Shown here one piece after another: positions 1 to 64,000 of a stretch of 64,000 nucleotides of DNA; positions within the stretch are counted from its first letter, which is position 1, and each line of letters starts with the position of its first letter. Both the position numbers and the translations under genes were made by a program. The notes under the pieces were generated by a model. It had not been told where the DNA came from. It made no database searches and was given only the letters and a program-made list of their open reading frames with translations. Origin of the DNA: Curtobacterium herbarum. GTDB lineage: Bacteria > Actinomycetota > Actinomycetes > Actinomycetales > Microbacteriaceae. The DNA is taken from NCBI RefSeq assembly GCF_016907335.1, contig NZ_JAFBBT010000001.1:3410001-3474000 (forward strand), in the 5' to 3' direction.

Positions 1-339
1 GCGGGCCGCCCGTGCGGTCGCGGTGCCGACGGCGGCGACGCGGACGCCGGACGGGAGGCCCGCCATGCGTCCGACGAGCACCCGCACGGTGGTCGCGCTG
101 GTCACCACGAGCCAGGGGGCGGCGGGGCGGGCAGCGCCGGGGGCGCCGGCTCCGGCTACTGCGGCGGCTGCGCTTGCTGCTGCGGCTGCTGCTGCCAGCT
201 CGGCGATCGCCGCGTCGAGCGCGCCGGTGTCAGCCGGCGGCTCGTCCGTGATGAGCGGCACCACCACCGGGTCGAGCCCCCGTGCCCGGGCGGACTCGGC
301 GACCCGGTCGCCCCACGCACCACCGCGCGGCACGAGCAC
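1..339 (-). CDS. hemD: uroporphyrinogen-III synthase, N-terminal part (cut by window edge)
   Basis: The reverse strand carries an open frame running off the left edge that translates as a HemD N-terminus. It begins VLVPRGGAWGDRVAES, has an Ala-rich insert, then WLVVTSATTVRVL and RVAAVGTATARAA, which match the first Rossmann-like half of uroporphyrinogen-III synthase. The enzyme cyclises hydroxymethylbilane, the HemC product, with inversion of ring D. It lies directly downstream of hemC in the same direction. The start is uncertain. The GTG at 339 is the first in-frame start I can find, the open frame reaches back into hemC, and there is no clear Shine-Dalgarno sequence. The Ala run around residues 48-60 is unusual but keeps the frame. 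Confidence 0.8.
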   Translation of the reverse strand, partial: MLVPRGGAWGDRVAESARARGLDPVVVPLITDEPPADTGALDAAIAELAAAAAAASAAAAVAGAGAPGAARPAAPWLVVTSATTVRVLVGRMAGLPSGVRVAAVGTATARAAR

Positions 340-448
340 GACCGGGCGCCGGGTGGACCGGTCGTCGGCCGGCTCGGCAGCCGCGGTCGGTGCGCCGTCC
401 GCCGCGCTGGTGTGCGTGGAGCTCCGGGTGTCGTCCGTGGTGCCCGCC

Positions 449-1528
449 CTACTCGGCCGGGGTCGCCAGCCCGGGGCCGGCGGTGTGCCCGGTGTCCGGT
501 TCGTCGGTTCCGGGCCCGCTCGTGGCGGGCAGGTCGGCGAGCTCGGCAGCACCGTTCTCGAGGAGTTCGTCGGCGACCCGGCCGGCGACCGACAGCGCTT
601 CGTCGAGACGGTCCTGCGCGGAGCCGTCGAGCATCGCCGCGTGCGAGGCCGTCCGGTACTCGGACCCGTCCGGGCTGTACACCGTCGCGGACACCAGGAG
701 CATCTCGGCGTCGATGACCGCGGTCGCACCGATCGGGGCGGAGCAGCCGGCCTCGAGCTTCGCCAGGATCTCGCGCTCCGCCGTGACGGTGAGTCGGGTC
801 GGAGCGTGCTCGATCTTCCGCAGGGCGGCGAGCAGGTTCCGGTCGTCCTCGTCGGCGCGGATCTCCACGGCCAGGGCACCCTGTCCGGGTGCGCTCGGCC
901 AGAAGCCCAGGTCGAGCAGCTCGGTCGCGGCGTCGAGTCGACCGATGCGGCCGAGTCCGGCGGCGGCGAGCACGATCGCGTCGAGGTCGTCCTCGACGCG
1001 GGCGAGCCGGGTGTCGATGTTGCCGCGGATGTCGACGACGTCGAGGTCCGGTCGGTCGGCGCGGAGCTGTGCGGCGCGGCGGGGCGACCCGGTGCCGACG
1101 GTCGCGCCCTCGGGCAGGGTCTCGACGGTCGCACCGTTCCGCGCGACCAGGACGTCGCGGGCGTCGGCGCGCTTCGGCACCGCCCCGATCGTCAGGCCCG
1201 GGTACGGCGCGGTCGGCAGGTCCTTGAGGGAGTGCACGAGGACGTCGACCTCGTGCGCGACGAGGGCCTCACGGAGCGCCGACGCGAACACGCCGGTGCC
1301 ACCGAGCGACGCCAGGGAGGCACGGTTCGTGTCGCCCTCGCTGGTCACGGTGACGAGTTCCACCGGCCGGCCGGACACCTTCGCCAGCCGGTCGGCGATG
1401 TCCTGCGACTGGGCGACCGCGAGCCGACTGGCACGGGTGCCGAGCCGGATCGCGGTCTGCGCGCCCGACGCCGTCCGGGAAGCGCGGTCCTTCGGTGCTG
1501 GGTCCTTCGGTGTGGAGCCGCCGGTCAC
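449..1528 (-). CDS. hemC: hydroxymethylbilane synthase (porphobilinogen deaminase)
   Basis: This cytoplasmic enzyme polymerises four porphobilinogens into hydroxymethylbilane. The 359-residue frame contains IRLGTRASRLAVAQSQ near the N-terminus, HSLKDLP, the arginine-rich GTGSPRRAAQL, and LEAGCSAPIGA, whose Cys (about residue 262) carries the dipyrromethane cofactor. It has a roughly 35-residue Pro/Gly/Thr-rich C-terminal extension beyond the usual family length. The GTG start at 1528 shares a GTGA overlap with the hemH stop, which fixes the start and implies translational coupling. It follows hemQ and hemH and precedes hemD, so the second half of the heme pathway is transcribed before the tetrapyrrole-forming steps. 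Confidence 0.95.
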   Translation of the reverse strand: MTGGSTPKDPAPKDRASRTASGAQTAIRLGTRASRLAVAQSQDIADRLAKVSGRPVELVTVTSEGDTNRASLASLGGTGVFASALREALVAHEVDVLVHSLKDLPTAPYPGLTIGAVPKRADARDVLVARNGATVETLPEGATVGTGSPRRAAQLRADRPDLDVVDIRGNIDTRLARVEDDLDAIVLAAAGLGRIGRLDAATELLDLGFWPSAPGQGALAVEIRADEDDRNLLAALRKIEHAPTRLTVTAEREILAKLEAGCSAPIGATAVIDAEMLLVSATVYSPDGSEYRTASHAAMLDGSAQDRLDEALSVAGRVADELLENGAAELADLPATSGPGTDEPDTGHTAGPGLATPAE

Positions 1529-2760
1529 GGGGCGACGCCGGCGGCGGCGGGCTTGAACCCCGCTCGCACGTTCTCGCAGCACCCGGGACGGCAGACGTCG
1601 TACCAGGGCCCGATGTCCGTCATGTGCGGACGCTCGGTCTTCGGCGTGCCGTTGACCCGCTCGAGCACCAGGTCCACCAGGCCGGAGACGTAGGCGGGGT
1701 CGACACCGGGCGTCTGCGTGCGCAGCGACCAGTACCCGAGCTCGCCGGCGGTCTCGGTGGCTTCCTCGTCGAGGTCCCACATGACCTCCATGTGGTCGCT
1801 CACGAAGCCGAGCGGGACGATGAGCACGGCGCGGGTCGGGCCGCCCTTGAGCTCCTCGTTCATGTAGTCGTTGATGTCCGGCTCGAGCCAGGGCTGCGTC
1901 GGGGGGCCGGAGCGGGACTGGTAGACGAGCTTCCAGCCGGGCTTCGACGTGCCCTGCAGGTGCGCGTGCTCGGGCTGCTCGAGCAGTTCCGCCCACGCCT
2001 GGTCGAGGACGACCTGACCGACGGCGAGGTGCTGTGCCTCGTACGCGCCGTGCTCGTCGAACCCGCGGAAGTCGGGGCCGGAGCGGGCGGCGTCGGTCGA
2101 CGGGATCGAGTGGGTGGAGAACAGCACCTGCAGCTCGGTCGCGACGTCGAGGCCGTCGTTCTCGGCGATCGCACGGGCCATGCCGTCACGGACGCCGTCG
2201 ATGAACGGCCGGACGAAGCCCGGGTGGTCGAAGAACTGGCGGATCTTGTCGATCTGGATCGTGTCGATCAGACCGGTCTCGTTCAGCACGCGGGCGTAGT
2301 CCTCGCGGTACTGACGGCAGCTGGAGAACGACGAGTACGCACTCGTGGCGATCGCGACGAGCTTGGTGTAGCCCTTGTCGGCCGCCTCGGTGAACGCCTC
2401 TTCGAGGTAGGGCGCCCAGTTGCGGTTGCCCCAGAGGACGGGCATGTCGATGCCCCGTGCGGCGAGCTCGGTCTCGAGCGCGGCCTTGAGCGCACGGTTC
2501 TGCGCGTTGATCGGGCTGATGCCGCCGAAGTGCCGGTAGTGGTGCGCGACCTCTTCGAGACGCTCGTCGGGGATGCCGCGGCCACGGGTGACGTTGCGGA
2601 GGAACGGGATGACGTCGTCCTGACCTTCGGGTCCGCCGAAGCCGGCGAGCAGGATCGCGTCGTACGCGGTCGGCTGCTCGACGTGCTCGGGTCCGGACGC
2701 GGCCGCTGCGGTGGCGGCGAGGACGGGTTGGCCGTTCGTGATCATGCTGGTGTCGGTCAT
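1525..2760 (-). CDS. hemH: coproporphyrin III ferrochelatase, [2Fe-2S] type
   Basis: This enzyme inserts Fe(II) into coproporphyrin III in the coproporphyrin-dependent pathway of Gram-positive bacteria (CpfC). The 411-residue protein shows AILLAGFGGPEG at the start of the fold, FGGISPIN, the catalytic-His region FSTHSIP, and VPLGFVSDHMEVMWDLD. A Cys in SSFSSCRQYRE plus a C-terminal CRPGCC cluster match the four ligands known for actinobacterial [2Fe-2S] ferrochelatases. That ligand assignment comes from family knowledge and was not tested here. The ATG at 2760 forms an ATGA overlap with the hemQ stop, and the end overlaps hemC by GTGA. It sits mid-operon between hemQ and hemC. Confidence 0.95.
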   Translation of the reverse strand: MTDTSMITNGQPVLAATAAAASGPEHVEQPTAYDAILLAGFGGPEGQDDVIPFLRNVTRGRGIPDERLEEVAHHYRHFGGISPINAQNRALKAALETELAARGIDMPVLWGNRNWAPYLEEAFTEAADKGYTKLVAIATSAYSSFSSCRQYREDYARVLNETGLIDTIQIDKIRQFFDHPGFVRPFIDGVRDGMARAIAENDGLDVATELQVLFSTHSIPSTDAARSGPDFRGFDEHGAYEAQHLAVGQVVLDQAWAELLEQPEHAHLQGTSKPGWKLVYQSRSGPPTQPWLEPDINDYMNEELKGGPTRAVLIVPLGFVSDHMEVMWDLDEEATETAGELGYWSLRTQTPGVDPAYVSGLVDLVLERVNGTPKTERPHMTDIGPWYDVCRPGCCENVRAGFKPAAAGVAP

Positions 2761-3530
2761 GACAGCACCTCCGGGAGTTCGGCGGTCGTCACGCGACGAC
2801 CCGTGTAGAAGGGCACTTCTTCGCGGACGTGCATGCGGGCCTCGGTGTAGCGGAGGTCGCGCATCAGGTCGACGAGGTCGACCAGGTCGGGGCTCTCGAG
2901 CGGCAGGATCCACTCGTAGTCGCCGAGGGCGAAGGAGGCGATGGTGTTCGTGAGCACGCGGCGGTACTTGGCGCCGGCGACACCGTGGTCGCGCAGCATC
3001 TTCGAGCGCTCGTCCTCGGGCAGCAGGTACCACTCGTAGGACCGGACGAACGGGTACACCGTGATCCAGGCCTCGGGGTCCTTGCCGCGGAGGAAGGCCG
3101 GCGTGTGCCGCTTGTTGAACTCGGCTTCGCGGTGCATGGCCATCGCGTGCCAGACCGGCTCGGCGTCCTGGAACAGCGCCGTTCGACGGATCTCGCGCAG
3201 CACCGCCTGGATCGCCTGCGCGTCGTCACCGTGCAGCCAGATCATGACGTCGGCGTCGGCGCGGAAGCCGGAGACGTCGTAGAAGCCGCGGATGGTGACA
3301 CCGCGCTCGGCACCGGCGGCGACGACGGCGTCGAGTTCGGCGACGGAGTCGTCACCGCCACGGGCGACCGCGCCGACCGGACGGCGGAACACCGCCCACA
3401 GGGCGTAGGCGGTGAGCAGGTTCGGGTCGATCCCGGACGCGGGATCCGTCTCGTGCGCTGCGCTGGTGTCGACTGCCGCAGTGGTGGCTGCGGCAGCGTG
3501 GGCTGCTGGTGTGGGCACGTCAGTGCTCAT
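2757..3530 (-). CDS. hemQ: coproheme decarboxylase (ChdC/HemQ)
   Basis: This enzyme oxidatively decarboxylates the propionates of rings A and B of coproheme, using peroxide, to give heme b. It is the last step of the coproporphyrin-dependent route. The 257-residue protein has an Ala/Thr-rich N-terminal tail of about 35 residues, then the chlorite-dismutase-like fold: LTAYALWAVFRRP, DVMIWLHGDDAQ, VYPFVRSYEWYLLPEDERS, and a conserved end with YEWILPLE, MRDLRYTEAR and EVPFYTGRR. The Tyr in the EWYLLP segment fits the conserved region that supplies the radical Tyr, but I did not align it. The ATG at 3530 is the first good start, and the gene overlaps hemH by ATGA. Confidence 0.93.
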   Translation of the reverse strand: MSTDVPTPAAHAAAATTAAVDTSAAHETDPASGIDPNLLTAYALWAVFRRPVGAVARGGDDSVAELDAVVAAGAERGVTIRGFYDVSGFRADADVMIWLHGDDAQAIQAVLREIRRTALFQDAEPVWHAMAMHREAEFNKRHTPAFLRGKDPEAWITVYPFVRSYEWYLLPEDERSKMLRDHGVAGAKYRRVLTNTIASFALGDYEWILPLESPDLVDLVDLMRDLRYTEARMHVREEVPFYTGRRVTTAELPEVLS

Positions 3531-3671
3531 GGATCGGTCGTCCTCCACGGTGGCCGCGAGCACGATCGCCAGCGGCACGGTTGCCAGGGGTGTGGGTCGC
3601 CCGTCCCCGTCGCCGAGCGGGCGTCCGGGGCGGGGTTCCACAGTGGCTCGCGGTGGCTCGCCGCCTGTGGC

Positions 3672-3911
3672 TCACCGTCGTCGGAGCGCCGCTACGACGA
3701 TACCCCCGACCACTGCCACTCCCGCTGCGAGCCCGGCCAGGTACGGCACCGGGTTCTCGTCGACGCCGCGCTTCACCTTCGACGCCGCGATGCCGAGCTG
3801 CTTCGGGACGTTGAGCTTGTCCTCGATCGCGTCGAGCGTGTCGAAGAGCTGGGCACGGGTGGCGGCGACACGGTCGGCGATGTCGCCGTGCTCGTCCTTG
3901 GGGTCGGTCAC
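3672..3911 (-). CDS. DUF3618-like small membrane protein
   Basis: This 79-residue protein has an acidic, amphipathic N-terminal helix (DIADRVAATRAQLFDTLDAIEDKLN) in which arginine and acidic residues alternate. A Lys/Arg stretch follows, then one C-terminal membrane segment (YLAGLAAGVAVVGGIVVAAL) closed by LRRR. That is the layout of DUF3618 proteins of actinobacteria, whose function is unknown. It lies just downstream of a holin-family gene and a YtxH-like gene on the same strand, and the three probably form one small envelope operon inserted between hemY and hemQ. The family call comes from overall pattern only. Confidence 0.7.
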   Translation of the reverse strand: MTDPKDEHGDIADRVAATRAQLFDTLDAIEDKLNVPKQLGIAASKVKRGVDENPVPYLAGLAAGVAVVGGIVVAALRRR

Positions 3912-3962
3912 TGGTCCTCCGGTGGAGTCGTGGGGATGTCGGGGGTCAGCGGGACGACGGGG

Positions 3963-4421
3963 TCAGAACCGGCCGTCGACGTCGGGCTTGCGGGAGCCGC
4001 GCTGCGTCTCGGGGGTCGGCTTCTTGCCCAGGCCCTTGACGGCGTTGACGTCGTTCTTGACGCTGGCGATCGTGCGCTTCGGCGTGATCGGCAGCCCCTT
4101 CTTCAGGCGCTTCCAGCCGACGAGACCCAGGATCCCGGCGACGATGAGCATCAGCACGCCGAGCAGCAGTGCCGCCAGCCACGCGGGCATCACGGTGGCC
4201 AGGCCCATCACCGCTGCGGTGAGGAGCACGCCGATCGCGTACAGCACGATGACGAGGGCGGCCACCAGGATGCCCGCCGCGATGCCGAAGACCTTCGCCT
4301 TGCCGATCATCTCGGCCTTGAGGAGCGAGATCTCGCCCTTCACCAGGTCCTTGACGAGGTCGGGCAGGTCCTTGACGAGGCCGAACAGCGACCGCGACTT
4401 CCGGTCGCGTATGTCGGTCAT
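3963..4421 (-). CDS. phage-holin-family (Holin-X type) membrane protein
   Basis: This 152-residue protein begins with a charged helix (LVKDLPDLVKDLVKGEISLLKAEM) followed by two long hydrophobic segments at roughly residues 47-75 and 80-105, then a basic tail. This is the pattern of the actinobacterial 'putative holin-X' family (Pfam PF07332), found beside DUF3618 genes and not usually phage encoded. Its role is unknown and holin activity should not be assumed. The ATG at 4421 overlaps the stop of the upstream gene by ATGA, so the two are translationally coupled. Confidence 0.8.
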   Translation of the reverse strand: MTDIRDRKSRSLFGLVKDLPDLVKDLVKGEISLLKAEMIGKAKVFGIAAGILVAALVIVLYAIGVLLTAAVMGLATVMPAWLAALLLGVLMLIVAGILGLVGWKRLKKGLPITPKRTIASVKNDVNAVKGLGKKPTPETQRGSRKPDVDGRF

Positions 4422-4684
4422 GAGATCTGCGAGCCCTTGTTGGACGACGCCTTCGAGCTCACCTTGCGGACGACCTTCTTGGTCTGCTCACCGATGAAGT
4501 CGGCGACGTCGGGCGTGCGGTCCTGCACGAAGCCCTCGACGTCGTGGACGCTCTTCTGGACGCCGTTGCTGTTCCAGACCTTGCCGCTGACGGACTTGAT
4601 CTGCTCGTAGCGGGCACGTCCGGCTCGCGATCCCAGGACGTACCCGAGTGCTGCGCCGGTGATGAAAAGGAGCTTTCCTCGCAT
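4418..4684 (-). CDS. YtxH-like small envelope protein
   Basis: This 88-residue protein starts with a short hydrophobic segment ending in a glycine-rich turn (MRGKLLFITGAALGYVLGSRAG) and continues as a charged, probably helical cytoplasmic domain with many Lys/Val repeats. The GYVLG.RAGR.RYE motif is common in small actinobacterial proteins found beside holin-X and DUF3618 genes. It is the first gene of the three-gene unit and overlaps the holin-family gene by ATGA. Function is unknown, and a role in envelope stress is only a guess from context. Confidence 0.75.
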   Translation of the reverse strand: MRGKLLFITGAALGYVLGSRAGRARYEQIKSVSGKVWNSNGVQKSVHDVEGFVQDRTPDVADFIGEQTKKVVRKVSSKASSNKGSQIS

Positions 4685-4802
4685 GAGCGATTCCTCCGTG
4701 GGGTCAGTGTGCTTTGGTGATGCACCGTTGCGGGGTCATGCACCGATCGGCATGTGTCCGACGGTTCCCCCAACAGTAGCCCTCGGCGCGTCAGCGGTCC
4801 GC

Positions 4803-6155
4803 TCAGGAATCCAGGATGCGCTCAGCCGCCCGCCGGGCAGCCGTCACGATGCCGGACAGCCCCCGTCCGGACGAGGCCTCACCGATGCCGACGACCCCCT
4901 CCGCGAGCCCGGCCGCCTCGGCGTCCGGTCCGTGCCACAGCACCCGCGCGGCGCCGACGACGTGCTCCGGTCCGACGCGCAGACCGAGCAGCGCGGACGC
5001 GTCGCCGGTGGCGCGCGTGCTCACCGGTCCGGTGGGGTCGACCGGGAGGCTCGTGGCGACCGGGTCCGCGCCCGTCGCGTCGGCAGCGCCGGTCGCCTGG
5101 CCGGCACCTGCCGGGGGCAGGGCGTAGCTGAGACGGAGGACGTGCCTCCCGGCTGCACGTTCGGCCAGCCACGGCCACTTGACACTCGCGTGCGTCAGCG
5201 CCTTCGCGGCGACGCCCGTCGCTGCGGGGTGCACGAGCATGCCGGTGCCGCGGGGGGCGGCGTCCAGCTCCGGCCGGTCGACCACCAGGGTGAGCAGCTC
5301 GATGCCGGACCGCCGGGGCGCCGCCGTCCGGGCGGGGTCGGCGACCGTGGCGACCACGTGGTCCGCCGCCAGTCGTTCGGTCCGACCGTCGGCGGAGGTG
5401 GCCTCGACCGCGGCCCGTTCGACGCGCGTCACCCGGGTGTGCAGCCGGACGTCGACGCGGTAGGTGTCGAGGTCGGCGACGAGCTCGTCGACCAGGCGGG
5501 CGATCCCGCCGCGGAGGCCCTGCACCGCGGAGCCCGCCACGGCACGCTTCCGGAGGGCGAGCACCGCACGCGCCAGCGAGCCCTCGCGCTGCAGCGCCGC
5601 ACGCAGCCCGGGCGCGACCCGGTCCGGGTCCAGGTCGTCCGGGTGGGTGGAGTGCACGCCCGCGACGACCGGCACGACCAGGTCGTCGAGGACCTTCGCA
5701 CCCATCCGGCTCCGGACCATCGCACCGAGCGACGTCGCCCGCGCACCGACCGGCGAGGGCAGCAGCGCGTCCATCTGCGCGCGGAGTGCCGCGGGACCGC
5801 CGACGACGGCGATGACGTCCGCGGCCATCGGGGTCCCCGGGATCCCGAGCAGTCCGGTCGAGGGGATCGGGGCGGTGCGGCCGTCGCGGGTCATCAGCCA
5901 CGCACCGCGCGGATCCGGCGAGACGATGTCGTTGCCCAGGCCGAGCTCGATCGCCAGCGAGGACACGGCGTCCGTCCGGGTGGCGAAGGAGTCCGCGGCC
6001 ATGTCGAGGTCGAGCCCGGCGACGGTGTGCCGACGGATCATGCCGCCGAGTTCCCCCGACGCCTCGAGCAGCACGACGTGCGCGCCGCCCTTCGCCAGGT
6101 CCCGCGCGGCGACGAGCCCGGCGACCCCGCCCCCGACCACGACGACGTCGGTCAT
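4803..6155 (-). CDS. hemY: coproporphyrinogen III oxidase, FAD-dependent (CgoX/HemY family)
   Basis: This FAD enzyme oxidises coproporphyrinogen III to coproporphyrin III in the Gram-positive pathway (older name protoporphyrinogen oxidase HemY/HemG). The 450-residue protein starts with the dinucleotide-binding motif VVVGGGVAGLVAARDLA and the acidic ribose-binding LLEASGELGGMI. It carries LRGGIARLVDEL mid-protein and ends with VVGIGEASSGRGLSGIVTAA, the second FAD-contact region. There is an Ala/Thr-rich low-complexity insert near residues 360-390. The ATG at 6155 overlaps the hemE stop by ATGA. Given hemQ and hemH nearby, the coproporphyrinogen substrate is more likely than protoporphyrinogen. 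Confidence 0.92.
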   Translation of the reverse strand: MTDVVVVGGGVAGLVAARDLAKGGAHVVLLEASGELGGMIRRHTVAGLDLDMAADSFATRTDAVSSLAIELGLGNDIVSPDPRGAWLMTRDGRTAPIPSTGLLGIPGTPMAADVIAVVGGPAALRAQMDALLPSPVGARATSLGAMVRSRMGAKVLDDLVVPVVAGVHSTHPDDLDPDRVAPGLRAALQREGSLARAVLALRKRAVAGSAVQGLRGGIARLVDELVADLDTYRVDVRLHTRVTRVERAAVEATSADGRTERLAADHVVATVADPARTAAPRRSGIELLTLVVDRPELDAAPRGTGMLVHPAATGVAAKALTHASVKWPWLAERAAGRHVLRLSYALPPAGAGQATGAADATGADPVATSLPVDPTGPVSTRATGDASALLGLRVGPEHVVGAARVLWHGPDAEAAGLAEGVVGIGEASSGRGLSGIVTAARRAAERILDS

Positions 6156-7264
6156 GCGGCGGCGCTCCCGGCCTCGTCCGTCCCGTCGCCGAGCGAGTGC
6201 ACGAGTTCCACGACGCGGGTCAGCACGTCCGGGTCGGTCTCCGGCGGCACCCCGTGGCCGAGGTTCACCACGTGTGCCCGGGCCACGCCACCGCGCCGGA
6301 CGACCGAGCGCACGTGGGCCTCGAGGACGTCCCACGGGGCCGCGAGCATCGCCGGGTCGATGTTGCCCTGCACGGTGACGTCGGTGCCGACGCGCCGCAC
6401 GGCCTCGTCGAGCGGCAGGCGCCAGTCCACGCCGACCGCGTCGACCGCGTCCGCGTGGCCGCCGACCGTCGCCATGTCGGCCAGGACCTCGCCGCTGCCG
6501 ACACCGAAGTGGATGCGCGGGACGCCGAGGTCGGCGACGTGGGACAGCGCGGTCGCCGAGTGCGGTGCGACCCGCTCGACGTAGTCGGCCCGGGACAGGG
6601 AGCCGACCCACGAGTCGAACAGCTGCGCGGCCGAGGCGCCGGCGAGCACCTGGGCACGGAGGAACGCCCCCGACACGTCGGCGGCCCAGTCCAGCAGGCG
6701 CGACCAGGTCTCCGGGTCGGCGTGCATCATCGTGCGGGCACGGATGTGGTCCTTCGACGGGCCGCCCTCGACCAGGTAGGCGGCCAGGGTGAAGGGTGCG
6801 CCGGCGAACCCGATGAGGGGCGTGCTGCCCAGCTCGGCGACCGTGCGGGCGACGGCCTCGGAGATCGGTGCCAGGGCCTCCGGCTCGAGCCGGCCGAGGG
6901 CGTCGACGTCCGCCGCGGTCCGGACCGGGGAACCGAGGACCGGGCCGCGACCGGGGACGATCTCGACGTCCACGCCCGCGAGCTTGATGGGCACGACGAT
7001 GTCGCTGAAGAAGATGCCGGCGTCGACCCCGTGCCGACGGACCGGCTGCAGGGTGATCTCGGACGCCAGGGCCGGGTCGAGGCACGCGTCGAGCATGGCT
7101 GTACCGACCCGCAGGTCGCGGTACTCGGGCAGCGAGCGACCCGCCTGGCGCATGAACCAGACCGGCAGCGTCTCCGGTCGGTCGCCCCGGAGTGCCCGGA
7201 CGAGCCGGGAGCCCGCGGTGCGGCCGTCGGCGAGCGGATGGGTGGTCGGGAGCGCGTCGGTCAC
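6152..7264 (-). CDS. hemE: uroporphyrinogen decarboxylase
   Basis: This enzyme decarboxylates the four acetate side chains of uroporphyrinogen III to give coproporphyrinogen III. The 370-residue protein carries the N-terminal signature [15 protein letters not shown], then [30 protein letters not shown] and the C-terminal [16 protein letters not shown], all characteristic of HemE. It starts at a GTG (7264) and faces hemA across 74 bp. Upstream on the same strand there is no Shine-Dalgarno sequence. An AT-rich GAGAAT about 6 nt before the GTG could be a -10 element of a leaderless promoter. The stop overlaps hemY by ATGA. Confidence 0.95.
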
Positions 7265-7325
7265 CCGCTGATTCTCCCACCGCGAACAGGGCGGATCTCC
7301 GATCTGGCACTCGGGACGGCGGGGT

Positions 7326-7331
7326 TACGAT
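7326..7331 (+). promoter_or_regulatory. -10 element of hemA, probably leaderless
   Basis: TACGAT lies 7 nt before the hemA GTG at 7339, so transcription would begin at or next to the start codon. No Shine-Dalgarno sequence is present. A weak -35-like CTGGCA is found at 7304-7309. The 74-bp gap between hemA and hemE must hold both divergent promoters. Confidence 0.55.
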
Positions 7332-7338
7332 TGAAGAC

Positions 7339-8634
7339 GTGCTCATCTGTCTCACGGCGTCGCATCGCAACGCCAGCTTCGACCTCCTGGAGCGTCTGAG
7401 CATCGGAGCACCCGCGGCCGCCAGCCACCTCGTCACGGACTCGGATGTCCTGGACGGTGCCGTCGTCCTCGCCACGTGCAACCGGTTCGAGGCCTACCTC
7501 GACATCGCCGGCGACGACGAGGCCGCCGTCCGCGCCACGGTCGAGGCCGTCTCGGCGGCGAGCGAGCTGCAGACGGACGAGGTCCTCGACTCCGTGCAGG
7601 TCCTGGGCGGCGGCGACGTCGTGCAGCACCTGTTCGCCGTGTCGAGCGGGCTCGAGTCCGTCGTCGTCGGCGAGACCGAGATCTCCGGGCAGGTCCGACG
7701 CGCCCTCGAGGACGCCCGCCGCAACGGCACCACCACCTCGGAGCTCGAACGCCTCTTCCAGGAAGCGGCGCACACCTCCCGCGGGGTCAAGACCCGCACC
7801 CGCATCGGCGCCGCCGGCCGGTCGCTCGTCCGCCTCGGACTCGAGCTCGCCTCGTCACGTCTCACCGACTGGGCCGCGACCCGGGTCCTGCTCGTCGGCA
7901 CCGGCAGCTACGCCGCGACCACCATCGCCGCCCTCCGCGACCGTGGTGCCGAGCAGATCCAGGTCTTCTCGCCGTCCGGCCGCGCCCCCTGGTTCGCCGC
8001 GAAGCACGACCTCGTCGCCGCCACCGACCTCCGCACCGCGATCAGCACGAGCGACGTCGTCATCACCTGCACCTCGAGCGAGGTCCCGGTCGTCGAGGCG
8101 TGCGACCTCGACGACGGCGCCCGGCGGATCGTCATCGACCTCGGACTCCCACGCAACGTGCACCCCGACGCCGCCGACGTCGAGGGCGTCGAGCTGCTCG
8201 ACCTCGAGACGATCAGCATCCACGCCCCGATCGCCGAGCTGAACGCCGAGACCGAAGCCCGCGCGATCGTCGACGACGCCGTCTCCCGGTTCCGCGCGCA
8301 GGCACTCGAGCAGTCCACGACCCCGGCGCTCGTCGCCCTGCGCAAGCACGTGTTCGACATCCTGGACGACGAGATCGACCGCGTGAAGCGCCGCGGCGAC
8401 ACCACCCCCGAGTCCGCGGAACAGACCGAGCGGGCGCTCCGGCACCTGGTCGGCGTGCTGCTGCACCGCCCCTCCGTGCGGGCACGGGAACTCGGCCGCG
8501 CCGGTCGCGGCGACGACTTCACCGGGGCGCTCGACGCCCTCTTCGGGGTGCGCCCGGAGAAGGTCTCGGACGCGCCGTCCGCGGTGGTCCCGCTGGCCGC
8601 GCGCGTGCGCGACGACGAGGCGGACGCGAGCTGA
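7339..8634 (+). CDS. hemA: glutamyl-tRNA reductase
   Basis: This enzyme reduces glutamyl-tRNA(Glu) to glutamate-1-semialdehyde with NADPH, the committed step of tetrapyrrole synthesis. The 431-residue protein begins [19 protein letters not shown] and carries the catalytic-Cys motif ATCNRFEAY (Cys about residue 47). It continues with [25 protein letters not shown], the NADP-binding [21 protein letters not shown], and the helical dimerisation tail with [23 protein letters not shown] at 7339 is chosen because it gives the family N-terminus and sits at the expected position after a -10 element. It is divergent from hemE, so supply of the precursor and the later steps can be controlled from one intergenic region. 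Confidence 0.95.
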
Positions 8635-8663
8635 CCGGCTCGGGTGGTGCGGGCCTCCCGGCC

Positions 8664-9077
8664 GTGCCGGTCCTCGAGGTCAGCGCCCTCCTGCTGGTGC
8701 GCGACCGCCGCGTCCTGATGGTCCGCGCCCGCGGGCGCGACGTCCTCTACCTGCCGGGCGGCAAGGTCGAGCCCGGCGAGTCCGCGGTCGACGCCGTGGT
8801 GCGCGAGGCGGACGAGGAGACCGGCCTGCGCCTGACCGCCGACGACGTCGACGAGTTCGCCGTCGTCACCGAGCCCGCCCACGGGCAGGCTCCCGGGACG
8901 ATCGTCGCGATGACGCTGTTCCTGGCCCGGCCGGGAGGCACGCTCGACGCCGCCACGCCCGTCGCCTCCGCCGAGGTGGACGAGGTGGAGTGGGTCACCG
9001 CTGCGGACGCCGGACGCTGCCCGCCGGCCGGGGTCGAGACGCTCCGCCTGCTGACGCAGGCGGGCCTCGTCGACTGA
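8664..9077 (+). CDS. NUDIX hydrolase
   Basis: This 137-residue protein contains a complete Nudix box, GKVEPGESAVDAVVREADEE followed by TGL, matching GX5EX7REUXEEXGU. It also has a preceding LLLVRDRRVLMVRARG strand and VDEVEWVT near the end. The family hydrolyses nucleoside diphosphates linked to other moieties, and the substrate here cannot be told. It begins only about 30 nt after hemA. The GTG at 8664 is taken as the start. A CTG at 8631 overlapping the hemA stop is possible but less likely. Linkage to hemA may be accidental. Confidence 0.85.
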   Translation: MPVLEVSALLLVRDRRVLMVRARGRDVLYLPGGKVEPGESAVDAVVREADEETGLRLTADDVDEFAVVTEPAHGQAPGTIVAMTLFLARPGGTLDAATPVASAEVDEVEWVTAADAGRCPPAGVETLRLLTQAGLVD

Positions 9078-9100
9078 CCGACCGGGCGGGCGGTGGGCCG

Positions 9101-9376
9101 TTACTGGTCGCGGTCGGTGTACTGCCCGGTCTCCTCGGGACCGGCCGGCTGCGGCTCGCCGGGGATGTCCGACTCGACGTACTCGCCCGACTCGCCCTCG
9201 GGCTCCGGACGGGTCTCGCCGGGGATGTCGCTCGACACGAACTCGCCGACCGGCTCGTCGTCGGTGACGCGGTGCTCACCGGGGATGTCGCTGTCCACGA
9301 ACTGGCCGGCGCGTGCGTCCACACCGTCCGCTCGGTCGTCGTCGCCGCGTGCTGCCTCGTGCTTGCCTGCTGCCAT
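9101..9376 (-). CDS. acidic protein with three SDIPGE repeats
   Basis: This 91-residue, strongly acidic protein has no membrane segment or signal peptide. After MAAGKHEAARGDDD it carries three near-identical repeats of about 20 residues: GQFVDSDIPGE, GEFVSSDIPGE and GEYVESDIPGE, ending GQYTDRDQ. The repeat unit (G-[QE]-[FY]-V-x-SDIPGE) is striking and suggests a short linear binding motif presented several times. I do not recognise a named family. ATG at 9376 is the natural start. The gene is convergent with the Nudix gene and divergent from the lipoprotein gene. Confidence 0.7.
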   Translation of the reverse strand: MAAGKHEAARGDDDRADGVDARAGQFVDSDIPGEHRVTDDEPVGEFVSSDIPGETRPEPEGESGEYVESDIPGEPQPAGPEETGQYTDRDQ

Positions 9377-9511
9377 CGGTCTGTGCCTTCCGTGTCCGCA
9401 CGTCGTCGTCGACGTGCACGGTGCCGATCCTGCCCGAAGACGCTGGACGTCGGTGCGCGGATGGGAGGACGTGCGAGACAGTTCCACTGTGGAAGTGGTT
9501 GTGTGGCGGGC

Positions 9512-10276
9512 ATGCGACAGAGCGACGGAGGATCCAGCGGACAGGTGACCCGACGGCGGACGCTGCGCGCCGCGGTCGGGACGGCGGGCACGGTCGGGGC
9601 GGTCGTGCTCGCGTTGACCGGGTGCACGGGTGGGTCGGGCGGTGGTGGGGCCTCCTCGGTGCCGCCGACGGCTGTGCCGACGACCGCCGCGCCGACGTCT
9701 GCCTCGTCGGCTGCGCCGGCGTCCGCGGCGCCGTCGTCCACGCCGTCGGCGTCGGGTGCGACCGGTGGATCGGGTGCGACCGGTGGGTCGGGTGCCGCCG
9801 CGGCCGGTCCGGCGGACGGTGGCACGGCCTCCGGAGCGGGGACCTGCACGGTGTCGTCGCTGACCGGGTCGATCGTCGACGGCGGCGGTGGCGGGGCCGG
9901 CAGCGTGTACCTGAACCTGGCGCTGCGGAACACCGGCAGCACACCGTGCACGCTGCAGGGTTGGCCGGGGGTGTCCTTCGTCGGCGACGGGAACGGCACG
10001 CAGATCGGGGCGCCCGCGAAGCTCGACCGCAGCGGGGCGGACCCGACCGTGACCCTGGCCGCCGGGCAGACGGCCGACGCGCCGCTGCGGATCGTGCAGG
10101 CCGGGAACCTCGAGCCGGGGAACTGCACGACGCGGCAGCCCGACGGGTTCCGCGTCTACCCGCCCGGGTCGAAGCAGTCGCTGTTCATCGCGTCCACCGC
10201 GTACACCGCGTGCCGGCAGCAGTCGGCTGAGCTGCTGTCCGTGCGGGCGTTCGTGCCGGAGGGGCAGCAGCAGTAG
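9512..10276 (+). CDS. DUF4232-type lipoprotein
   Basis: This 254-residue exported protein has a basic N-terminus (TRRRTLRAAVG), a hydrophobic stretch and the lipobox LTGC, so the Cys should be lipidated at the outer face of the membrane. A linker of about 75 residues rich in Ala/Ser/Thr/Gly/Pro follows. The C-terminal beta-rich domain (YLNLALRNTGSTPCTLQGWPG, APLRIVQAGN, FRVYPPG) fits DUF4232, a family common in actinobacterial lipoproteins with no assigned activity. Four Cys in the domain could form disulfides. ATG at 9512 is used, and a GTG 12 codons later is the alternative. Confidence 0.8.
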   Translation: MRQSDGGSSGQVTRRRTLRAAVGTAGTVGAVVLALTGCTGGSGGGGASSVPPTAVPTTAAPTSASSAAPASAAPSSTPSASGATGGSGATGGSGAAAAGPADGGTASGAGTCTVSSLTGSIVDGGGGGAGSVYLNLALRNTGSTPCTLQGWPGVSFVGDGNGTQIGAPAKLDRSGADPTVTLAAGQTADAPLRIVQAGNLEPGNCTTRQPDGFRVYPPGSKQSLFIASTAYTACRQQSAELLSVRAFVPEGQQQ

Positions 10277-10361
10277 CAGTAGCCGGGTCGGTGGGGTGGC
10301 GCGCGGTCGGGTGGGATGGCCGCGGTCGGTGGGGTGGCGCGCGGTCGGCCATCATGGGCAG

Positions 10362-10865
10362 GTGAGCAGCCACCGCATCGTCACCGGACCCGAGGACCTC
10401 GAGGGCGGCTGGTTCGTCATCGACGACGAGGTCGAGCACCTGGAGGACGTCGCGTGGCAGCGCCCCCGTCGCGGGCAGCCGGCCGTCCCCGACGCCGAAC
10501 GCACGGTGCTCCGCGCCGGTGCCCACACCTTCACCGTCGGGGAGACGGTCGAAGTCGCCGAGGGCGCCGTCCTGGACCTCGGGTTCCGCGACGCCGTCCG
10601 ACGGTACTGGCGGACCAGCATCGTCCTCGTCGTCTCGACGCTCGCCTTCCTGCTCCTGCACCTCGTGCACGTCGGCTGGCTCGACGACGGTGGCGAGGTC
10701 CGCCGGCGCATCGTGTTCGCCGTCGCGACCGTCCCGATCGTGCTGGTCGCCCTCGCGCTCTGGTCCGTGCTGACCCGGTCTCCGCACGGCAAGGTCACCC
10801 GCGCGATGGCCGGGTGGCGGATGCGCGGGGACCACGACCGGCAGCGCAGGGACGCGGCGTCCTGA
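10362..10865 (+). CDS. two-pass membrane protein of unknown function
   Basis: This 167-residue protein has a soluble N-terminal part of about 80 residues (GWFVIDDEVEHLEDVAW, then TFTVGETVEVAEGAVLDLG), two hydrophobic segments at roughly 90-110 and 125-148, and a basic tail. No family was recognised. The GTG at 10362 is chosen because the residues before it come from a repetitive GC-rich leader (a GGTCGGTGGGGTGGC unit occurs twice at 10288-10347). The repeats lie in the 5' flank, not in the gene. Confidence 0.65.
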   Translation: MSSHRIVTGPEDLEGGWFVIDDEVEHLEDVAWQRPRRGQPAVPDAERTVLRAGAHTFTVGETVEVAEGAVLDLGFRDAVRRYWRTSIVLVVSTLAFLLLHLVHVGWLDDGGEVRRRIVFAVATVPIVLVALALWSVLTRSPHGKVTRAMAGWRMRGDHDRQRRDAAS

Positions 10866-10929
10866 GCGGTGCGGTGCTCGGGGGTTCAGCGCTGGTGTTC
10901 CGCGGTGCGGTGCTCGGGGGTTCAGCGCT
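10866..10929. repeat. 28-bp direct repeat at the 3' end of the serine-hydrolase-like gene
   Basis: A 28-bp block starting GCGGTGCGGTGCTCGGGG is repeated exactly at 10866-10893 and 10902-10929. The second copy contains the stop codon and last residues of the reverse-strand gene at 10922. The first lies just beyond it. This looks like a small duplication of the gene end. Confidence 0.8.
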
Positions 10930-11905
10930 CAGCGGGGGCGTGCACGACCTCGAGCACCTCGGTGCCCATCGTGCGGAGTGCGTCGACGACCGCCAACCGC
11001 CGCTGCAGTGAGTCGTCCTCGAACCGGACGGTGACGGCGTAGCAGACCGACGACGCCGGCCCCCGGAGCACGCCCGCCTCGGCCCGGATGCCCGGCCCGG
11101 AGCCCGTGACCGCGACGGACTGGAGGCCGTGGTCGAGTGCCCGGTGCGCCAGCGGATCGAGACCGAACGACCCGGCGACGAGCGACAGGTCAGCCGCCAA
11201 CGACAGCCACCCGAGCACCCGGTTCGACACCGTCTGGTCCACGACCTCGCCGAGGGCCAACCCACGGAAGAGCCAGCTGAGCTCCCCCGACGCCGCGACC
11301 GAGACGTCCGGGGCGTCGTCCGGGCCGCGGCGGTCCCGCACCCGGTCGATCAGCGCAGACCGCTCGACACCGAGGGACTCGGCACGCGCCCGCACGGCGT
11401 CGATCCCCACCGTGGTGAGCAGCGCGTTCGTCGCCCAGGCGTCCGCGGTCGCACCCACGAGGGTCGCGAGGTCCGGCACCTGCATCGTCGGTTCCTGCAG
11501 GAACTGCCACAACCCGGCACCGGTCGCGGTGTCCCGGGCCATGCGCTGGAGCCGGTCGCCGTGCAGCCGGCCGTCCTCGAGCTGGGCCGCCACCTCGATC
11601 AGGAGCAGCACCCGCCCGAGCCCGGACACGGGTTGCACGAGCCGGTCGTCGATCGCCAGCAGGGCACGGCCCGTCGAGGTGTCGATGATCGAGGCGCTGA
11701 CCCCGGCACCGTCCTGCGCGATGGTGCCGAGTGCCTCCGTCGTGGCGGTGAAGCGCTCGTCCGCCCCACCGCGGTGCTTGCCGCGGCTCCGACCGCCACC
11801 ACCGGCACGACCACCGCCGACGGGGCCGTGCCCCGCTGAGCCGTCGTCAGCGGGGCGTCCGGGGCGGCGCCGGCGCGACGAGTGCGGCGCGTCCGGCTCC
11901 GTCAT
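10922..11905 (-). CDS. class A beta-lactamase-fold protein lacking catalytic residues
   Basis: After a basic, Gly/Arg-rich N-terminus of about 50 residues, the 327-residue protein follows the class A beta-lactamase/serine-hydrolase order. QPVSGLGRVLLLIEV stands where SxxK belongs (Ser 94 kept, Lys replaced by Gly 97). ATADAWATNALLTTVG stands in place of the SDN region, and VTGSGPGIRAEAGVL is where K-T-G is expected (about 266-268, Lys replaced by Val). The scaffold is clear but two of three motifs have lost the key residue, so hydrolysis is unlikely. There is no signal peptide. The ATG at 11905 overlaps the TGA of the peptidase gene upstream, so the two are coupled. Confidence 0.7.
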   Translation of the reverse strand: MTEPDAPHSSRRRRPGRPADDGSAGHGPVGGGRAGGGGRSRGKHRGGADERFTATTEALGTIAQDGAGVSASIIDTSTGRALLAIDDRLVQPVSGLGRVLLLIEVAAQLEDGRLHGDRLQRMARDTATGAGLWQFLQEPTMQVPDLATLVGATADAWATNALLTTVGIDAVRARAESLGVERSALIDRVRDRRGPDDAPDVSVAASGELSWLFRGLALGEVVDQTVSNRVLGWLSLAADLSLVAGSFGLDPLAHRALDHGLQSVAVTGSGPGIRAEAGVLRGPASSVCYAVTVRFEDDSLQRRLAVVDALRTMGTEVLEVVHAPAER

Positions 11906-13869
11906 CACCAGATGGCGACGCGCTCGGCCGGGGCCAGGTACATCGCGTCACGGTCCGAGACGTCGAAGGTGTCGTAGTAGACGTCGATGTTGCGGACGAT
12001 CTGGTTGCAGCGGAACTCGTTCGGCGAGTGCGGGTCGATGCTCAGCAGACGTGCGGCCTCTTCCGGACGGATCGCCATCCGCCAGGCCTGCGCCCAGCTG
12101 AGGAAGAAGCGCTCGGCACCGGTGAGGCCGTCGATCACCGGCGGCTCGGCTCCGTCGAGGGAGATCAGGTAGGCCTTCCACGCGATCGACAGGCCACCGA
12201 GGTCGCCGATGTTCTCGCCGATCGTCAGCGCGCCGTTGACGTGGCCGTCGGGCACCTCGGTCGGCACCAGGGCGTCGTACTGGGCGATGAGGGCCTTCGT
12301 GCGCTCCTCGAACGCCTGCCGGTCGGCCTCGGTCCACCAGTTCTGCAGGCGACCGTCGCCGTCGTACTGCGAACCCTGGTCGTCGAAGCCGTGCCCGATC
12401 TCGTGCCCGATGACGGCTCCGATCGCGCCGTAGTTGGCGGCGGCGTCGCGGCTGGCCTCGAAGAACGGGAACTGCAGGATCGCGGCCGGGAACACGATCT
12501 CGTTGAAGCCGGGGTTGTAGTACGCGTTGATCGTCTGCGGGGTCATGAACCACTCGTCGCGGTCGATCGGCTCGCCGATCTTGCCGAGCTCGCGGTCGAC
12601 CTGGAACGACGCGATCGCCCGGACGTTGCCGAGCAGGTCGTCGGCGGTGATCGGCAGGGCGCTGTAGTCCCGCCACTTCACCGGGTAGCCGATCTTCGGG
12701 GTGAACTTCTCGAGCTTGTCGAGCGCGCGCGCCCGGGTCTCGTCGGTCATCCACTCCAGGCCGGTGATGCTCTGGCGGTACGCCTCGACCAGGTTCGCGA
12801 CGAGGTCGTCCATCGTGGCCTTCGAGGTCTCGTCGAAGTGCTCCTCGACGTAGATGCGACCGACCGCTTCACCCATCGCGCCCTCGACCAGGGAGACACC
12901 GCGCTTCCACCGGTCGCGCTGCTTCGGTGCGCCGGTGAGTGCGGTGCCGTAGAACGAGAAGCTCGTCGCCGAGAACGCACTGGTCAGGTACGGCGCCGAG
13001 GCACGGATGACCTGCCAGCACAGCCAGTCCTTCCAGACCGGCAGGGGCTGCTCGCGGAACAGCTGCGCCAGACCGGTGAGGAACGAGGGCTGACGGACCA
13101 CGACGGTGTCGAACGCTCCGGCGGGTGCGTCGATGGCCTGCCACCAGAGGCGCAGGTCGACACCCTCGGCGAGCGCCGAGGCCTCGTCCCACGGCAGCTT
13201 GTTGTAGGTCTTCTGGCTGTCGCGGGTGGCGACGTTGTCCCAGTGCGCCGACGCGATGGCGGTCTCGAGGGCGATGACGTTCTCGGTGCGGTCGCCGCTC
13301 TCGTCGTACCCGGCCAGGGGGAACATCGAGCCGACGAACTCACGGTACTTCTCGCGGATGTCGGCGAAGCGCTCTTCGCGGTAGTACGACTCGTCGGGCA
13401 GGCCCAGGCCGGACTGCTCGAGGAACACGATGTAGGCGTCGGGGTCGCCCGGGTCGTTGTCGACGAAGAGCTGGATGAAGCTCGGCAGACCCAGTCGCTC
13501 GAAGCGGCCGACCATGCGCAGGACGTCGTCCTTGTCCTCGATCGCGGCGATGTCGGCGAGGAGCGGTTCGATCGGGGCGGACCCGAGTGCCTCGAGCGCG
13601 GTCTCGTCGGTGAACGAGGTGAAGAGGTCGCCGACCTTGCGCTGTTCGGTGCCCGGATCGGCGGACTGTGCGCGCTCGATGATCGTGCGCACGGCGGCTT
13701 CGGCTTCCTCGGCCAGGACGGTGAACGAGCCGTAGCGGGCCTTGTCGTCCGGGATCGGGGTGGCGTCGATCCACCTGCCGTTGACGTGCCGGTAGAGGTC
13801 GTCCTGCGGCCGCACCGACTCGTCGAGTTCGTCGGTACGGATTCCGGTGGTGCCTGCGACGTCGGTCAT
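11905..13869 (-). CDS. M13 family metallopeptidase (neprilysin/PepO-like)
   Basis: This 654-residue zinc endopeptidase has the HExxH motif in AVIGHEIGHGFDD (His-Glu at about 489-493) and the downstream ENIGDLGGLSIAW motif that supplies the third ligand Glu and the Asp. INAYYNPGFNEIVFPAAILQ and the C-terminal DPHSPNEFRCNQIVRNID are also classical M13 signatures. M13 enzymes cleave peptides shorter than about 40 residues. No signal peptide or membrane anchor is seen, so it is likely cytoplasmic, as for many actinobacterial PepO proteins. ATG at 13869 gives the usual start (SVRPQDDLYRHVNGRW). Confidence 0.93.
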   Translation of the reverse strand: MTDVAGTTGIRTDELDESVRPQDDLYRHVNGRWIDATPIPDDKARYGSFTVLAEEAEAAVRTIIERAQSADPGTEQRKVGDLFTSFTDETALEALGSAPIEPLLADIAAIEDKDDVLRMVGRFERLGLPSFIQLFVDNDPGDPDAYIVFLEQSGLGLPDESYYREERFADIREKYREFVGSMFPLAGYDESGDRTENVIALETAIASAHWDNVATRDSQKTYNKLPWDEASALAEGVDLRLWWQAIDAPAGAFDTVVVRQPSFLTGLAQLFREQPLPVWKDWLCWQVIRASAPYLTSAFSATSFSFYGTALTGAPKQRDRWKRGVSLVEGAMGEAVGRIYVEEHFDETSKATMDDLVANLVEAYRQSITGLEWMTDETRARALDKLEKFTPKIGYPVKWRDYSALPITADDLLGNVRAIASFQVDRELGKIGEPIDRDEWFMTPQTINAYYNPGFNEIVFPAAILQFPFFEASRDAAANYGAIGAVIGHEIGHGFDDQGSQYDGDGRLQNWWTEADRQAFEERTKALIAQYDALVPTEVPDGHVNGALTIGENIGDLGGLSIAWKAYLISLDGAEPPVIDGLTGAERFFLSWAQAWRMAIRPEEAARLLSIDPHSPNEFRCNQIVRNIDVYYDTFDVSDRDAMYLAPAERVAIW

Positions 13870-13916
13870 GCTCACCACGATAGCCACCGAGGCCCGGTCC
13901 GCCACCCGCCCGGCGC

Positions 13917-15383
13917 TCATCTGCGTCGGGCTGTGCGTCGCCGGAGCACCCCGGCGAACGGCAGCGCGAGCGTGCCGAGGAGGAGGAGCGCTCCGGCGGT
14001 GATCGTCGGGCGGACGAGTTCGGCACCCGTGTACGCGAGTCGACCGGCGGCAGCGCTGCGGACTTCGGCGTGCAACCTGCCAGCGGCGGGCCGGCCGACA
14101 CTCGTGCCGGTCACCACACCGCCCCCGGTGCCCCCGCCGACGCCCGGCCCGCTGCCTGCCCCGGACCCGGGGCGTTCGGGCAGTGCGGGCAGGACCAGGC
14201 GGAGGGCACCCTGTTCGACTCCCCCGACCCGCTGGCGCGCGATGACACTGCCCGCGGGGAGCTCGGCTCGGGGCACGACGAGCTCCCACGCCCGCGCGAT
14301 GTCGGTCCGGATCGGCGCTCCGGTGTCGTCGGTGATCGCTGTTCCGGCCTGGTCCTCGAGCGTCACCGTCCCGCCGGGCTCGCCGGTGCCGTGCAGGCGC
14401 ACCCGACCGTCCGGCAGTTCCTCGACGCCGCCGGTGAGGGCGATCGGGATGGTCACCCGGGTCTCGGTGCGTCCGAGTTCGTCGTCGCCGTCCGCGGTGA
14501 CGACGGTGATCCGGTCGAAGCGGACATCGTCCGGGATCGGCAACGAGGCCTGCCACGCGGTGTCCCGGCCGAGCTCGACGACGAGGGGTGCGCCGTCCTC
14601 GTCGGTCACCGGGCCGGCGGCGTCGGCGAAGGTGAGGGTGGTACCGACCGGGGCACGGCCGGCCAGCGTGATGCGCCCGGTCTCGCGCGAGGCCGACGTG
14701 CTCTCGACGACCGCGGCGCCGGACACCTGGTAGACGTCGTCGACGCCGCCGTTCTGGGTGCCGTCGAAGTACTGCGCCACCTCGATGTGGTGCGCGCCGA
14801 AAGCCAGGTCACGGAGGACGACCTGCCAGGAGCCGTCCCCCGCCACGTCGGTCTCTGCCAGGACGGTGTCGGACTCCCGGACGACGAGGTGCGCGTCCGG
14901 GTAGGCGAACCCCTCGAGCGCGATCGACCGGTCGATGCCGTCGATGGTCGCCAGCATGTCGGGCGGCAACAGGATGAGCAGGTCCACCGGGATCTCGAGG
15001 ACCTGCCCCGAGACCGCCGAGGTGACCCGGATGACGTGCTCACCCCGGCGGACGCGGACCTGCGCCTCCCAGTGCCCGTCGGCGTCGCCCTCCGTCCACA
15101 CCGGTTCGACGACGTCACCCGCCACCTCGACGCTGGTGCCCCGGTCCACGGTCCCCCGGAGGGTGACGATGCCCGGGCCGTGGGCGATCGAGTGCACGGA
15201 CGCCGTGAAGTCGGTGGTGATGCCGCCGGCCCCCTCGTGCTGCTCGACGCCGGGCGCCCGCGAAGCGCGCTGCCCCGCTGCGGCCGCCGGCTCAGCGGTG
15301 AGCGCGGGCAGTGCGGTGAGCATGCCGAGGGCGAGGACCGCGGCGACCGCGGTCGGGGCCAGGACAGGGTGGTTCGTTCGCAT
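13917..15383 (-). CDS. secreted cell-wall protein with LAYTG sorting signal
   Basis: This 488-residue exported protein begins with a signal peptide (basic start, long Ala/Leu core, AEPAAAAG cleavage region). Its middle consists of several beta-sandwich-like segments rich in Val/Thr/Gly/Asp resembling Ig-like adhesin modules (GIVTLRGTVDRGTSVEV, GRITLAGRAPVGTTL, GRVRLHGTGEPGGTVTL). After a Gly/Ser/Pro-rich spacer it ends with LAYTG (449-453), a hydrophobic segment and an Arg-rich tail. This is the sortase-substrate layout, here of the LAxTG class known from actinobacteria. It is probably anchored to peptidoglycan. No sortase gene lies in the window. Confidence 0.85.
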   Translation of the reverse strand: MRTNHPVLAPTAVAAVLALGMLTALPALTAEPAAAAGQRASRAPGVEQHEGAGGITTDFTASVHSIAHGPGIVTLRGTVDRGTSVEVAGDVVEPVWTEGDADGHWEAQVRVRRGEHVIRVTSAVSGQVLEIPVDLLILLPPDMLATIDGIDRSIALEGFAYPDAHLVVRESDTVLAETDVAGDGSWQVVLRDLAFGAHHIEVAQYFDGTQNGGVDDVYQVSGAAVVESTSASRETGRITLAGRAPVGTTLTFADAAGPVTDEDGAPLVVELGRDTAWQASLPIPDDVRFDRITVVTADGDDELGRTETRVTIPIALTGGVEELPDGRVRLHGTGEPGGTVTLEDQAGTAITDDTGAPIRTDIARAWELVVPRAELPAGSVIARQRVGGVEQGALRLVLPALPERPGSGAGSGPGVGGGTGGGVVTGTSVGRPAAGRLHAEVRSAAAGRLAYTGAELVRPTITAGALLLLGTLALPFAGVLRRRTARRR

Positions 15384-15488
15384 GGTGCTCCTCGTGACGT
15401 TCCACACACCATATCTCTCACGCCAGTCGCGAGGAGGCGTTCTCCACAGGAGTTCGACGTGACCCGTCACGCGGGGTCGCCCGCCCGC

Positions 15489-15494
15489 TACGGT
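15489..15494 (+). promoter_or_regulatory. -10 element, probably leaderless, of the NCS2 permease gene
   Basis: TACGGT ends 6 nt before the ATG at 15501 and there is no ribosome-binding site, so the mRNA probably starts at or near the A of the ATG. The 117-bp gap is shared with the divergent cell-wall-protein gene. Confidence 0.5.
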
Positions 15495-15500
15495 CATCGC

Positions 15501-16853
15501 ATGGGACTTCCGTGGAAGCTGCACGGGGACGGCCGCACCGTCTCCGCTGCGACGATCGTGGCGCCGGACGAGCGCCTCACCTGGCCCCGGACGATCGGGC
15601 TCGGGGTGCAGCACGTCGTCGCGATGTTCGGCGCGACGTTCCTGGTGCCGCTCATCACCGGCTTCCCGCCGTCGACGACGCTGCTGTTCAGCGGCATCGG
15701 CACGATCCTGTTCCTGCTGCTCACCGGCAACCGGCTGCCGAGCTACCTGGGGTCGTCGTTCGCCTTCCTCGCGCCGATCGGGGCCGCGACGAAGATCGGC
15801 GGCATCCCGCTCGCCCTGTCCGGCATCATCGTCGTCGGGGCGCTGCTCGCCGTCGTCGGGCTCATCGTGCACCTCGCCGGTGCCGGGTGGATCGACCGGC
15901 TCATGCCGCCGGTGGTCTCGGGCGCGATCGTCGCCCTGATCGGCTTCAACCTGGCCCCGGCCGCGCGTGACAACTTCGTCGCCGCCCCGGTCGTCGCGGT
16001 GATCACCCTGGCCGCCATCGTCCTGTGCACCGTCCTGTTCAGGGGGCTGCTCGGTCGGCTGTCGATCGTCGTCGGCGTGGTCGTCGGCTACGTCGCGGCA
16101 CTGATCGGCGGACAGGTGGAGCTCAGCGCCGTCACGAAGGCGGACTGGGTGGGTCTGCCGACCTTCACCGCACCGGCGTTCGACCCGTCGCAGATGGCGG
16201 TGTACCTCGGGTTCCTGCCGGTGGTCCTGGCCCTCGTCGCCGAGAACGTCGGCCACGTCAAGGGCGTCGGGCAGCTCACCGGCCGCGACCTCACCCCGCT
16301 GACCGGCCGTGCGCTCTTCGCCGACGGCATCTCGACCGTGTTGGCGGGTGTCGGCGGTGGTTCGGCGACCACGACCTACGGCGAGAACATCGGCGTGATG
16401 GCGGCGACGCGGGTGTTCTCCACGGCCGCCTACTGGGTCGCTGCGATCGCCGCGGTGCTGCTCGGGCTCTCCCCGAAGATCGGTGCGGTCATCTCGACCG
16501 TCCCGGCCGGGGTCCTCGGCGGTGCGACCACGGCGCTCTACGGACTGATCGGCGTGATCGGCATCCGGATCTGGGTGGAGAACCGGGTCGACTTCGCCAA
16601 GCCGAAGAACCAGCTGACGGCGGGCATCGCACTCATCATGGGCATCGCCGACTTCACGTTCCACCTGGGCGGTGCGACGTTCGGCGGCATCATCATCGGC
16701 ACCATCGCGGCGATCGTCGTCTACCACCTGATGGACCTCATCGGTCGGGCGCGCGGCACCGACCCGGCGACCCCGGCGGCGACCGACGCGGAGCGGGCAG
16801 CCACCGGCGGCGTCCCCGTCGAGCCGCGGGTGGACACGGCGAAGCGCGACTGA
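15501..16853 (+). CDS. NCS2 family nucleobase permease (uracil permease type)
   Basis: This 450-residue integral membrane transporter of the nucleobase-cation symporter-2 family imports uracil or a related base with protons. GLGVQHVVAMFGATFLVPL near the start contains the conserved Gln-His of TM1. LALVAENVGHVKGVG contains the Glu-x-x-Gly-His substrate motif, followed by GGSATTTYGENIGVMAATRVFST, a hallmark of the family. About 12-14 hydrophobic segments span the sequence. Uracil is the best guess from the UraA/PyrP-like motifs, and xanthine is less likely. The tail after residue 420 is hydrophilic. No pyrimidine gene is adjacent. Confidence 0.9.
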   Translation: MGLPWKLHGDGRTVSAATIVAPDERLTWPRTIGLGVQHVVAMFGATFLVPLITGFPPSTTLLFSGIGTILFLLLTGNRLPSYLGSSFAFLAPIGAATKIGGIPLALSGIIVVGALLAVVGLIVHLAGAGWIDRLMPPVVSGAIVALIGFNLAPAARDNFVAAPVVAVITLAAIVLCTVLFRGLLGRLSIVVGVVVGYVAALIGGQVELSAVTKADWVGLPTFTAPAFDPSQMAVYLGFLPVVLALVAENVGHVKGVGQLTGRDLTPLTGRALFADGISTVLAGVGGGSATTTYGENIGVMAATRVFSTAAYWVAAIAAVLLGLSPKIGAVISTVPAGVLGGATTALYGLIGVIGIRIWVENRVDFAKPKNQLTAGIALIMGIADFTFHLGGATFGGIIIGTIAAIVVYHLMDLIGRARGTDPATPAATDAERAATGGVPVEPRVDTAKRD

Positions 16854-16927
16854 CCGGCCAGACGCGACGGGCCAGACGCGACGGGCCACACGCGACGGCG
16901 CAGTTGCGACGGGCCAGGCACGACCGC

Positions 16928-17593
16928 TCAGAGGAGCCCGACGACCCCGGTGACGAGCTGCACCACGCCGAGCACCGTGAGGACGACGACCAGGGCGACG
17001 GAACCGCGCTGCGCGATGAACCGCCTGGTGACCGCGAGGACCGGTTCGGCTCGGCGTCCGAGCGCCGCCGCGACCGCGATCGGCAGCACGGCGGTCGACC
17101 CCGCGAGCACCACGTAGGCGGTCCCCGTGACGACCATCGCCGCCACCGAGGGGTCCGCGTCCCCGACCACGAGGCCGGCCGTCAACGACAGCACCAGCGC
17201 CTTCGGGTTCGTCACGAACCAGGCCACGCCGACGACGAAGGCCCGCGCCGGTCCGATCGCCGCCATCAGGTCCGACCACCCGGCGCTGCGCGGACGGCCG
17301 TCGGGCAGCCGACGCACGGTCCACTGCCACACCGCCAGACCGAGGAGCAGCACGCCGGCGACGACCTCGATCACGGCTCGGACGTCGGTCTTCCCCGCCG
17401 CAGGCGTCGGCAGCCGTTCGCCGAGCAGGACGGCGACGACGAGCGCGGCAGCGACGCTGAGCACCCACCCCGCGGCACATGCGGCAGCGGAGGAGTACCC
17501 ACCCCGGTGGCCGAGCAGGAACACGACCGAGGCGATCACGAGCGGACTCAGTGCGATGCCCACCACGGCGGGGACCAGTGCGACGACGTCCAC
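16928..17593 (-). CDS. GAP family (Sap/SfLAP-type) membrane exporter
   Basis: This 221-residue protein with about six hydrophobic helices starts VVALVPAVVGIALSPLVIASVVFLLGHRGG. It has WFVTNPKALVLSLTAGL in the middle and a basic loop (LGRRAEPVLAVTRRFIAQRG) before the last helix. This matches the GAP/SfLAP family (Pfam PF11139), related to LysE-type exporters and to the mycobacterial Gap and Sap proteins that assist export of glycopeptidolipid or sulfolipid. The substrate here is unknown. GTG at 17593 begins the first membrane helix. It is divergent from the MATE gene, only 32 bp away. Confidence 0.8.
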   Translation of the reverse strand: MDVVALVPAVVGIALSPLVIASVVFLLGHRGGYSSAAACAAGWVLSVAAALVVAVLLGERLPTPAAGKTDVRAVIEVVAGVLLLGLAVWQWTVRRLPDGRPRSAGWSDLMAAIGPARAFVVGVAWFVTNPKALVLSLTAGLVVGDADPSVAAMVVTGTAYVVLAGSTAVLPIAVAAALGRRAEPVLAVTRRFIAQRGSVALVVVLTVLGVVQLVTGVVGLL

Positions 17594-17625
17594 ACCTCGA
17601 CCGTAGCCATTGGCAGGATGTCCTG

Positions 17626-18990
17626 GTGCCCCCTGACTCCGAGGACGAGACCGCGACCGACGTCGTGACGGCGACCGATGCCCGTCGCGCACGTCGGTCG
17701 GTCGACCGTGACATCGTCCACCTCGCCCTGCCGGCACTCGGAGCCCTCGTCGTCGAGCCGCTGTTCCTGCTCACCGACACCGCGCTCGTCGGACACCTCG
17801 GGGCGACGTCACTGGCCGCCGTCGGGGTGGCGAGCGCGGTCCTGCAGACGGTCACGGGCCTCCTGGTCTTCCTCGCCTACGCGACCACGCCGGCCGTCGC
17901 ACGGGCCCTCGGGTCCGGCGACCGTCGGGGCGCGGTGCGCGCCGGCATCGACGGGATGTGGCTCGCCCTCGGCCTCGGTGTCGTCCTGGCGCTGGTCGGC
18001 TGGCCCCTCGCCGGCCCCCTCATCGGCCTCTTCGGCGCCGCTCCGGAGGTGTCCGCGGCCGCGACCTCGTACCTCCTCGTCTCACTGATCGGGCTGCCCG
18101 GCATCCTGGTCGTGACCGCGTCGACGGGGCTGCTCCGCGGGCTGCAGGACACCCGGACCCCGCTCGTCGTCGCCACCGTCGGCTTCATCGCGAACGGACT
18201 GCTCAACGCACTGCTCATCTACGGTCTGGGCTGGGGTGTCGCGGGGTCCGCCGCGGGGACCGTCGTCGTGCAGTGGGCGATGGCCGCCGTGTACGTCGTG
18301 ATCGCGATCCGGGCCGCGCGGGCTTCCGGTGCGCCGCTGCGGCCGGGAGCCTCGGGCGTCGTCCGGGCGCTGCGCTCCGGGGCGTGGCTGTTCCTCCGCA
18401 CCGCGTCACTGCGGATCGCGATGCTCGCCACGATCGCGTCCGCGACCGGGCTCGGCACGATCGGGCTCGCGACGACCCAGATCGGACTGACCGTGTTCAG
18501 CACGCTGGCGTTCGCGCTGGACGCGCTGGCGATCGCCGGCCAGGCGCTGGTCGGCCACGCCCTCGGCGCGCGGGACGCGGAGCGGGTGCGGCTGGTGACC
18601 GGGAGGCTCGTGGTCCTCGGCATCGCCGGTGGCGTCCTGCTCGGGGCGCTGACACTCGCCGCGAGCGGCGTCCTCGGGTCGGTGTTCTCCGACTCGGGAG
18701 CGGTCCGGTCGGCGCTGCCGCTCGTGCTGGTCCTCATCGCCGCCGGACTGCCGGTCGCCGGGTACGTGTTCGTGCTCGACGGCGTGCTCATCGGTGCCGG
18801 AGATGCCCGGTACCTGGCCCTCGCCGGTGTCGTGAACCTGGTGGTGTACCTGCCGCTGCTGTGGTGGTTCGGGGACGGCCTGGCCTCGCTCTGGGCGGTC
18901 TTCTCGTTCGGCTACATCGGCATCCGCGCGGTCACGCTCGGGGTCCGCGCGCACCGACCGGGGTGGGTCGCCGCGGCGCTCGCCCGCTGA
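17626..18990 (+). CDS. MATE family efflux transporter (DinF-like)
   Basis: This 454-residue protein has 12 predicted membrane segments in the two-fold MATE pattern: IVHLALPALGALVVEPLFLLTDTALVGHLG at TM1 and the equivalent LRSGAWLFLRTASLRIAMLATIAS in the second half, plus TGLLRGLQDTRTPL and GQALVGHALGA. The Glu-Pro pair in the first helix is the DinF-branch hallmark. It exports organic cations or drugs by antiport. The GTG at 17626 has no good ribosome-binding site. A CAGGAT 5 nt upstream could be the -10 of a leaderless transcript. Confidence 0.92.
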   Translation: MPPDSEDETATDVVTATDARRARRSVDRDIVHLALPALGALVVEPLFLLTDTALVGHLGATSLAAVGVASAVLQTVTGLLVFLAYATTPAVARALGSGDRRGAVRAGIDGMWLALGLGVVLALVGWPLAGPLIGLFGAAPEVSAAATSYLLVSLIGLPGILVVTASTGLLRGLQDTRTPLVVATVGFIANGLLNALLIYGLGWGVAGSAAGTVVVQWAMAAVYVVIAIRAARASGAPLRPGASGVVRALRSGAWLFLRTASLRIAMLATIASATGLGTIGLATTQIGLTVFSTLAFALDALAIAGQALVGHALGARDAERVRLVTGRLVVLGIAGGVLLGALTLAASGVLGSVFSDSGAVRSALPLVLVLIAAGLPVAGYVFVLDGVLIGAGDARYLALAGVVNLVVYLPLLWWFGDGLASLWAVFSFGYIGIRAVTLGVRAHRPGWVAAALAR

Positions 18991-18993
18991 CCG

Positions 18994-19464
18994 TCACTCC
19001 GCCCGGAGCGCGTACGCCGAACCGTCGGCCGTCCGCGTCAGGACGCCCGCGTCGACCGCGTCCCGCCGGACCAGCGCCACGTCCGCGACGAGCATCGCCA
19101 GCGCCGCGTTGAGCGTGCTCTCCGGCACCCGGCGTGACGGGCCGAGTCGGTCGAAGACGAGTCGGACGACGGCGGTCGACACCTCCTGCCGTGCGCCGGC
19201 GTCGAGCGGCAGGTCGGTGATCCGGCCGACGTGCAGGACCGCCCGGTCGGAGCGGAGCAGCTCGACGGCGTCCTTCGCCTGTCCGACCAGTGCCGCGTCC
19301 ACGGCTCCGTCCGGGTCGACCCAGTCGAAGCGGGCCACTGCCTGCCGGATCCGTTCGTCCCCGGGCTCGTGGGCACGATCGTTCCCCAGCCCCGCCAGGA
19401 GCTTCGGGGTCATGACGACCGCGATCACCTGTCGCGCCCGCCCGAGCGCCGCCTGCACGTCCAT
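18994..19464 (-). CDS. DUF2087 domain protein
   Basis: This 156-residue soluble protein's C-terminal third (RRVPESTLNAALAMLVADVALVRRDAVDAG followed by VLTRTADGSAYAL) matches DUF2087. That domain has a helix-turn-helix-like shape and is often fused to or found near regulators. The N-terminal part (ALGRARQVIAVVMTPKLLAGLGND) is less diagnostic. The gene is convergent with the MATE gene, with the stops 4 bp apart. Its upstream flank is the 615-bp repeat-rich region. A role in transcription control is possible but unproven. Confidence 0.65.
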   Translation of the reverse strand: MDVQAALGRARQVIAVVMTPKLLAGLGNDRAHEPGDERIRQAVARFDWVDPDGAVDAALVGQAKDAVELLRSDRAVLHVGRITDLPLDAGARQEVSTAVVRLVFDRLGPSRRVPESTLNAALAMLVADVALVRRDAVDAGVLTRTADGSAYALRAE

Positions 19465-19565
19465 GTCCGGTCCCCTCCGTCGTCTGGCTCCTGGGCCGGC
19501 TGGCTCCTGGGCCGTCTGGCCGCGGGGAACGATACCGACCCGGCCGGGAACCGACCACGGAGCGA

Positions 19566-19603
19566 CCGGGAGGCGCGTCGCCGCCCGGTGCCGCGCCTCC
19601 CGG
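19566..19603. repeat. GGGAGGC palindrome (12-bp stem, 14-nt loop)
   Basis: CCGGGAGGCGCG (19566-19577) pairs perfectly with CGCGCCTCCCGG (19592-19603). This is one of several intergenic copies of the same palindrome in the window (see also 40858-40915 and 61924-61967). It lies upstream of the DUF2087 gene. Confidence 0.8.
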
Positions 19604-20076
19604 CCGTCCGCTCCCGCGGGTCCGCGGTTCGGGGCGGACGCGCACGACCCGGTCCCGTCCGAACCGCCGGATCCCCCGGTTCGAGCCAGCTTCCGTTGGG
19701 CGCAGCCGGACGGAAGCCGCGCGAGCGGAACCGCACGAGCGGAACCGCGCGAGCGGAGCCGCGCGAGCGGAGCCGCGCGAGCGGAGCCGCGCGAGCGGAG
19801 CCGCGCGAGCGGAGCCGCGCGAGCGGGCCGACGCAGCCGCGCCTACCGACGGCAGGCGCCGCGCCTCCCGGCCGTCCGCTCCCCGGGGCCGTGGTTCGGG
19901 GCGGACGCGCACGACCCGGTCCCGTCCGAACCGCGGGATCCCACGGTTCGAGCCGGCTTCCGTTGGGCGCAGCCCGACGGGGCCGCGCGAGCGGGCCGGC
20001 GCGAGCGGGCCGACGCGAGCGGAACCGCGCGAGCGGAGCCGCGCGAGCGGAGCCGCGCGAGCGGGCCGGCGCAGCC
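19593..20076. repeat. duplicated ~115-bp block, each copy followed by a 14-bp tandem array
   Basis: The 615 bp between the DUF2087 and LacI genes (19465-20080) hold no gene I believe in. A block of about 115 bp at 19593-19711 recurs with small changes at 19861-19979, an offset of about 267 bp, each containing CGCACGACCCGGTCCCGTCC. Each copy is followed by tandem 14-bp units of the form GAGCGGAGCCGCGC with single-base variants: about seven units near 19725-19823 and about five to six near 19985-20065. Long ORFs across this stretch are Arg/Ala/Glu repeat artefacts. Confidence 0.85.
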
Positions 20077-20080
20077 GCGG

Positions 20081-21211
20081 CTACCCCCGCGGCGGCGCCG
20101 TCGTGTCGCCGATGCGCAGCTCGGAGCGGAACGACGCCGGCTCCGGCGCCTCCCCCTCGAGCATCGCGAGCGCCGCCCGCGCGGCCGCCTCGCCCTTCGG
20201 CACGAACGGCTGCACCAGGGTCGTCAGCTGCCGGATCGGCGAGCGGTGCAGCAGGCTGTCGTCGACGTGGATGCCGTCGAACCCGACGACGCTGACGTCC
20301 TCGGGGACGCGGAGTCCGGCCTCGAGTGCGGCGGAGATCACCCCGACAGCGAGCAGGTCGCTCTGCGCGACGACGGCGGTTGGGGCCGCGACACCGGGGG
20401 CGAAGAGCGCGGCGCCGGCGATCCGACCCTCCTCGACGGAGCTGCCGGTGGTGACGACGGCCGGTGCGGAGGGGTAGACCTCGCGGACGCCGCGGAGGCG
20501 CTCCATCGTGGTGAAGGCGGTGGACGAGCGCTCACGGGCCGCGTCGACGGGTCCACGCTCCCGCGAGCTGTCGAGCGGCAGAGCGACGACGGTGACGGCC
20601 CGGTGGCCGAGCTCGCGGAGGTACGCGGCCGCCCGGTGTGAGGCGTCGCGGTTGTCGAGGTGGATGGGGACGGCACCCTCGATGACGTCGGCCTCGATCG
20701 CGACGACGGGGATCGCCCGCCGCCGGAGGACCGCGACCGCCGGGTCGATCCGCACGTTGCAGCCGATGAGGATGACGGCGTCCATGGGTGCGTCGACGAG
20801 CGGGGCCATGCCGCGTTCGTCGTCGAGCGGGCTGCGGACCAGCAGGAGCGAGACCCCGGCGGCCCCGGCGACCTCGGCGATGCCGTCGAGGGTCAGGACG
20901 TTCACCGGGTCGCGGAAGGCGTCGCTCAGCCGGTCGTCGAGGACGACGCCGATGACCCCGGATCGGCCGCGGCGCAGGGAGCGGGCGCGGGGGTCCGGAC
21001 CGTCGTAGCCGAGTTCGGCGGCGACGGCGAGGATGCGCTGGCGGGTGTCCTCGGACACCGGGCCGCTGCCGCTGAAGGCCAGGGACGCGGTCGACGGCGC
21101 GACGCCGGCAGCACGGGCGACCGCGGCCAGTGTGGGGCGCGACGGACGTGCAGCGCCGTCGCGGGAGGGCTTCGTCCGCGACGCGCCGGGTCCTGTTGCC
21201 GGTTCGTCCAT
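20081..21211 (-). CDS. LacI family transcriptional regulator
   Basis: This 376-residue protein has a basic Arg/Pro/Ser N-terminal extension of about 25 residues. It is followed by the LacI helix-turn-helix (TLAAVARAAGVAPSTASLAFSG, then SEDTRQRILAVAAELGY) and a periplasmic-binding-protein-like effector domain (GVIGVVLDD, VVAQSDLLAVGVISAALEAG, VPEDVSVVGFDGIHV). It is divergent from the MFS gene across 121 bp containing a perfect palindrome typical of LacI-family operators. It therefore most likely represses the transporter, and perhaps itself, until an unknown ligand binds. Confidence 0.93.
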   Translation of the reverse strand: MDEPATGPGASRTKPSRDGAARPSRPTLAAVARAAGVAPSTASLAFSGSGPVSEDTRQRILAVAAELGYDGPDPRARSLRRGRSGVIGVVLDDRLSDAFRDPVNVLTLDGIAEVAGAAGVSLLLVRSPLDDERGMAPLVDAPMDAVILIGCNVRIDPAVAVLRRRAIPVVAIEADVIEGAVPIHLDNRDASHRAAAYLRELGHRAVTVVALPLDSSRERGPVDAARERSSTAFTTMERLRGVREVYPSAPAVVTTGSSVEEGRIAGAALFAPGVAAPTAVVAQSDLLAVGVISAALEAGLRVPEDVSVVGFDGIHVDDSLLHRSPIRQLTTLVQPFVPKGEAAARAALAMLEGEAPEPASFRSELRIGDTTAPPRG

Positions 21212-21238
21212 CGCCCGTTAGCGTAGCCGCAACCAGTG

Positions 21239-21254
21239 GTCGAATCGATTCGAC
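21239..21254. promoter_or_regulatory. probable LacI-family operator
   Basis: GTCGAATCGATTCGAC is a perfect 16-bp palindrome with a central CG, the usual shape of LacI-family operators. It lies between the lacI-type gene and the MFS gene. A plausible -10 (TAGCGT) lies at 21219-21224, so a bound repressor would cover the region just downstream of the MFS transcription start. Confidence 0.7.
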
Positions 21255-21332
21255 AGCCGGAAGTCCAGCCGAGGGCGGACGACCAGCACCGACCCGCACC
21301 AGAACGCGCAGCACCGAGCGCGCAGCAGCACG

Positions 21333-22628
21333 ATGGGAACCACCATGTCGACGCCGTCCACCCGCACCGTCCCGACCACGAAGGCCTGGATCATCGCGGT
21401 GTTCGTGGTGTTCACCCTGTCCGGGCTCGACATCGCGACGTGGCTGGGTCGGATCCCGAGCGTCCGCGACTCCCTCGGGGCGACGACGCTCGAGATGGGT
21501 GTGCTCGTGCTCGGCATGGCGGTCGGCTCGATCGGCGGTCTCACGTTCGCCGGGCACATCGTCGCGAAGCTCGGTGCGCGTCGGGGCGTGCAGGTGGCTG
21601 CGGCGTGCCTGGCGATCGGCATGGTCTTCGCCGGGGTCGCGGTCACGCTCGAGTGGGGCTTCGCCGCCATCTGGATCGCGCTCATCGCGTTCGGCTTCGG
21701 CAACGGCCTGTGCGACGTGTCGATGAACGTCTCCGGCGCCGCCGCCGAGAAGGCCGGCGGGCGCACGATCATGCCGCTGTTCCACGCCGCGTTCAGCCTC
21801 GGCACGCTCGCGGGCGCGGGCCTCGGTGCGCTGGCCGAGAAGCTCGAGATCCCGGTGTCGTGGCACTTCATCGTGCTCGTCGTCATCACGAGCGCCGCCA
21901 TGCTCGTCACCGTCACGAAGTTCCAGGACGAGCACCGCTTCGAGCAGCCGGTGTCGACCGACACCAGCCCGGTCGCGACCCCGCTCACCCGCTGGCAGGT
22001 CTGGGCACAGCCCTCGACGCTGCTCATCGGCGTGATCGTGCTCGGCATGGCGCTGGCCGAGGGGTCCGCGAACGACTGGCTGCCCCTCGCGATGATCGAC
22101 GGACACGGGCTCGACAACGCCGGCGGTGCTGCCGTGCTGACGGTGTTCCTCGCCGCGATGACCGTCGGCCGCGTCGCCGGCAGCCCGCTGATCGACAGGT
22201 TCGGCCGCGTGCCGATCCTGCGCATCAGCGCCGCCGTCGCGGTGGTCGGCCTCGGCATGCTCATCGTCATCGACAACGTGCCGCTCGCGATCGTCGGCGT
22301 CGTGCTCTGGGGCCTCGGTGCCAGCCTCGGCTTCCCGATGGGCATGTCCGCCGCGGCCGACGACCCCCGCACCGCGGCCGCCAAGGTCAGCGCCGTCGCG
22401 ACGATCGGCTACGTGGCGTTCCTGGCCGGGCCACCGCTGATCGGGTTCCTCGGCGAGGAGGTCGGCCTGCTCGGTGCGCTGCTGATCGTCTTCGTGTTCA
22501 TCATCGCGGCCGGCCTGGCCTCGGGTGCGGCTCGCGAGACCGGCGCCGCCGCCCGGCCCGCCCGTGGAACCGACGAGACGAGCGGGACCACGACGCGCGA
22601 GACCGAGCAGGCCAGCAACAGGAACTGA
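21333..22628 (+). CDS. MFS transporter
   Basis: This 431-residue protein has 12 hydrophobic segments. A typical MFS loop 2-3 motif is seen as GHIVAKLGARRGVQ and its equivalent LIDRFGRVPILR in the second half. FGFGNGLCDVSMNVSGAAAEKAGGR and MPLFHAAFSLGTLAGAGLGAL resemble the YbjJ/FucP-like branch that moves sugars or small metabolites. The tail of about 40 residues is hydrophilic. Two in-frame ATGs exist (21333 and 21345). The gene is divergent from and probably controlled by the LacI regulator. The substrate is not evident, and a sugar or glycoside would fit the regulator type. Confidence 0.88.
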   Translation: MGTTMSTPSTRTVPTTKAWIIAVFVVFTLSGLDIATWLGRIPSVRDSLGATTLEMGVLVLGMAVGSIGGLTFAGHIVAKLGARRGVQVAAACLAIGMVFAGVAVTLEWGFAAIWIALIAFGFGNGLCDVSMNVSGAAAEKAGGRTIMPLFHAAFSLGTLAGAGLGALAEKLEIPVSWHFIVLVVITSAAMLVTVTKFQDEHRFEQPVSTDTSPVATPLTRWQVWAQPSTLLIGVIVLGMALAEGSANDWLPLAMIDGHGLDNAGGAAVLTVFLAAMTVGRVAGSPLIDRFGRVPILRISAAVAVVGLGMLIVIDNVPLAIVGVVLWGLGASLGFPMGMSAAADDPRTAAAKVSAVATIGYVAFLAGPPLIGFLGEEVGLLGALLIVFVFIIAAGLASGAARETGAAARPARGTDETSGTTTRETEQASNRN

Positions 22629-22629
22629 C

Positions 22630-24153
22630 TCAGCCGCCGTCCCCGGCACGCGCCCGCGTCGCCAGGTGCAGGGCGAGCCGGGTCTCGGGGTCGGACAGGT
22701 CCACCCCGAGCAGCCGCTCCACCCGCGCGATGCGGTCGGACACCGTGTTCCGGTGGACCCCGAGCACCGCTGCGGTCTCGGCGATCGACGACTCCGCGTC
22801 GAGGTAGGCGGCGAGCGTCGTCAGGAGCGCACCGCCGCCGCGCTCGAGCGGGGCGAGCAACTGCCGGGACGCCGGCAGGAACGTGTCCGTCTGCGTCCAC
22901 GCGAGCAGCAGCTGCGCGAGCCCGAGCCGGTCGACGTGCACGAAGTGCCCGGACTCCGGACGGCTGGCGGCCAGGCGGGCGGCGTCCCCGGCCTCGCCGA
23001 GCGTCCGGACCAGGCCGGCAGGGCCCGCCTGCAGACTGCCGACGCCCACGTTGGTCTCCACGGTGGTGCGGAGCGTGTTCTGCGCGCGCCGCAGCCGACC
23101 CGCGATGTCGGCCACTGCCTCCCGGCCGGGTTCGTCGGGTTCCGACAGCCACAGCACCCAGCCGTCCGCCTGTTCGACGACGACCGCGTCGAGTCCCTCG
23201 GCGCGCACCGCGGCGTCGACCTGCTGGCGGAGCGCGACCAGGTCGACGCCCTGCCGCGCCACCACGCGCGCGCCGACGTGCCAGGCGTCCAGCCGCCACC
23301 CGGCGGCGATGGTCCGCTGCACGAGCTGCGGGGCGGGCACCCCGTCGGCCGCGCGGAGTTCGTCGAGCATCGCCATCCGGTAGCGGGCGTCGCGCTCGTC
23401 GTCGAGCCGGGTGAGCAGCAGCCGGTGCCCGACGGCGACGGCGGCGACCTGCAGGGCACTCGCGACCACCTGCTGTTCGGCGGCGATCGGGACGGACAGG
23501 CCGACGGCCAGCCAGGCGCGCGGTCCGATGCCGGTGCCGACCGGGATCGCCACGAGCGTCTCGTCGACGCCCTCGGCGGTCAGCACGTCGCTCGTGCCGG
23601 CACGGCGGACGAGCACGGCGCGGGCCGCGTCGTCGACCGCGGCTCCGCGGAGTGCCAGGCCCGAGGCGTCGAGGAACCGCACCGGGTGGCCGAGCGACCG
23701 GTCGAGCCGGGCGAACAGGTCGTCGAGTTCGGGGCCGGCGTCGAGCGCGACGCGGGAGGCGTCGAGAGCGGCCCGGGCTGCCGGACCCATCCCGGTGCCG
23801 ATGAGTTCGTGCAGGCGGACCGAGGTCGCCCACGGGTCCGGGGTGGCGAGCACGGCGACGCCGAGCCGGTCGGCGAGCGTCGTGGTGCCGGGGCCGAGTT
23901 CCAGTGCCCCGTCGACGACGAGCAGGGTGGTGCCGGCCGCGGACGCCCGGCGCAGCAGCACGTCGAAGCGTGCGTCCGCGCGGTCGACCGGGGTGAGCAG
24001 CACGACGACGTCGTCGCCCGGCGCCAGGGACCGGCCGACCTGGTCGGGGGTCCCCACCACACCGCGGACGCTCCGGACCGCGGTGCTGCCGGGGCCGACG
24101 AGCAGGCGGGTGCCGGACGGCAGGAGCGGGAGCAGGTCGCCGACGGCGTTCAC
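22630..24153 (-). CDS. PucR family transcriptional regulator
   Basis: This 507-residue regulator has an N-terminal PucR-like domain (DLLPLLPSGTRLLVG, DDVVVLLTPVD), a long central sensor region, and the C-terminal PucR helix-turn-helix (LAAYLDAESSIAETAAVLGV then HRNTVSDRIARVERLLG). PucR proteins control purine, hydantoin and other nitrogen-compound catabolism. The GTG start overlaps the stop of the DUF917-like gene by GTGA, so the regulator is the last gene of the hydantoinase operon it probably governs. There is no separate promoter region. Confidence 0.9.
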   Translation of the reverse strand: MNAVGDLLPLLPSGTRLLVGPGSTAVRSVRGVVGTPDQVGRSLAPGDDVVVLLTPVDRADARFDVLLRRASAAGTTLLVVDGALELGPGTTTLADRLGVAVLATPDPWATSVRLHELIGTGMGPAARAALDASRVALDAGPELDDLFARLDRSLGHPVRFLDASGLALRGAAVDDAARAVLVRRAGTSDVLTAEGVDETLVAIPVGTGIGPRAWLAVGLSVPIAAEQQVVASALQVAAVAVGHRLLLTRLDDERDARYRMAMLDELRAADGVPAPQLVQRTIAAGWRLDAWHVGARVVARQGVDLVALRQQVDAAVRAEGLDAVVVEQADGWVLWLSEPDEPGREAVADIAGRLRRAQNTLRTTVETNVGVGSLQAGPAGLVRTLGEAGDAARLAASRPESGHFVHVDRLGLAQLLLAWTQTDTFLPASRQLLAPLERGGGALLTTLAAYLDAESSIAETAAVLGVHRNTVSDRIARVERLLGVDLSDPETRLALHLATRARAGDGG

Positions 24154-25274
24154 GCGACGACCTCGCCCGCGGCCTCCGCCGCGGCCTCGGCCTCGGGCAC
24201 GGCCTCGGGCACGACGTCCGCGTCGATGCCGAACGCCCGCGGTCCCGTGCGCGCGGTGCGGTCGGGGTCCGCCCACCACCACGGCGCCGACGGCAGCACG
24301 AGCACCGCGAGTTCGTTGCCGACCCGCGTGCGGTCGGTCGCCACCGGCGCGAGCGAGCGCGCGTCGACGACGGTGATGACGCTCGGGGTGCTGGCGACCG
24401 GCAGACCGTCGACCAGGCAGTGCACGTACTCGCTGCCCGCCTCGACCCGGGTGACCGCGCCGGTGCCGGCGTCGCGGATGGCCAGGCTGCTGCGGACGAA
24501 CGCGAGCGCGTCCCCCTCGCGCTGCACGTCGATGACCCGGCCCTGGGCGACGACCCGGCCGCCGATCAGTGCGGCGAGTTCCGCGGCGTCGCGTGCGCCG
24601 CCCGCGGCGCGTCCGATCCGGAGCGCGCGCCGCACGCTGCCGACGACGGCCCGCTCGCGCAGCAGCGCGACCGGGACCGGGCCGATCGCGAAGGCCGCCC
24701 AGCCGCCGCTGTGCGAGACGGCCTCGCGCCAGACCGTCTCGACGTCGTGCGGGTGCCGGGCGTCGACGACGATCCGCAGGCCGCTCGTGGTGGTGGCCGC
24801 GGCCGTGACCGTCGTGGTCGGGCCGACGAAGATCGACAGCTGGTCGATGCGCGGGACCGCGCGGCCGACCAGGTCCGCGTCGACGAGCGGCAGTCCGGCG
24901 GCGTGTGCGGTGAGGGCCGCGGCCGGTCCGGTCACGCCGCCGATCTGCGCGGCGACGACGGCGTCGGCCCGGGTGCCCGTCCAGCGTTCGACCGCGGCCA
25001 GGGCGGCCGGCAGCTCCTCACCGCTCGGCATCTTCTCCTCGAGCACGGTGGTCGACCCGATCAGCCCGACGGCCACCACCGAGCCGAGCGCGGGGTCGTC
25101 GAGGTCGACGACCGGCACGCTGCGGTCACCGAGCGCGACGCGGAGCGCGCTGACCATGTGGTCGACGCGGCCGCCACCGCCGCAGCCGAGCAGGGCGGTG
25201 CCGCGTCCGAAGACGACCGCATCGTCGGCCTGGAGGCCCGCCACACCGCCGCCCCGCCGCTCACCCTGGTCCAT
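24150..25274 (-). CDS. divergent DUF917 (S-methyl-thiohydantoin desulfurase-like) protein
   Basis: This 374-residue protein shares the DUF917 plan with the two genes upstream: a glycine-rich N-terminal motif VFGRGTALLGCGGGG, GSTTVLEEKMPSGEEL, AAQIGGVTGPAAALTAHAAGLP-type substrate-site sequence, LVDADLVGRAVP and SLAIRDAGTG. It is clearly the most divergent of the three, with a Cys in place of Thr in the glycine motif and an Ala/Glu-rich tail. DUF917 (Pfam PF06032) has been linked to S-methyl thiohydantoin desulfurase in ergothioneine breakdown. Whether this copy is catalytic is unclear. It is separated from the next gene upstream by about 110 bp. Confidence 0.7.
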   Translation of the reverse strand: MDQGERRGGGVAGLQADDAVVFGRGTALLGCGGGGRVDHMVSALRVALGDRSVPVVDLDDPALGSVVAVGLIGSTTVLEEKMPSGEELPAALAAVERWTGTRADAVVAAQIGGVTGPAAALTAHAAGLPLVDADLVGRAVPRIDQLSIFVGPTTTVTAAATTTSGLRIVVDARHPHDVETVWREAVSHSGGWAAFAIGPVPVALLRERAVVGSVRRALRIGRAAGGARDAAELAALIGGRVVAQGRVIDVQREGDALAFVRSSLAIRDAGTGAVTRVEAGSEYVHCLVDGLPVASTPSVITVVDARSLAPVATDRTRVGNELAVLVLPSAPWWWADPDRTARTGPRAFGIDADVVPEAVPEAEAAAEAAGEVVA

Positions 25275-25385
25275 GGGTCCATTCTGCTGCCGTGGTCGCG
25301 TCTCGGGGCCGGATCCCGGGGCCGGGGGTCGGGGCCGGGGGTCGGGTGCACGGGCCGGGCGCCGGGGTCGGCGCCCGGTCGTCGG

Positions 25386-26510
25386 TCAGCCGACCGCCGG
25401 CGCGGCCGGGCGGACGTGCTCGTGCAGGTCCTCGACCGGGACGAACGGTTCGTCGAGCCCGAAGCACGACGGCCCGAACACGGCGAGCGCCTCCGGGGTC
25501 CGCATCAGGTCGGGCGTCGAGATGCCGATCACCCGGACGCGCTGGCCGAAGCGCAGGCGCTCGGTGGTGATCGGCTCGGCGGTCTCGGCGTCGAGGACGC
25601 AGATCAGGTCGGGTACGACGGCGACGAGTTGCCCGTCACGCCGGGCGACGAGGTTCTCGTTCTGGAACCGGAGTTCGAGCGCGGAGCCGTCGGTCCCCTG
25701 CACGGTGGCGCGACCGCGGGCGAACCCGTCGACCGTGCGGCGCTCGACGTCGACGACCTTGCCGTCGAACAGCTCGCGCAGGTGCGTGTAGATCGTCGTG
25801 CCGAGGGCCTCGGCGAGCGCGTCGATCGGGTCGCGGTGGGCTTCGCGGGCGACCCGGATGGCCCGACCGACGGCGAGCGCCAGGGACAGCGTGCGCGGGA
25901 CGGCGGTCTCCCGCACCTGACGGCCGGACATGGCGTACTCGGCGATGTAGGCGACACCGCCGAGCCGGATGGTGACCCCGCGGGCGAGCCACTCCATCTT
26001 CTCGTTGTCGGTGCCGGTCTCGATGATCACGCCGTGACCGTTCTCGTCGCTGATCGCCAGTGGACTGCCCGGGACGCCGTAGACCGAGAACGTCTCCATC
26101 TGCAGCTCGGGGAACGCGCGGCCCATGCCGTCCGCGTCGACGACGGGCAGGCCGCCGGTGGCGCCGACGAGCAGCGGGATCATCGAGTTGATGCCGCCGC
26201 ACTCGATGGGCATCGTCGCGGTCGCCGTCCGGCCCAGGTGGGCTTCGAGCCGACGGAGGGCGCCGAGGGGTTCCGGGCCGGCGGGGATGCGTTCGAGCAC
26301 CACGGTCGGTGCGCCCATCTGCGCGGTGGGGATGACGAGGGCGTCGTCGGGCACCTCGGACGGGTCGAGGATCGTGACGGGGCCGTGCTGTTCGATCGCG
26401 GCTCGGACCAGGAGCATCCCGATGGTGGGGTCGCCTCCGCCACCGGTGCCGAGCAGCGCGGCGCCGCGGGCCAGGTCGGGCAGGTCGTCGACGTCGAGGA
26501 TCCAGCTCAT
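25386..26510 (-). CDS. DUF917 / S-methyl-thiohydantoin desulfurase family protein
   Basis: This 374-residue protein has the full DUF917 signature: LARGAALLGTGGGGDPTIG, PTAQMGAPTVVLERIPAG, CGGINSMIPLLVGATGGLPVVDADGMGRAFPELQM, AEYAMSGRQVRE and LCVLDAE-type C-terminal strands (DLICVLDAETAEPITTERL). Members accompany hydantoinase/oxoprolinase subunits in nitrogen-heterocycle degradation, and one has been characterised as a thiohydantoin desulfurase. The ATG at 26510 overlaps the stop of the paralog upstream (ATGA). The two adjacent copies may form a hetero-oligomer. Confidence 0.85.
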   Translation of the reverse strand: MSWILDVDDLPDLARGAALLGTGGGGDPTIGMLLVRAAIEQHGPVTILDPSEVPDDALVIPTAQMGAPTVVLERIPAGPEPLGALRRLEAHLGRTATATMPIECGGINSMIPLLVGATGGLPVVDADGMGRAFPELQMETFSVYGVPGSPLAISDENGHGVIIETGTDNEKMEWLARGVTIRLGGVAYIAEYAMSGRQVRETAVPRTLSLALAVGRAIRVAREAHRDPIDALAEALGTTIYTHLRELFDGKVVDVERRTVDGFARGRATVQGTDGSALELRFQNENLVARRDGQLVAVVPDLICVLDAETAEPITTERLRFGQRVRVIGISTPDLMRTPEALAVFGPSCFGLDEPFVPVEDLHEHVRPAAPAVG

Positions 26511-27697
26511 CGGTGCGCTCCCGTGTTCGTCTCGCCCGCACTCGTGGTGCCGTCGTGGCGGACCGCGGGGGTGTCGTAGCCGAAGTACCGCGGGCCGGCC
26601 AGGCGCAGGCCGTCCGGGGAGTGCCAGCGCTCGTCGGCCGGTGCGGTGACGATCCGGATGCGGGCGCCGAAGCGCAGGGCCTCGGTGGTGATCGGCTCGC
26701 CGGTCTCGGCGTCCAACGTGATGACGAGGTCGGGAGTCGTGGTGCGGACCTGGCCGGCCACCTCGACCAGCAGGTGCTCGTTCTGGAACCGGAGCACCGC
26801 CTCCAGGCCGGTGTCGCCGCCGGAACCGGCGATGCGGGCCGTGCCACGGGCGAACCCGGTGACGGTCTTGCGCTCGATGTCGGCGACCTTGCCCTCGAAC
26901 ACGACCGTGCCGCCGAGCACCTCGGTGACCGCCGTGACGGGGTCGGTGTTCTCGCTGCGTGCGCGGACCAGCGTCTCGCCGAGCCGGACGCTCAGCGACA
27001 GGCTGCCGCGGACGAACGACTCCTTCACCTGCGCGCCGGACATGGCGTACTGCGCCGTGATCGCGGAGCAGCCCATCTCGACCGTCGCCGTGCGGGCGAG
27101 CCGTTCCGCCCACCGGTTGTCGACCGTGTCGAAGACGGCGGTGTTGCCCTTTTCGTCGGCCAGGGCCATCGGTGTCGCGCTGACCCCGGACAGGGTCGGC
27201 AGCACCATCTGCACCTCGGGGAAGGCGCGGCCCATGCCGTCGCCGTCGACCAGGGGCAGGCCGAGCTCGGCCGCGGCGACGATCGGTGTCGTCGAGTTCA
27301 CGCCGCCGACCTCGATGCAGGCCAGGTGGGTGGGGGTGACGCCGAGGAACGCCGACAGGCTGCGGATGGCCTCGGCGAACTGGCCGGCCGACGGCAGCTT
27401 CTCGACCATCACGGTGGGGGCGCCGATCATCGCGACCGAGAGCACCACGGCGTCGTCGGGCAGGTCCTCGACCTGGACGATCTCGACCGGGCCGTGGGCG
27501 CGGACGGCGGCCTCGGCGAGCAGGCGTCCGATGTAGGGGTCACCGCCGCCGCCGGTGCCGAGGATCGCGGCGCCGCGGGCGAGGGCGGAGCAGTCGGCGC
27601 CGATGGCGGCGAGGAGGGGCGCGGCGGCGGCGTGCGCGGCGGCGCGGGGCCCTGCTTGGGCGGCGGCGGCGCGGGGCGCGGCCTGCGTGGCGCTCAT
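26507..27697 (-). CDS. DUF917 / S-methyl-thiohydantoin desulfurase family protein
   Basis: This 396-residue paralog of the next gene has an extra Ala-rich N-terminal tail of about 30 residues. The family motifs are ALARGAAILGTGGGGDPYIG, VAMIGAPTVMVEKLPS, EVGGVNSTTPIVAAAELGLP, VDGDGMGRAFPEVQM, TAQYAMSGAQVKES and DLVITLDAETGEPITTEAL. It is translationally coupled by ATGA overlaps both to the hydantoinase upstream and to the second DUF917 gene downstream. It most likely acts with the hydantoinase on a cyclic imide or thiohydantoin. The substrate cannot be read from the sequence. Confidence 0.85.
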   Translation of the reverse strand: MSATQAAPRAAAAQAGPRAAAHAAAAPLLAAIGADCSALARGAAILGTGGGGDPYIGRLLAEAAVRAHGPVEIVQVEDLPDDAVVLSVAMIGAPTVMVEKLPSAGQFAEAIRSLSAFLGVTPTHLACIEVGGVNSTTPIVAAAELGLPLVDGDGMGRAFPEVQMVLPTLSGVSATPMALADEKGNTAVFDTVDNRWAERLARTATVEMGCSAITAQYAMSGAQVKESFVRGSLSLSVRLGETLVRARSENTDPVTAVTEVLGGTVVFEGKVADIERKTVTGFARGTARIAGSGGDTGLEAVLRFQNEHLLVEVAGQVRTTTPDLVITLDAETGEPITTEALRFGARIRIVTAPADERWHSPDGLRLAGPRYFGYDTPAVRHDGTTSAGETNTGAHR

Positions 27698-29265
27698 CGG
27701 ACCAGCGCCCCGAGTGCCAGGTCGCCGAGTGCCAGGTCGCCGACGGCCTTGGCGCGGATCCGCGTCGCGTTGCCCGGCAGGTACGGGATCGGGACCTCGT
27801 CGAAGTCGACGATGTCCACCGAGCCGGGGTCGGCGCCGGCCGCGATCGCTCGGTCGACCGCCTCTTGCCGGGCCTCGTCGACCACGGCGGACCGGCGGCC
27901 GTCGCTGATCGCGTAGACCTTGTCGACCTCACCGCTGACCTGCGCGATCGCCGCACCGATGGCGTTGGCGACCGAGTAGTGCTCCGGGCGGTGCACGGTG
28001 CCGAGTCCGGGCAGGGTGTCCGGCAGCAGCACCGAGCCGCCGCCGACCGCCACGACGGGCAGCGGGTCGGACGAGGTGCGCATCCGCTCGACGATGTCGG
28101 CGACGCGCTCCGCGATGACGTCGAGCGCGCGGGCGGCGACCTCGGCCGGTACCCCTGCGACGAGCGACGGGTCCCCGATCGCACCACGACCACCGCGGAC
28201 GGCCACGTCGGTGGCGGTCAGGGTGGTGCCACCGAAGACCAGGCCCTCCTCGGTCAGGCGGTACCCGACGGAGTCCGGCCCGACGACGCTGCCGTCCTCG
28301 CGGATGCGGGAGCCGCCGCCGATGCCGACGGACAGGACGTCGGGCATCCGGAAGTTCGTGCGGATGCCGGCGACGGCGACCTCGCCCGTGGCCTCACGGG
28401 GGAAGCCCGCGGTCAGGACGCCGACGTCGCTCGTCGTGCCGCCGACGTCGACGACGGCGCAGGTGTCGAAGCCGGACAGCACCGCTGCGCCACGCATCGA
28501 GTTCGTCGGGCCCGAGGCGAACGTCGCGACCGGGTAGCGACGGGCGTACTCGACGTCCATCAGGGTGCCGTCGTTCTGGCTCAGGAAGAGCGGTGCGTCG
28601 ATGCCGCTGCCCGTGACGGACCCGGACAGGCCGTCGACGATGCGGTCGGCGAGCTCGCGGAGTGCCGCGTTGATGATCGTCGCGTTCTCGCGCTCGAGCA
28701 GCCCGATGCGACCGATCTCGGACGACAGCGAGAACGCCACGTCCGGCCCGAGCTCGGCGGCCATGATCTCCTGCGCGCGCTGCTCGAACTCGTCGTTGAT
28801 CGGGGAGAACACCGACGAGATGGCGACGGAACGGATGCCCGCGGCCGCGATGGCACCGGCGTGCCGCTTGAGTTCCTCGGGGTCGAGCTCCGAGATGACG
28901 CGGCCGTCGAACTCGTGCCCGCCGTGGGCCAGGAACGGTTGCGCGTGCACGGCCGACACCAGGTGCGCGGGCCAGTCTGTGAACGGTGGCAGCGACGCCG
29001 TCGCCGGCAGACCCAGGCGGACGGCGGCGGTGGGGGCGAGGCCGCGTGCCTCGACCAGGGCGTTGATGAAGTGGGTGGTGCCGATCATCACGCCGTCGAT
29101 GTCCGTGGGGCCGAAGGCGTGCTGCTCGCGCAGGCCGTCGAGCGCGGCGACGATGCCCGAGGTGACGTCGGGGGTGGTGGACCGCTTGACCGCCGCACGG
29201 ACGGTGCTGCCGTCCATCAGGACGGCGTCCGTGTTGGTGCCGCCGACGTCGATGCCGATGCGCAT
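27694..29265 (-). CDS. hydantoinase/oxoprolinase family protein (HyuA-like)
   Basis: This 523-residue ATP-dependent cyclic-amide hydrolase subunit of the hydantoinase A/oxoprolinase type has the N-terminal phosphate-binding motif GIDVGGTNTDAVLMDG, then GTTHFINALVEARGL, SLSSEIGRIGLLERENATIINA, a second phosphate motif VVDVGGTTSDVGVLTAG and GGGSIRI-like glycines (SVGIGGGSRIREDG). It is at the short end for HyuA, as in DUF917-linked homologs, with no HyuB partner nearby. A short direct repeat encodes DLALGDLALG at the C-terminus. ATG at 29265 starts the actin-like fold directly. Confidence 0.88.
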   Translation of the reverse strand: MRIGIDVGGTNTDAVLMDGSTVRAAVKRSTTPDVTSGIVAALDGLREQHAFGPTDIDGVMIGTTHFINALVEARGLAPTAAVRLGLPATASLPPFTDWPAHLVSAVHAQPFLAHGGHEFDGRVISELDPEELKRHAGAIAAAGIRSVAISSVFSPINDEFEQRAQEIMAAELGPDVAFSLSSEIGRIGLLERENATIINAALRELADRIVDGLSGSVTGSGIDAPLFLSQNDGTLMDVEYARRYPVATFASGPTNSMRGAAVLSGFDTCAVVDVGGTTSDVGVLTAGFPREATGEVAVAGIRTNFRMPDVLSVGIGGGSRIREDGSVVGPDSVGYRLTEEGLVFGGTTLTATDVAVRGGRGAIGDPSLVAGVPAEVAARALDVIAERVADIVERMRTSSDPLPVVAVGGGSVLLPDTLPGLGTVHRPEHYSVANAIGAAIAQVSGEVDKVYAISDGRRSAVVDEARQEAVDRAIAAGADPGSVDIVDFDEVPIPYLPGNATRIRAKAVGDLALGDLALGALVR

Positions 29266-29320
29266 GGGGGTTCCCTTCGGTGGTGCGGGTGGTTCGTGCG
29301 GTGCTTCGGTGGGGCGGGGG

Positions 29321-30742
29321 TCAGGCGGACGGCTCGGCGGCTGCGGCGGCCGGGGCGGTTGCGGGGGTGCCCTGCTCGGTCGCTGCCGTGTGGGCCACGG
29401 CCGCCGGTGCCGCCTCGGTCCGACTGACACCGACGCCGCGGATCAGCCCGACCTTGCCGGCGACCACGTAGAGCACGAAGGCGATGACCACGGAGTTGAT
29501 CGACGGGATCCCGACGGCGACGAAGTACCCGCAGAGCGAGGCGATCGCCCAGATGACCAGGGTCGCCGGCACCCAGGTGGGCGAGGTCGCCGGGATGGAC
29601 TCGGCGTCGCTCAGCTCGCGGCGCCAGCGCTTCACGACGAAGTACTCCGCCACCATGATCCCGGCGATGGGCGGGAAGACGACCCCGAGCACGGACAGGA
29701 ACGGTGTGAGGGCCCCGAGGAACCCGACCGCGGCGAGCAACGACCCGACGACGCCCATCACGAGCGTCACGAGCCCGCGGTTCACCTGCTTGCCGAACAC
29801 CGCGTCGATGAAGTTCGTGACGCCGAGGCTCGAGCTGTAGATGTTCCAGTCGTTGATCTTGAACGTGCCGAGCAGGATCACGAGGATGCCGACCCAGCCG
29901 ACGCTCGACGTGATCACGCGGGTGATGTCCGCGGAGCCGACGGCGTGTGCGAGCAGGACCCCGGCCAGGCCGATGACGTACTCGCCGAGCGTCACGCCGA
30001 GCAGCGTCTGCTTCACGACGTCACCGACCGACCGGTTGAAGCGCGTCATGTCGGGCGTGATCACCGCACCGACGATGAACCCGCCGGCCACCAGGGTGGT
30101 CCCCGCCACGAAGCTCAGCTGCGGACCGGCCGGAGCACGCGCGGCGAGCTCGGCGATCGAGTGCCGGCTCAGCTCGACGACGACCGCCCAGCCGACGAGC
30201 ACCAGGAACAGCGGCACGGTCACGTTCGCCAGCCACTGCATCGAGTGGAACCCGCGCAGGACGATCGCGGTGACGAGCAGCCCGAACACGAGCGACCACG
30301 CCCAGGCGGGCAGGATCGGCAGGATCGAGACGAGGCCGGCCGCCGAGACGCCCGACTGGATGCCGAACCAGCCGATCAGGCTCAGTCCGATCGCCAGCCC
30401 GACCAGCGCCGAACCGGCCTTGCCGAACCCGGTCCAGCGGGCGATGACCGAGGTGTTCAGGCCCTCCTTGACGCCGATGACCCCGACGAGCACCGAGACG
30501 ATCTCCAGGATCACGGCACCGAGGGTGATCGCCCAGAAGGCGTCCCAGAAGCGCATGCCGAAGCCGAGCGTCGCACCGAGCAGGAACTGGGACAGCGCCG
30601 AGATCTGCCCGAAGCGCTGCACGGCGACCTGGAACCAGCCGTAGCGCGCGGACATCGGGACTCGGCTGAGCGAGTAGTCGTCGACGGCGACCGACTCGGA
30701 ACGGGGGGTTCGTGGTGCTGACACTGCGGTCTCGCTGGCCAT
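29321..30742 (-). CDS. NCS1 family permease (cytosine permease/CodB-like)
   Basis: This 473-residue transporter with about 12 membrane helices has the family pattern SLSRVPMSARYGWFQVAVQRFGQ, GLSLIGWFGIQSGVSAAGLV, TPDMTRFNRSVGDVV and NDWNIYSSSLGVTNF. NCS1 members import cytosine, allantoin, hydantoins and related bases. As first gene of an operon with a HyuA-like hydantoinase and DUF917 enzymes under a PucR regulator, it most likely imports the hydantoin-like substrate. The Ala/Thr/Pro-rich tail after residue 430 is not conserved. The promoter should lie in 30743-30892, the gap shared with divergent nucS. Confidence 0.88.
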   Translation of the reverse strand: MASETAVSAPRTPRSESVAVDDYSLSRVPMSARYGWFQVAVQRFGQISALSQFLLGATLGFGMRFWDAFWAITLGAVILEIVSVLVGVIGVKEGLNTSVIARWTGFGKAGSALVGLAIGLSLIGWFGIQSGVSAAGLVSILPILPAWAWSLVFGLLVTAIVLRGFHSMQWLANVTVPLFLVLVGWAVVVELSRHSIAELAARAPAGPQLSFVAGTTLVAGGFIVGAVITPDMTRFNRSVGDVVKQTLLGVTLGEYVIGLAGVLLAHAVGSADITRVITSSVGWVGILVILLGTFKINDWNIYSSSLGVTNFIDAVFGKQVNRGLVTLVMGVVGSLLAAVGFLGALTPFLSVLGVVFPPIAGIMVAEYFVVKRWRRELSDAESIPATSPTWVPATLVIWAIASLCGYFVAVGIPSINSVVIAFVLYVVAGKVGLIRGVGVSRTEAAPAAVAHTAATEQGTPATAPAAAAAEPSA

Positions 30743-30892
30743 CGTGGCTCCTCGGTGCGGGGTGTCGGCGTGGGCCGATCGGGGTGGGAGCCACGGTAGG
30801 ACGGCTTCGGATCGTGGAACATGTGCAGAACGTCGTTACAGGCGTGTGAATCCGTGCGTGCTGCACAGGCCGCGTCGAGCCCTCCGCCCGGT

Positions 30893-30898
30893 TAGGCT
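30893..30898 (+). promoter_or_regulatory. -10 element of nucS, probably leaderless
   Basis: TAGGCT ends 6 nt before the nucS GTG at 30905 and no Shine-Dalgarno sequence precedes the start. The same hexamer recurs at 31686-31691, 9 nt before the ATG of the next gene. Confidence 0.55.
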
Positions 30899-30904
30899 TC
30901 CGGG

Positions 30905-31600
30905 GTGCGTCTCGTCATCGCCCGCTGCTCCGTCGACTACGCCGGTCGCCTGTCGGCCCACCTCCCCCTCGCGAACCGCCTGCTCATGCTGAAGGCGGAC
31001 GGCTCGCTGCTCGTCCACTCCGACGGCGGCAGCTACAAGCCGCTGAACTGGATGAGCCCGCCGTGCTCGATCGCGATGGCCGAGCCGGACGAGGACCAGG
31101 CCGCCGCCGGCATCACCCAGGTGTGGACGGTGACCCAGAAGAAGACGCAGGACCGCCTGATCGTCAGCATCCACGAGGTGTTCGCCGACGAGTCGCACGA
31201 CCTGGGCGTCGACCCGGGCCTGGTGAAGGACGGGGTCGAGGCGCACCTGCAGCAGCTCCTCGCCGAGCAGATCGAACTCCTGGGCGACGGGCACACGCTG
31301 GTCCGCCGCGAGTACATGACCGCCATCGGGCCGGTCGACATCCTGGCGCGTGACGACGCCGGTGCGAGCGTCGCGGTCGAGATGAAGCGCAACGCCAACA
31401 TCGACGCCGTCGAGCAGCTCACCCGCTACCTCGAGCTGATGAACCGGGACCCGCACCTGCGTCCGGTGCAGGGCGTGCTGGCGGCGCAGTCGTTCGCCCC
31501 GCAGGCGCGCACCCTCGCCGAGGACCGCGGGATCCGCTGCCTGGTCCTCGACTACGACGAGATGCGCGGCATCGAGGGCGGGCACGCCCGCCTGTTCTGA
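30905..31600 (+). CDS. nucS: mismatch-specific endonuclease NucS/EndoMS
   Basis: This enzyme cleaves both strands at G-T, G-G and T-T mismatches and provides mismatch repair in actinobacteria that lack MutS/MutL. The 231-residue protein has the N-terminal DNA-binding/dimerisation part ([35 protein letters not shown]) and the C-terminal PD-(D/E)xK-type nuclease core ([13 protein letters not shown], then [22 protein letters not shown]). It ends HARLF, the C-terminal type that in homologs contacts the beta clamp. The GTG start matches homologs. It stands alone with its own promoter. Confidence 0.95.
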
Positions 31601-31700
31601 CGGGAGGCCCGTCCCGGCCCCGCCCCGCGCCTCCGGCCCCGTCCCGTCCACCTGGCCCCGGACCGACCGCCAGGCACGTCGCGGCTAGGCTGGACAGGTC

Positions 31701-32375
31701 ATGACCAACAGCCCGGAGCGTCCCTTCACCACCGTCCTGTTCGACCTCGACGGCACCATCAGCGACTCGGCTCCGGGCATCCTCGAGAGCCTGACGCACA
31801 CGTTCCAGCAGGTCGGCGTCCCGGTACCGGACCAGGCCACGCTGATGTCGTTCGTCGGGCCGCCGATCCTCGACACCTTCCGCATCGCGATGGGCATGGA
31901 CGACGAGCTCACCGAGCGCACCCTGGCCGTGTACCGCGAGCACTACCTGTCGCACGGGGCCCTCGACAGCCTGATGTACCCGGGGATCGACGTCGTCCTG
32001 CACACCCTGCACGAGGCCGGCGTGCCGATCTCGACCGCGACGAGCAAGCCCGAGACCCCGGCAACGTACATCCTCGAGCACTACGGCCTGACCGGGGACA
32101 TCGACATCATCACCGGTGCGAGCGACGACGAGGTCCGCTCCGCCAAGGCCGACGTCGTCGAGGAGGCCCTGCGTCGCCTGCGCGCCCGGGGGTTCGACGT
32201 GTCCCACCCGGTGCTCGTCGGCGACCGGCTGCACGACGTCGAGGGTGCCGCGGCCCACGGCGTCCCGACGATCTTCGCGGAGTGGGGCTACGGCTCCCCC
32301 GCCGAGGCGCAGGGCACCATCGCGCAGGCGGCGACCCCGCTCGACCTGCTGCCGATCCTGCTGCCGTCCGCATGA
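31701..32375 (+). CDS. HAD family hydrolase (phosphoglycolate phosphatase-like)
   Basis: This 224-residue haloacid-dehalogenase phosphatase has motif I TVLFDLDGTISDS, motif II ISTATSKPETP and motif III/IV PVLVGDRLHDVEGAAAHGV. The helical cap between motifs I and II is of the Gph/PpaX type. It removes phosphate from small phosphorylated metabolites, with an unknown substrate. A TAGGCT -10 element at 31686-31691 gives a very short or absent leader. The stop overlaps the MFS start by ATGA, so the two genes are co-translated. Confidence 0.88.
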   Translation: MTNSPERPFTTVLFDLDGTISDSAPGILESLTHTFQQVGVPVPDQATLMSFVGPPILDTFRIAMGMDDELTERTLAVYREHYLSHGALDSLMYPGIDVVLHTLHEAGVPISTATSKPETPATYILEHYGLTGDIDIITGASDDEVRSAKADVVEEALRRLRARGFDVSHPVLVGDRLHDVEGAAAHGVPTIFAEWGYGSPAEAQGTIAQAATPLDLLPILLPSA

Positions 32376-33643
32376 CCACCGGCATGGTCCGGTCCGGCCT
32401 GCGCGGCGCCGCCTGGCTGCTGCCGGCCGCGATCGTCCTGGTCGCGCTGAACTTCCGTGGGCCGATCGTCGCCCCGGCGCCGGTGATCGGGGACGTCCGC
32501 GCCGACCTCGGCATGACCGCGACGGTCGCCGGGCTCCTCACCACGATCCCGGTGCTCTGCTTCGCCCTCGCGACGCCGTTCGCCAGCTGGGTGATCGCCC
32601 GCTTCACCGCGGAGCGTGCGGTGTCGCTGTCGCTCGTCATCGTGCTGGTGGGGACCGTCGTCCGGTCGATCCCGCACGAGGCCGCCCTGCTCATCGGCAC
32701 CGCGGTGATCGGCATCGGCATCACGATCGGCAACGTGGTGGTCCCGGTCGTGATCCGCCGCGACACCTCGCCGGAGCGGGTCGGCCTGGTCACCGGTGTC
32801 TACACGTCGGCGCTCAACGTCGGGTCGATGATCACTTCGCTCGGCACCGCGCCGATCGCGGCCGCGTGGGGCTGGCCCGTCGCGATCGCGGTGTGGGGCG
32901 TCCTGGCGCTCATCGCCGCGGCCGCGTGGACCTACACGGTCGGAGCCGGCCCGGCCTGGCGCGGCACCGACCACGACTCGGAGCCGCTGCCCGTCACCGG
33001 GCCGATCGACCAGGTGCTCGACACCGGGTCGGTGCGGACCGTCGCACCGCGCGGGGACGCCGCCGTCGTCGAGACCCTGCCGCACCCCGCCAAGCGCTGG
33101 GTGACCTGGGGACTCATGCTCGCGTTCGGCGGGCAGGCGTTCTCGTACTACGCGCTCACCGCGTGGATCCCGACGCTGCTGCACGACGAGATCGGCTTCG
33201 ACACGGCGTCCTCGGGTGCGAGCTCGTCGGTGTTCCAGATCCTCGCGGTCGTCGGGGCGCTCGGGGTCCCCGTGCTCGCCAGCCGGTTCCGGCCGCGGGC
33301 CATCATCGTCCTGGTCGCGTTCTTCTGGCTGGCGATGCCACTCGGGCTCCTGGCCGCCCCGCAGCTCTGGCTGCTGTGGTCCGTGCTCGGCGGCGCAGCC
33401 CAGGGTGGCGGCATCACGATCATCTTCATCGTCATCGTCCGGCTGGTGTCGAACGACGACGACGCCCGTCGGATGTCCGCGTTCGTGCAGGGTGGCGGGT
33501 ACCTGCTCGGGTCCGCCGGGCCCCTCGTCGCGGGCGCGTTGCACGGGGCCACCAGCGGGTGGACGGCGCCGCTGCTCACCGTCCTGGTCGCGGTGCTGCT
33601 GCTCGGCGTCGTCGGGTCGGTGTCGGCGCGCAAGGTCGGCTGA
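32372..33643 (+). CDS. MFS transporter, CynX/NimT family
   Basis: This 423-residue permease has 12 hydrophobic helices. The early segment ALNFRGPIVAPAPVIGDVRADLGMTATVAGLLTTIP is characteristic of the CynX/NimT (cyanate or 2-nitroimidazole) branch of MFS. The central hydrophilic loop at about 200-245 is long. The start is set by the ATGA overlap with the HAD phosphatase gene. The substrate is unknown. It ends at the first unit of a 9-bp tandem repeat, which supplies the stop codon. Confidence 0.85.
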   Translation: MTTGMVRSGLRGAAWLLPAAIVLVALNFRGPIVAPAPVIGDVRADLGMTATVAGLLTTIPVLCFALATPFASWVIARFTAERAVSLSLVIVLVGTVVRSIPHEAALLIGTAVIGIGITIGNVVVPVVIRRDTSPERVGLVTGVYTSALNVGSMITSLGTAPIAAAWGWPVAIAVWGVLALIAAAAWTYTVGAGPAWRGTDHDSEPLPVTGPIDQVLDTGSVRTVAPRGDAAVVETLPHPAKRWVTWGLMLAFGGQAFSYYALTAWIPTLLHDEIGFDTASSGASSSVFQILAVVGALGVPVLASRFRPRAIIVLVAFFWLAMPLGLLAAPQLWLLWSVLGGAAQGGGITIIFIVIVRLVSNDDDARRMSAFVQGGGYLLGSAGPLVAGALHGATSGWTAPLLTVLVAVLLLGVVGSVSARKVG

Positions 33644-33693
33644 CCAGGCTGACCAGGCTGACCAGGCTGACCAGGCCGACCAGGCCGACCAGG
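33641..33693. repeat. 9-bp tandem repeat (TGACCAGGC) spanning a stop codon
   Basis: Six head-to-tail copies of TGACCAGGC, with the last two starting CGACC, run from the MFS stop codon into the intergenic region. Slippage here would not change the protein. The remaining 150 bp up to the glycosyltransferase hold no gene. Confidence 0.9.
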
Positions 33694-33842
33694 AGATCTG
33701 CCTGACCTGGCTGGGAGATCCGGCGCGCCGCTCGGTGTCCGCTGGGTGTCGTCTCAGCGTCCGCCGACGATCAGCAGCGCTCTGGCGGCCCCACTGCGGC
33801 TGATCCATCGGCTGGACCGCCATCGTCCCGGATGTGGACGAG

Positions 33843-35912
33843 ATGACGAGACCCGCACGCTGGCGCGACGAGCACCCCGGCGCACGCTGGACCCTCGTCG
33901 GCATCCTGGTCGGCGCCGCCGTGCTGTTCTCGTGGAACCTCGCCCGCGGCGGTGACTTCACCTTCTACCAGGCGGCCGCCCGGTCGATGTCCGAGTCCTG
34001 GGCCGCGTTGGCCTCCGGGGCGTTCGACCCGGGCGCGACGGTCACGCTCGACAAGCTCAGCGGCTTCGCGGTCCCGCAGGCGCTGAGCCTGCGGCTGCTC
34101 GGGGACTCGACCGCGGCCCTCGCGTTCCCCCAGGTGGTCGAGGGGCTCGTCACCATCTGGGCGTGCTCCCTCGTCGGACTGCGCTGGGCGGGTCCGGGCA
34201 CCGGCCTGGTCGCCGCGGCCGCCGCGGCGACGACGCCCGTCTTCGTGTCGATGTTCGCGCACCCGATGGAGGACGCGATGGTCACGGCGGCGCTGGCGGT
34301 CGCGCTCTGCTGCTGGCAGCGGTCGGTGCTGACCGGGACGTGGTGGCCGCTCGTCGCCGCGGGCCTGGCCGTCGGCGTCGGGTTCCAGGCGAAGATGCTG
34401 CAGGCCTGGTTGGTACTCCCCGCGCTGCTGCTCGGCACGTGGCTCGGCACGGCGCACGGCCGACGGCTGGTGCGGACGTCGGTCCTGGCGGCCGTCGCGG
34501 TCGTGTCGTCACTGTCGTGGACGGTCGCGTTGGCCCTCGTGCCCGCGGGGCAGCGGCCGTGGATCGACGGCTCGACGGACAACGACCCGTTCGCCATGGT
34601 GTTCGGGTACAACGGCTCGGGCCGGTTCCTGCCCGGGCTCTTCCCCGGCGCGGTGCCCGCCGAACACGGCACGTCCCCGTGGATCCACCGGATCGCCGGG
34701 GCGGGCGACGGGACCGGTCTGACGAAGCTCGTCGACCCGCAGTACGCGACGCAGGTCGAGTGGCTGCTGCCCGCCGCGGTCCTCGGTGCGGTGCTCGCGC
34801 TGCTGTCCCTCCGCGCACGGACCGGGCCGGACGGAGCACGACAGGACGACCGCGCTCGTCAGGCCACCCGGGCCACCCGGGCCACGGCGGTCACCCTGCT
34901 CGTCTGGACCGGCACCGCCGCCGCGGTCCTGTCGGCCGTCCACATCCCGCACACCGCGTACGTCGCAGCGCTCGGGGTGCAGCTGTGCCTGCTGGCCGCC
35001 TCGGGGTGGCGCGGCGCGGTGGTGCTGCTCCGCGCCTCCCGGCCGGTGCCCCGGTACACGCTCGCCGTCCTGCTGCTGGTCGAGACGGTCTGGTGGCGGT
35101 GGCTGGACCGCACGGGCGGGACGCCCGAGGTCCTGGCGCGGCCCGCGGTCCTGGTGGGGCTGGCGGCCGCCGCCGTCGCGCTGGTCCTCGCCGCGGTCCC
35201 CCGGGGCCACTGGTCCACACGACGTGCCGGTGCCGACGACCGGTCCGGCCGACGGCGCCTGCGGGGCCTGGTCGCCGTCGCGACCGCCGCCGCGCTCCTC
35301 GCCGGACCGGCCGCGTTCTCGCTGCAGGCCCTGGACGCCAAGCGCGACGGGTCCGGCGAGGACGCCTCCGTCGGGACCGTCGACAGCCTGGCGGCACGCG
35401 GCGCGCACGGGGACCGCGAGGTCTTCCACGTGTCGTCGCCCGCGTTCACCGGCGGGACGACGTCGACGGCGTCCGACATCCGGGTGCTCGTCCGGACCGC
35501 GCTCGGGCTCGGCGGCGGACGCGACGGGCGGCCGCTGTTCCTGTCCGACTCGTGGCGGGTCTCCGCCCCGGTGATCGCCAGCACCGGTCGGGCCGTGCTC
35601 ACCGACGGCGGCTACTCCGGACGCGTCCCGGTCTTCACGGTCGGTCAGGTGCGCGCCCAGGTCCGTTCCGGGGTCCGGCTGCTCGTGGAGCGCGCGAGTG
35701 CCTCCTCGCACGACCCGGTCCGCCAGTACGTGGCGCACGACCCCTGCCGATCGGTGCGGCGATTCGTACCCGGCGTGCGGCCCGGGTCGTCCGACCAGTC
35801 GCGCCTCCGCTCCGGCCGTCACACCGGGCCGGCCGACCGGGAGGCCCGCCACCCGTCCGGCGCCTCGGCCCACGACCGGCCGACGGGCTGGACCCTCTGG
35901 CAGTGCCGCTGA
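33843..35912 (+). CDS. ArnT/PMT-like membrane glycosyltransferase
   Basis: This 689-residue GT-C-fold membrane protein has about ten or eleven hydrophobic helices, then a soluble C-terminal domain from about residue 490. The early loop carries TFYQAAARSMSESW in the position of the catalytic acidic loop, then LDKLSGFAVPQALSLRLLG and AHPMEDAMVTAALAVALCCWQ. FAMVFGYNGSGRF is typical of actinobacterial 'ArnT family glycosyltransferase' proteins, which move a sugar from a polyprenyl-phosphate donor to a cell-envelope acceptor. ATG at 33843 is used, and an in-frame GTG at 33834 is equally possible. No polyprenyl-glycosyl synthase is next to it. Confidence 0.8.
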   Translation: MTRPARWRDEHPGARWTLVGILVGAAVLFSWNLARGGDFTFYQAAARSMSESWAALASGAFDPGATVTLDKLSGFAVPQALSLRLLGDSTAALAFPQVVEGLVTIWACSLVGLRWAGPGTGLVAAAAAATTPVFVSMFAHPMEDAMVTAALAVALCCWQRSVLTGTWWPLVAAGLAVGVGFQAKMLQAWLVLPALLLGTWLGTAHGRRLVRTSVLAAVAVVSSLSWTVALALVPAGQRPWIDGSTDNDPFAMVFGYNGSGRFLPGLFPGAVPAEHGTSPWIHRIAGAGDGTGLTKLVDPQYATQVEWLLPAAVLGAVLALLSLRARTGPDGARQDDRARQATRATRATAVTLLVWTGTAAAVLSAVHIPHTAYVAALGVQLCLLAASGWRGAVVLLRASRPVPRYTLAVLLLVETVWWRWLDRTGGTPEVLARPAVLVGLAAAAVALVLAAVPRGHWSTRRAGADDRSGRRRLRGLVAVATAAALLAGPAAFSLQALDAKRDGSGEDASVGTVDSLAARGAHGDREVFHVSSPAFTGGTTSTASDIRVLVRTALGLGGGRDGRPLFLSDSWRVSAPVIASTGRAVLTDGGYSGRVPVFTVGQVRAQVRSGVRLLVERASASSHDPVRQYVAHDPCRSVRRFVPGVRPGSSDQSRLRSGRHTGPADREARHPSGASAHDRPTGWTLWQCR

Positions 35913-35927
35913 CGGGACCGGCGCGGG

Positions 35928-36767
35928 TCAGGCGCCCCGGGCCTCCAGGACCTGGCGGAGCGTCATCGGCGGCCGACCGGTGACGCGCTCGACGTCGCCG
36001 GACACCTTCGCGAGTGACCCGTCCGCGATCGCCGTGTAGGTGCTGACCCAGGCGTCGGCCTGCCACGGCTCGGGCTGCCAGCGCTGCCGGGAGGCGTAGG
36101 CCTCCTCCAGGGACTCGCGGTGGTACGACACGGGGCGGCCACGGACCTCGCTGACGACCGCGGCCGCCTGCGTGAGCGTGATCGCCGCGGGCCCGGTCAG
36201 GTCGTAGGTGCGGTCGAGGTGTCGCGTCGGCTCGCGGAGGACCGCCGTCGCCACCCGTGCCACGTCGGCCCGGGCGACCGCGGCCATCGCGCCGTCGTCC
36301 GCCGGACCGCGGATCACGCCGTCCTCGCCGACCAGGTCCTCGACGAAGTCCAGGTAGAACGAGTCGCGCAGGAACGTGTGCGCCATCGAGGTGTCGCGGA
36401 TCGCCTGCTCGGTCCAGAAGTGGTCGCGTCCGAGCGTGAAGGTGGCGTCGGCGGCCGCACCCTGGAACGACGTGTAGACGACGTGCCGGACGCCGGCGTC
36501 GGCCGCGGCCCGGATGACGGTGCGGTGCTGGTCGAGCCGGTCACGGGCCTCCGCTCCGGACACCAGGAACAGCACGTCGACGTCCGCGAAGGCGGCGCGG
36601 GCTGCGTCGGCGTCGGCGTAGGTGGCGACCGCGACCTCCGTGCCGGGCAGTTCGGGGGCACGGGCGGCGTCGCGGACGACCATGCGGAACGGCGTGCCGT
36701 CCGCGGCGAGCGCGCGGGCGACGGCGCCGCCGATCTTGCCGGTCGCTCCGGTGATGGCGATGGTCAC
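35928..36767 (-). CDS. NmrA-like NAD(P)H-binding SDR (quinone-reductase/reporter type)
   Basis: This 279-residue Rossmann protein has the N-terminal motif VTIAITGATGKIGGAVARAL, DVDVLFLVSGAEARD, VRHVVYTSFQGAA and an NmrA-type C-terminus (YDLTGPAAITLTQAAAVVSEV, GRPVSYHRESLEE). Relatives include QOR2-like NADPH:quinone oxidoreductases and redox-sensing NmrA proteins. The absence of a YxxxK pair is normal for atypical SDRs. The GTG at 36767 gives the motif at the very N-terminus. It lies 49 bp downstream of the kinase gene on the same strand, possibly co-transcribed. Confidence 0.85.
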   Translation of the reverse strand: MTIAITGATGKIGGAVARALAADGTPFRMVVRDAARAPELPGTEVAVATYADADAARAAFADVDVLFLVSGAEARDRLDQHRTVIRAAADAGVRHVVYTSFQGAAADATFTLGRDHFWTEQAIRDTSMAHTFLRDSFYLDFVEDLVGEDGVIRGPADDGAMAAVARADVARVATAVLREPTRHLDRTYDLTGPAAITLTQAAAVVSEVRGRPVSYHRESLEEAYASRQRWQPEPWQADAWVSTYTAIADGSLAKVSGDVERVTGRPPMTLRQVLEARGA

Positions 36768-36816
36768 GTCGTGCTCCTGTCGGTCGGGTGGTGCGGGATG
36801 GTGCGGTGGCCGGGTG

Positions 36817-37491
36817 TCAGGTCCGGACCAGGACGGAGGCCCGGTGCAGGTCCGCCGTGACGCGTGCGGCGTTGACGCCGTCCACCTCCACGGCCCAGGC
36901 CCGGGCGGACTCGTGGTCGCGGCCGTGGCGCATGTGCCGGCCGACCAGGCGGTCGATGCGGACGTCGTCGTCGACCACGCACGCCCAGGTCTCGGTGAAC
37001 AGCCCGGGCAACTCATGCCACGGGGCGGACTGGTCGAGCAGGTAGTTGCCCTCGGACACGACGAGCACGGTCTCCGACGGCACGGCGATGCTGCCGGCGA
37101 CGGGTTCGTCGACGCGGCGGTCGAAGTCCGGCGCCCAGATCGTCTCGGCACCCGCCGTGTCCGGACCTCCGACCAGCCGGCGGACGAGCGCCACGTACCC
37201 GGCCGCGTCGAAGGTGTCGATCGCGCCCTTGCGGTCGTGCCGGCCCAGGGCGTCGAGTGCGGCGTTCGCCAGGTGGAAGCCGTCCATCGGGACCTGCACG
37301 GCCACGCCCGGGCCGAGCTGCTCGGCGACCGCGGTGACGACCCGGCGGGCGAGGGTCGACTTGCCCGCGCCGGGAGCACCCGCGATGCCGAGCACGCTCC
37401 GACCGCCGACTGCGGCGAGCGCCACCGCGCGTGCAACGGCCTGGTCGGCGGACAGGGGCTCCGGCGTGCTCACGCCCCCATCCTGCTGCAT
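36817..37491 (-). CDS. nucleoside/nucleotide kinase family protein (uridine kinase-like)
   Basis: This 224-residue P-loop kinase has Walker A GIAGAPGAGKSTLARRV, the substrate region VQVPMDGFHLANAALDALGRHDRKGAIDTFD, VSEGNYLLDQSAPW and an Arg-rich lid (LVGRHMRHGRDHESARAW). It belongs to the PanK/uridine kinase/FrcK-like set annotated in actinobacteria as 'nucleoside/nucleotide kinase family'. The substrate could be a sugar or nucleoside. ATG at 37491 is used, and an in-frame GTG six codons later is possible. Confidence 0.85.
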   Translation of the reverse strand: MQQDGGVSTPEPLSADQAVARAVALAAVGGRSVLGIAGAPGAGKSTLARRVVTAVAEQLGPGVAVQVPMDGFHLANAALDALGRHDRKGAIDTFDAAGYVALVRRLVGGPDTAGAETIWAPDFDRRVDEPVAGSIAVPSETVLVVSEGNYLLDQSAPWHELPGLFTETWACVVDDDVRIDRLVGRHMRHGRDHESARAWAVEVDGVNAARVTADLHRASVLVRT

Positions 37492-37510
37492 GACCGGGCG
37501 GCGACGCCGG

Positions 37511-38020
37511 TCAGCCGCCGTACTTCGCCGACACGACGATGTTCGATCCGGACTCGGTGCATGCGGTCCTGATCGTCCGCACCCGGAGCTCCCAGTCCGC
37601 CGTCGTGTCGTCGATCGTCGGCCCGGGGTGCTGCTCGAGGTACCGCTGGGCCCAGTCCACGGCCGGCGACACCTTCGCGTCAGAAGTGACGAGTTGCTCG
37701 AACCCGAACCGCACCGACGCCGCCAGCGCATCGAACTGCGCCTGGGTGAGCTCTCCGCGGGACAGGCCGACGTGCGCGTTGTGCGCGACGGTCTCCAACG
37801 CGCTGATCTGACCGCACGTCGCGGCAGCGCTGTCGTCCTGGTCCATGTCGACGGGCTCCGGGGTCGCCTGCTCCGGGTCCGCGGCCGCAGCAGCGGAGGG
37901 GGTGCGCGACGGGCTCGGCGCCGTGCCCGTTCCGTCGCCGGCGGAGCACCCGGCGAGTGCGGTCGTCGCGAGCACCGCGACGACGACGACGGACGTGCGG
38001 ACGGTTCGGAGGTTCCCCAT
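37511..38020 (-). CDS. small lipoprotein of unknown function
   Basis: This 169-residue exported protein has a short basic start (MGNLRTVRTS), a hydrophobic stretch and the lipobox LAGC, then a Ser/Pro/Ala-rich linker with TPEPVDMDQDD. It ends in a compact helical domain with two Cys (ATCGQISALE, IRTACTESG) that may pair. No family was recognised. It lies just upstream of the kinase gene on the same strand, 19 bp apart. Confidence 0.7.
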   Translation of the reverse strand: MGNLRTVRTSVVVVAVLATTALAGCSAGDGTGTAPSPSRTPSAAAAADPEQATPEPVDMDQDDSAAATCGQISALETVAHNAHVGLSRGELTQAQFDALAASVRFGFEQLVTSDAKVSPAVDWAQRYLEQHPGPTIDDTTADWELRVRTIRTACTESGSNIVVSAKYGG

Positions 38021-38140
38021 GCGGACGATCCTGGCGGACCGGCCGCGGCCGTCGACGGCTCGATGCGGTATCGAGACCGGTACGAGACCGAGTCGTGACC
38101 GACCGCGACGAGCCGGGAGGCGCGTGGCACGTCGTCCGCG

Positions 38141-38554
38141 TCACTCCCCCGCGGTGAGGGTGGTCAACGCCGCCATCAGCGCCGCCCGTCCCGGTTCGTC
38201 GAGCGGGGCGAACAGCTCCTCGAGCACTCGGGCGGCCACCCGGTGTCCGTCGTCGAGCGCTTCGCGCCCGGTCGGGGTGAGGGTGTGCACGAGCCGACGC
38301 CCGCGTCCCGCCGTCCGTTCGATGAGCCCGCGCTCGACGAGTCGGGACGCCAGCGTGCCGAACGCCTGGTCGCTCTGGAACGTGGCGACGGCCAGGTCGT
38401 GCCCGGACGCGCCCGGCATCCGGTCGACGGCTCGCAGCGCGTCCCACTGCACCAGGGTCACCCCGACGTCCTGCAGGGCGAGGTCCATCGTGCGGTGGTT
38501 CCGGTACTGCGCGCGCTTGACCGCCTGGCCGAGCCGTTCGAGGTCCGTCGTCAT
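38141..38554 (-). CDS. MarR family transcriptional regulator
   Basis: This 137-residue winged-helix regulator contains LVQWDALRAVDRMPGASGHDLA, ATFQSDQAFGTLASRLVERGLIERTAG and RRLVHTLTPTGREALDDG, the recognition helix and wing of the MarR fold. It is divergent from the alpha/beta-hydrolase gene across 54 bp that contains an inverted repeat, so it most likely represses that gene and itself. The inducing ligand is unknown. Confidence 0.9.
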   Translation of the reverse strand: MTTDLERLGQAVKRAQYRNHRTMDLALQDVGVTLVQWDALRAVDRMPGASGHDLAVATFQSDQAFGTLASRLVERGLIERTAGRGRRLVHTLTPTGREALDDGHRVAARVLEELFAPLDEPGRAALMAALTTLTAGE

Positions 38555-38565
38555 GGTGCTACGGT

Positions 38566-38593
38566 ATCAACACATTTAGATCAATATGTTGAT
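38566..38593. promoter_or_regulatory. probable MarR operator between marR and hydrolase genes
   Basis: ATCAACA (38566-38572) and TGTTGAT (38587-38593) form perfect inverted arms around an AT-rich 14-bp centre, in a region otherwise very GC rich. The site lies between the divergent starts, and the hydrolase ribosome-binding site CAGGAG follows at 38595-38600. Confidence 0.65.
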
Positions 38594-38608
38594 TCAGGAG
38601 TTCCACCC

Positions 38609-39385
38609 ATGCCGAACACCCTCCCCGACGACCTGCCCGTCCTCCGCGCCGGCGACCCCGCCGCACCGATCGCCCTCGTGCTGCACGGCGGTGGTGGGCC
38701 CCGGACGGTCGCGCCGATCGTCCAGCACCTCGCCGCATCCCGACACGTCCACGCTCCCACGCACCCGGGCTGGGACGGCACCGAGCGACCGGAGTCGATC
38801 GCGTCGATCGCCGACCTGGCGTCGGCGTACCTGACCCGGCTCCGCGACCACGGCGAGCGCGACGTGCTGGTGGTCGGGTCCTCGATCGGCGGGTGGATCG
38901 CCCTCGAGATGGCGGTGCAGGCCGCGGCGGACGAGCGGTCCGCCGGGGTCCTCGGCGGGGTGGTCGTCATCGACACCGTCGGGGTCGTCGTCCCGGGGGA
39001 ACCGATCGCGGACTTCTTCGCGCTCGACGCCCGCGGCCTCGCGGAGGTCGCCTGGCACGACCCCGAGCGCGGCTACCAGGACCCGGCGCTCGTGACCGAG
39101 GAACAGCGCACGGTCCTGCAGGCGAACGGGCAGACGATGGCGGTACTCGCCGGCCGGGCGATGAGCGACCCGACCCTGCTCGGGCGCCTGTCGGCGGTGG
39201 CCGTCCCGACGCTCGTCGTCTGGGGCGCCAGCGACCGCGTCATCACCCCCGGCTACGGTCGTGCGGTCGCCGCCGCCGTCCCCGGTGCGGTGTTCGCCGA
39301 GGTCGCCGCGGCCGGGCACCTGCCCCACCTCGAGGCGCCCGAGCGCACCTGGGCCGTGCTCGACCCGTTCGTCACGCAGCACTGA
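38609..39385 (+). CDS. alpha/beta hydrolase
   Basis: This 258-residue hydrolase has the oxyanion-hole loop LVLHGGGGPRT, the nucleophile elbow VVGSSIGGW (Ser), the acid region LVVWGASDRVITP (Asp) and the catalytic His in AAAGHLPHLEAPE, so the triad is complete. It has a good ribosome-binding site, CAGGAG, 8 nt before the ATG. As the sole partner of a divergent MarR regulator it may detoxify or degrade an ester or aromatic compound. The substrate cannot be named. Confidence 0.88.
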   Translation: MPNTLPDDLPVLRAGDPAAPIALVLHGGGGPRTVAPIVQHLAASRHVHAPTHPGWDGTERPESIASIADLASAYLTRLRDHGERDVLVVGSSIGGWIALEMAVQAAADERSAGVLGGVVVIDTVGVVVPGEPIADFFALDARGLAEVAWHDPERGYQDPALVTEEQRTVLQANGQTMAVLAGRAMSDPTLLGRLSAVAVPTLVVWGASDRVITPGYGRAVAAAVPGAVFAEVAAAGHLPHLEAPERTWAVLDPFVTQH

Positions 39386-39407
39386 CACGGCGGCCGGGAG
39401 GCACAGC

Positions 39408-39848
39408 TCACTCCGCCGTGACGCCCGCCCACCGCAGTGCCAGCGCCACGAGCAACCCGTGGCGGTGCGACCCAAGTTCGGCGATCGGCACCCATGCCGC
39501 CTGGTCCGTCGTCCCCTCGGCCTCGTGGCGCAGCGAAACCCCGACGACCCGGGCCCGGTGCACCACCTGCACGGCCTTCATCGGTCGGCCGTTCTGCGTC
39601 TTCCGACGCTCGGGCGGGACGACGTGGGAGCGCACCCCGAGCAGCTCTTCGACGACCACGTCGTACCCGGTCTCCTCGAGCACCTCGCGGACGGCGCCCT
39701 CCTCGACGGTCTCGTCCAGGTCGACACCACCGCCGGGCAGTGTCCAGAGTCCGGCGTCCGGCCAGCTCAACCGCGCGAGCAGCACCCGGTCCCCGTCGGT
39801 GACGACGGCGTAGGACGCCAGCCGGGTGTCGTAGTCCGTGTACTCCAT
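39408..39848 (-). CDS. NUDIX hydrolase (MutT-like)
   Basis: This 146-residue protein has an intact Nudix box GGVDLDETVEEGAVREVLEE followed by TGY, preceded by LARLSWPDAGLWTLPGG. The WTLPGGG motif and AWVPIAEL near the C-terminus are typical of MutT/ADP-ribose-type members. The substrate is unknown. It is convergent with the hydrolase (22 bp) and divergent from the SDR gene. Confidence 0.88.
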   Translation of the reverse strand: MEYTDYDTRLASYAVVTDGDRVLLARLSWPDAGLWTLPGGGVDLDETVEEGAVREVLEETGYDVVVEELLGVRSHVVPPERRKTQNGRPMKAVQVVHRARVVGVSLRHEAEGTTDQAAWVPIAELGSHRHGLLVALALRWAGVTAE

Positions 39849-39998
39849 GACCCGACCATCCCAGGGACCGGACCGATGCCGGAGCGCCGCGCCGGGCCTC
39901 CCGTCCCGGCGGCCCGCCCGCCCGGTCCTCCGGGCCGCGAGCCGCGAGCCGCGGGTGCTAGGTTCACGACACGCAGTGCCATCGATCCGGAGGTCGAC

Positions 39999-40847
39999 AT
40001 GGAAACCCATCGCATGGCGGGCACGACCGTCCTCGTCTCCGGCGGCTCGTCCGGCGTGGGGCTCGCCGTCGCGAAGGGGCTCGCGCGCCTCGGTGCCTGG
40101 ACGGTGCTGCTGTCGCGGGACGCCGACCGTGCTCGCACCGCGGTCCGTGCCGTCCAGGACGCGACGCCCGGCGCCGACGTCGCGGTCGAGTCGCGTGTCG
40201 CCGACCTGACCTCCCCGGCCTCGGTCGCCCGCCTGGTCGACGACCTCGGTCAGACGGTCGACCGGCTCGACGTGCTCGTGAACGCCACCGGGTCCGTCGG
40301 TGAACACGGTGACCTGCGGCCCGGCATCCCCCGCAGCTTCGCGACGAACGCCCTGACGCACCACCTGCTGACGCGCGCCGCGTTGCCGCTCCTCCGTCAG
40401 GCAGTGGAGGCCCGCGTCCTCACGGTCGGCGTGGCACCGGCACTCGTCCGCCGGCTCGGGGACTTCGCCGTCGACGGTGTGGACGCGAACACCTCCGGGG
40501 TCCGGGTCCTGACGCAGGCGGTCGCCTGGAAGCTGCTCCTGTCGCGGCACCTCGCCGAGACCGAACCGAGCATCAGCGCCGCCGTCTTCCACCCCGGGCT
40601 GATCCGGTCCGACCTGCTCGGTCGACAGGCGCTGCCCCTGCGGCTCGTCGGCAGCGTCGCGAACCGGTTCGCCCGCGCCACCTGCCCGGTCGCCGAGCAC
40701 CTGGCGTCCCGGACCGCCGACCTGGGTCCGGCAGGGGGCATGGTCGACGACCGCGGGCGGACGGTGCCGCTGCCCGCGTCGATCAGCACCGCGAACGCCG
40801 CGCGTTCGTGGGCGGCGGGCGAGCGGCTGGTCGACCAGCTGGGGTGA
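39999..40847 (+). CDS. SDR-fold protein lacking the catalytic Ser-Tyr-Lys
   Basis: This 282-residue Rossmann protein has a clean cofactor motif VLVSGGSSGVGLAVAKGLA and NATGSVGEH-type strand 4 (VLVNATGSVG). It resembles WW-domain oxidoreductase/retinol dehydrogenase-like SDRs. Where the catalytic Ser and YxxxK should stand it reads VLTVGVAPALV and VLTQAVAWKLLLSRHLAE, so Ser, Tyr and the paired Lys all seem missing. Cofactor binding may be kept without normal dehydrogenase chemistry. ATG at 39999 has the ribosome-binding site CCGGAGG, and a -10-like TAGGTT lies at about 39959-39964. Confidence 0.75.
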   Translation: METHRMAGTTVLVSGGSSGVGLAVAKGLARLGAWTVLLSRDADRARTAVRAVQDATPGADVAVESRVADLTSPASVARLVDDLGQTVDRLDVLVNATGSVGEHGDLRPGIPRSFATNALTHHLLTRAALPLLRQAVEARVLTVGVAPALVRRLGDFAVDGVDANTSGVRVLTQAVAWKLLLSRHLAETEPSISAAVFHPGLIRSDLLGRQALPLRLVGSVANRFARATCPVAEHLASRTADLGPAGGMVDDRGRTVPLPASISTANAARSWAAGERLVDQLG

Positions 40848-40857
40848 CCGCGGTGAC

Positions 40858-40915
40858 GGACGGGAGGCGCGGTGCCGGTGACCTGGTCCGCTCACCCGCA
40901 ACGCGCCTCCCGTCC
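40858..40915. repeat. GGGAGGC palindrome, probable bidirectional terminator
   Basis: GGACGGGAGGCGCG (40858-40871) pairs over 14 bp with CGCGCCTCCCGTCC (40902-40915), with a 30-nt loop. It lies between the convergent SDR and LysM-lipoprotein genes. It is the best-formed copy of the palindrome found several times in this window. Confidence 0.8.
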
Positions 40916-40999
40916 GGTGCGCTGCGCGAGCAGCGTCGGCACCGACGGTCAGCGTCCCGTGCGGGGACCCCGCGTCGACCTGACCGCGACCGTCCGGAC

Positions 41000-41851
41000 T
41001 CACGCCGGCGGCACGCCCCGGTTCGCCGCCGACAGGTTGTACACGGTGCCGGACCGCAGTGCCGCATCCGAGGCATCCGCCCTGAACGGGTTGAGGTACT
41101 CGACGTCGTCCACGGTCAGGGCGAAGCGTTGCCGGATGGCCGGGAACGTGTCGCCCGGTGTGACCGTGTAGGTCGACAGCGCACCGTTCGTCGAGGTCGT
41201 CGTCCCGGTGGCGCCGGCGCGGGTGCCGTGGTCGACCACGACGAGGTCCGCGCGGGTGTCCGGCACGTCCCACGTCAGTGGTGCGGCCGCCAGGACCGGG
41301 GTGACGCACCCGTCCGGGCCGGCGGTGCCGGTCGCTGCGTCGACGTGGACGACGGCGCTGCGGAGGTAGGACGGGTCGACCTCGAAGGGACCGCCCTCGA
41401 TGCTGATCGGGAGCGACCACGTGTGGGGCTCGGCGTCGACGCCGTTCATGACGAACCGCCACGAGTCGCTCGGGCAGGTGGCCGTCGTGGCGTACGGCGT
41501 CAGGTCGAGGTCGAGCTGACCGGTCGCGGTGGAGCGGAAGTCGTCGATGGTCGCGGTCACCACACCGTCGGCGGCGGTGAGGACGATCGTCCCCGACGTG
41601 CTGCCGTCCGGCGAGGCCAACGTCCCCGTCGCGATGACCCCCGAGAGTGCCGGGGACTTCTCGGCCGCGTCCGCGGTCGGCGTCGGCGTCGTCTGCGTCC
41701 GCGTCGGGACCTGCGTCGGGACCTGCGTCGCGGACGGTGACGCCGTCGGCTGTCCGGCACCCGGCGAGGCCGTGGAGACCCCGCACCCGGTCGCCAGGAA
41801 CACGATCGCGGCGGAAGCGATGCCGACGGCGGCGGTTCGAGTACCCCTCAT
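41000..41851 (-). CDS. lipoprotein with C-terminal LysM domain
   Basis: This 283-residue exported protein has a signal sequence ending in the lipobox ATGC, a Ser/Thr/Pro linker (VPTQVPTRTQTTPTPT), a central beta-rich domain and a C-terminal LysM module. The LysM reads YTVTPGDTFPAIRQRFALTV followed by DDVEYLNP, with the usual two-helix pattern. LysM binds peptidoglycan N-acetylglucosamine. The protein is thus membrane anchored and wall associated. No catalytic domain was recognised. Confidence 0.85.
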   Translation of the reverse strand: MRGTRTAAVGIASAAIVFLATGCGVSTASPGAGQPTASPSATQVPTQVPTRTQTTPTPTADAAEKSPALSGVIATGTLASPDGSTSGTIVLTAADGVVTATIDDFRSTATGQLDLDLTPYATTATCPSDSWRFVMNGVDAEPHTWSLPISIEGGPFEVDPSYLRSAVVHVDAATGTAGPDGCVTPVLAAAPLTWDVPDTRADLVVVDHGTRAGATGTTTSTNGALSTYTVTPGDTFPAIRQRFALTVDDVEYLNPFRADASDAALRSGTVYNLSAANRGVPPA

Positions 41852-41957
41852 GGTCGGATACTCGCAGATCGGCTGCCGGTCGGGGCAGTGGTGCGGGCGG
41901 TCGTGACCAACCTGGAACCAGGTCGATGCGTCCGAGGACGACCGGTCGGACCGCCGG

Positions 41958-42302
41958 TCAGCTCGTGGAGCCCTCGTCCCACTCGATCGTCAGGGTGCTG
42001 TTCATGACGCCGGGGTCGGACGCCTCGATCGGCCCGCCACCCGAGTCGCCGTCGGCCACCACGACCGCGCTCGCCTGGCCGCCGTACGGCGGGTGCGGGA
42101 CCTCGTCCCAGGTCACGCTCACCCGCTCGCCCGGCACCAGGTACCCGACGTCGCGCCCGACGATCGCACCGAAGTGCACCCAGACGTCACGCACCGGTGC
42201 CGGGAGGCCCGGATCACCGCCGACGACCGGGTCCAGGTCGACGACTCCCCAGCCGTCGTCCGCGTTCCAGCTGCGCACCGTCCCGGGCGTCGTCGTCGTC
42301 AT
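41958..42302 (-). CDS. small OB-fold, cold-shock-like protein
   Basis: This 114-residue soluble protein starts GTVRSWNADDGWGVVDLD, which resembles the first strands of cold-shock domains (G-x-V-K-W-F-x-G-F-I). VWVHFGAIVG and VPGERVSVTWDE match the second half (V-F-V-H-x-S-A-I and G-x-x-V-x-F). The aromatic RNP1/RNP2 residues are only partly conserved and there is an insert rich in Gly/Pro. It lies 7 bp upstream of the aroC stop side, on the same strand, immediately downstream of aroC. Nucleic-acid binding is plausible but not certain. Confidence 0.65.
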   Translation of the reverse strand: MTTTTPGTVRSWNADDGWGVVDLDPVVGGDPGLPAPVRDVWVHFGAIVGRDVGYLVPGERVSVTWDEVPHPPYGGQASAVVVADGDSGGGPIEASDPGVMNSTLTIEWDEGSTS

Positions 42303-42309
42303 CGGTCCG

Positions 42310-43419
42310 TCATGCGCTCGGCCAGACCGGGCCCTCGATCGGCGGGACCGGCAACGACACCGCTCCGTCGTACGCCCGGTGGAGCAGCATGTGGTCCATC
42401 AGCACGAGCGCCAGCATCGCCTCGACGACCGGCGTGGCACGGATCCCGACGCACGGGTCGTGCCGGCCCTTGGTCTCCACGACGGTCGGTGTTCCGTCAC
42501 GGTCGATCGACCGACGAGGCGTGCGGATCGAGCTCGTCGGCTTGATCGCGATCGAGACCCGCAGCTCCTGACCGGTCGAGATCCCGCCCAGGACCCCACC
42601 CGCGTTGTTGCTCGCGAAGCCGTCCGGGGTCAGTTCGTCGCCGTGCTCGCTGCCGCGCTGGCTGACGCTGTCGAAGCCGGCACCGATCTCGACACCCTTG
42701 ACCGCGTTGATGCTCATCATCGCGCTGGCGATGTCCGCGTCGAGCTTGCCGAAGAGCGGCTCGCCGAGGCCTGCCGGGACGTTCCGCGCGACGACGTCGA
42801 TCCGCGCACCGCACGAGTCACCGGCGGCACGGAGCTCGTCCATGCGCTGCTCCAGCCGCGGCACGACCGCGGCGTCGGCGGCGAAGAACGGGTTCAGCGG
42901 GATCTGCGACTCGTCGACGAACGGCACCGCGATGTCGTCGAGCTGGCTCATCCACCCGACGATCTGCAGGTCGCACTCGCTGCGGAGCCACTGGCGGGCG
43001 ATCGCACCGGCCGCGACCATCGGCGCCGTCAGTCGGGCGGACGAGCGCCCGCCGCCGCGAGGGTCGCGCAGGCCGTACTTGCGCCAGTACGTGTAGTCCG
43101 CGTGGCCCGGCCGGAAGGTGTCGAGCAGGTCCGCGTAGTCCTTGCTGCGCTGGTCCTCGTTCCGGATCACCAGCGCGATCGGCGTGCCCGTCGTCCGACC
43201 CTCGTAGACGCCGGACAGGATCTCGACCCGGTCGGGCTCCCGCCGCTGGGTGACGTGCCGGGAGGTCCCGGGACGCCGCCGGTCCAGGTCGTGCTGGATG
43301 TCCGCTTCGGTCAGGGGGATGCCCGGAGGGCATCCGTCGACCACGCAGCCGACCGCAGGACCGTGTGACTCGCCGAAGTTGGTGACGCGGAACAGTTCTC
43401 CGAACGTGCTGCCGGACAT
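42310..43419 (-). CDS. aroC: chorismate synthase, proteobacterial-type
   Basis: This enzyme converts 5-enolpyruvylshikimate-3-phosphate to chorismate using reduced FMN. The 369-residue protein carries all signatures: [67 protein letters not shown] and [20 protein letters not shown]. This wording is that of the E. coli/Pseudomonas form ([19 protein letters not shown]). The typical actinobacterial enzyme starts like MLRWLTAGESHG. It stands without any other shikimate gene, so it is probably an acquired extra copy. The ribosome-binding site region reads GGAGGACC before the ATG. Confidence 0.93.
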
Positions 43420-43552
43420 GGGTCCTCCAGATCAGTGGTCAGGTGCACGGGCGCGCGGTGGCCAGGCGACCCTCGACCGTAGCGCGACGAGCCTGATCAT
43501 GGGGCATCGCCGGGTCGTGGAGCGCTCGGACGACGGCGCGTCCACGCGCGTG

Positions 43553-44152
43553 TCAGACGAGTGCGACCGCGCCCCACCCGGCGCGCATCCGGGCGACGGC
43601 TCGATCCCACCCCGACAGCAGGTCGCCGTCGTCGCGCATCATCGACTGCATCTGCAGCCCTTCGTACAGGGCGACCAGCTGCTCCGCCGCGTGCCGGGGT
43701 GAGGTGCCGTGCGGCTCGCGACCGGCGACGACGTCCCGCACCAGGGCGAGGGTGATGTCCTCGAACGACCGGACGTACTGACTCCGGAACCAGCCGGCCG
43801 CGGGGTGGGTCGGCGCCGAGGCAGCACTGAGCGTCGCGATCCGGATGCGGACGAGCCCCGGGTCCGCGAGCCCGGACTCCAGCCGGGCGCGCAGGTACGC
43901 GGCAGCGCCCTGCTCTTCGGCGATCGGCCAGAGTGCCTGACGGTCGCCGTTGTTCCAGCGGTTCATGACGGCGACGACGAGCAGTTCCCACACCGGGTAG
44001 GCGTCGGTGACGTCCTGCGGGGTGAGGTCGGCGAGCGCGGCGACCTCGGCGGGTCCGACGGCGTGGAAGTCGGACCGGCGGAAGGCCTCGATCGCCGCCC
44101 GGACGACACGGGGACGGAGGTCGACGTCGGGCGCGGGCATGAGGACGATCAT
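43553..44152 (-). CDS. TetR family transcriptional regulator
   Basis: This 199-residue regulator has an N-terminal TetR-type helix-turn-helix (RVVRAAIEAFRRSDFHAVGPAEVAALADLTPQDVTDAYPVW in outline, with the usual Ala-Phe-x-x-x-F helix) followed by an all-helical ligand domain. The recognition helix is somewhat atypical. The start could also be the ATG at 44140. It is upstream of aroC on the same strand but 130 bp away, and downstream of the carboxylesterase. Its target is not evident. Confidence 0.75.
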   Translation of the reverse strand: MIVLMPAPDVDLRPRVVRAAIEAFRRSDFHAVGPAEVAALADLTPQDVTDAYPVWELLVVAVMNRWNNGDRQALWPIAEEQGAAAYLRARLESGLADPGLVRIRIATLSAASAPTHPAAGWFRSQYVRSFEDITLALVRDVVAGREPHGTSPRHAAEQLVALYEGLQMQSMMRDDGDLLSGWDRAVARMRAGWGAVALV

Positions 44153-44241
44153 CCGGCCCGGGCCCCGGTGGCGCGACCGCCAGTTCGAGGGGTGGGGCCG
44201 AGCCCGTCGCCGGGCCGCGAGTGCTCGGCTCCGGTCGAACG

Positions 44242-45561
44242 TCAGCCCCGGTCGAACGTCAGCGTCTCGTCGTCGGCCGCGGTGATGCGTCCGGTACGCG
44301 CGAACTCCGCCCAGATCGCCCGGTGTCCCGGCCCGCGGCGTTCCACCGCCGCCCAGTCCTGCTCCGGCACGAACCGGCTGCCGGCCCACGCCGCCCGGTC
44401 GCCGAGCAGCAGTGGCACGTCGCTCATGTGCACCGCCCCCGTCGGCCGGACGGTCACCCCGCGGTGCAGCCGGTAGACGACGGCCCGACCGCCGGCGGCG
44501 CGGTGTCGGGCGGCGAAGGCCCGGGCGTCACGGCCGTAGATGACCTCGCTGAGCGGGCGGACGAGCCACCAGCGGAGCAGCGCCCGCCCGACCCGGGTGC
44601 GCGCGACGGCCGGGAGGCCCGGGATCATCGGCACGTAGAGGGCGGCCTCGTCGGTGGCGGACCCGATGAGCACCTCCACGTGCGGGGCCGCGCGGCGCCA
44701 CGCGTCCGCCAGGTCCCGTTCCGCGGGCAGCGGCGCGTGTCCGTACTGCGTGCCGAACGGCATCCCACCGCGCAGTCCGTACGGCAGCGCCACCTTCTCG
44801 GCGGCCGCCTGCAGTTCGAGCACGTCGTCCAGCGCGGTGCCCGGTGTGACGGTGCCGACCGCGCGGAGCATCGCTCGGTTCATCCGCGCCCGCCGGCGTG
44901 AGAGCCCGAGCGGCGCGCTCTGCACGATGGCCCGCTGGAACAGCCCGGCCGTGCCCTCGGCGACCATGAGGTGCGCGATCGCGTCACCGCCGGCCGACTG
45001 CCCGAACAGGGTGATGCGCTCCGGATCGCCGCCGAGCCCCGCGATGTTGGCGTGCACCCAGCGCACCGCCTCGACCAGGTCGAGCAGCCCGAGGTTCGCC
45101 GGCACCCGCTCCCCGTCGCCGAGGAACCCGAGCACGCCGAGCCGGTACGTGACCGCGACGACGACGACCCGCTGCTCCTCGGCGAGCGCCCGCGGGTCGT
45201 GGATCGGGATGTCCCCGCCGCCGACGACGTACGACCCGCCGTGGATCCACACCATCACGGGCAGCAGCTCGTCCTCGCCGAGGTCCGCGGGCACCGTCAC
45301 CGACAGGGCCTGGCAGTCCTCGGACACCTGGGCCTCGATCGGGTGGATGAGCTCCTCGAGCACCGGCGTCGCCGGCTGCGGCGGCACCGGCGCGGGGGTG
45401 TCGGCGACGAAGTCCGCCGTGAACGGCGGCACCGGCTGCGGTCGCCCGAACCGCTCGGCGCGGGCGTACGGGATCCCGAGTGCGCGGACCACACCGCCGT
45501 CGCGGTGGCCGACGATCCGGCCGACGGGCGTGCGGAAGGTGCGGGTCGTCGCGGCGGTCAC
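44242..45561 (-). CDS. carboxylesterase type B family protein
   Basis: This 439-residue alpha/beta-hydrolase of the carboxylesterase/cholinesterase family has the oxyanion loop MVWIHGGSYVVGGG, the nucleophile elbow TLFGQSAGGDAI (Ser), an acid region LIGSATDEAALY (Asp/Glu) and the likely catalytic His in TGAVHMSDVPLLLG. SEDCQALSVTVP is a family signature. It hydrolyses carboxylic esters. It is slightly shorter than the classical family length of about 500. GTG at 45561 is preferred, since codons before it are not conserved. It is cytoplasmic, with no signal peptide. Confidence 0.88.
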   Translation of the reverse strand: MTAATTRTFRTPVGRIVGHRDGGVVRALGIPYARAERFGRPQPVPPFTADFVADTPAPVPPQPATPVLEELIHPIEAQVSEDCQALSVTVPADLGEDELLPVMVWIHGGSYVVGGGDIPIHDPRALAEEQRVVVVAVTYRLGVLGFLGDGERVPANLGLLDLVEAVRWVHANIAGLGGDPERITLFGQSAGGDAIAHLMVAEGTAGLFQRAIVQSAPLGLSRRRARMNRAMLRAVGTVTPGTALDDVLELQAAAEKVALPYGLRGGMPFGTQYGHAPLPAERDLADAWRRAAPHVEVLIGSATDEAALYVPMIPGLPAVARTRVGRALLRWWLVRPLSEVIYGRDARAFAARHRAAGGRAVVYRLHRGVTVRPTGAVHMSDVPLLLGDRAAWAGSRFVPEQDWAAVERRGPGHRAIWAEFARTGRITAADDETLTFDRG

Positions 45562-45716
45562 CAGGCAACCGTACGACGGTCCTGGAGGCACGGATCACGT
45601 CACACAGGGATGAAAACTACACAGCGGGTGGTTTCTGCGGTAGCGTCGGATCGTCTCGCCGTGGAGCAGTGTCTCCGTCGGCCGCACACCACGTCAGGAT
45701 CGAAGGAGCCTCTGCA

Positions 45717-46517
45717 ATGCCCACCACCTCTGTGCAGCTGTACTCACTGCGCGATGCGATCGCCGAAGACCTCGACCAGGCCATCGCCCGGGTCCGCGAG
45801 ATCGGCTACGAGAACGTCGAGCCCTACGCGTTCGTCGAGCGCGCCACCGACCTCGAGCGTGCGTTCGCGTCCACCGGCCTGAAGGCCCCCTCCGGGCACG
45901 TCGCCGTGATCGACGCCGACGACACCGCCCCGATCTGGGACGCAGCGGAGCGCCTCGGCATCCACACCGTCATCGACCCGTTCATCCCGACCGACCGCTG
46001 GCAGACCGCCGACGACGTCGCGAAGATCGCCGAGCGCGTCAACGTCCTCACCGCCGAGGCCGCGTCCCGTGGCCTGCAGTTCGGGTACCACAACCACCAG
46101 TGGGAGTTCACGAACAAGGTCGACGGCCGCACCGTCTACGACCTGTTCGTCGAGCAGCTCGCGCCGGAGACCGTCCTCGAGGTCGACACGTTCTGGGCGA
46201 CCGTCGGTGGCGCGGACGCCGCTGCCGTGCTCCGTGGCCTCGGCGACCGCGTCGTCGCCATCCACGTCAAGGACGGCAAGGTCGACGGTGACATCCGCAC
46301 CGCACTGCCCTCGTCCGAGAGCGCCCTCATCGTGCCCGAGGCCCTGCAGCGCGCCTTCGAGAACCAGACCCCGGCCGGCCAGGGCGACGTCGACGTTGCG
46401 GGCATCCTCGCCGCGGCGCCGCAGGCCATCCGCGTCGTCGAGTTCGACGCGTACAAGGGCGACGTCTTCGAGGGCATCACCGAGTCCCTCACCTGGCTGA
46501 AGGACAACGACAAGTGA
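45717..46517 (+). CDS. sugar phosphate isomerase/epimerase-type TIM barrel
   Basis: This 266-residue AP-endonuclease-2-like TIM barrel has VQLYSLRDAIAEDLDQAIARV at strand 1, GLQFGYHNHQWEF (metal-binding His), VLEVDTFWATVGG (Glu/Asp) and VVAIHVKDGK (His) in the expected order of the xylose-isomerase-like family. It has a strong ribosome-binding site, GAAGGAG, 8 nt before the ATG and a -10-like TAGCGT at about 45641. Its stop overlaps the Gfo/Idh gene by GTGA. Such pairs interconvert or oxidise inositol- or sugar-type substrates. The actual sugar is unknown. Confidence 0.9.
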   Translation: MPTTSVQLYSLRDAIAEDLDQAIARVREIGYENVEPYAFVERATDLERAFASTGLKAPSGHVAVIDADDTAPIWDAAERLGIHTVIDPFIPTDRWQTADDVAKIAERVNVLTAEAASRGLQFGYHNHQWEFTNKVDGRTVYDLFVEQLAPETVLEVDTFWATVGGADAAAVLRGLGDRVVAIHVKDGKVDGDIRTALPSSESALIVPEALQRAFENQTPAGQGDVDVAGILAAAPQAIRVVEFDAYKGDVFEGITESLTWLKDNDK

Positions 46518-47623
46518 GCCGCACCGGCATCGGCATCATCGGCGCGGGGAACATCTCCACGCAGTACCTCGAGAACCTGACCCAGTTCGCCGACGTCGAG
46601 GTCCGCTTCGTCGCCGACGTGCTGCTCTACCGGGCCGCCGCGCAGGCCGAGAAGTACGGCGTCGCCGGTTCCGGCAGCGTCGACGAGCTCCTGGCCCGTG
46701 ACGACGTGCAGATCGTCATCAACCTGACGATCCCGGCCGTGCACGCCGAGGTCGACCAGCAGATCATCGACGCCGGCAAGCACGTGTGGAGCGAGAAGCC
46801 GATCGCCACCGACCACGACTCGGCAGCGGCCGTGCTCGCGTCGGCGCAGGCGAAGGGCCTCCGCGTCGCGACCGCTCCGGACACCGTGCTCGGCGCGGGC
46901 ATCCAGACCGCACTGCGGGCCATCGCGCGCGGGGACATCGGCGAGCCGCTCACCGCGACGACCCTGTTCCACGTGCCCGGACCCGAGGCGTGGCACCCGA
47001 ACCCGGACTTCCTGTTCGCCACCGGTGCCGGTCCCCTGTTCGACATGGGCCCGTACTACGTGACCACGCTCGTGCACGCGTTCGGCACCGCTTCGCGCGT
47101 GCAGGCCGTTTCATCGAAGTCGCTCGACCGCCGCACGATCGCGTCTGGTGACCGTGCCGGCGAGACCTTCCCCGTCGAGGTCCCGACCCACCACGCCGCG
47201 CTCATCGAGTTCGCCGGCGGGCAGTCCGCCCAGTCGACGTTCTCGTTCCAGCACGCGCTGCCGCGGATGGGCTTCGTCGAGATCAACGGCACCCTCGGCA
47301 CGATCTCGCTGCCGGACCCGAACACGTTCGAGGGTGAGTCGACCCTCTGGCGCTACGGGCACGACGAGCCCGAGACCCTGCCCGCCGTCGGTTCGACCTG
47401 GGGCCGTGGCACCGGAGTCGTGGAGCTCGCCCGCGCGATCGCCGAGGACCGACCGGAACGCGCCTCCGGTGCCGTGGCCCTGCACGTCCTGGACGTGCTG
47501 CTCGGCATCCGCGACGCCGCCGAGTCGGGCTCGGCAGTCGAGATCACCTCGTCCGTCGACGCGATCCCGCCGCTGCCGGAGGACTTCGACCCGGCCGCCG
47601 CGGTCCTGACCGCCGGAGAGTAG
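46514..47623 (+). CDS. Gfo/Idh/MocA family oxidoreductase
   Basis: This 369-residue NAD(P)-dependent sugar or inositol dehydrogenase has N-terminal GIGIIGAGNISTQYLENL, the conserved VWSEKPIATDH motif with the catalytic Lys, and GAGPLFDMGPYYVTTLVHAFG containing the Asp/Gly-Pro-Tyr segment of the active site. The GTG start overlaps the TIM-barrel stop (GTGA), giving a two-gene metabolic operon. A strong terminator hairpin follows 16 bp after the stop. Confidence 0.93.
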   Translation: MSRTGIGIIGAGNISTQYLENLTQFADVEVRFVADVLLYRAAAQAEKYGVAGSGSVDELLARDDVQIVINLTIPAVHAEVDQQIIDAGKHVWSEKPIATDHDSAAAVLASAQAKGLRVATAPDTVLGAGIQTALRAIARGDIGEPLTATTLFHVPGPEAWHPNPDFLFATGAGPLFDMGPYYVTTLVHAFGTASRVQAVSSKSLDRRTIASGDRAGETFPVEVPTHHAALIEFAGGQSAQSTFSFQHALPRMGFVEINGTLGTISLPDPNTFEGESTLWRYGHDEPETLPAVGSTWGRGTGVVELARAIAEDRPERASGAVALHVLDVLLGIRDAAESGSAVEITSSVDAIPPLPEDFDPAAAVLTAGE

Positions 47624-47638
47624 CCGCAGCCCCACCAC

Positions 47639-47675
47639 CGGAACGGCCGGCCCTCCTCCAGGGTCGGCCGTTCCG
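47639..47675 (+). terminator. rho-independent-type hairpin after the Gfo/Idh gene
   Basis: CGGAACGGCCG (47639-47649) pairs with CGGCCGTTCCG (47665-47675). It follows the operon stop directly. The T-run is weak (TTCC), as usual in high-GC actinobacteria. Confidence 0.7.
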
Positions 47676-47705
47676 CGTTCCCCGGCGACCGGGCAGGATG
47701 ACCGC

Positions 47706-48401
47706 ATGGGCAACGCGTTCTCGACCGGCTGGCGCATCGCCCGCACACGGCGGTCGGAGTTCCTCGACCCGGCCCGGCTCCGACGCCGGACCGTCGTGAC
47801 CGGCACGGTCGCCGTCGTCTCGGGCACTGTCATGGTCGTCGCCGATCTGCTCTGGGGCATCTTCGACGGGCCGTGGCCCCTACGCCTCCTGGCGATCGTC
47901 TGCTTGGCGGCCGCACTCGGGTGCCTGGTCGGAGTGTTCCTCCGGGTCCACCGTCGGGATCTCGACCTCCGAGGCACCGCCGCCGGGACCGGGACCGGCG
48001 ACTGGCGCCGCGATGAGCGCATCGCACGGCAGTTCGCCGCCCGTGCTCCGGCGATGCTCCCGGAGGACCGCGACGAGATCCTGGCCCGGGCCGAGCGCAC
48101 CGTCGGACCGTCCGTCGCCCTCGCGGCCCGGTTCGTCCTGCTGCCGATCACCTGGGCGCTGGTCTGGGCGGGAGCGCTGCTGTCCGGCCTCGGCTCGCTC
48201 GACTCCCCGTTCGTGTTGTTCTGGCCCCCGATGCTCATGCTGCTGCAGTCGGCCACCTTCATCACGGCGGTGACGAACATCGGGCGGTCCGACGCCGCAC
48301 GCCGCCGTGCCCTTGCGCTCGAGCCGGCCCCGGTCGTCGAGGCACCGCCGCGTCGGAACAACGACCCCCGCGGCTCGAAGATCGGTCTCCCCGGCGACTG
48401 A
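47706..48401 (+). CDS. four-helix membrane protein of unknown function
   Basis: This 231-residue protein has two hydrophobic pairs: about 30-52 and 60-80, then, after a hydrophilic domain with DERIARQFAARAPAMLPEDRDEILARAERTVG, about 140-160 and 165-190. The tail is Pro/Arg rich. No family was recognised. A CAGGAT hexamer ends 6 nt before the ATG, which fits a leaderless start. It is the last backbone gene before the accessory island. Confidence 0.7.
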   Translation: MGNAFSTGWRIARTRRSEFLDPARLRRRTVVTGTVAVVSGTVMVVADLLWGIFDGPWPLRLLAIVCLAAALGCLVGVFLRVHRRDLDLRGTAAGTGTGDWRRDERIARQFAARAPAMLPEDRDEILARAERTVGPSVALAARFVLLPITWALVWAGALLSGLGSLDSPFVLFWPPMLMLLQSATFITAVTNIGRSDAARRRALALEPAPVVEAPPRRNNDPRGSKIGLPGD

Positions 48402-48407
48402 CCCCGG

Positions 48408-48588
48408 TTGCGGCAGGCAAGAAGTGGGAGTCAGATCCGACGTGGGCAGGTGTTCGCGTGGGGCATGCCTTCGATCACCTTCGTCCTCATCGCTGGCCAC
48501 TTGCTGGCGTGCGTCCTGGCGTACATGCACACCGCTCCGATCAATGCTGCGCACCGGGCCACCGACGAGAGTGGCCGCGGGTTTTCTC
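48408..48588 (+). pseudogene. truncated paralog of the membrane-protein gene at 61.4 kb
   Basis: Codons 48447-48582 read QVFAWGMPSITFVLIAGHLL then ACVLAYMHTAPINAAHRATDESGRG. This aligns closely with the N-terminal half of the intact reverse-strand gene at 61419-61808 (QVMAWVVPSIALALMAG, MHTAPIDAAYRATDESGRG), and the nucleotides are also nearly the same. After the shared RG the similarity stops and unrelated, less GC-rich sequence begins. The second half with two membrane helices is missing. I read it as a gene cut by the event that brought in the island. Confidence 0.7.
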
Positions 48589-48780
48589 CCGGGCGCGCGA
48601 CCGGGCGCGACGAACGTCTTCCCGACCACAGCCTTGCGATCTCCGACGCATGTGATCTCCGGCGTCACAATCGATCACGTCAATATGTCTGTCCGTCCGA
48701 CCCGACGTACGTCCATCTCGCCGTACTTCCTCTGTACGTCGATGCCGTCCGTTCGCAATCTGAGGACACTACCAGTTTGG

Positions 48781-48808
48781 TTGAGTGACGAGGCGGTAGA
48801 CCTATAGC
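48781..48808 (+). promoter_or_regulatory. predicted promoter of the lanthipeptide precursor gene
   Basis: TTGAGT (48781-48786) and TATAGC (48803-48808) are spaced by 16 bp, giving a good sigma-70-type promoter whose transcript would start about 48815, some 47 nt before lanA. A purine-rich ribosome-binding region (AAGGGGACAGGA) lies directly before the ATG at 48862. The rest of 48589-48780 shows no gene. Confidence 0.6.
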
Positions 48809-48861
48809 CTGCGCGTGGGGCGGGCATGGGGTCGCCCGACAACTGAAAGAAGGGGACAGGA

Positions 48862-49080
48862 ATGGACGCTGCAACCATTTCCGAAGCATGGCTCTCCGGG
48901 GCCGACATCGAGGACGGGCAATCGCCCAGCCCTGTCGATCGCCTGGAAGAATTCGCGTTCATGCCGAGCGGATGCGTCTTTGAAAGCGCGATTACCGATC
49001 CGAGCGGATGTGATCCAACGACCACTGTCTGTGGCACCGTCGCGCCTTGCGTCGGCACGCAGAGAGTGTGCGGGTGCTGA
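48862..49080 (+). CDS. lanA: class II lanthipeptide precursor peptide
   Basis: This 72-residue peptide has an acidic, Cys-free leader (residues 1-37, including SGADIEDG and VDRLEEFAF) and a C-terminal core containing six Cys (38, 50, 57, 63, 70, 72) and eight Ser/Thr (42, 45, 48, 53, 54, 55, 59, 66). The core begins CVFESAITDPSGC, continues DPTTTVCGTVAPC and ends VGTQRVCGC. It lies directly before a LanM gene, which reads from a frame overlapping its end. Every Cys could in principle pair with a dehydrated Ser/Thr. The leader lacks a Gly-Gly cleavage site. PSG before Cys38 is the likely leader/core junction. I know no described lanthipeptide with this core. Confidence 0.85.
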   Translation: MDAATISEAWLSGADIEDGQSPSPVDRLEEFAFMPSGCVFESAITDPSGCDPTTTVCGTVAPCVGTQRVCGC

Positions 49081-49142
49081 CCGGCAAGCCATCGAGTCAC
49101 TCGCAGCAGACCACTGATTCCGGGTGGCGTGTCCGTTCGCGG

Positions 49143-52001
49143 ATGACGCCACCCGGAATATTCGTCGATGCAGACCCCGTGGTGGACCATGAGACTGCAT
49201 CTGGTCTTTACGAGGATTGCTACCGTCTCGCGAAACACTTCGCTGGCGAACTACTGGACCGCGGAGCGGGGAGTACGCCCTTGCTCGTTGAAGGCGTGCT
49301 GGCGACCGTAGGCGAAGAACTCGCGTCAGGGATCGCACAAACGATTTGCGTCGAGATCAACATCGCACGGATCGCCGGCGTGCTCGTCGGTGACTCGGCA
49401 CAGAAGCGGTACCGCTCCTACTTCGAGGGCGCAGTGCTGCCGGAATACCGGAAGTATCTGTATTCCAAGTACCCCGTGCTGCACGAGCGCATCACGGCTG
49501 TCACATCCGCTACGGCGGCGCTTTTCGAGCGGATCGTGGCAGCGGCTGAGGCTGACGCGGCCGGATTGTCGGAAATGTTCGGCACGGACATCGTGCCCGA
49601 GGTGAGCCATATCACCCCGCTCGGCGATCCTCATGACGGTGGAGCACGGGCGTGCCGTGTCCGATTCTCGGACGGGCACGTGGCGATGTACAAGCCGCGG
49701 TCTGCGGCACCTGAACTCTTCATGACCCGCTTGACCAGTCTACTCAGTGCAGGCGTCCAGGATTTGGTCAGAGTGGCTACCGTTCTCGATCGCGGGACCT
49801 ACCACTGGTCCCCTTGGCTCGAAGCAGACAAGAACACTGGCTTTGGGCGCGCGCACTACACAGCGGCTGGTGCGTGGATCGCATTCGCGTACTTCACGGC
49901 CACGCGGGACCTCCACCGGGAGAACCTTTTGCCCTATCAAGGCTGTCTGGTAGGGATTGACCTCGAGTGCATCCTCAACTCGGTTCCCGCGAACAACCCG
50001 GGTGACAACAGCCTTCGAACGAACCAGCTCAGTTCTGTACTCACGACAGGAATTCTTCCGCAGCGTATCGCTTCGAATGCTGACGTAGAAGGGGTGAATA
50101 TCGGCGCAATCGGCGCGATCGACGGCGACGTCTCAGGGTTGTTCAGCATGGTGGTCACGGATGACTGCACTGACGTCGTTCGAGTCGGCCGTCGGGAGGG
50201 CGTTACTCAGGACCAGCGGACCGCCGATGTAGCGAGCGGCGTTGCCGCTAACCTGGACGCCGTGCTCGACGGGTTCGAACGTTGCTCAGCCGACCTTCGG
50301 GCGAATCTACCTGAGCTTGTATCGGCGATGTATGAGTACGACGGCCACACACGCGTGGTCGTTCGCCCGACGCAGGTCTACTTTGAGTCGCAATTCAAGG
50401 CCACTCATCCACGATGCCTCGTGGACTCGGGACTGGCTCGTCAGACTCTCGGCGATCAGCTTCACGTTGTGGCACCGTACGGCGATGACGCTTTCCTCCA
50501 GAGGGAAGTCGACGCGCTCTACCGTATGCAGATCCCGGCTTACTACTGCGATCCACGCGACCACTCCCTCCCCGGGCCGGTCGGAGACATCCCACTCGCC
50601 TCAGGGCTCGCGACCGCACTTGAGCGCACCGCTGAGCTTCGGGACTGGAACGCAAACAGTCACCGTCACCGTGATGCTATTGCCAAGTGCATCGCAGCAT
50701 TTGGATCCGCGGCGCAGACCGAAGTCGGGCGTTACATTGACCTGCACGAACTCCTGCGCGACGAAGACGTGGATCACAGCGCGACCCTTCGTCTCCTTGA
50801 TGATGTCTTCGGCGAGATCCGAGAGTCGCGAGCTGCCGTAGCGCCGAGCGCTTGGATGAACGTGGGCCGTGCCATGAACAACAGGTGGTCGGTGGCATTG
50901 TCTGACCACGGCCTGTACGGCGGAGTGGCGGGCGTCTACCTCGCTGCCGCCGTTCATGGAGCAGGCAGCGGCTCTCCGCAGGCACTCAAGCTCGCTGCGG
51001 ATCTACAGGCCGACATCATCGCTGTATGCACGGAAGACAAGGTCGCTTCAGTCGACTCGGGAGCTTTCGGCGGCATCGCGGGGATCGCTTTCGCTATCGG
51101 TGCCGGTATTCAACTCGGGCTCATGACTGAGACAGTTGGACGAAGTGCGATCAACCGCATTGCATCGATGTGCCTCGACAAACTGAGCACGGATGTCGAA
51201 CCAGACGTCATCGGCGGCGCTGCCGGGTGCCTCCTCGTTTTCTCGGAGCTCCTCCGGGTGGGCCTCGTGTCACGTGAGCTGGGAGTCGTCGTTTGTGATG
51301 CCAGCGTGGAGGAACTACTCCGGAGGTCCCGTCGCGACGAGGGCACCGAAGGACTCGTCTGGGACAACGAGTGGGCCAAGACTTGGCTCGGAGGAGCCAG
51401 CCACGGCGTGGCTGGCGTGGAATGGGCTGCTGCGCGGTACTTGTCGGTCGCGAAGACCGCTGAGCGGAAGGCCCACGCCTCTCAGCTCTTCGTCGGCGCG
51501 AAGCGAAGCCAAGACGCGCTGTGGGACTCGGCCAAACAGCATTGGTCCGACCGCCGATCGGCCGCCGTCGCCGGCGACCCCCCGATGCAAGCATGGTGCC
51601 ATGGAGCGGAAGGCATCGTCCTCGCCCGTTTCGATTACGGCGCATTCGATTCAGAGTCACGCCGAATCGACGCGCTGCGCTTCGTCGCAGACCTGCCGGT
51701 GGTCACGAACACGAGCTTGTGCCACGGGATGGCTGGCCGGATGACTGCTCTAAACGTTCTACTCGCGGGCGTCGGTGAACAACACTCTGAGTCGGTTTAC
51801 CCAGCGAGTCTCTCGGACGGGATGTTGGCAGCGCTTGTTGCAACGCTGAGCGGACGACGCGCAGTTGATGCAACCAACCTCGAGCTTTGGAATGAGGGAC
51901 TGATGACCGGACGATCTGGTATTGCTCTGGCGATATCGCAGCGAATCGTGGGTACGAGCGACCTCAGCCCCCTCCTACTACGGCTGGGAACGAGACCGTG
52001 A
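49143..52001 (+). CDS. lanM: class II lanthionine synthetase LanM
   Basis: This bifunctional enzyme dehydrates Ser/Thr in the precursor core and then adds Cys thiols to form (methyl)lanthionine rings. It has 952 residues from the ATG at 49143. In-frame GTG starts at 49068 and 49074 overlap lanA and would extend it, so the start is uncertain. The dehydratase half has MYKPRS (about 182), DLHREN (about 256-261) and DLE (about 273-275), the ATP and catalytic residues of the LanM kinase-like fold. The LanC-like half has GGASHGVAG (His about 754), AWCHGAEG (Cys about 819) and SLCHGMAG (Cys-His about 860-861), the zinc site. All key motifs are intact. Codon use is much poorer in GC than the neighbours'. 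Confidence 0.93.
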   Translation: MTPPGIFVDADPVVDHETASGLYEDCYRLAKHFAGELLDRGAGSTPLLVEGVLATVGEELASGIAQTICVEINIARIAGVLVGDSAQKRYRSYFEGAVLPEYRKYLYSKYPVLHERITAVTSATAALFERIVAAAEADAAGLSEMFGTDIVPEVSHITPLGDPHDGGARACRVRFSDGHVAMYKPRSAAPELFMTRLTSLLSAGVQDLVRVATVLDRGTYHWSPWLEADKNTGFGRAHYTAAGAWIAFAYFTATRDLHRENLLPYQGCLVGIDLECILNSVPANNPGDNSLRTNQLSSVLTTGILPQRIASNADVEGVNIGAIGAIDGDVSGLFSMVVTDDCTDVVRVGRREGVTQDQRTADVASGVAANLDAVLDGFERCSADLRANLPELVSAMYEYDGHTRVVVRPTQVYFESQFKATHPRCLVDSGLARQTLGDQLHVVAPYGDDAFLQREVDALYRMQIPAYYCDPRDHSLPGPVGDIPLASGLATALERTAELRDWNANSHRHRDAIAKCIAAFGSAAQTEVGRYIDLHELLRDEDVDHSATLRLLDDVFGEIRESRAAVAPSAWMNVGRAMNNRWSVALSDHGLYGGVAGVYLAAAVHGAGSGSPQALKLAADLQADIIAVCTEDKVASVDSGAFGGIAGIAFAIGAGIQLGLMTETVGRSAINRIASMCLDKLSTDVEPDVIGGAAGCLLVFSELLRVGLVSRELGVVVCDASVEELLRRSRRDEGTEGLVWDNEWAKTWLGGASHGVAGVEWAAARYLSVAKTAERKAHASQLFVGAKRSQDALWDSAKQHWSDRRSAAVAGDPPMQAWCHGAEGIVLARFDYGAFDSESRRIDALRFVADLPVVTNTSLCHGMAGRMTALNVLLAGVGEQHSESVYPASLSDGMLAALVATLSGRRAVDATNLELWNEGLMTGRSGIALAISQRIVGTSDLSPLLLRLGTRP

Positions 52002-52335
52002 CGTTTGCCTGTGTCGAGTTGGCTCGGTGTAGTTGCTCACTGCGGTCGTCCGGGTGGTACCCAAGCCGCTCCCGCACCCTGCATGCACAAGAACGGGGTG
52101 CCCGTACCGGACATCCGGCGCACCGTTTGGATCCCGCGACCGCTCCTGCCGAATCTGTCGCTCTCACCGTCGATCGATTCCATTGTGACTCGTGTGCATC
52201 AGCACGGTGAGACCCTCACTGACCCGCGCCTGGTCGAGCAGGTAGAGGAGCAACAGGCCCTGACACAGCGGGAGGGGGCGGCCTCTGACCAGCGAGCAGT
52301 CAGACGGCGACCTTTCGATTCGGAAAGGAGAACTG
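52002..52335 (+). other. gap between lanM and the hydrolase gene
   Basis: No convincing gene. A 70-codon ORF (51998-52210) starts at a GTG overlapping the lanM stop, but its Arg/Ser/Ala-rich product resembles nothing. A second ORF from 52083 shares its frame with the hydrolase flank only by chance. No inverted repeat was noticed. The strong ribosome-binding site GGAAAGGAG at 52322-52330 serves the hydrolase. Confidence 0.5.
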
Positions 52336-53088
52336 TTGAAGTACACCTACACGTCGAGCGCGTGCGCGCAGTATCCGACGACTCGTGCTTGTCAACATCG
52401 CGGCCCGCACACTCAAGATGCACCCTTGGCAGCCGAAGATGAGCATGCAAGCGGTCCGCCACCTACGCCCTTCGACGAAGGCTACGAGACCGACGCAGGA
52501 ATAGCATACGTGTCGAACTACCGGGCCGAGCGCCCTAGGGCGATCTTGGTAGCCACTCATGGCGCTGCGACAACGATTCGTTCACCAGACCTGCAACTCC
52601 TGTGCCACCTGCTATTGCGCAATCAAGTTTCGGTAGCACTGATCACACAGCCTGCCCGTTTTCGTTCCGATGTAGCTGCCCGTAATCGGGAAAGCGATCG
52701 GGCGTGGCACCAAGTCGTCAACTATGCCCGACGGGATCACGACCGTGTGATCGTCGGCGGGCGCAGCGCCGGGTCACGTGTGGCGATCCGCAATGCCTCC
52801 TCCGTTGGGGCTATCGGAGCAATCTTGATGTCGTACCCGTTAGTCTCGGCACGCAGCGCGCAGGAGTTGTACGGTGCCACTACACCACGCCTCGTATTTC
52901 AAGGCGAACTCGACGATGAGTCTCCGCCGCAAGGGTTTCGCCCCGCGAGAAATATGAGCGTGACGCCCGTTCCTGGAATGGGCCACCTGATGGATTCACC
53001 GCGAGCATGTTCATCACTGCAGCGGGAACTGTCAGCAATCGTCCCGCCGTGGCTGAATGAAGTTCTGGTTCAGCCGAAGAGCCCATAG
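52336..53088 (+). CDS. alpha/beta hydrolase, Tex30/KANL3-like
   Basis: This 250-residue protein has the nucleophile elbow RVIVGGRSAGSRVAIRNAS (Ser about 144), a possible acid in VFQGELDDESPP and the His in VPGMGHLMDS, so the triad looks complete. The GGRSAGSRVA wording fits the Tex30/KANL3-like hydrolase family. The first 45 residues are Ser/Thr/Pro rich and not conserved. The TTG start at 52336 is chosen for its strong ribosome-binding site 5 nt upstream. It lies in the lanthipeptide locus, same strand and same low-GC codon use. It could process or modify the peptide, or protect the host, but this is inference. Confidence 0.75.
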   Translation: MKYTYTSSACAQYPTTRACQHRGPHTQDAPLAAEDEHASGPPPTPFDEGYETDAGIAYVSNYRAERPRAILVATHGAATTIRSPDLQLLCHLLLRNQVSVALITQPARFRSDVAARNRESDRAWHQVVNYARRDHDRVIVGGRSAGSRVAIRNASSVGAIGAILMSYPLVSARSAQELYGATTPRLVFQGELDDESPPQGFRPARNMSVTPVPGMGHLMDSPRACSSLQRELSAIVPPWLNEVLVQPKSP

Positions 53089-53594
53089 AGCTGCCTGATC
53101 TGCACGGATTCTTCACTCAATCGGCAATGAGTGGAACTCAGCCTTCCAGATCTCACGGACTGCAGGTTCAACACGTCTTGCACCGTGTAGAAAGCGTTGC
53201 ACGAGATCCCTCCAAAAGCATCGCTGCGCACAGCCCAATTCCCTCCAGATGGCAAAACAAACGAGTTAACCGTATCTGACGGTGGCGAGACAAAGGCTGG
53301 ACTGTTTCGAAGGTGGCGGCAGAACAGTCTCGGGACGACGGGATCCTCGCCATGTCCTGTAACCAGGGCGCCTACTGCCGACATCTGCCCTCGCAACGAC
53401 CGGTCCAGAGGCATACAGCTTCAACCACGTCACAATCTCACCGTACGAAACTCAGAACATTTCTGAGCGGCTTCACATGTGACTGTTTGAGGGCCACGCT
53501 TGACGAATGGCGTGTGCTTGCGGTTGAGTAATCTCATGTCGCCAAGGGGATCATGGCACCCGACGCAACGCGCGTCGCACAATCGGGCGCGGGT
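53089..53594. other. AT-richer gap between hydrolase and flavin monooxygenase genes
   Basis: About 500 bp without a convincing gene. The reverse-strand ORF 53070-53414 (114 codons) contains SDAFGGISCNAFYTVQDV but has no recognisable family and no ribosome-binding site, and it may be a decayed fragment. The segment 53460-53550 probably holds a promoter for the downstream monooxygenase. AAGGGGA at 53544-53550 precedes an ATG at 53553, 14 codons upstream of the chosen start. Confidence 0.5.
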
Positions 53595-54617
53595 ATGAGT
53601 AACAGCATTCGCCTGAGCGTTCTGGACCTAGGGACTATTCCGCACGGGTCCACGCCGAAAGTCGGTCTCCGAGAAATGATTCGTGCCGCGCAAAGCGCCG
53701 AGGTCTTGGGCTACGAGCGCTACTGGGTAGCTGAGCATCACGCGACGAATACCTGCTCGAGTGCGGTTCCGATCGCTATGTCTGCCGTCGCATCTGCTAC
53801 TTCGCGGATTCGCGTTGGCAGTGGAGCACTGCTTCTATTGAATCATTCGCCTTATGTTGTGGCGGAACAGTTTGGTACCCTTTCCGCGTTATACAGCGCA
53901 CGGATAGACCTCGGCCTCGGTCGATCCGTCGGTGCCGGCCCAGTTGCTTCGTTGGTAGTGCGCGACAGTACTCAGCCGGTGCAATTTGGCGACTTCGATC
54001 GTCGTCTGGACGACCTGATTGGGCACTTCGACGGAACCTTCCGTCGCGATGGGCATTTGGTTCCTGCTTTGCCCGGCGTGAACGACCAGCCTGAGATATG
54101 GCTACTTGGATCGAGCGTTTCTGCCGCAGAAAATGCCGGGAGTAGGGGTCTGCGATACGCTCACGCCCATCACTTCGATGGTGCGTCGAGTGGCGAGGCA
54201 CTTGATGCCTACCGCGTCAGCTTCCGTCCCAGTGCTGCGCTGGCGAAGCCCTATTGCGCCGTGTCGGCGGTCGCCGCCGTTGGCGACACTGACCGAGAGG
54301 CTTTACGCATTGCTCGGCCCCACTTCGTAACCCGGGTGTACGCGTCACGTGGTCGGCCTGGAATCACGCCAGACGACTCAGCGGCTGCTGAATTCCAGTT
54401 TTCCTCAACAGACGTATCAGACCTCGCAGAGTTTGCGGATCGGCAGATGATTTGCCGTCGGGAGCATGTTGCTCAGCGGATTCTACGGCTTCAAGCGCAA
54501 TTTGGCATGGATGAACTCATCGTTCTTCCGATTGCGACTTCAACCCACCAGAGGATTGACACGCTGCGTGCTGTCGCACAAAGCAACAACGATCTCAAAG
54601 ACTCGTTGACAACCTAG
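53595..54617 (+). CDS. luciferase-like flavin monooxygenase (MsnO8 type)
   Basis: This 340-residue FMN-dependent monooxygenase of the LLM class has LSVLDLGTIPHGSTPKVGLRE at the start, YERYWVAEHHATNTCSSAVP, RIRVGSGALLLLNHSPYVVAEQFG and ARIDLGLGRSVGAGP, the hallmarks of the MsnO8/Atu3640 branch. In the actinobacterial lanthipeptide actagardine the luciferase-like GarO oxidises a lanthionine sulfur to the sulfoxide, so this enzyme is a good candidate for a similar step. ATG at 53595 matches the family N-terminus. An ATG at 53553 would add 14 residues. It is followed after 14 bp by the dioxygenase gene. It is distinctly less GC rich than the backbone. Confidence 0.85.
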   Translation: MSNSIRLSVLDLGTIPHGSTPKVGLREMIRAAQSAEVLGYERYWVAEHHATNTCSSAVPIAMSAVASATSRIRVGSGALLLLNHSPYVVAEQFGTLSALYSARIDLGLGRSVGAGPVASLVVRDSTQPVQFGDFDRRLDDLIGHFDGTFRRDGHLVPALPGVNDQPEIWLLGSSVSAAENAGSRGLRYAHAHHFDGASSGEALDAYRVSFRPSAALAKPYCAVSAVAAVGDTDREALRIARPHFVTRVYASRGRPGITPDDSAAAEFQFSSTDVSDLAEFADRQMICRREHVAQRILRLQAQFGMDELIVLPIATSTHQRIDTLRAVAQSNNDLKDSLTT

Positions 54618-54631
54618 AAGGGGCCGATCCA

Positions 54632-55399
54632 TTGGACAACTCTGAGCTTCTCATCGGTATGCAAAGGACGGGGTATGCTACCTGTTCGGTAGAATCAGCG
54701 GAAGACTTCTACGAAACGATGCACGAAGTAGCGGCGACGACGAACCTCAAGGCTATTCCGCACCCGCGTCGGCCTAACCAAGAGACGTCTCTCGCGCCAC
54801 AAACTCGGGTGGCGATGGACCCGCACTCCGAGTTAGGTCGCACTCCGTATCGATGCGCCATTGTCGGCTTTTTGGGTGTCCAGCCTTCACAGAGCGGGGG
54901 GGAAACGATCCTCGTCGACACGAGTCTCGGCAGCCCGTGCGGCGACCAGCTTGCGGAGCTGTTGCCGGAAACGCTGCGCTTCCGCGGGCTTATCTCGCAG
55001 GCGGCGCTTCCCGACGGCTTTGACTCCGCCACGTCTCAGGCGACCGCTTACGGGAAAGTCGCCTCGGTGACGCCACGAGACGGCGATGTGCTTGAATTCG
55101 AATACGAGATCCCAACGGTCGTACGATCAGCCATTTCACCGGCCGTTCTCTCGGTCGCAACCTCAGTTGTGGGACCCTACGGCGGTGCGCACGACGCCTC
55201 CTCGGGCTTCCCTATCTCGGAAGAAACCATCGAACGGGCACGACAGATCATGGGTGTCTACAGCGTGAAGCTGCGGCTCGATGCGGGCGATGTGGTCCTC
55301 ATCGATAACTGTCGCACGCTTCATGGGCGCCGAGCCTACGCAGGCGACCGCGTCATCGTGTCGGCATTGCTCAGCCAATTCGGGTCCGCTTTTGGTTGA
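54632..55399 (+). CDS. Fe(II)/2-oxoglutarate-dependent oxygenase (TauD/CAS-like)
   Basis: This 255-residue non-heme iron oxygenase has the facial triad in DPHSELGRTPYR (His about 65, Glu about 67) and DNCRTLHGRRAY (distal His about 231), with the 2-oxoglutarate-binding Arg in AGDRVIVSAL (about 240). GGETILVDTSLG is typical of the TauD/clavaminate-synthase-like fold. It could hydroxylate an Asp, Pro or other residue of the lanthipeptide. CinX, which hydroxylates Asp in cinnamycin, is a functional precedent from another oxygenase subfamily. The TTG start at 54632 is supported by GAAGGGG 8 nt upstream. It is co-transcribed with the monooxygenase. Confidence 0.85.
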   Translation: MDNSELLIGMQRTGYATCSVESAEDFYETMHEVAATTNLKAIPHPRRPNQETSLAPQTRVAMDPHSELGRTPYRCAIVGFLGVQPSQSGGETILVDTSLGSPCGDQLAELLPETLRFRGLISQAALPDGFDSATSQATAYGKVASVTPRDGDVLEFEYEIPTVVRSAISPAVLSVATSVVGPYGGAHDASSGFPISEETIERARQIMGVYSVKLRLDAGDVVLIDNCRTLHGRRAYAGDRVIVSALLSQFGSAFG

Positions 55400-56262
55400 G
55401 TCGTGATGCATTAGGAGCAGATACGAATGCCGCGACTGTCGCTGCGACGATGAGTACTATCGTAGATCGGACGCTCAGTGCAGGAAACCGTACCGCCACG
55501 GGGTCCAACGCCTATGAGGTGCCGCGACCTGCTTCCCAGGCATTTGTAATCGAGCAGGCGACTGACGCCCCTCCTCCTGAATGCTGGCCGTACGACCGAG
55601 TTCACGATCTGTCGCTACTGAGCTGTCGTCTGAGGGCAAAGCCGTACTTGTGCGCAACCCCTTCTCCGCCATGAGGGCGAGCAACGAGCACAGTTGGGAT
55701 CGGAGCGAAGGCGTAGCTCACGAGCAGAAGTGGCGCCTGTCTCTGGTCGTGAGGACCCAGTGACGCAACCAGTCGATTTCGTCACGGCGGTCCGTTCGGC
55801 TCCTCCGGCCAAAGACCTGAGCGATGGTCTAGAGGTCATGCAACACCAGAGGCCGATCGGCACCCGGGCCCGCATCAACTCGACCGATCAAACCCTCGCC
55901 CGCCCGCCCGCCCGAGGCCGTCGGCGGCACGGATCGGGCCTTCGACTGGAAGGCGTCGGTCAGGCCCTGGCCCGATTGGCGCCCCCTCGTGTCGCGGAGA
56001 CGTGGCGGCTCAGCGCGCCGCCCGAAGATCGTGACGCGCGATGTGACCGGTCGACCGAAGACATCGGTTTGCCGTCGCACGCCGCCGATCCCTCCCGCTC
56101 GCACCGACCCCGGTCGTAGCCGCGCTCCACAGCGGAACGTCCACCCCCGCGGCTCGGCCACCACCCTCCCCAACGCCTGCCACCCGCGCTCCGCGGACCC
56201 TCCCGCCGCGTGCCCCGACCACCCGGTGCCCGTGTGCAGCCGAGCGGGGATTCACTCGGTGC
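55400..56262. other. gene-poor stretch after the lanthipeptide locus
   Basis: About 860 bp with several short ORFs and no recognisable product. The first 350 bp keep the lower GC of the island. From about 55860 the sequence becomes GC rich like the backbone. A fused or decayed gene is possible. The forward ORF 55396-55674 overlaps the oxygenase end and has no ribosome-binding site. No hairpin strong enough to call a terminator was noticed. Confidence 0.5.
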
Positions 56263-57369
56263 ATGCGCACCATGGGAGTCGAGGAAGAGCTGCTGCTCAT
56301 CGATCGGAGGACTGGTCACCCGGTCCCGGTCGCCGACCAGGTGCTCGCCCGTGCAATCGCGGCCGGCGGCCCGGGCGACGGCGGCGAGGTCGTGGCCGAG
56401 ATGCACCGCGAGGCGATCGAGCTCATCACCCGCCCGCACTCGTCCCTCGCGACGCTCGGCGACCAGGTCCGGACGAACCGTGCGTTCACCGAACAGCTCG
56501 CGTCCGAGATCGGAGCGCACGCCGCACCGCTGGGCACCTCGCCGTGCCCGGTGACACCGCACCCGACCGAGTCTCCGCGGTACCTGGCGATCATGCAGCG
56601 GTACGGCGCCCTGCCGCGACGGGTGCTCACCTCGGGCCTGCACGTGCACGTGTCGATCGACTCCCCGGACGAAGGTGTCGCCGTCCTGGACCGGATCCGG
56701 ACGTGGACGCCGGTCCTCATCGCCCTTAGCGCGAACTCCCCGTTCCACGACGGCGTCGACACGGGTCACGCCAGCTGGCGGTCGGTGCTCTGGAACCAGT
56801 GGCCGTCGTCGGGCCCGCAGGAGCGCTTCGGCTCGCTGTCCCGCTACCGTGCGGTGACCGAGGCGATGCTCGGCACCGGCGCGCTACTCGATCCCGGCAT
56901 GCTCTACCTCGACGCGCGGCTGTGCGCGAACCACCCGACGGTCGAGGTCCGCGTCGCCGACGTCCCGCTCGACCCCGGCACGACCGTCACGGTCGCCGGC
57001 CTGGTGCGCGCCCTGGTGGACACGGCGGCGAACGACGCCGCAGACGGCCGGGAGGCTCAGAGCACCCCCGCCGCAGCGCTCCGGCTAGCGAACTGGCAGG
57101 CTTCCCTCGAGGGGCTCGATGGGTGCCTGGTCGACCCGACGACGGAGCGTCCGGCGCCGGCGCGGGAGGTCGTGATGCGGTTCCTCGCGCATGTCCTGCC
57201 GGCCCTCACGTGCAACGGCGACGACCAGCTGGTCGAACGCGGGATCGACGACCTCTTCACCAGGGGCACCGGCGCAGCCCGGCAGCGCGCGGCCCGCCGG
57301 CCTGCCGCGGAACCCGGGCGCGACGACCTCGGGCACGTCGCCCTCGCCGCAGCCTGGCAGGAGGGTTGA
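56263..57369 (+). CDS. YbdK-type carboxylate-amine ligase (GCS2 family)
   Basis: This 368-residue member of the glutamate-cysteine ligase 2 family has the signature MGVEEELLLIDRRTG, VAEMHREAIELIT, LTSGLHVHVSIDSPDEG, LSANSPFHDG and WNQWPSSGP in the usual order. It couples ATP hydrolysis to joining a carboxylate, often glutamate, to an amine. Several actinobacterial members have weak or unknown activity. Its length is normal and the frame is intact. Its GC content is backbone-like, unlike the genes to the left. Genes of glutathione or mycothiol synthesis are not adjacent, so the substrate is open. Confidence 0.88.
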   Translation: MRTMGVEEELLLIDRRTGHPVPVADQVLARAIAAGGPGDGGEVVAEMHREAIELITRPHSSLATLGDQVRTNRAFTEQLASEIGAHAAPLGTSPCPVTPHPTESPRYLAIMQRYGALPRRVLTSGLHVHVSIDSPDEGVAVLDRIRTWTPVLIALSANSPFHDGVDTGHASWRSVLWNQWPSSGPQERFGSLSRYRAVTEAMLGTGALLDPGMLYLDARLCANHPTVEVRVADVPLDPGTTVTVAGLVRALVDTAANDAADGREAQSTPAAALRLANWQASLEGLDGCLVDPTTERPAPAREVVMRFLAHVLPALTCNGDDQLVERGIDDLFTRGTGAARQRAARRPAAEPGRDDLGHVALAAAWQEG

Positions 57370-57439
57370 AGGCCGGAGGCCGGAGGGCTCGTCGGGTCGC
57401 ACGTCTGGCGGCTCTGCGACCAGGGCGCCGGGTCGCTCG

Positions 57440-57625
57440 TCAGCGGGGCAGCGGCGCCTCGAGCGGGAGATCGGCGCCGTGGTCCACAACCACCCGGCTC
57501 CCGTCGACGTGGAGGCCGAAGACGTCGCCACCGGTCGGCGAGGGGTTCGCCTTGACCTGGTTGCTGTTCGCCCAAGCCCGCACGCCCGTGGCGGTACGGA
57601 AGGACCACGCGTCGCGGAAGCCGAG
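57440..57625 (-). pseudogene. C-terminal fragment of an unidentified gene
   Basis: The reverse strand reads LGFRDAWSFRTATGVRAWAN then SNQVKANPSPTGGDVFGLHV and VVVDHGADLPLEAPLPR before TGA. This looks like genuine protein sequence (balanced composition, alternating beta pattern), but an in-frame TAG lies directly before it at 57626-57628 and there is no start. I take it as the tail of a decayed gene. The family is unknown. The gap 57370-57699 holds nothing else. Confidence 0.4.
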
Positions 57626-57699
57626 CTAGAGCTGACGTCCGCCGAGGGACCGTGCATCCTGCACGCCGGCGGTTGCAACTTCGCTGACATGCTCGTCGT

Positions 57700-58869
57700 G
57701 TGACGACCAACTCACCCTCTCAACGGGTCCACCGTTTCGACGTGGTAGCGGCGAACGAGTTACCTGAGATGAACCGTTTGCAGAGATCGTTCTTTTCGAA
57801 GCACTACCGGCCTCAATTCCTTGCGGGCGATGCGATCGACGTTGACGGGCAGTTCGGCTACCCCGTCGTCATGCTGCACGAGCTCCTGGCTGAATGGGAC
57901 GTTGACCCCAAGACGGCGATGGAGGGAGCGGCTCGCATCATCGACGCATACCCGAAGTCCGTGGCCAAAAGCAAAGCACGACAGTGCCTCGCCGACATGC
58001 ACTACCTCCGGGAGGAGTGGGCCGATGCGTTGACGCTGACGTACGGTTTCCGACGGCTCGTTGCCTTCGTCGGCCTCAGCGACGTGCTGCCGCCACGTGC
58101 GGACGCCTGGGAGGTCATGCGGTGGGGATCCTCGAACATCACCAAGGCGGGCTGGCAAAACCTCGACGCGGCGCTTGATGACCTTCAAAGAACGCTCGAC
58201 AGTTTCCACGACGAGCACGGCATCAGCATCATCGGGCATTTTTGGAGGCGACTGCATGCGAACGAAACCACAGAAGCGATAGCGCAGAGCCTTTACGACC
58301 TGATCGGTTCCGACTACTCCGTCGACCAGATCGTTCACCTCATCGAGCACGGCCGGACCGTCGGTTCGTACCCTCTGATCGCGTTCGAGGGCTTTGCAGG
58401 CTACGAGCGTCCCATCCCAGCAACTTGGAACCGCAGTAACCCGTACGCTTTCGAGGGCTTGATCCGAGCGCTCTGCCGGCCCCTGTTCCGCGAATCGGAG
58501 AACCGCGCGCGTGAGGCCGCTGGACTCCCGCGCGTCGGCGAGGGCCTGGTGTCCGAGATACGTCTGCTGCATCAACTACGTGCTGCGTTCCCCGACGAGC
58601 GAATTGACCACCAGGCACGGCCATCGTGGCTTGCACCACAGTCCCTCGACATGGTGCTCCGCGGGCGAAACGTCGCAATCGAGTACCAGGGCGCCCAACA
58701 CTCGCGCCCGGTGGAGTTCTTCGGTGGAACGAAGGCTTTCGAACGGCAGCAGCAGCGTGACGCTACGAAGCGTTGGCTGTGCGCTGCGCACGGGATGACC
58801 CTCCTCGAGGTCCACCCCGACTACCTGCTAGACGACATCATTGGAGCGGTACGCCGCGCTCTCGAGTAG
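57700..58869 (+). CDS. protein with C-terminal VSR/PD-(D/E)xK-like nuclease domain
   Basis: The 389-residue protein's last 110 residues carry SEIRLLHQLRAAFPDERI, LDMVLRGRNVAIEYQGAQHS, PVEFFGGTKAFERQQQRDATKRWLC and TLLEVHPDYLLDDI in outline. This is the Asp-(x10)-Glu-x-Gln-Gly core (Asp about 317, Glu about 328, Gln 330) of VSR-like endonucleases found in homing and mobile elements. The first 270 residues are mostly helical with no family I know. The GTG start has no good ribosome-binding site. It sits alone in the island, so a role as a defence or mobile-element nuclease is possible. Confidence 0.7.
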   Translation: MTTNSPSQRVHRFDVVAANELPEMNRLQRSFFSKHYRPQFLAGDAIDVDGQFGYPVVMLHELLAEWDVDPKTAMEGAARIIDAYPKSVAKSKARQCLADMHYLREEWADALTLTYGFRRLVAFVGLSDVLPPRADAWEVMRWGSSNITKAGWQNLDAALDDLQRTLDSFHDEHGISIIGHFWRRLHANETTEAIAQSLYDLIGSDYSVDQIVHLIEHGRTVGSYPLIAFEGFAGYERPIPATWNRSNPYAFEGLIRALCRPLFRESENRAREAAGLPRVGEGLVSEIRLLHQLRAAFPDERIDHQARPSWLAPQSLDMVLRGRNVAIEYQGAQHSRPVEFFGGTKAFERQQQRDATKRWLCAAHGMTLLEVHPDYLLDDIIGAVRRALE

Positions 58870-58972
58870 TCACACCACTCAAGACAGTCGCTCAATCCGC
58901 ATCTCCAACACGTCGCTGATTGGCCAGCCTCGGACGCGTCCCACCCTCAGCCACCTTGGCTACGTCTCACAT

Positions 58973-59242
58973 TCAGTCGTTGAGCGCGTCCAGGCTCTTC
59001 CCGAAGTACCGGGTGAACCGGAGGCCCGTCGCGAAGGCGATTTGCATCTGCTTGTCTTCTTTCCGGGCCCGGGCGTTCAGCTTCATCACGCGGTAGCTCT
59101 CGCACCGAAGCCACATGTCGGCGTTGTGCAACGCAGCATCGTCTCGCAGCATGCCAACTCCGACGAATCCGTCGCGGGCGATCTCGAAGTCCAGCCTGTA
59201 GCCGAGGATGTCGTCGGTGGAGAATGCGGGCGGGCGGTGCAT
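58973..59242 (-). CDS. small protein of unknown function
   Basis: This 89-residue soluble protein includes YRLDFEIARDGFVGVGMLRDD, AALHNADMWLRCESYRVMKLNA and GLRFTRYFGKSLDALND. It has balanced charge, no signal peptide and no membrane segment. The amino-acid pattern looks like a real folded domain, but no family was recognised. It is convergent with the VSR-like gene, about 100 bp away. Confidence 0.55.
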   Translation of the reverse strand: MHRPPAFSTDDILGYRLDFEIARDGFVGVGMLRDDAALHNADMWLRCESYRVMKLNARARKEDKQMQIAFATGLRFTRYFGKSLDALND

Positions 59243-59318
59243 ACGCGGTCACCACCTGCTCCGGCTCGGCGAGAACGAGAGTGAAGCCCGCCTCCGCTGA
59301 CAGCGGACCGGGCTCACG

Positions 59319-59678
59319 TCATCCGTCGGACAGGCCGTGAGCGGAGAACCTGCTCCGGAGCCCACCATATTCGAGGACCCAGGGCCCGTCGCCGGAGGTC
59401 GACCCGGGCCACTCGAAGACGATGTCGAAATGGTCTTGGAACGGACCTCCGGACCCAGAGGTCTGAATCGACGATGCCTCCACTCCTCCCGGCCCACGGA
59501 GAACGAACCGATCCGAGAAGTGGTCCGGCTCCTGGCTCGTGACTCGGCCGTCTCCCCGAGAAACGTCGTGCAGCCCGGACCAGACGCGGAGGTTCAGATA
59601 GCCGCGCGAGACCTCCAGGAACAGAGGAGTCACGACAGAGTCAATCGCAACGTCCGGGCGCGCAATGAAGACAGCCAT
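59319..59678 (-). CDS. hypothetical beta-rich protein
   Basis: This 119-residue protein has alternating hydrophobic residues: MAVFIARPDVAIDSVVTPLF, YLNLRVWSGLHDVSRG, DRFVLRGPGGVEASSIQTSG and WVLEYGGLRSRF. No signal peptide is seen. It starts 10 bp after the stop of the secreted-protein gene on the same strand. A GTG at 59687 is an alternative start only 1 nt after that stop. The two are probably one operon. Function is unknown. Confidence 0.55.
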   Translation of the reverse strand: MAVFIARPDVAIDSVVTPLFLEVSRGYLNLRVWSGLHDVSRGDGRVTSQEPDHFSDRFVLRGPGGVEASSIQTSGSGGPFQDHFDIVFEWPGSTSGDGPWVLEYGGLRSRFSAHGLSDG

Positions 59679-59688
59679 GTCCGACACG

Positions 59689-60297
59689 CTACTGAGTGAT
59701 CGCGGAAGCGTCGTCGTAGTAGGCGACCGACCCCCACGCGATCTCCGCGATCCCATCCACACGCTCACCGGGAACGGGGCAGAACTCGTCAGTGCGCGTC
59801 AGCAGGTAAGTCCCCGGTCCTGACGCTCGCCCGCAGGACTGGTACGTTCCGCCTCCGATGGAGTAGTCGCAGCTCAGCGTTCGATGGGTGCCGTACGACA
59901 TGCTGTTCGCCGAGGCCGAGAGGCGAAGATCGCCAGGAGCAACCTGGATGTGCATGAGCACTTCACCGCCGTTCTTCCCGATACTCGCGTCGGGCGTGGC
60001 CCCACGCGACCCCGCTCCCGCCGGTGCTGAGATCACGGATGAAGACTGCCCTGGGTGATCGCATCGATATGACAGTGCGTTGATCGAACTCTGCTGCTCC
60101 GCGATCGGGAGCGGCTTGCCGCTCGGGTCGTCCAGGTTCAGGCGGACTCCGGGGCAGACGGTGACCACGCCTCCAGCTGCGGACGGGGCCGGAGGCGACA
60201 CCGCTCTTGCGACGGCGTTGGCCGGCGCCGCTACCGCCCCAACCGAGAGCACAACCATCCCGACAGCGAAGAGCAACCTCGACGGCACCCTCATCAT
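59689..60297 (-). CDS. secreted protein of unknown function
   Basis: This 202-residue protein has a clear signal peptide (MMRVPSRLLFAVGMVVLSVG, then AVAAPANA) and a mature part with six Cys (VCPGV, YRCDHPG, LSCDYSIGGG, QSCGR, EFCPVPG region), Ser/Gly-rich loops and GTYLLTRTDEFCPVPGE. It is probably disulfide bonded and released or wall associated. The ribosome-binding site AAGGAAA lies before the tandem ATG-ATG at 60297. No family was recognised. The protein is encoded opposite in direction to the lanthipeptide genes. Confidence 0.7.
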   Translation of the reverse strand: MMRVPSRLLFAVGMVVLSVGAVAAPANAVARAVSPPAPSAAGGVVTVCPGVRLNLDDPSGKPLPIAEQQSSINALSYRCDHPGQSSSVISAPAGAGSRGATPDASIGKNGGEVLMHIQVAPGDLRLSASANSMSYGTHRTLSCDYSIGGGTYQSCGRASGPGTYLLTRTDEFCPVPGERVDGIAEIAWGSVAYYDDASAITQ

Positions 60298-60444
60298 GAT
60301 TTCCTTCCATCGGCGCACTAGATCGTGAGCACAGCATGGTCCTGCTCTCGGAGATCGTCATGTCCTCACTACTGCGGACCGCCGCATGCGACGGTTTCGC
60401 TCTTGACGGCCTCAGAGCCCGATGCTGATGCCTTTGACGGCTCA

Positions 60445-60690
60445 TCACAGTTGAAGGGGTGGGTGGGGTCTGAAGCCACCGGACTCGAGCAAGCTGCGGA
60501 CGATGAAGATGTTGAGGTTCCGGAAGCCGAGCGCAGAGCCGCGGAGGTGTTCGCGGCGCCTGTTGATGGCCTCTGTCGGACCGTTGGAAGTGCCGAGCCG
60601 GTTGAAGATCACCAACACGTCGGTGGCGCGCTGCTGCAGGTTCCGGCCGAGCCGGCGGATTGTGACCCGCGATGCGGGGCTAGTCGATCA
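60445..60690 (-). pseudogene. C-terminal remnant of an ISL3-type transposase
   Basis: The reverse strand reads IRRLGRNLQQRATDVLVIFN, RLGTSNGPTEAINRRREHLR, GSALGFRNLNIFIVRSLLES and GGFRPHPPLQL before the stop at 60445. The TSNGPTEAIN-REHLRGSALGFRNL pattern is the C-terminal end of ISL3-family DDE transposases. The catalytic N-terminal and middle parts are missing and upstream sequence is unrelated, so this is a dead fragment. It marks the right-hand end of the island. The flanking 60298-60444 and 60691-60732 show no other gene. Confidence 0.8.
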
Positions 60691-60732
60691 CGGCCACCAC
60701 GAGAGCAGCCCACCGGATCACCGCGGACCCGT

Positions 60733-61383
60733 TCACGTCAGAGACGAGTCCGAGGTCCCGCCACTCCGCGGGTCCGCTGCGGGGATGATCGACTCCAACA
60801 ACCGCAACACCCGCTCCCCATCAACCGCATCCGGGTCGAGCAGCCACTGCACCTGCAGCCCGTCCGACACCGCGATGCTCAGGCTCGCCAGGTCCTCCGC
60901 GTCCAGGTCGTCCCGGATCCGGCCCGACGACTGGTCCCGCCGGATCAGCTCGGCCAGGTCGGCCCGCAGCCGGGTGAACCGGTCGCGCATGAACTCCCGC
61001 GTCGCCGGATGCCCTTCCTGCACGGCGTCGGCCGAGAGGGTCGTGTACAACTGCACGAGCCCCGGCACGGCCCGGTTACGGGCAGCACTCTCGCGCATGT
61101 CGCCGATCGCGGACTTCATCCGCTCCGGTGCACCCTGTTCGCGCACCTCGTGCTCGCGGTAGACGGCGAGCAGCAGTTCGTCGCGGCTCGGGAAGTAGTG
61201 CCGCAGCGCCGCGTGCGTGATCCCGAGGGCGTCCGCCACGGACCGCAGCGAGGACGCGTCGACCCCCTGCTCGGCGACCATCCGGATCATCTCGTCGAGG
61301 ATCTGGGCCCGTCGTTCGGTGCCCTTGCGGTAGCCGCCGCGGCGCGGCGGCGTCACGGCGTCGTCGTCCACGGGGTCGGTCAC
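60733..61383 (-). CDS. TetR family transcriptional regulator
   Basis: This 216-residue protein has a TetR helix-turn-helix in YRKGTERRAQILDEMIRMVAEQG, SSLRSVADALGITHAALRHYFPSRDELLLAVY (in outline), and a helical ligand domain with REFMRDRFTRLRADLAELIRR and LSIAVSDGLQVQWLLDPDAVDG. The last motif is typical of the TetR_C_6-like (BetI-related) group. It is backbone-like in GC. Its target is not evident. It lies 35 bp from the membrane-protein gene upstream on the same strand. Confidence 0.9.
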   Translation of the reverse strand: MTDPVDDDAVTPPRRGGYRKGTERRAQILDEMIRMVAEQGVDASSLRSVADALGITHAALRHYFPSRDELLLAVYREHEVREQGAPERMKSAIGDMRESAARNRAVPGLVQLYTTLSADAVQEGHPATREFMRDRFTRLRADLAELIRRDQSSGRIRDDLDAEDLASLSIAVSDGLQVQWLLDPDAVDGERVLRLLESIIPAADPRSGGTSDSSLT

Positions 61384-61418
61384 CGTGCCAACTTACCGCT
61401 GGAAGGTTTTGATCAGCG

Positions 61419-61808
61419 TCACAGGATCTCGAGTGCTCCGAACACCGTGACACCGAGGCCCACGACGGCTCCGCAGATGCCGACGCACGTCACGACGTAC
61501 GCGAACACCAGCGCGGCACGCGCCGCTCGGACTCGCTTCAGCGCCGACGCAGCCACGAGCGTCGCCGCGATGACCACCGGCAACGAGGCGAACCAGGTGA
61601 TGCCCTGGACCAGATCAGCGGCCCTGACGTCGGCGGGAGGCGCGCGGAGGACCCCGCGGCCGCTCTCGTCGGTTGCTCGGTACGCAGCATCGATCGGAGC
61701 GGTGTGCATGTCCGTCAGGACGCACGCCCACGCCTGCCCTGCCATGAGCGCGAGCGCGATGGACGGCACGACCCAGGCCATCACCTGCGTCAGTCGGGTC
61801 TCCCTCAC
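61419..61808 (-). CDS. three-helix membrane protein with HTAPIDAAYRATDESGRG motif
   Basis: This 129-residue protein has an N-terminal hydrophobic segment (VMAWVVPSIALALMAGQAWACVL), the conserved extracytoplasmic-looking motif MHTAPIDAAYRATDESGRG, then two more membrane segments (GITWFASLPVVIAATLVAASAL and VFAYVVTCVGICGAVVGLGV). A truncated, near-identical copy of the first half is found on the other strand at 48.4 kb. No family is known to me. GTG at 61808 is used, and a TTG at 61826 would add six residues. Confidence 0.7.
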   Translation of the reverse strand: MRETRLTQVMAWVVPSIALALMAGQAWACVLTDMHTAPIDAAYRATDESGRGVLRAPPADVRAADLVQGITWFASLPVVIAATLVAASALKRVRAARAALVFAYVVTCVGICGAVVGLGVTVFGALEIL

Positions 61809-61923
61809 CCTTCCACCCTGCAGCAACCGAGACCGACGGAGGATCCGTCGAACGAGTGAGAAGTCGCAAGCGGATCACCGCGAGCGCGTCGTGACGCTGG
61901 GTCAGGACCCAGCGGCCAGTGGC

Positions 61924-61967
61924 GGACGGGAGGCCCGGATCACCACCCGTGACGCGCCTCCCGTCCG
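61924..61967. repeat. GGGAGGC palindrome copy
   Basis: CGGACGGGAGGC (61924-61935) pairs with GCCTCCCGTCCG (61956-61967) over 12 bp. It follows directly downstream of the MarR gene (stop at 61975), so it may act as its terminator. Confidence 0.75.
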
Positions 61968-61974
61968 GTGGGTG

Positions 61975-62541
61975 TCAGGAACCGGCCGCCGACCCGTCGG
62001 GGTCGGCACCCGCCTCCGGCACCGTGTACTCGTCCACCGGTGTCGGCAGGCCGGCGTCGAGCGCGGCCGTGATCTGCGCGAGGCAGCGCGCCAGCACCGC
62101 GTTGTCCTCGGCGGAGAGGTGGTCGATGACCTCGACGACGGCCTCGTGGAAGACCTCGTACGACCGGTCGATCTTGCGGGCGGCCTGCACGGTCGGCTCG
62201 AGCACCTGCGCTCGGCGGTCGGTGGGGTGCGGGGCCCGGAGCAGGTCGCCCTTCTCGACCAGGCCGTCGACGATCTTGGTGACCGAGGCGTTCGAGACCG
62301 ACAGCATGACGGCGAGGTCCTTCGGCCCCATGCTCCGGCCGTCGCGGTGCGCCTGCAGCATGTAGCGGACGGTGAGGAACTCGTTCTTCGTCAGGCCGCT
62401 CTCGCCACGGGCACGTTCGAGCTGGTCCTCTTCGGCGTGCTGCAGCCGGAGCAGGGCGTCGACCGCGGTCTTGGCGGACCGGGTGCGGGGCTCGCGGGCG
62501 TAGAGGTGGACGTGCTCGCGGCGGACGACGGTCAACGGCAT
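61975..62541 (-). CDS. MarR family transcriptional regulator
   Basis: This 188-residue winged-helix protein shows LTKNEFLTVRYMLQAHRDGR, GPKDLAVMLSVSNASVTKIVDGLVEKGDLLR (in outline) and PHPTDRRAQVLEPTVQAARK, the recognition helix and basic wing of MarR regulators. It follows an 60-residue small gene on the same strand, probably in one transcript. The intergenic region upstream of that small gene holds a 13-bp palindrome ACGAACAGTTCGT at 62893-62905 that could be its operator. The ligand is unknown. Confidence 0.9.
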   Translation of the reverse strand: MPLTVVRREHVHLYAREPRTRSAKTAVDALLRLQHAEEDQLERARGESGLTKNEFLTVRYMLQAHRDGRSMGPKDLAVMLSVSNASVTKIVDGLVEKGDLLRAPHPTDRRAQVLEPTVQAARKIDRSYEVFHEAVVEVIDHLSAEDNAVLARCLAQITAALDAGLPTPVDEYTVPEAGADPDGSAAGS

Positions 62542-62625
62542 GGGTGGGTGTCTCCCTCACCCGTGCGGGCGGGCGGTCGTGCGGGCAGGCGCGTGGCGCC
62601 GGCACCTGCGGGCAGGCAGATCGGG

Positions 62626-62808
62626 TCAGGCGGCCGGCGCGACGAAGAAGTCGGCGTAGGACAGTTCGGTGCGGCGGGACAGCAGCGACGGGTCCTCGAT
62701 CCGCTGGGCGACCCAGGCGTCGATGACGGCCGGGTCGGTGAGCCCGACGCGCGGGTGGGAGCCGCCGAACCGGGTGTCGTGCGAGGTGCCGTGGTACGTG
62801 CTCTGCAT
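62626..62808 (-). CDS. small protein upstream of marR
   Basis: This 60-residue soluble protein runs MQSTYHGTSHDTRFGGSHPR, VGLTDPAVIDAWVAQRIEDP and SLLSRRTELSYADFFVAPAA. The ribosome-binding site GAGGAAGG precedes the ATG at 62808. It sits 84 bp upstream of marR and is probably co-transcribed. No family was recognised. The pattern is too regular to be a shadow ORF. Confidence 0.6.
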   Translation of the reverse strand: MQSTYHGTSHDTRFGGSHPRVGLTDPAVIDAWVAQRIEDPSLLSRRTELSYADFFVAPAA

Positions 62809-62955
62809 GGGTGCGCCTTCCTCGTCGAGGGTCTGCCTGCCGTCCGTCCATCCGGACGTGAGGACTCTTTCACATCGTGAACAATGAGGGCAACGAACAG
62901 TTCGTCGAGTTGTACAGTTCGCGCACCGAACGACCCGTGGGCCCGCTCCGGACGC

Positions 62956-62995
62956 ACGCGAGCCCCTCCTCCGACGGAGGAAGGGCTCGTGCGTG
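62956..62995 (-). terminator. hairpin after the manganese catalase gene
   Basis: GAGCCC-CCTCC on one side and GGAGG-GGGCTC on the other form a two-part stem (about 62960-62970 with 62976-62988), extended by ACGC/GCGT flanks. It lies 12 bp past the catalase stop at 63008. Confidence 0.7.
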
Positions 62996-63007
62996 GGCCG
63001 GTCCGGA

Positions 63008-63889
63008 CTACTCCTTGTTGAGCTTGTCCTGCACCGTGCCGGCGATCTTCTCGACCGTGTTCGGCAGCTCGGTCGTGCCGTACAGGCGCGAGTCCGCGTG
63101 CGTGGGCGGCGGCATCGGCACCGTGGTCGTGGGGCCGTCGTGGTACGAGTACTCACCCTTGCCGTCGAACGACGGACCGCTCGCCCAGGGGCCGTTCTTC
63201 GCCTCGGCACCGTCGGAGAAGTTGAGGTACTGGTAGTTGACCTCCTGGTTCTCCTTGTGCTGCGGGAAGTTGCTCGGCACCGGCATGGTCTCGAGCCCCT
63301 GCTCGCGGAGCTCGGCCGCTGCGGTCGCCCACATGTTCTGGTGCATGGTGTCGCGGGCGATGAGGAAGCTCAGCAGGTCCCGCACACCGTGGTCGTCGGT
63401 CATGTGGAACAGCCGGGCGGCCTGCACACGGCCCTGCATCTCGGCGTTCTCGTTCGCCGTGAAGTCGGCGAGCAGGTTGCCGCTGGCGGTGATGTACGAG
63501 CCCTGCCAGGGGTTCCCGTTGCTGTCCACCGGACGCGCGCCGGCGCCGGCGACGATGGCGTGCTGGACGTCCGTGCCGCCGACGATCGCGGCGACCGTCG
63601 GGTCGTCCTGCAGGGCGTCCTCGGTGATGCCGAGCGGGGACTTCTCGAGCAGCTGGGCGATCATCGTCGCGAGCATCTCGACGTGGCCCATCTCCTCCGC
63701 GCCGATGCCGAACACCATGTCGCGGTACTTGCCCGGGATGTGCATGTTCCACGCCTGGAACTGGTACTGCAGGGCGACGGAGATCTCGCCGTACTGGCCG
63801 CCGAGCACCTCCTGGAGCTTCCGCGCGTAGACCGCGTCGGGCTTGTCGGGGGTCGCCGTGAACTGGAGCTCTTGCTTGTGGAAGTACAA
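63008..63889 (-). CDS. manganese catalase family protein
   Basis: This 293-residue di-manganese catalase-like protein begins YFHKQELQFTATPDKPDAVYARKLQEVLGGQYGEISV (in outline) and has the metal-binding helices ALQYQFQAWN, GIGAEEMGHVEMLATMIAQLL (Glu-Glu-x-x-His) and SFLIARDTMHQNMWATAAAEL (second helix pair). It detoxifies hydrogen peroxide in the cytoplasm without heme. The start is a TTG (63889) with the strong ribosome-binding site CAGGAG, which is the only start that gives the family N-terminus. The remaining 63890-64000 holds its promoter region and, at the edge, the start of another GGGAGGC repeat. Confidence 0.93.
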   Translation of the reverse strand: MYFHKQELQFTATPDKPDAVYARKLQEVLGGQYGEISVALQYQFQAWNMHIPGKYRDMVFGIGAEEMGHVEMLATMIAQLLEKSPLGITEDALQDDPTVAAIVGGTDVQHAIVAGAGARPVDSNGNPWQGSYITASGNLLADFTANENAEMQGRVQAARLFHMTDDHGVRDLLSFLIARDTMHQNMWATAAAELREQGLETMPVPSNFPQHKENQEVNYQYLNFSDGAEAKNGPWASGPSFDGKGEYSYHDGPTTTVPMPPPTHADSRLYGTTELPNTVEKIAGTVQDKLNKE

Positions 63890-64000
63890 ATCGTTCTCCT
63901 GTTTCCGTGTCGGTTCCGGGATCCGTTCCGAGCGTCGGCGCGAGCCGCTGGACGGCTGTCCGGAGTGTTCAGATCACGCGGCTGCCGCCGGACGGGAGGC

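Follow-up and report, generated by a model that had tools for sequence, protein, structure and literature searches.

A probable horizontally acquired class II lanthipeptide cluster with two predicted tailoring oxygenases in Curtobacterium herbarum

Results and Discussion

Gene content of the island

The window analyzed here, a stretch of 64,000 nucleotides from Curtobacterium herbarum, probably contains a horizontally acquired class II lanthipeptide cluster. The gene set looks capable of producing a small ring-containing peptide of the antibiotic type. In the reading that we prefer, a luciferase-like monooxygenase (LLM) and a TauD enzyme would tailor the peptide, an alpha/beta hydrolase would perhaps participate in leader removal, and export would be left to the host. 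The five genes at 48862-55399 that the initial annotation had described, a Cys-rich precursor, an intact LanM, an alpha/beta hydrolase, an MsnO8-type LLM and a TauD-like oxygenase, are all present, intact and uninterrupted on the + strand. These genes and the elements that surround them are as follows.

48862..49080, + strand: lanA, predicted precursor peptide of 72 aa; ORF with a ribosome-binding site directly before lanM
49143..52001, + strand: lanM, class II lanthipeptide synthetase (dehydratase and cyclase); TIGR03897, PF13575, PF05147
52336..53088, + strand: alpha/beta hydrolase; PF20408; TTG start, ribosome-binding site AAAGGAG
53553..54617, + strand: MsnO8-family luciferase-like flavin monooxygenase; TIGR03558, PDB 4us5
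54632..55399, + strand: short TauD-type Fe(II)/2-oxoglutarate dioxygenase; TTG start, ribosome-binding site AGAAGGGG
48582..55788, no strand: species-variable island; the segment of the window flanked on both sides by homology with the nearest relative, G007
48285..48377, + strand: direct repeat at the island border, left copy; 3' end of a 231-aa flanking gene
56065..56156, + strand: direct repeat at the island border, right copy; pairs with the left copy

A plausible ribosome-binding site precedes four of the five starts. The LLM and tauD genes are only 14 bp apart, and gaps of 334 bp (lanM to hydrolase) and 464 bp (hydrolase to LLM) hold no recognizable gene. Ten additional ORFs, of which nine lie at least partly within the island or its gaps, gave no Pfam match at E 0.1. 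Among the island genes, the Pfam and NCBIfam models recognize no transporter (LanT included), immunity protein, regulator or leader protease, and a C39 peptidase (PF03412) has no match anywhere in the genome. Maturation, export and activity of the product consequently have the status of predictions. The initial annotation had left these missing functions unweighed.

Synthetase and precursor

The class II assignment is well supported by the LanM sequence, which combines a DUF4135 dehydratase domain with a LanC-like cyclase domain. LanM scores 364 bits against TIGR03897 (cut-off 304), 182 bits against PF13575 and 93 bits against PF05147. Residues K184, D256, H258, N261, D273, E275, R404, C819, C860 and H861 are invariant among 10 sequences, and the catalytic and zinc residues align with those of LicM2 and CylM. 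The catalytic assignment is one that we take from work on CylM. Translation may start at the ATG at 49143 or at an upstream GTG or TTG that overlaps the end of lanA. No other LanC-like gene was found in the genome, and a LanM scan of the genome contig collection gave seven stretches, none of which was confirmed. In the plasmid collection 74 records match LanM, with a best hit among the matches listed of 28.7% over 66%; none covers more than 80% of the query, so no close plasmid-borne copy is apparent.

The 72-aa ORF has the composition of a class II precursor, with a leader followed by a Ser/Thr/Cys-rich core adjoining lanM. Cysteine is absent from residues 1-37 and occurs six times in the last 35. 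Among the 255 window ORFs of 40-130 aa, one other, an unrelated ORF at 11599-11814 on the - strand, has such a Cys-rich tail, which makes composition alone weak evidence for lanA. The assignment is carried by the position directly before lanM, the ribosome-binding site and the codon score, which narrowly exceeds those of the other five frames (0.088 versus 0.060 for the next). No second precursor was found in the cluster. Comparison of LanA with the Pfam and NCBIfam models at E 0.1 gave no match. Its candidate leader ends in PSG and has no GG/GA cut site, a feature that, like a C39-type LanT, is common but not universal in class II lanthipeptide clusters.

Up to six thioether rings had been predicted, but this number is an upper bound. 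The first Cys is residue 38 and has no Ser or Thr before it within the core, which makes five conventional rings likelier than six, and six was dropped as the expected number. Candidate cores have calculated neutral masses of 3476.485 Da (residues 38-72; 3332.400 after 8 dehydrations), 2511.068 Da (47-72; 2403.005 after 6) and 2269.962 Da (50-72; 2179.909 after 5). The TxTxEC core motif of the mersacidin/actagardine lipid II binders, as given in the available text of PMC7268733, does not occur in the LanA core, which has TTTVC with no Glu before the Cys.

Near its N-terminus LanA shares the pattern I..AW.SGAD.E....SP with a leader family, AWRSGAD..SPAGP (L034, L035, L042, L044, L124 and others), whose genes are likewise placed directly before lanM. 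The LanMs of these loci are 24-26% identical to the cluster LanM in alignment A1, which does not include L044 and L124. Kinship with the family was not supported by a profile search, in which LanA scored 3.8 bits and several of 5000 LanA shuffles scored higher (up to 14.2 bits). A second test, ungapped and anchored close to the N-terminus, gave 1 of 20000 shuffles with as high a score, the family having been picked after the likeness was noticed. The weak resemblance of the LanA leader to other LanM-locus leaders is thus only suggestive.

Predicted tailoring enzymes

The LLM belongs to the MsnO8 family, with 303 bits against TIGR03558 (cut-off 167) and PDB entry 4us5 as its best structural match (E 1.5e-46). 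The listed F420-dependent LLM models reach at most 41 bits, and CofD has no match in the genome. MsnO8 family membership and the missing CofD favor oxidation over dehydroalanine reduction as the predicted reaction. The suggestion that the product possibly carries a sulfoxide was too narrow, since S-oxidation is just one of two known uses of LLMs in lanthipeptides, dehydroalanine reduction being the other. LLM homologues adjoin LanM in L047 and L060 and lie 4 kb away from it in L050. Enzymes of this type are common, since 257 of 394 genomes contain a match with an E value no higher than 1e-40, and the source genome has a second copy, so the presence of an LLM need not imply a lanthipeptide role. 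The cluster LLM does not group with the three LanM-linked LLMs in a tree where long branches meet, and the four LanM-linked sequences together require three changes, as few as in 62 of 500 label shuffles.

The TauD enzyme (255 aa; PF02668 52 bits, cut-off 27) retains the metal triad HxD/E...H and the 2-oxoglutarate-binding Arg, in that H65, E67, H231 and R240 are invariant among nine sequences, and its HxE aligns with the HTE of VioC. It is the unusual part of the gene set as judged by homology, and 92 other LanM loci contain no detectable homologue. Distant short homologues do occur in two class I FxLD-system clusters, which favors a tailoring role. Lanthipeptide genes are absent from most of the loci with a homologue (18 of 19 in one set and 6 of 7 in another, where one of the six has a methyltransferase match only). 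The earlier view of the two oxygenases as tailoring enzymes is supported as likely. Both the LLM type and the short TauD type are seen again in further lanthipeptide clusters.

The hydrolase scores 44 bits against PF20408 (cut-off 27) and has a putative triad, assigned by eye, of GRSAG, Asp and His. It has no relative in the PDB at E 0.01 by sequence, and a single-sequence structure model (mean pLDDT 33) was useless for its fold. None of the 92 other LanM loci has a hydrolase homologue nearby.

Island borders and origin

Homology between the window and G007 stops at 48581 on the left and resumes at 55789 on the right (blastn), which bounds an island of 7.2 kb; in G024 and G034 the left homology stops at 48404-48406. 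The border repeat copies are 75% identical over 93 columns (E 7e-13), and the repeat at the equivalent site of G024 is 175 bp at 95%. Close relatives have different DNA or nearly none at this position, so the five-gene island is foreign cargo at an insertion hotspot where relatives have collected unrelated genes and cargo turns over. Acquisition of the gene set looks recent. Low-GC sequence within a high-GC genome, as first described, is evident both in the GC per kb over 49-56 kb (0.57-0.63) and in GC3, which is 0.58-0.69 in the five cluster genes and 0.90-0.94 in the five genes that flank them most closely. Somewhat low GC3 (0.75-0.87) also occurs farther right, in three genes at 57.7-60.3 kb. 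The earlier identification of an acquired class II lanthipeptide cluster is supported, with a LanM that exceeds its curated cut-off and has its catalytic residues. The whole window contains no tRNA, and hence there is no sign of tRNA-linked integration. Promoter and terminator scans gave chance-level results only.

Comparison with described systems

This kind of system is well known, and it is the gene combination and the peptide that appear unmet elsewhere within the searches made. The claim that LanA-LanM-LLM-TauD matches no described cluster fails for LanA-LanM-LLM, given the three LanM loci with a nearby LLM and the LLMs in print (PMC7268733, available text), and stands for TauD within the range of the searches made. 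No published class II cluster with both a TauD and a luciferase-like enzyme was found in the literature searched.

Actagardine-type class II lantibiotics carry the oxygenase GarO. Like the cluster, these actinobacterial systems combine LanA and LanM with a flavin-dependent luciferase-like enzyme, and the sequence CGTV is presumably common to actagardine and the LanA core. The cluster differs from them in a core without TxTxEC, in the added TauD and hydrolase, and in having no recognized transporter or regulator. Actagardine has a sulfoxide (PMC10676316, in the part available). Birimositide and other LanJC class II clusters also pair a LanM system with a PF00296 enzyme; the accessible portion of PMC7268733 describes birimositide as two-component with an LLM proposed to reduce, whereas the cluster has one precursor found and a genome without a CofD match.

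The LLM follows LanM directly in Amycolatopsis oliviviridis (L047) and in a Ktedonobacteraceae MAG (L060), and the former is the closest found to the cluster LLM (42% over 269 columns). Both loci differ in having no TauD or matching hydrolase nearby and LanMs that are 24-27% identical. A class I FxLD-system lanthipeptide-like locus (L296 in G340) has a short TauD homologue of 270 aa (28% over 193) that adjoins a LanA-like ORF, LanB-like and LanC-like genes and two FxLD-system methyltransferases, but it has a class I dehydratase, no LanM, and no LLM homologue that was found. The cluster LanA and LanM have no close relatives among anything found. Orphan class II clusters are plentiful, with 3708 class II clusters counted in the available part of PMC7268733, and a further precursor without a match is therefore unsurprising in itself.

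Proposed pathway and alternatives

LanM would phosphorylate and dehydrate Ser and Thr residues in the C-terminal part of LanA, its predicted substrate, and then add Cys thiols to the dehydrated residues to form at most five conventional thioether rings. The product would most likely be oxidized by the LLM, with a thioether sulfur as first choice, and the TauD enzyme could hydroxylate a residue. The leader would then be removed by a protease, perhaps with help from the hydrolase, and the peptide may leave through a host transporter. In favor of this pathway we counted the LanM score and catalytic residues, the single strand, bounded island, uniform GC3, sole LanC-like gene and upstream Cys-rich ORF, the LLMs next to other LanMs, the TauD homologues in FxLD-system clusters and the retained TauD residues. 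Against it we counted the lack of a recognized transporter, immunity protein, regulator or protease, the genome without C39 peptidase, the two gaps, the commonness of such LLMs, the LLM tree and the mostly non-lanthipeptide TauD loci.

Within the same cluster, the LLM could instead be a LanJC-like reductase that converts dehydroalanine to D-Ala, yielding a product with a D-amino acid and without a sulfoxide. LLMs are published as lanthipeptide tailoring enzymes, the LanJC enzymes among them reducing dehydro residues (PMC7268733, available text), and Ser is present in the core. This reading is unlikely, however, because any predicted core has only 0-2 Ser, because the TIGR03558 score far exceeds those of the F420-dependent models, and because the characterized LanJC enzyme LxmJ uses F420H2 (as excerpted from PMC10373908 and PMC8498797) and no CofD was found.

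It is doubtful that the cluster is silent and decaying or incomplete, with lanA and lanM intact by chance of recent arrival and with transporter, protease and immunity genes lost. The unrecognized functions, the genome without C39 peptidase, the long gaps and the cargo turnover at the hotspot point in this direction, but all five frames are open, active-site residues are conserved, most starts have a plausible ribosome-binding site, and the gap ORFs tested match no Pfam family, so no transporter remnant is seen. There is a similarly small chance that lanA and lanM alone are the lanthipeptide unit, and that the LLM, TauD and hydrolase genes are unrelated cargo. Relatives do gather unrelated genes at this site, the gaps separate lanM, the hydrolase and the LLM, and neither hydrolase nor TauD has a homologue in the other LanM loci. 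The common strand, similar GC3, close LLM-tauD spacing and recurrence of both oxygenases in other lanthipeptide clusters argue against this separation.

Implications

An extended version of the preferred pathway is speculative and rather improbable. It would yield a doubly oxidized class II lanthipeptide made with an FMN-dependent LLM and a lanthipeptide-specific short-TauD branch common to class I FxLD systems, through C39-free maturation in which the alpha/beta hydrolase takes part in leader removal. With no recognizable leader protease or exporter, the cluster raises the practical question of how products mature in stripped clusters. Should the oxygenases prove to modify the peptide, the cluster would offer a compact, well-delimited test case of double lanthipeptide oxidation. 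In that event, the connection of short TauD enzymes to lanthipeptide systems of both classes, I and II, would point to a tailoring branch open to mining.

The five-gene set and its precursor

The locus at 48862-55399 is best read, with good confidence, as a class II lanthipeptide cluster. The full statement, which adds oxidative tailoring, is somewhat less secure but still probable. All five genes proposed in the initial annotation are present on the + strand with unbroken reading frames.

Family models passed by the genes at 48862-55399 (+)
lanA: no match among Pfam and NCBIfam models at E 0.1
lanM: TIGR03897, PF13575, PF05147
alpha/beta hydrolase: PF20408
luciferase-like monooxygenase (LLM): TIGR03558
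short TauD-type dioxygenase: PF02668

Of the five genes, all but lanM have a plausible ribosome-binding site ahead of the start; lanM may begin at ATG 49143 or at an upstream GTG/TTG that overlaps lanA. A 92-aa ORF (55396-55674, +) that shares four bases (TTGA) with the tauD stop is a possible sixth gene; its codon score is weakly coding, and a Pfam search returned no match.

Two core boundaries can be drawn for LanA. A cut after Gly37 places Glu30 at -8, near the class II leader motif (E/D-8)(L/M-7) described in PMC7268733, and leaves six Cys and eight Ser/Thr in the core. If instead residues 41-45 truly resemble the ES.IT of other leaders, then the core would start near 47-50 and carry five Cys along with five or six Ser/Thr. 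A profile test did not support this leader likeness, and an anchored test, chosen after the fact, did. Up to six thioether rings had been proposed, but five conventional rings are likelier because the first core Cys has no Ser/Thr upstream of it within the core. A LanA family with leader EEIVSAWRSGADVEGWDSPAGP, carried by genomes of a single family (L212, L242-L251, L034), has short Cys-rich cores ending in CC, with at least seven tandem copies in one genome (G492).

LanM and the tailoring enzymes

The LanM residues that we take to be catalytic from CylM align with those of LicM2 and CylM and are unvarying across ten aligned LanMs. LanM is also the sole LanC-like match in the genome. It appears to have no close relative in the samples searched: matches occur in 25 other genomes out of the 393 of the class sample (top identity 30%), in one other of 58 relatives (27%), and at 22-28% identity across the best 80 of at least 492 confirmed loci in a genome-contig scan. 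A congener (G020) carries a different LanM cluster (L002/L039) whose LanM is 27% identical and whose 69-aa precursor ends in SWVPCFFSLEKTDSCCAY.

The LLM is kin to MsnO8 (PDB 4us5), and GarO of actagardine is an LLM S-oxidase. Family matches at E 1e-40 occur in 257 of 394 genomes of the class, with two copies in this one. We examined 92 LanM loci, 12 from whole genomes and 80 from genome contigs (the best 80 of at least 492); at least one place is present twice, 11 loci are under 12 kb, and others are cut on one side. A strong LLM homologue occurs in three. It directly follows LanM in Amycolatopsis oliviviridis (L047) and a Ktedonobacteraceae MAG (L060), and lies 4 kb away on the opposite strand in L050. 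A fourth locus (L111) has a weak homologue about 9 kb away. The LanM-linked members are not united in the LLM tree.

Either of two reactions might be assigned to this LLM. LLMs that reduce dehydro residues are named LanJC (PMC7268733), and the characterised LxmJ is F420H2-dependent (PMC10373908, PMC8498797); lanthionine sulfur is oxidised by flavoproteins (PMC7268733). Because CofD was not found in the genome, we prefer oxidation as the probable LLM reaction.

None of the island's genes was recognised as a transporter, protease, regulator or immunity function, and a search of the genome for C39 peptidases, the one host protease or transporter type covered, found none. The hydrolase is consequently a candidate for maturation, a putative role assigned only by position.

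Short TauD genes also lie within FxLD-system class I lanthipeptide-like clusters (L296, 4.8-8.9 kb; L326, 7.8-14 kb); the L326 copy looks broken.

The insertion site

The composition and setting of the five genes mark them as a foreign island. Their GC3 of 0.58-0.69 compares with 0.90-0.94 in the five flanking genes closest to them and bears out the low GC originally noted; three genes further right have 0.75-0.87. Each flank protein, from the Gfo/Idh-family and GCS2 (carboxylate-amine ligase) genes, is matched in 40 of 40 genus genomes searched, and nine other genomes have a close GCS2 orthologue (at least 64%). The seven of these with GCS2 near the Gfo/Idh gene were examined for an insert. 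The gap between the two genes is 164-218 bp in four relatives (G035, G033, G005, G011), 4.9 kb in G024 and G034, 11.3 kb in G007, and 8.6 kb here. The flank proteins of G007 share 97 and 100% identity with those here, and homology to G007 ends at 48581 and restarts at 55789, so lanA to tauD lies entirely inside the variable part. Searching the seven relatives with the five island proteins gave no credible match (best E 0.09), and the genes in their inserts are unrelated. No integrase was recognised within the island.

The interval between these flank genes is an insertion hotspot with degenerate border direct repeats; across this genome and the seven relatives (L205-L211), four hold different cargo and four others almost none. 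Direct repeats flank the insert here (48285-48377 and 56065-56156; 75% over 93 columns) and in G024 (175 bp at 95%). Outside the island, lower-GC DNA encodes a 389-aa protein (57700-58869, +) with a C-terminal match to phage HNH/homing endonuclease families phrog_559 and phrog_9084 and a weak DUF2726 match.

Many class II clusters are orphans, and LanM is known to pair with an LLM elsewhere, which makes the cluster of lower interest than first claimed. The LanM-LLM part of the supposedly undescribed LanA-LanM-LLM-TauD set is thus not new, but the short TauD in combination makes the cluster a variant and not a plain copy of a known one.
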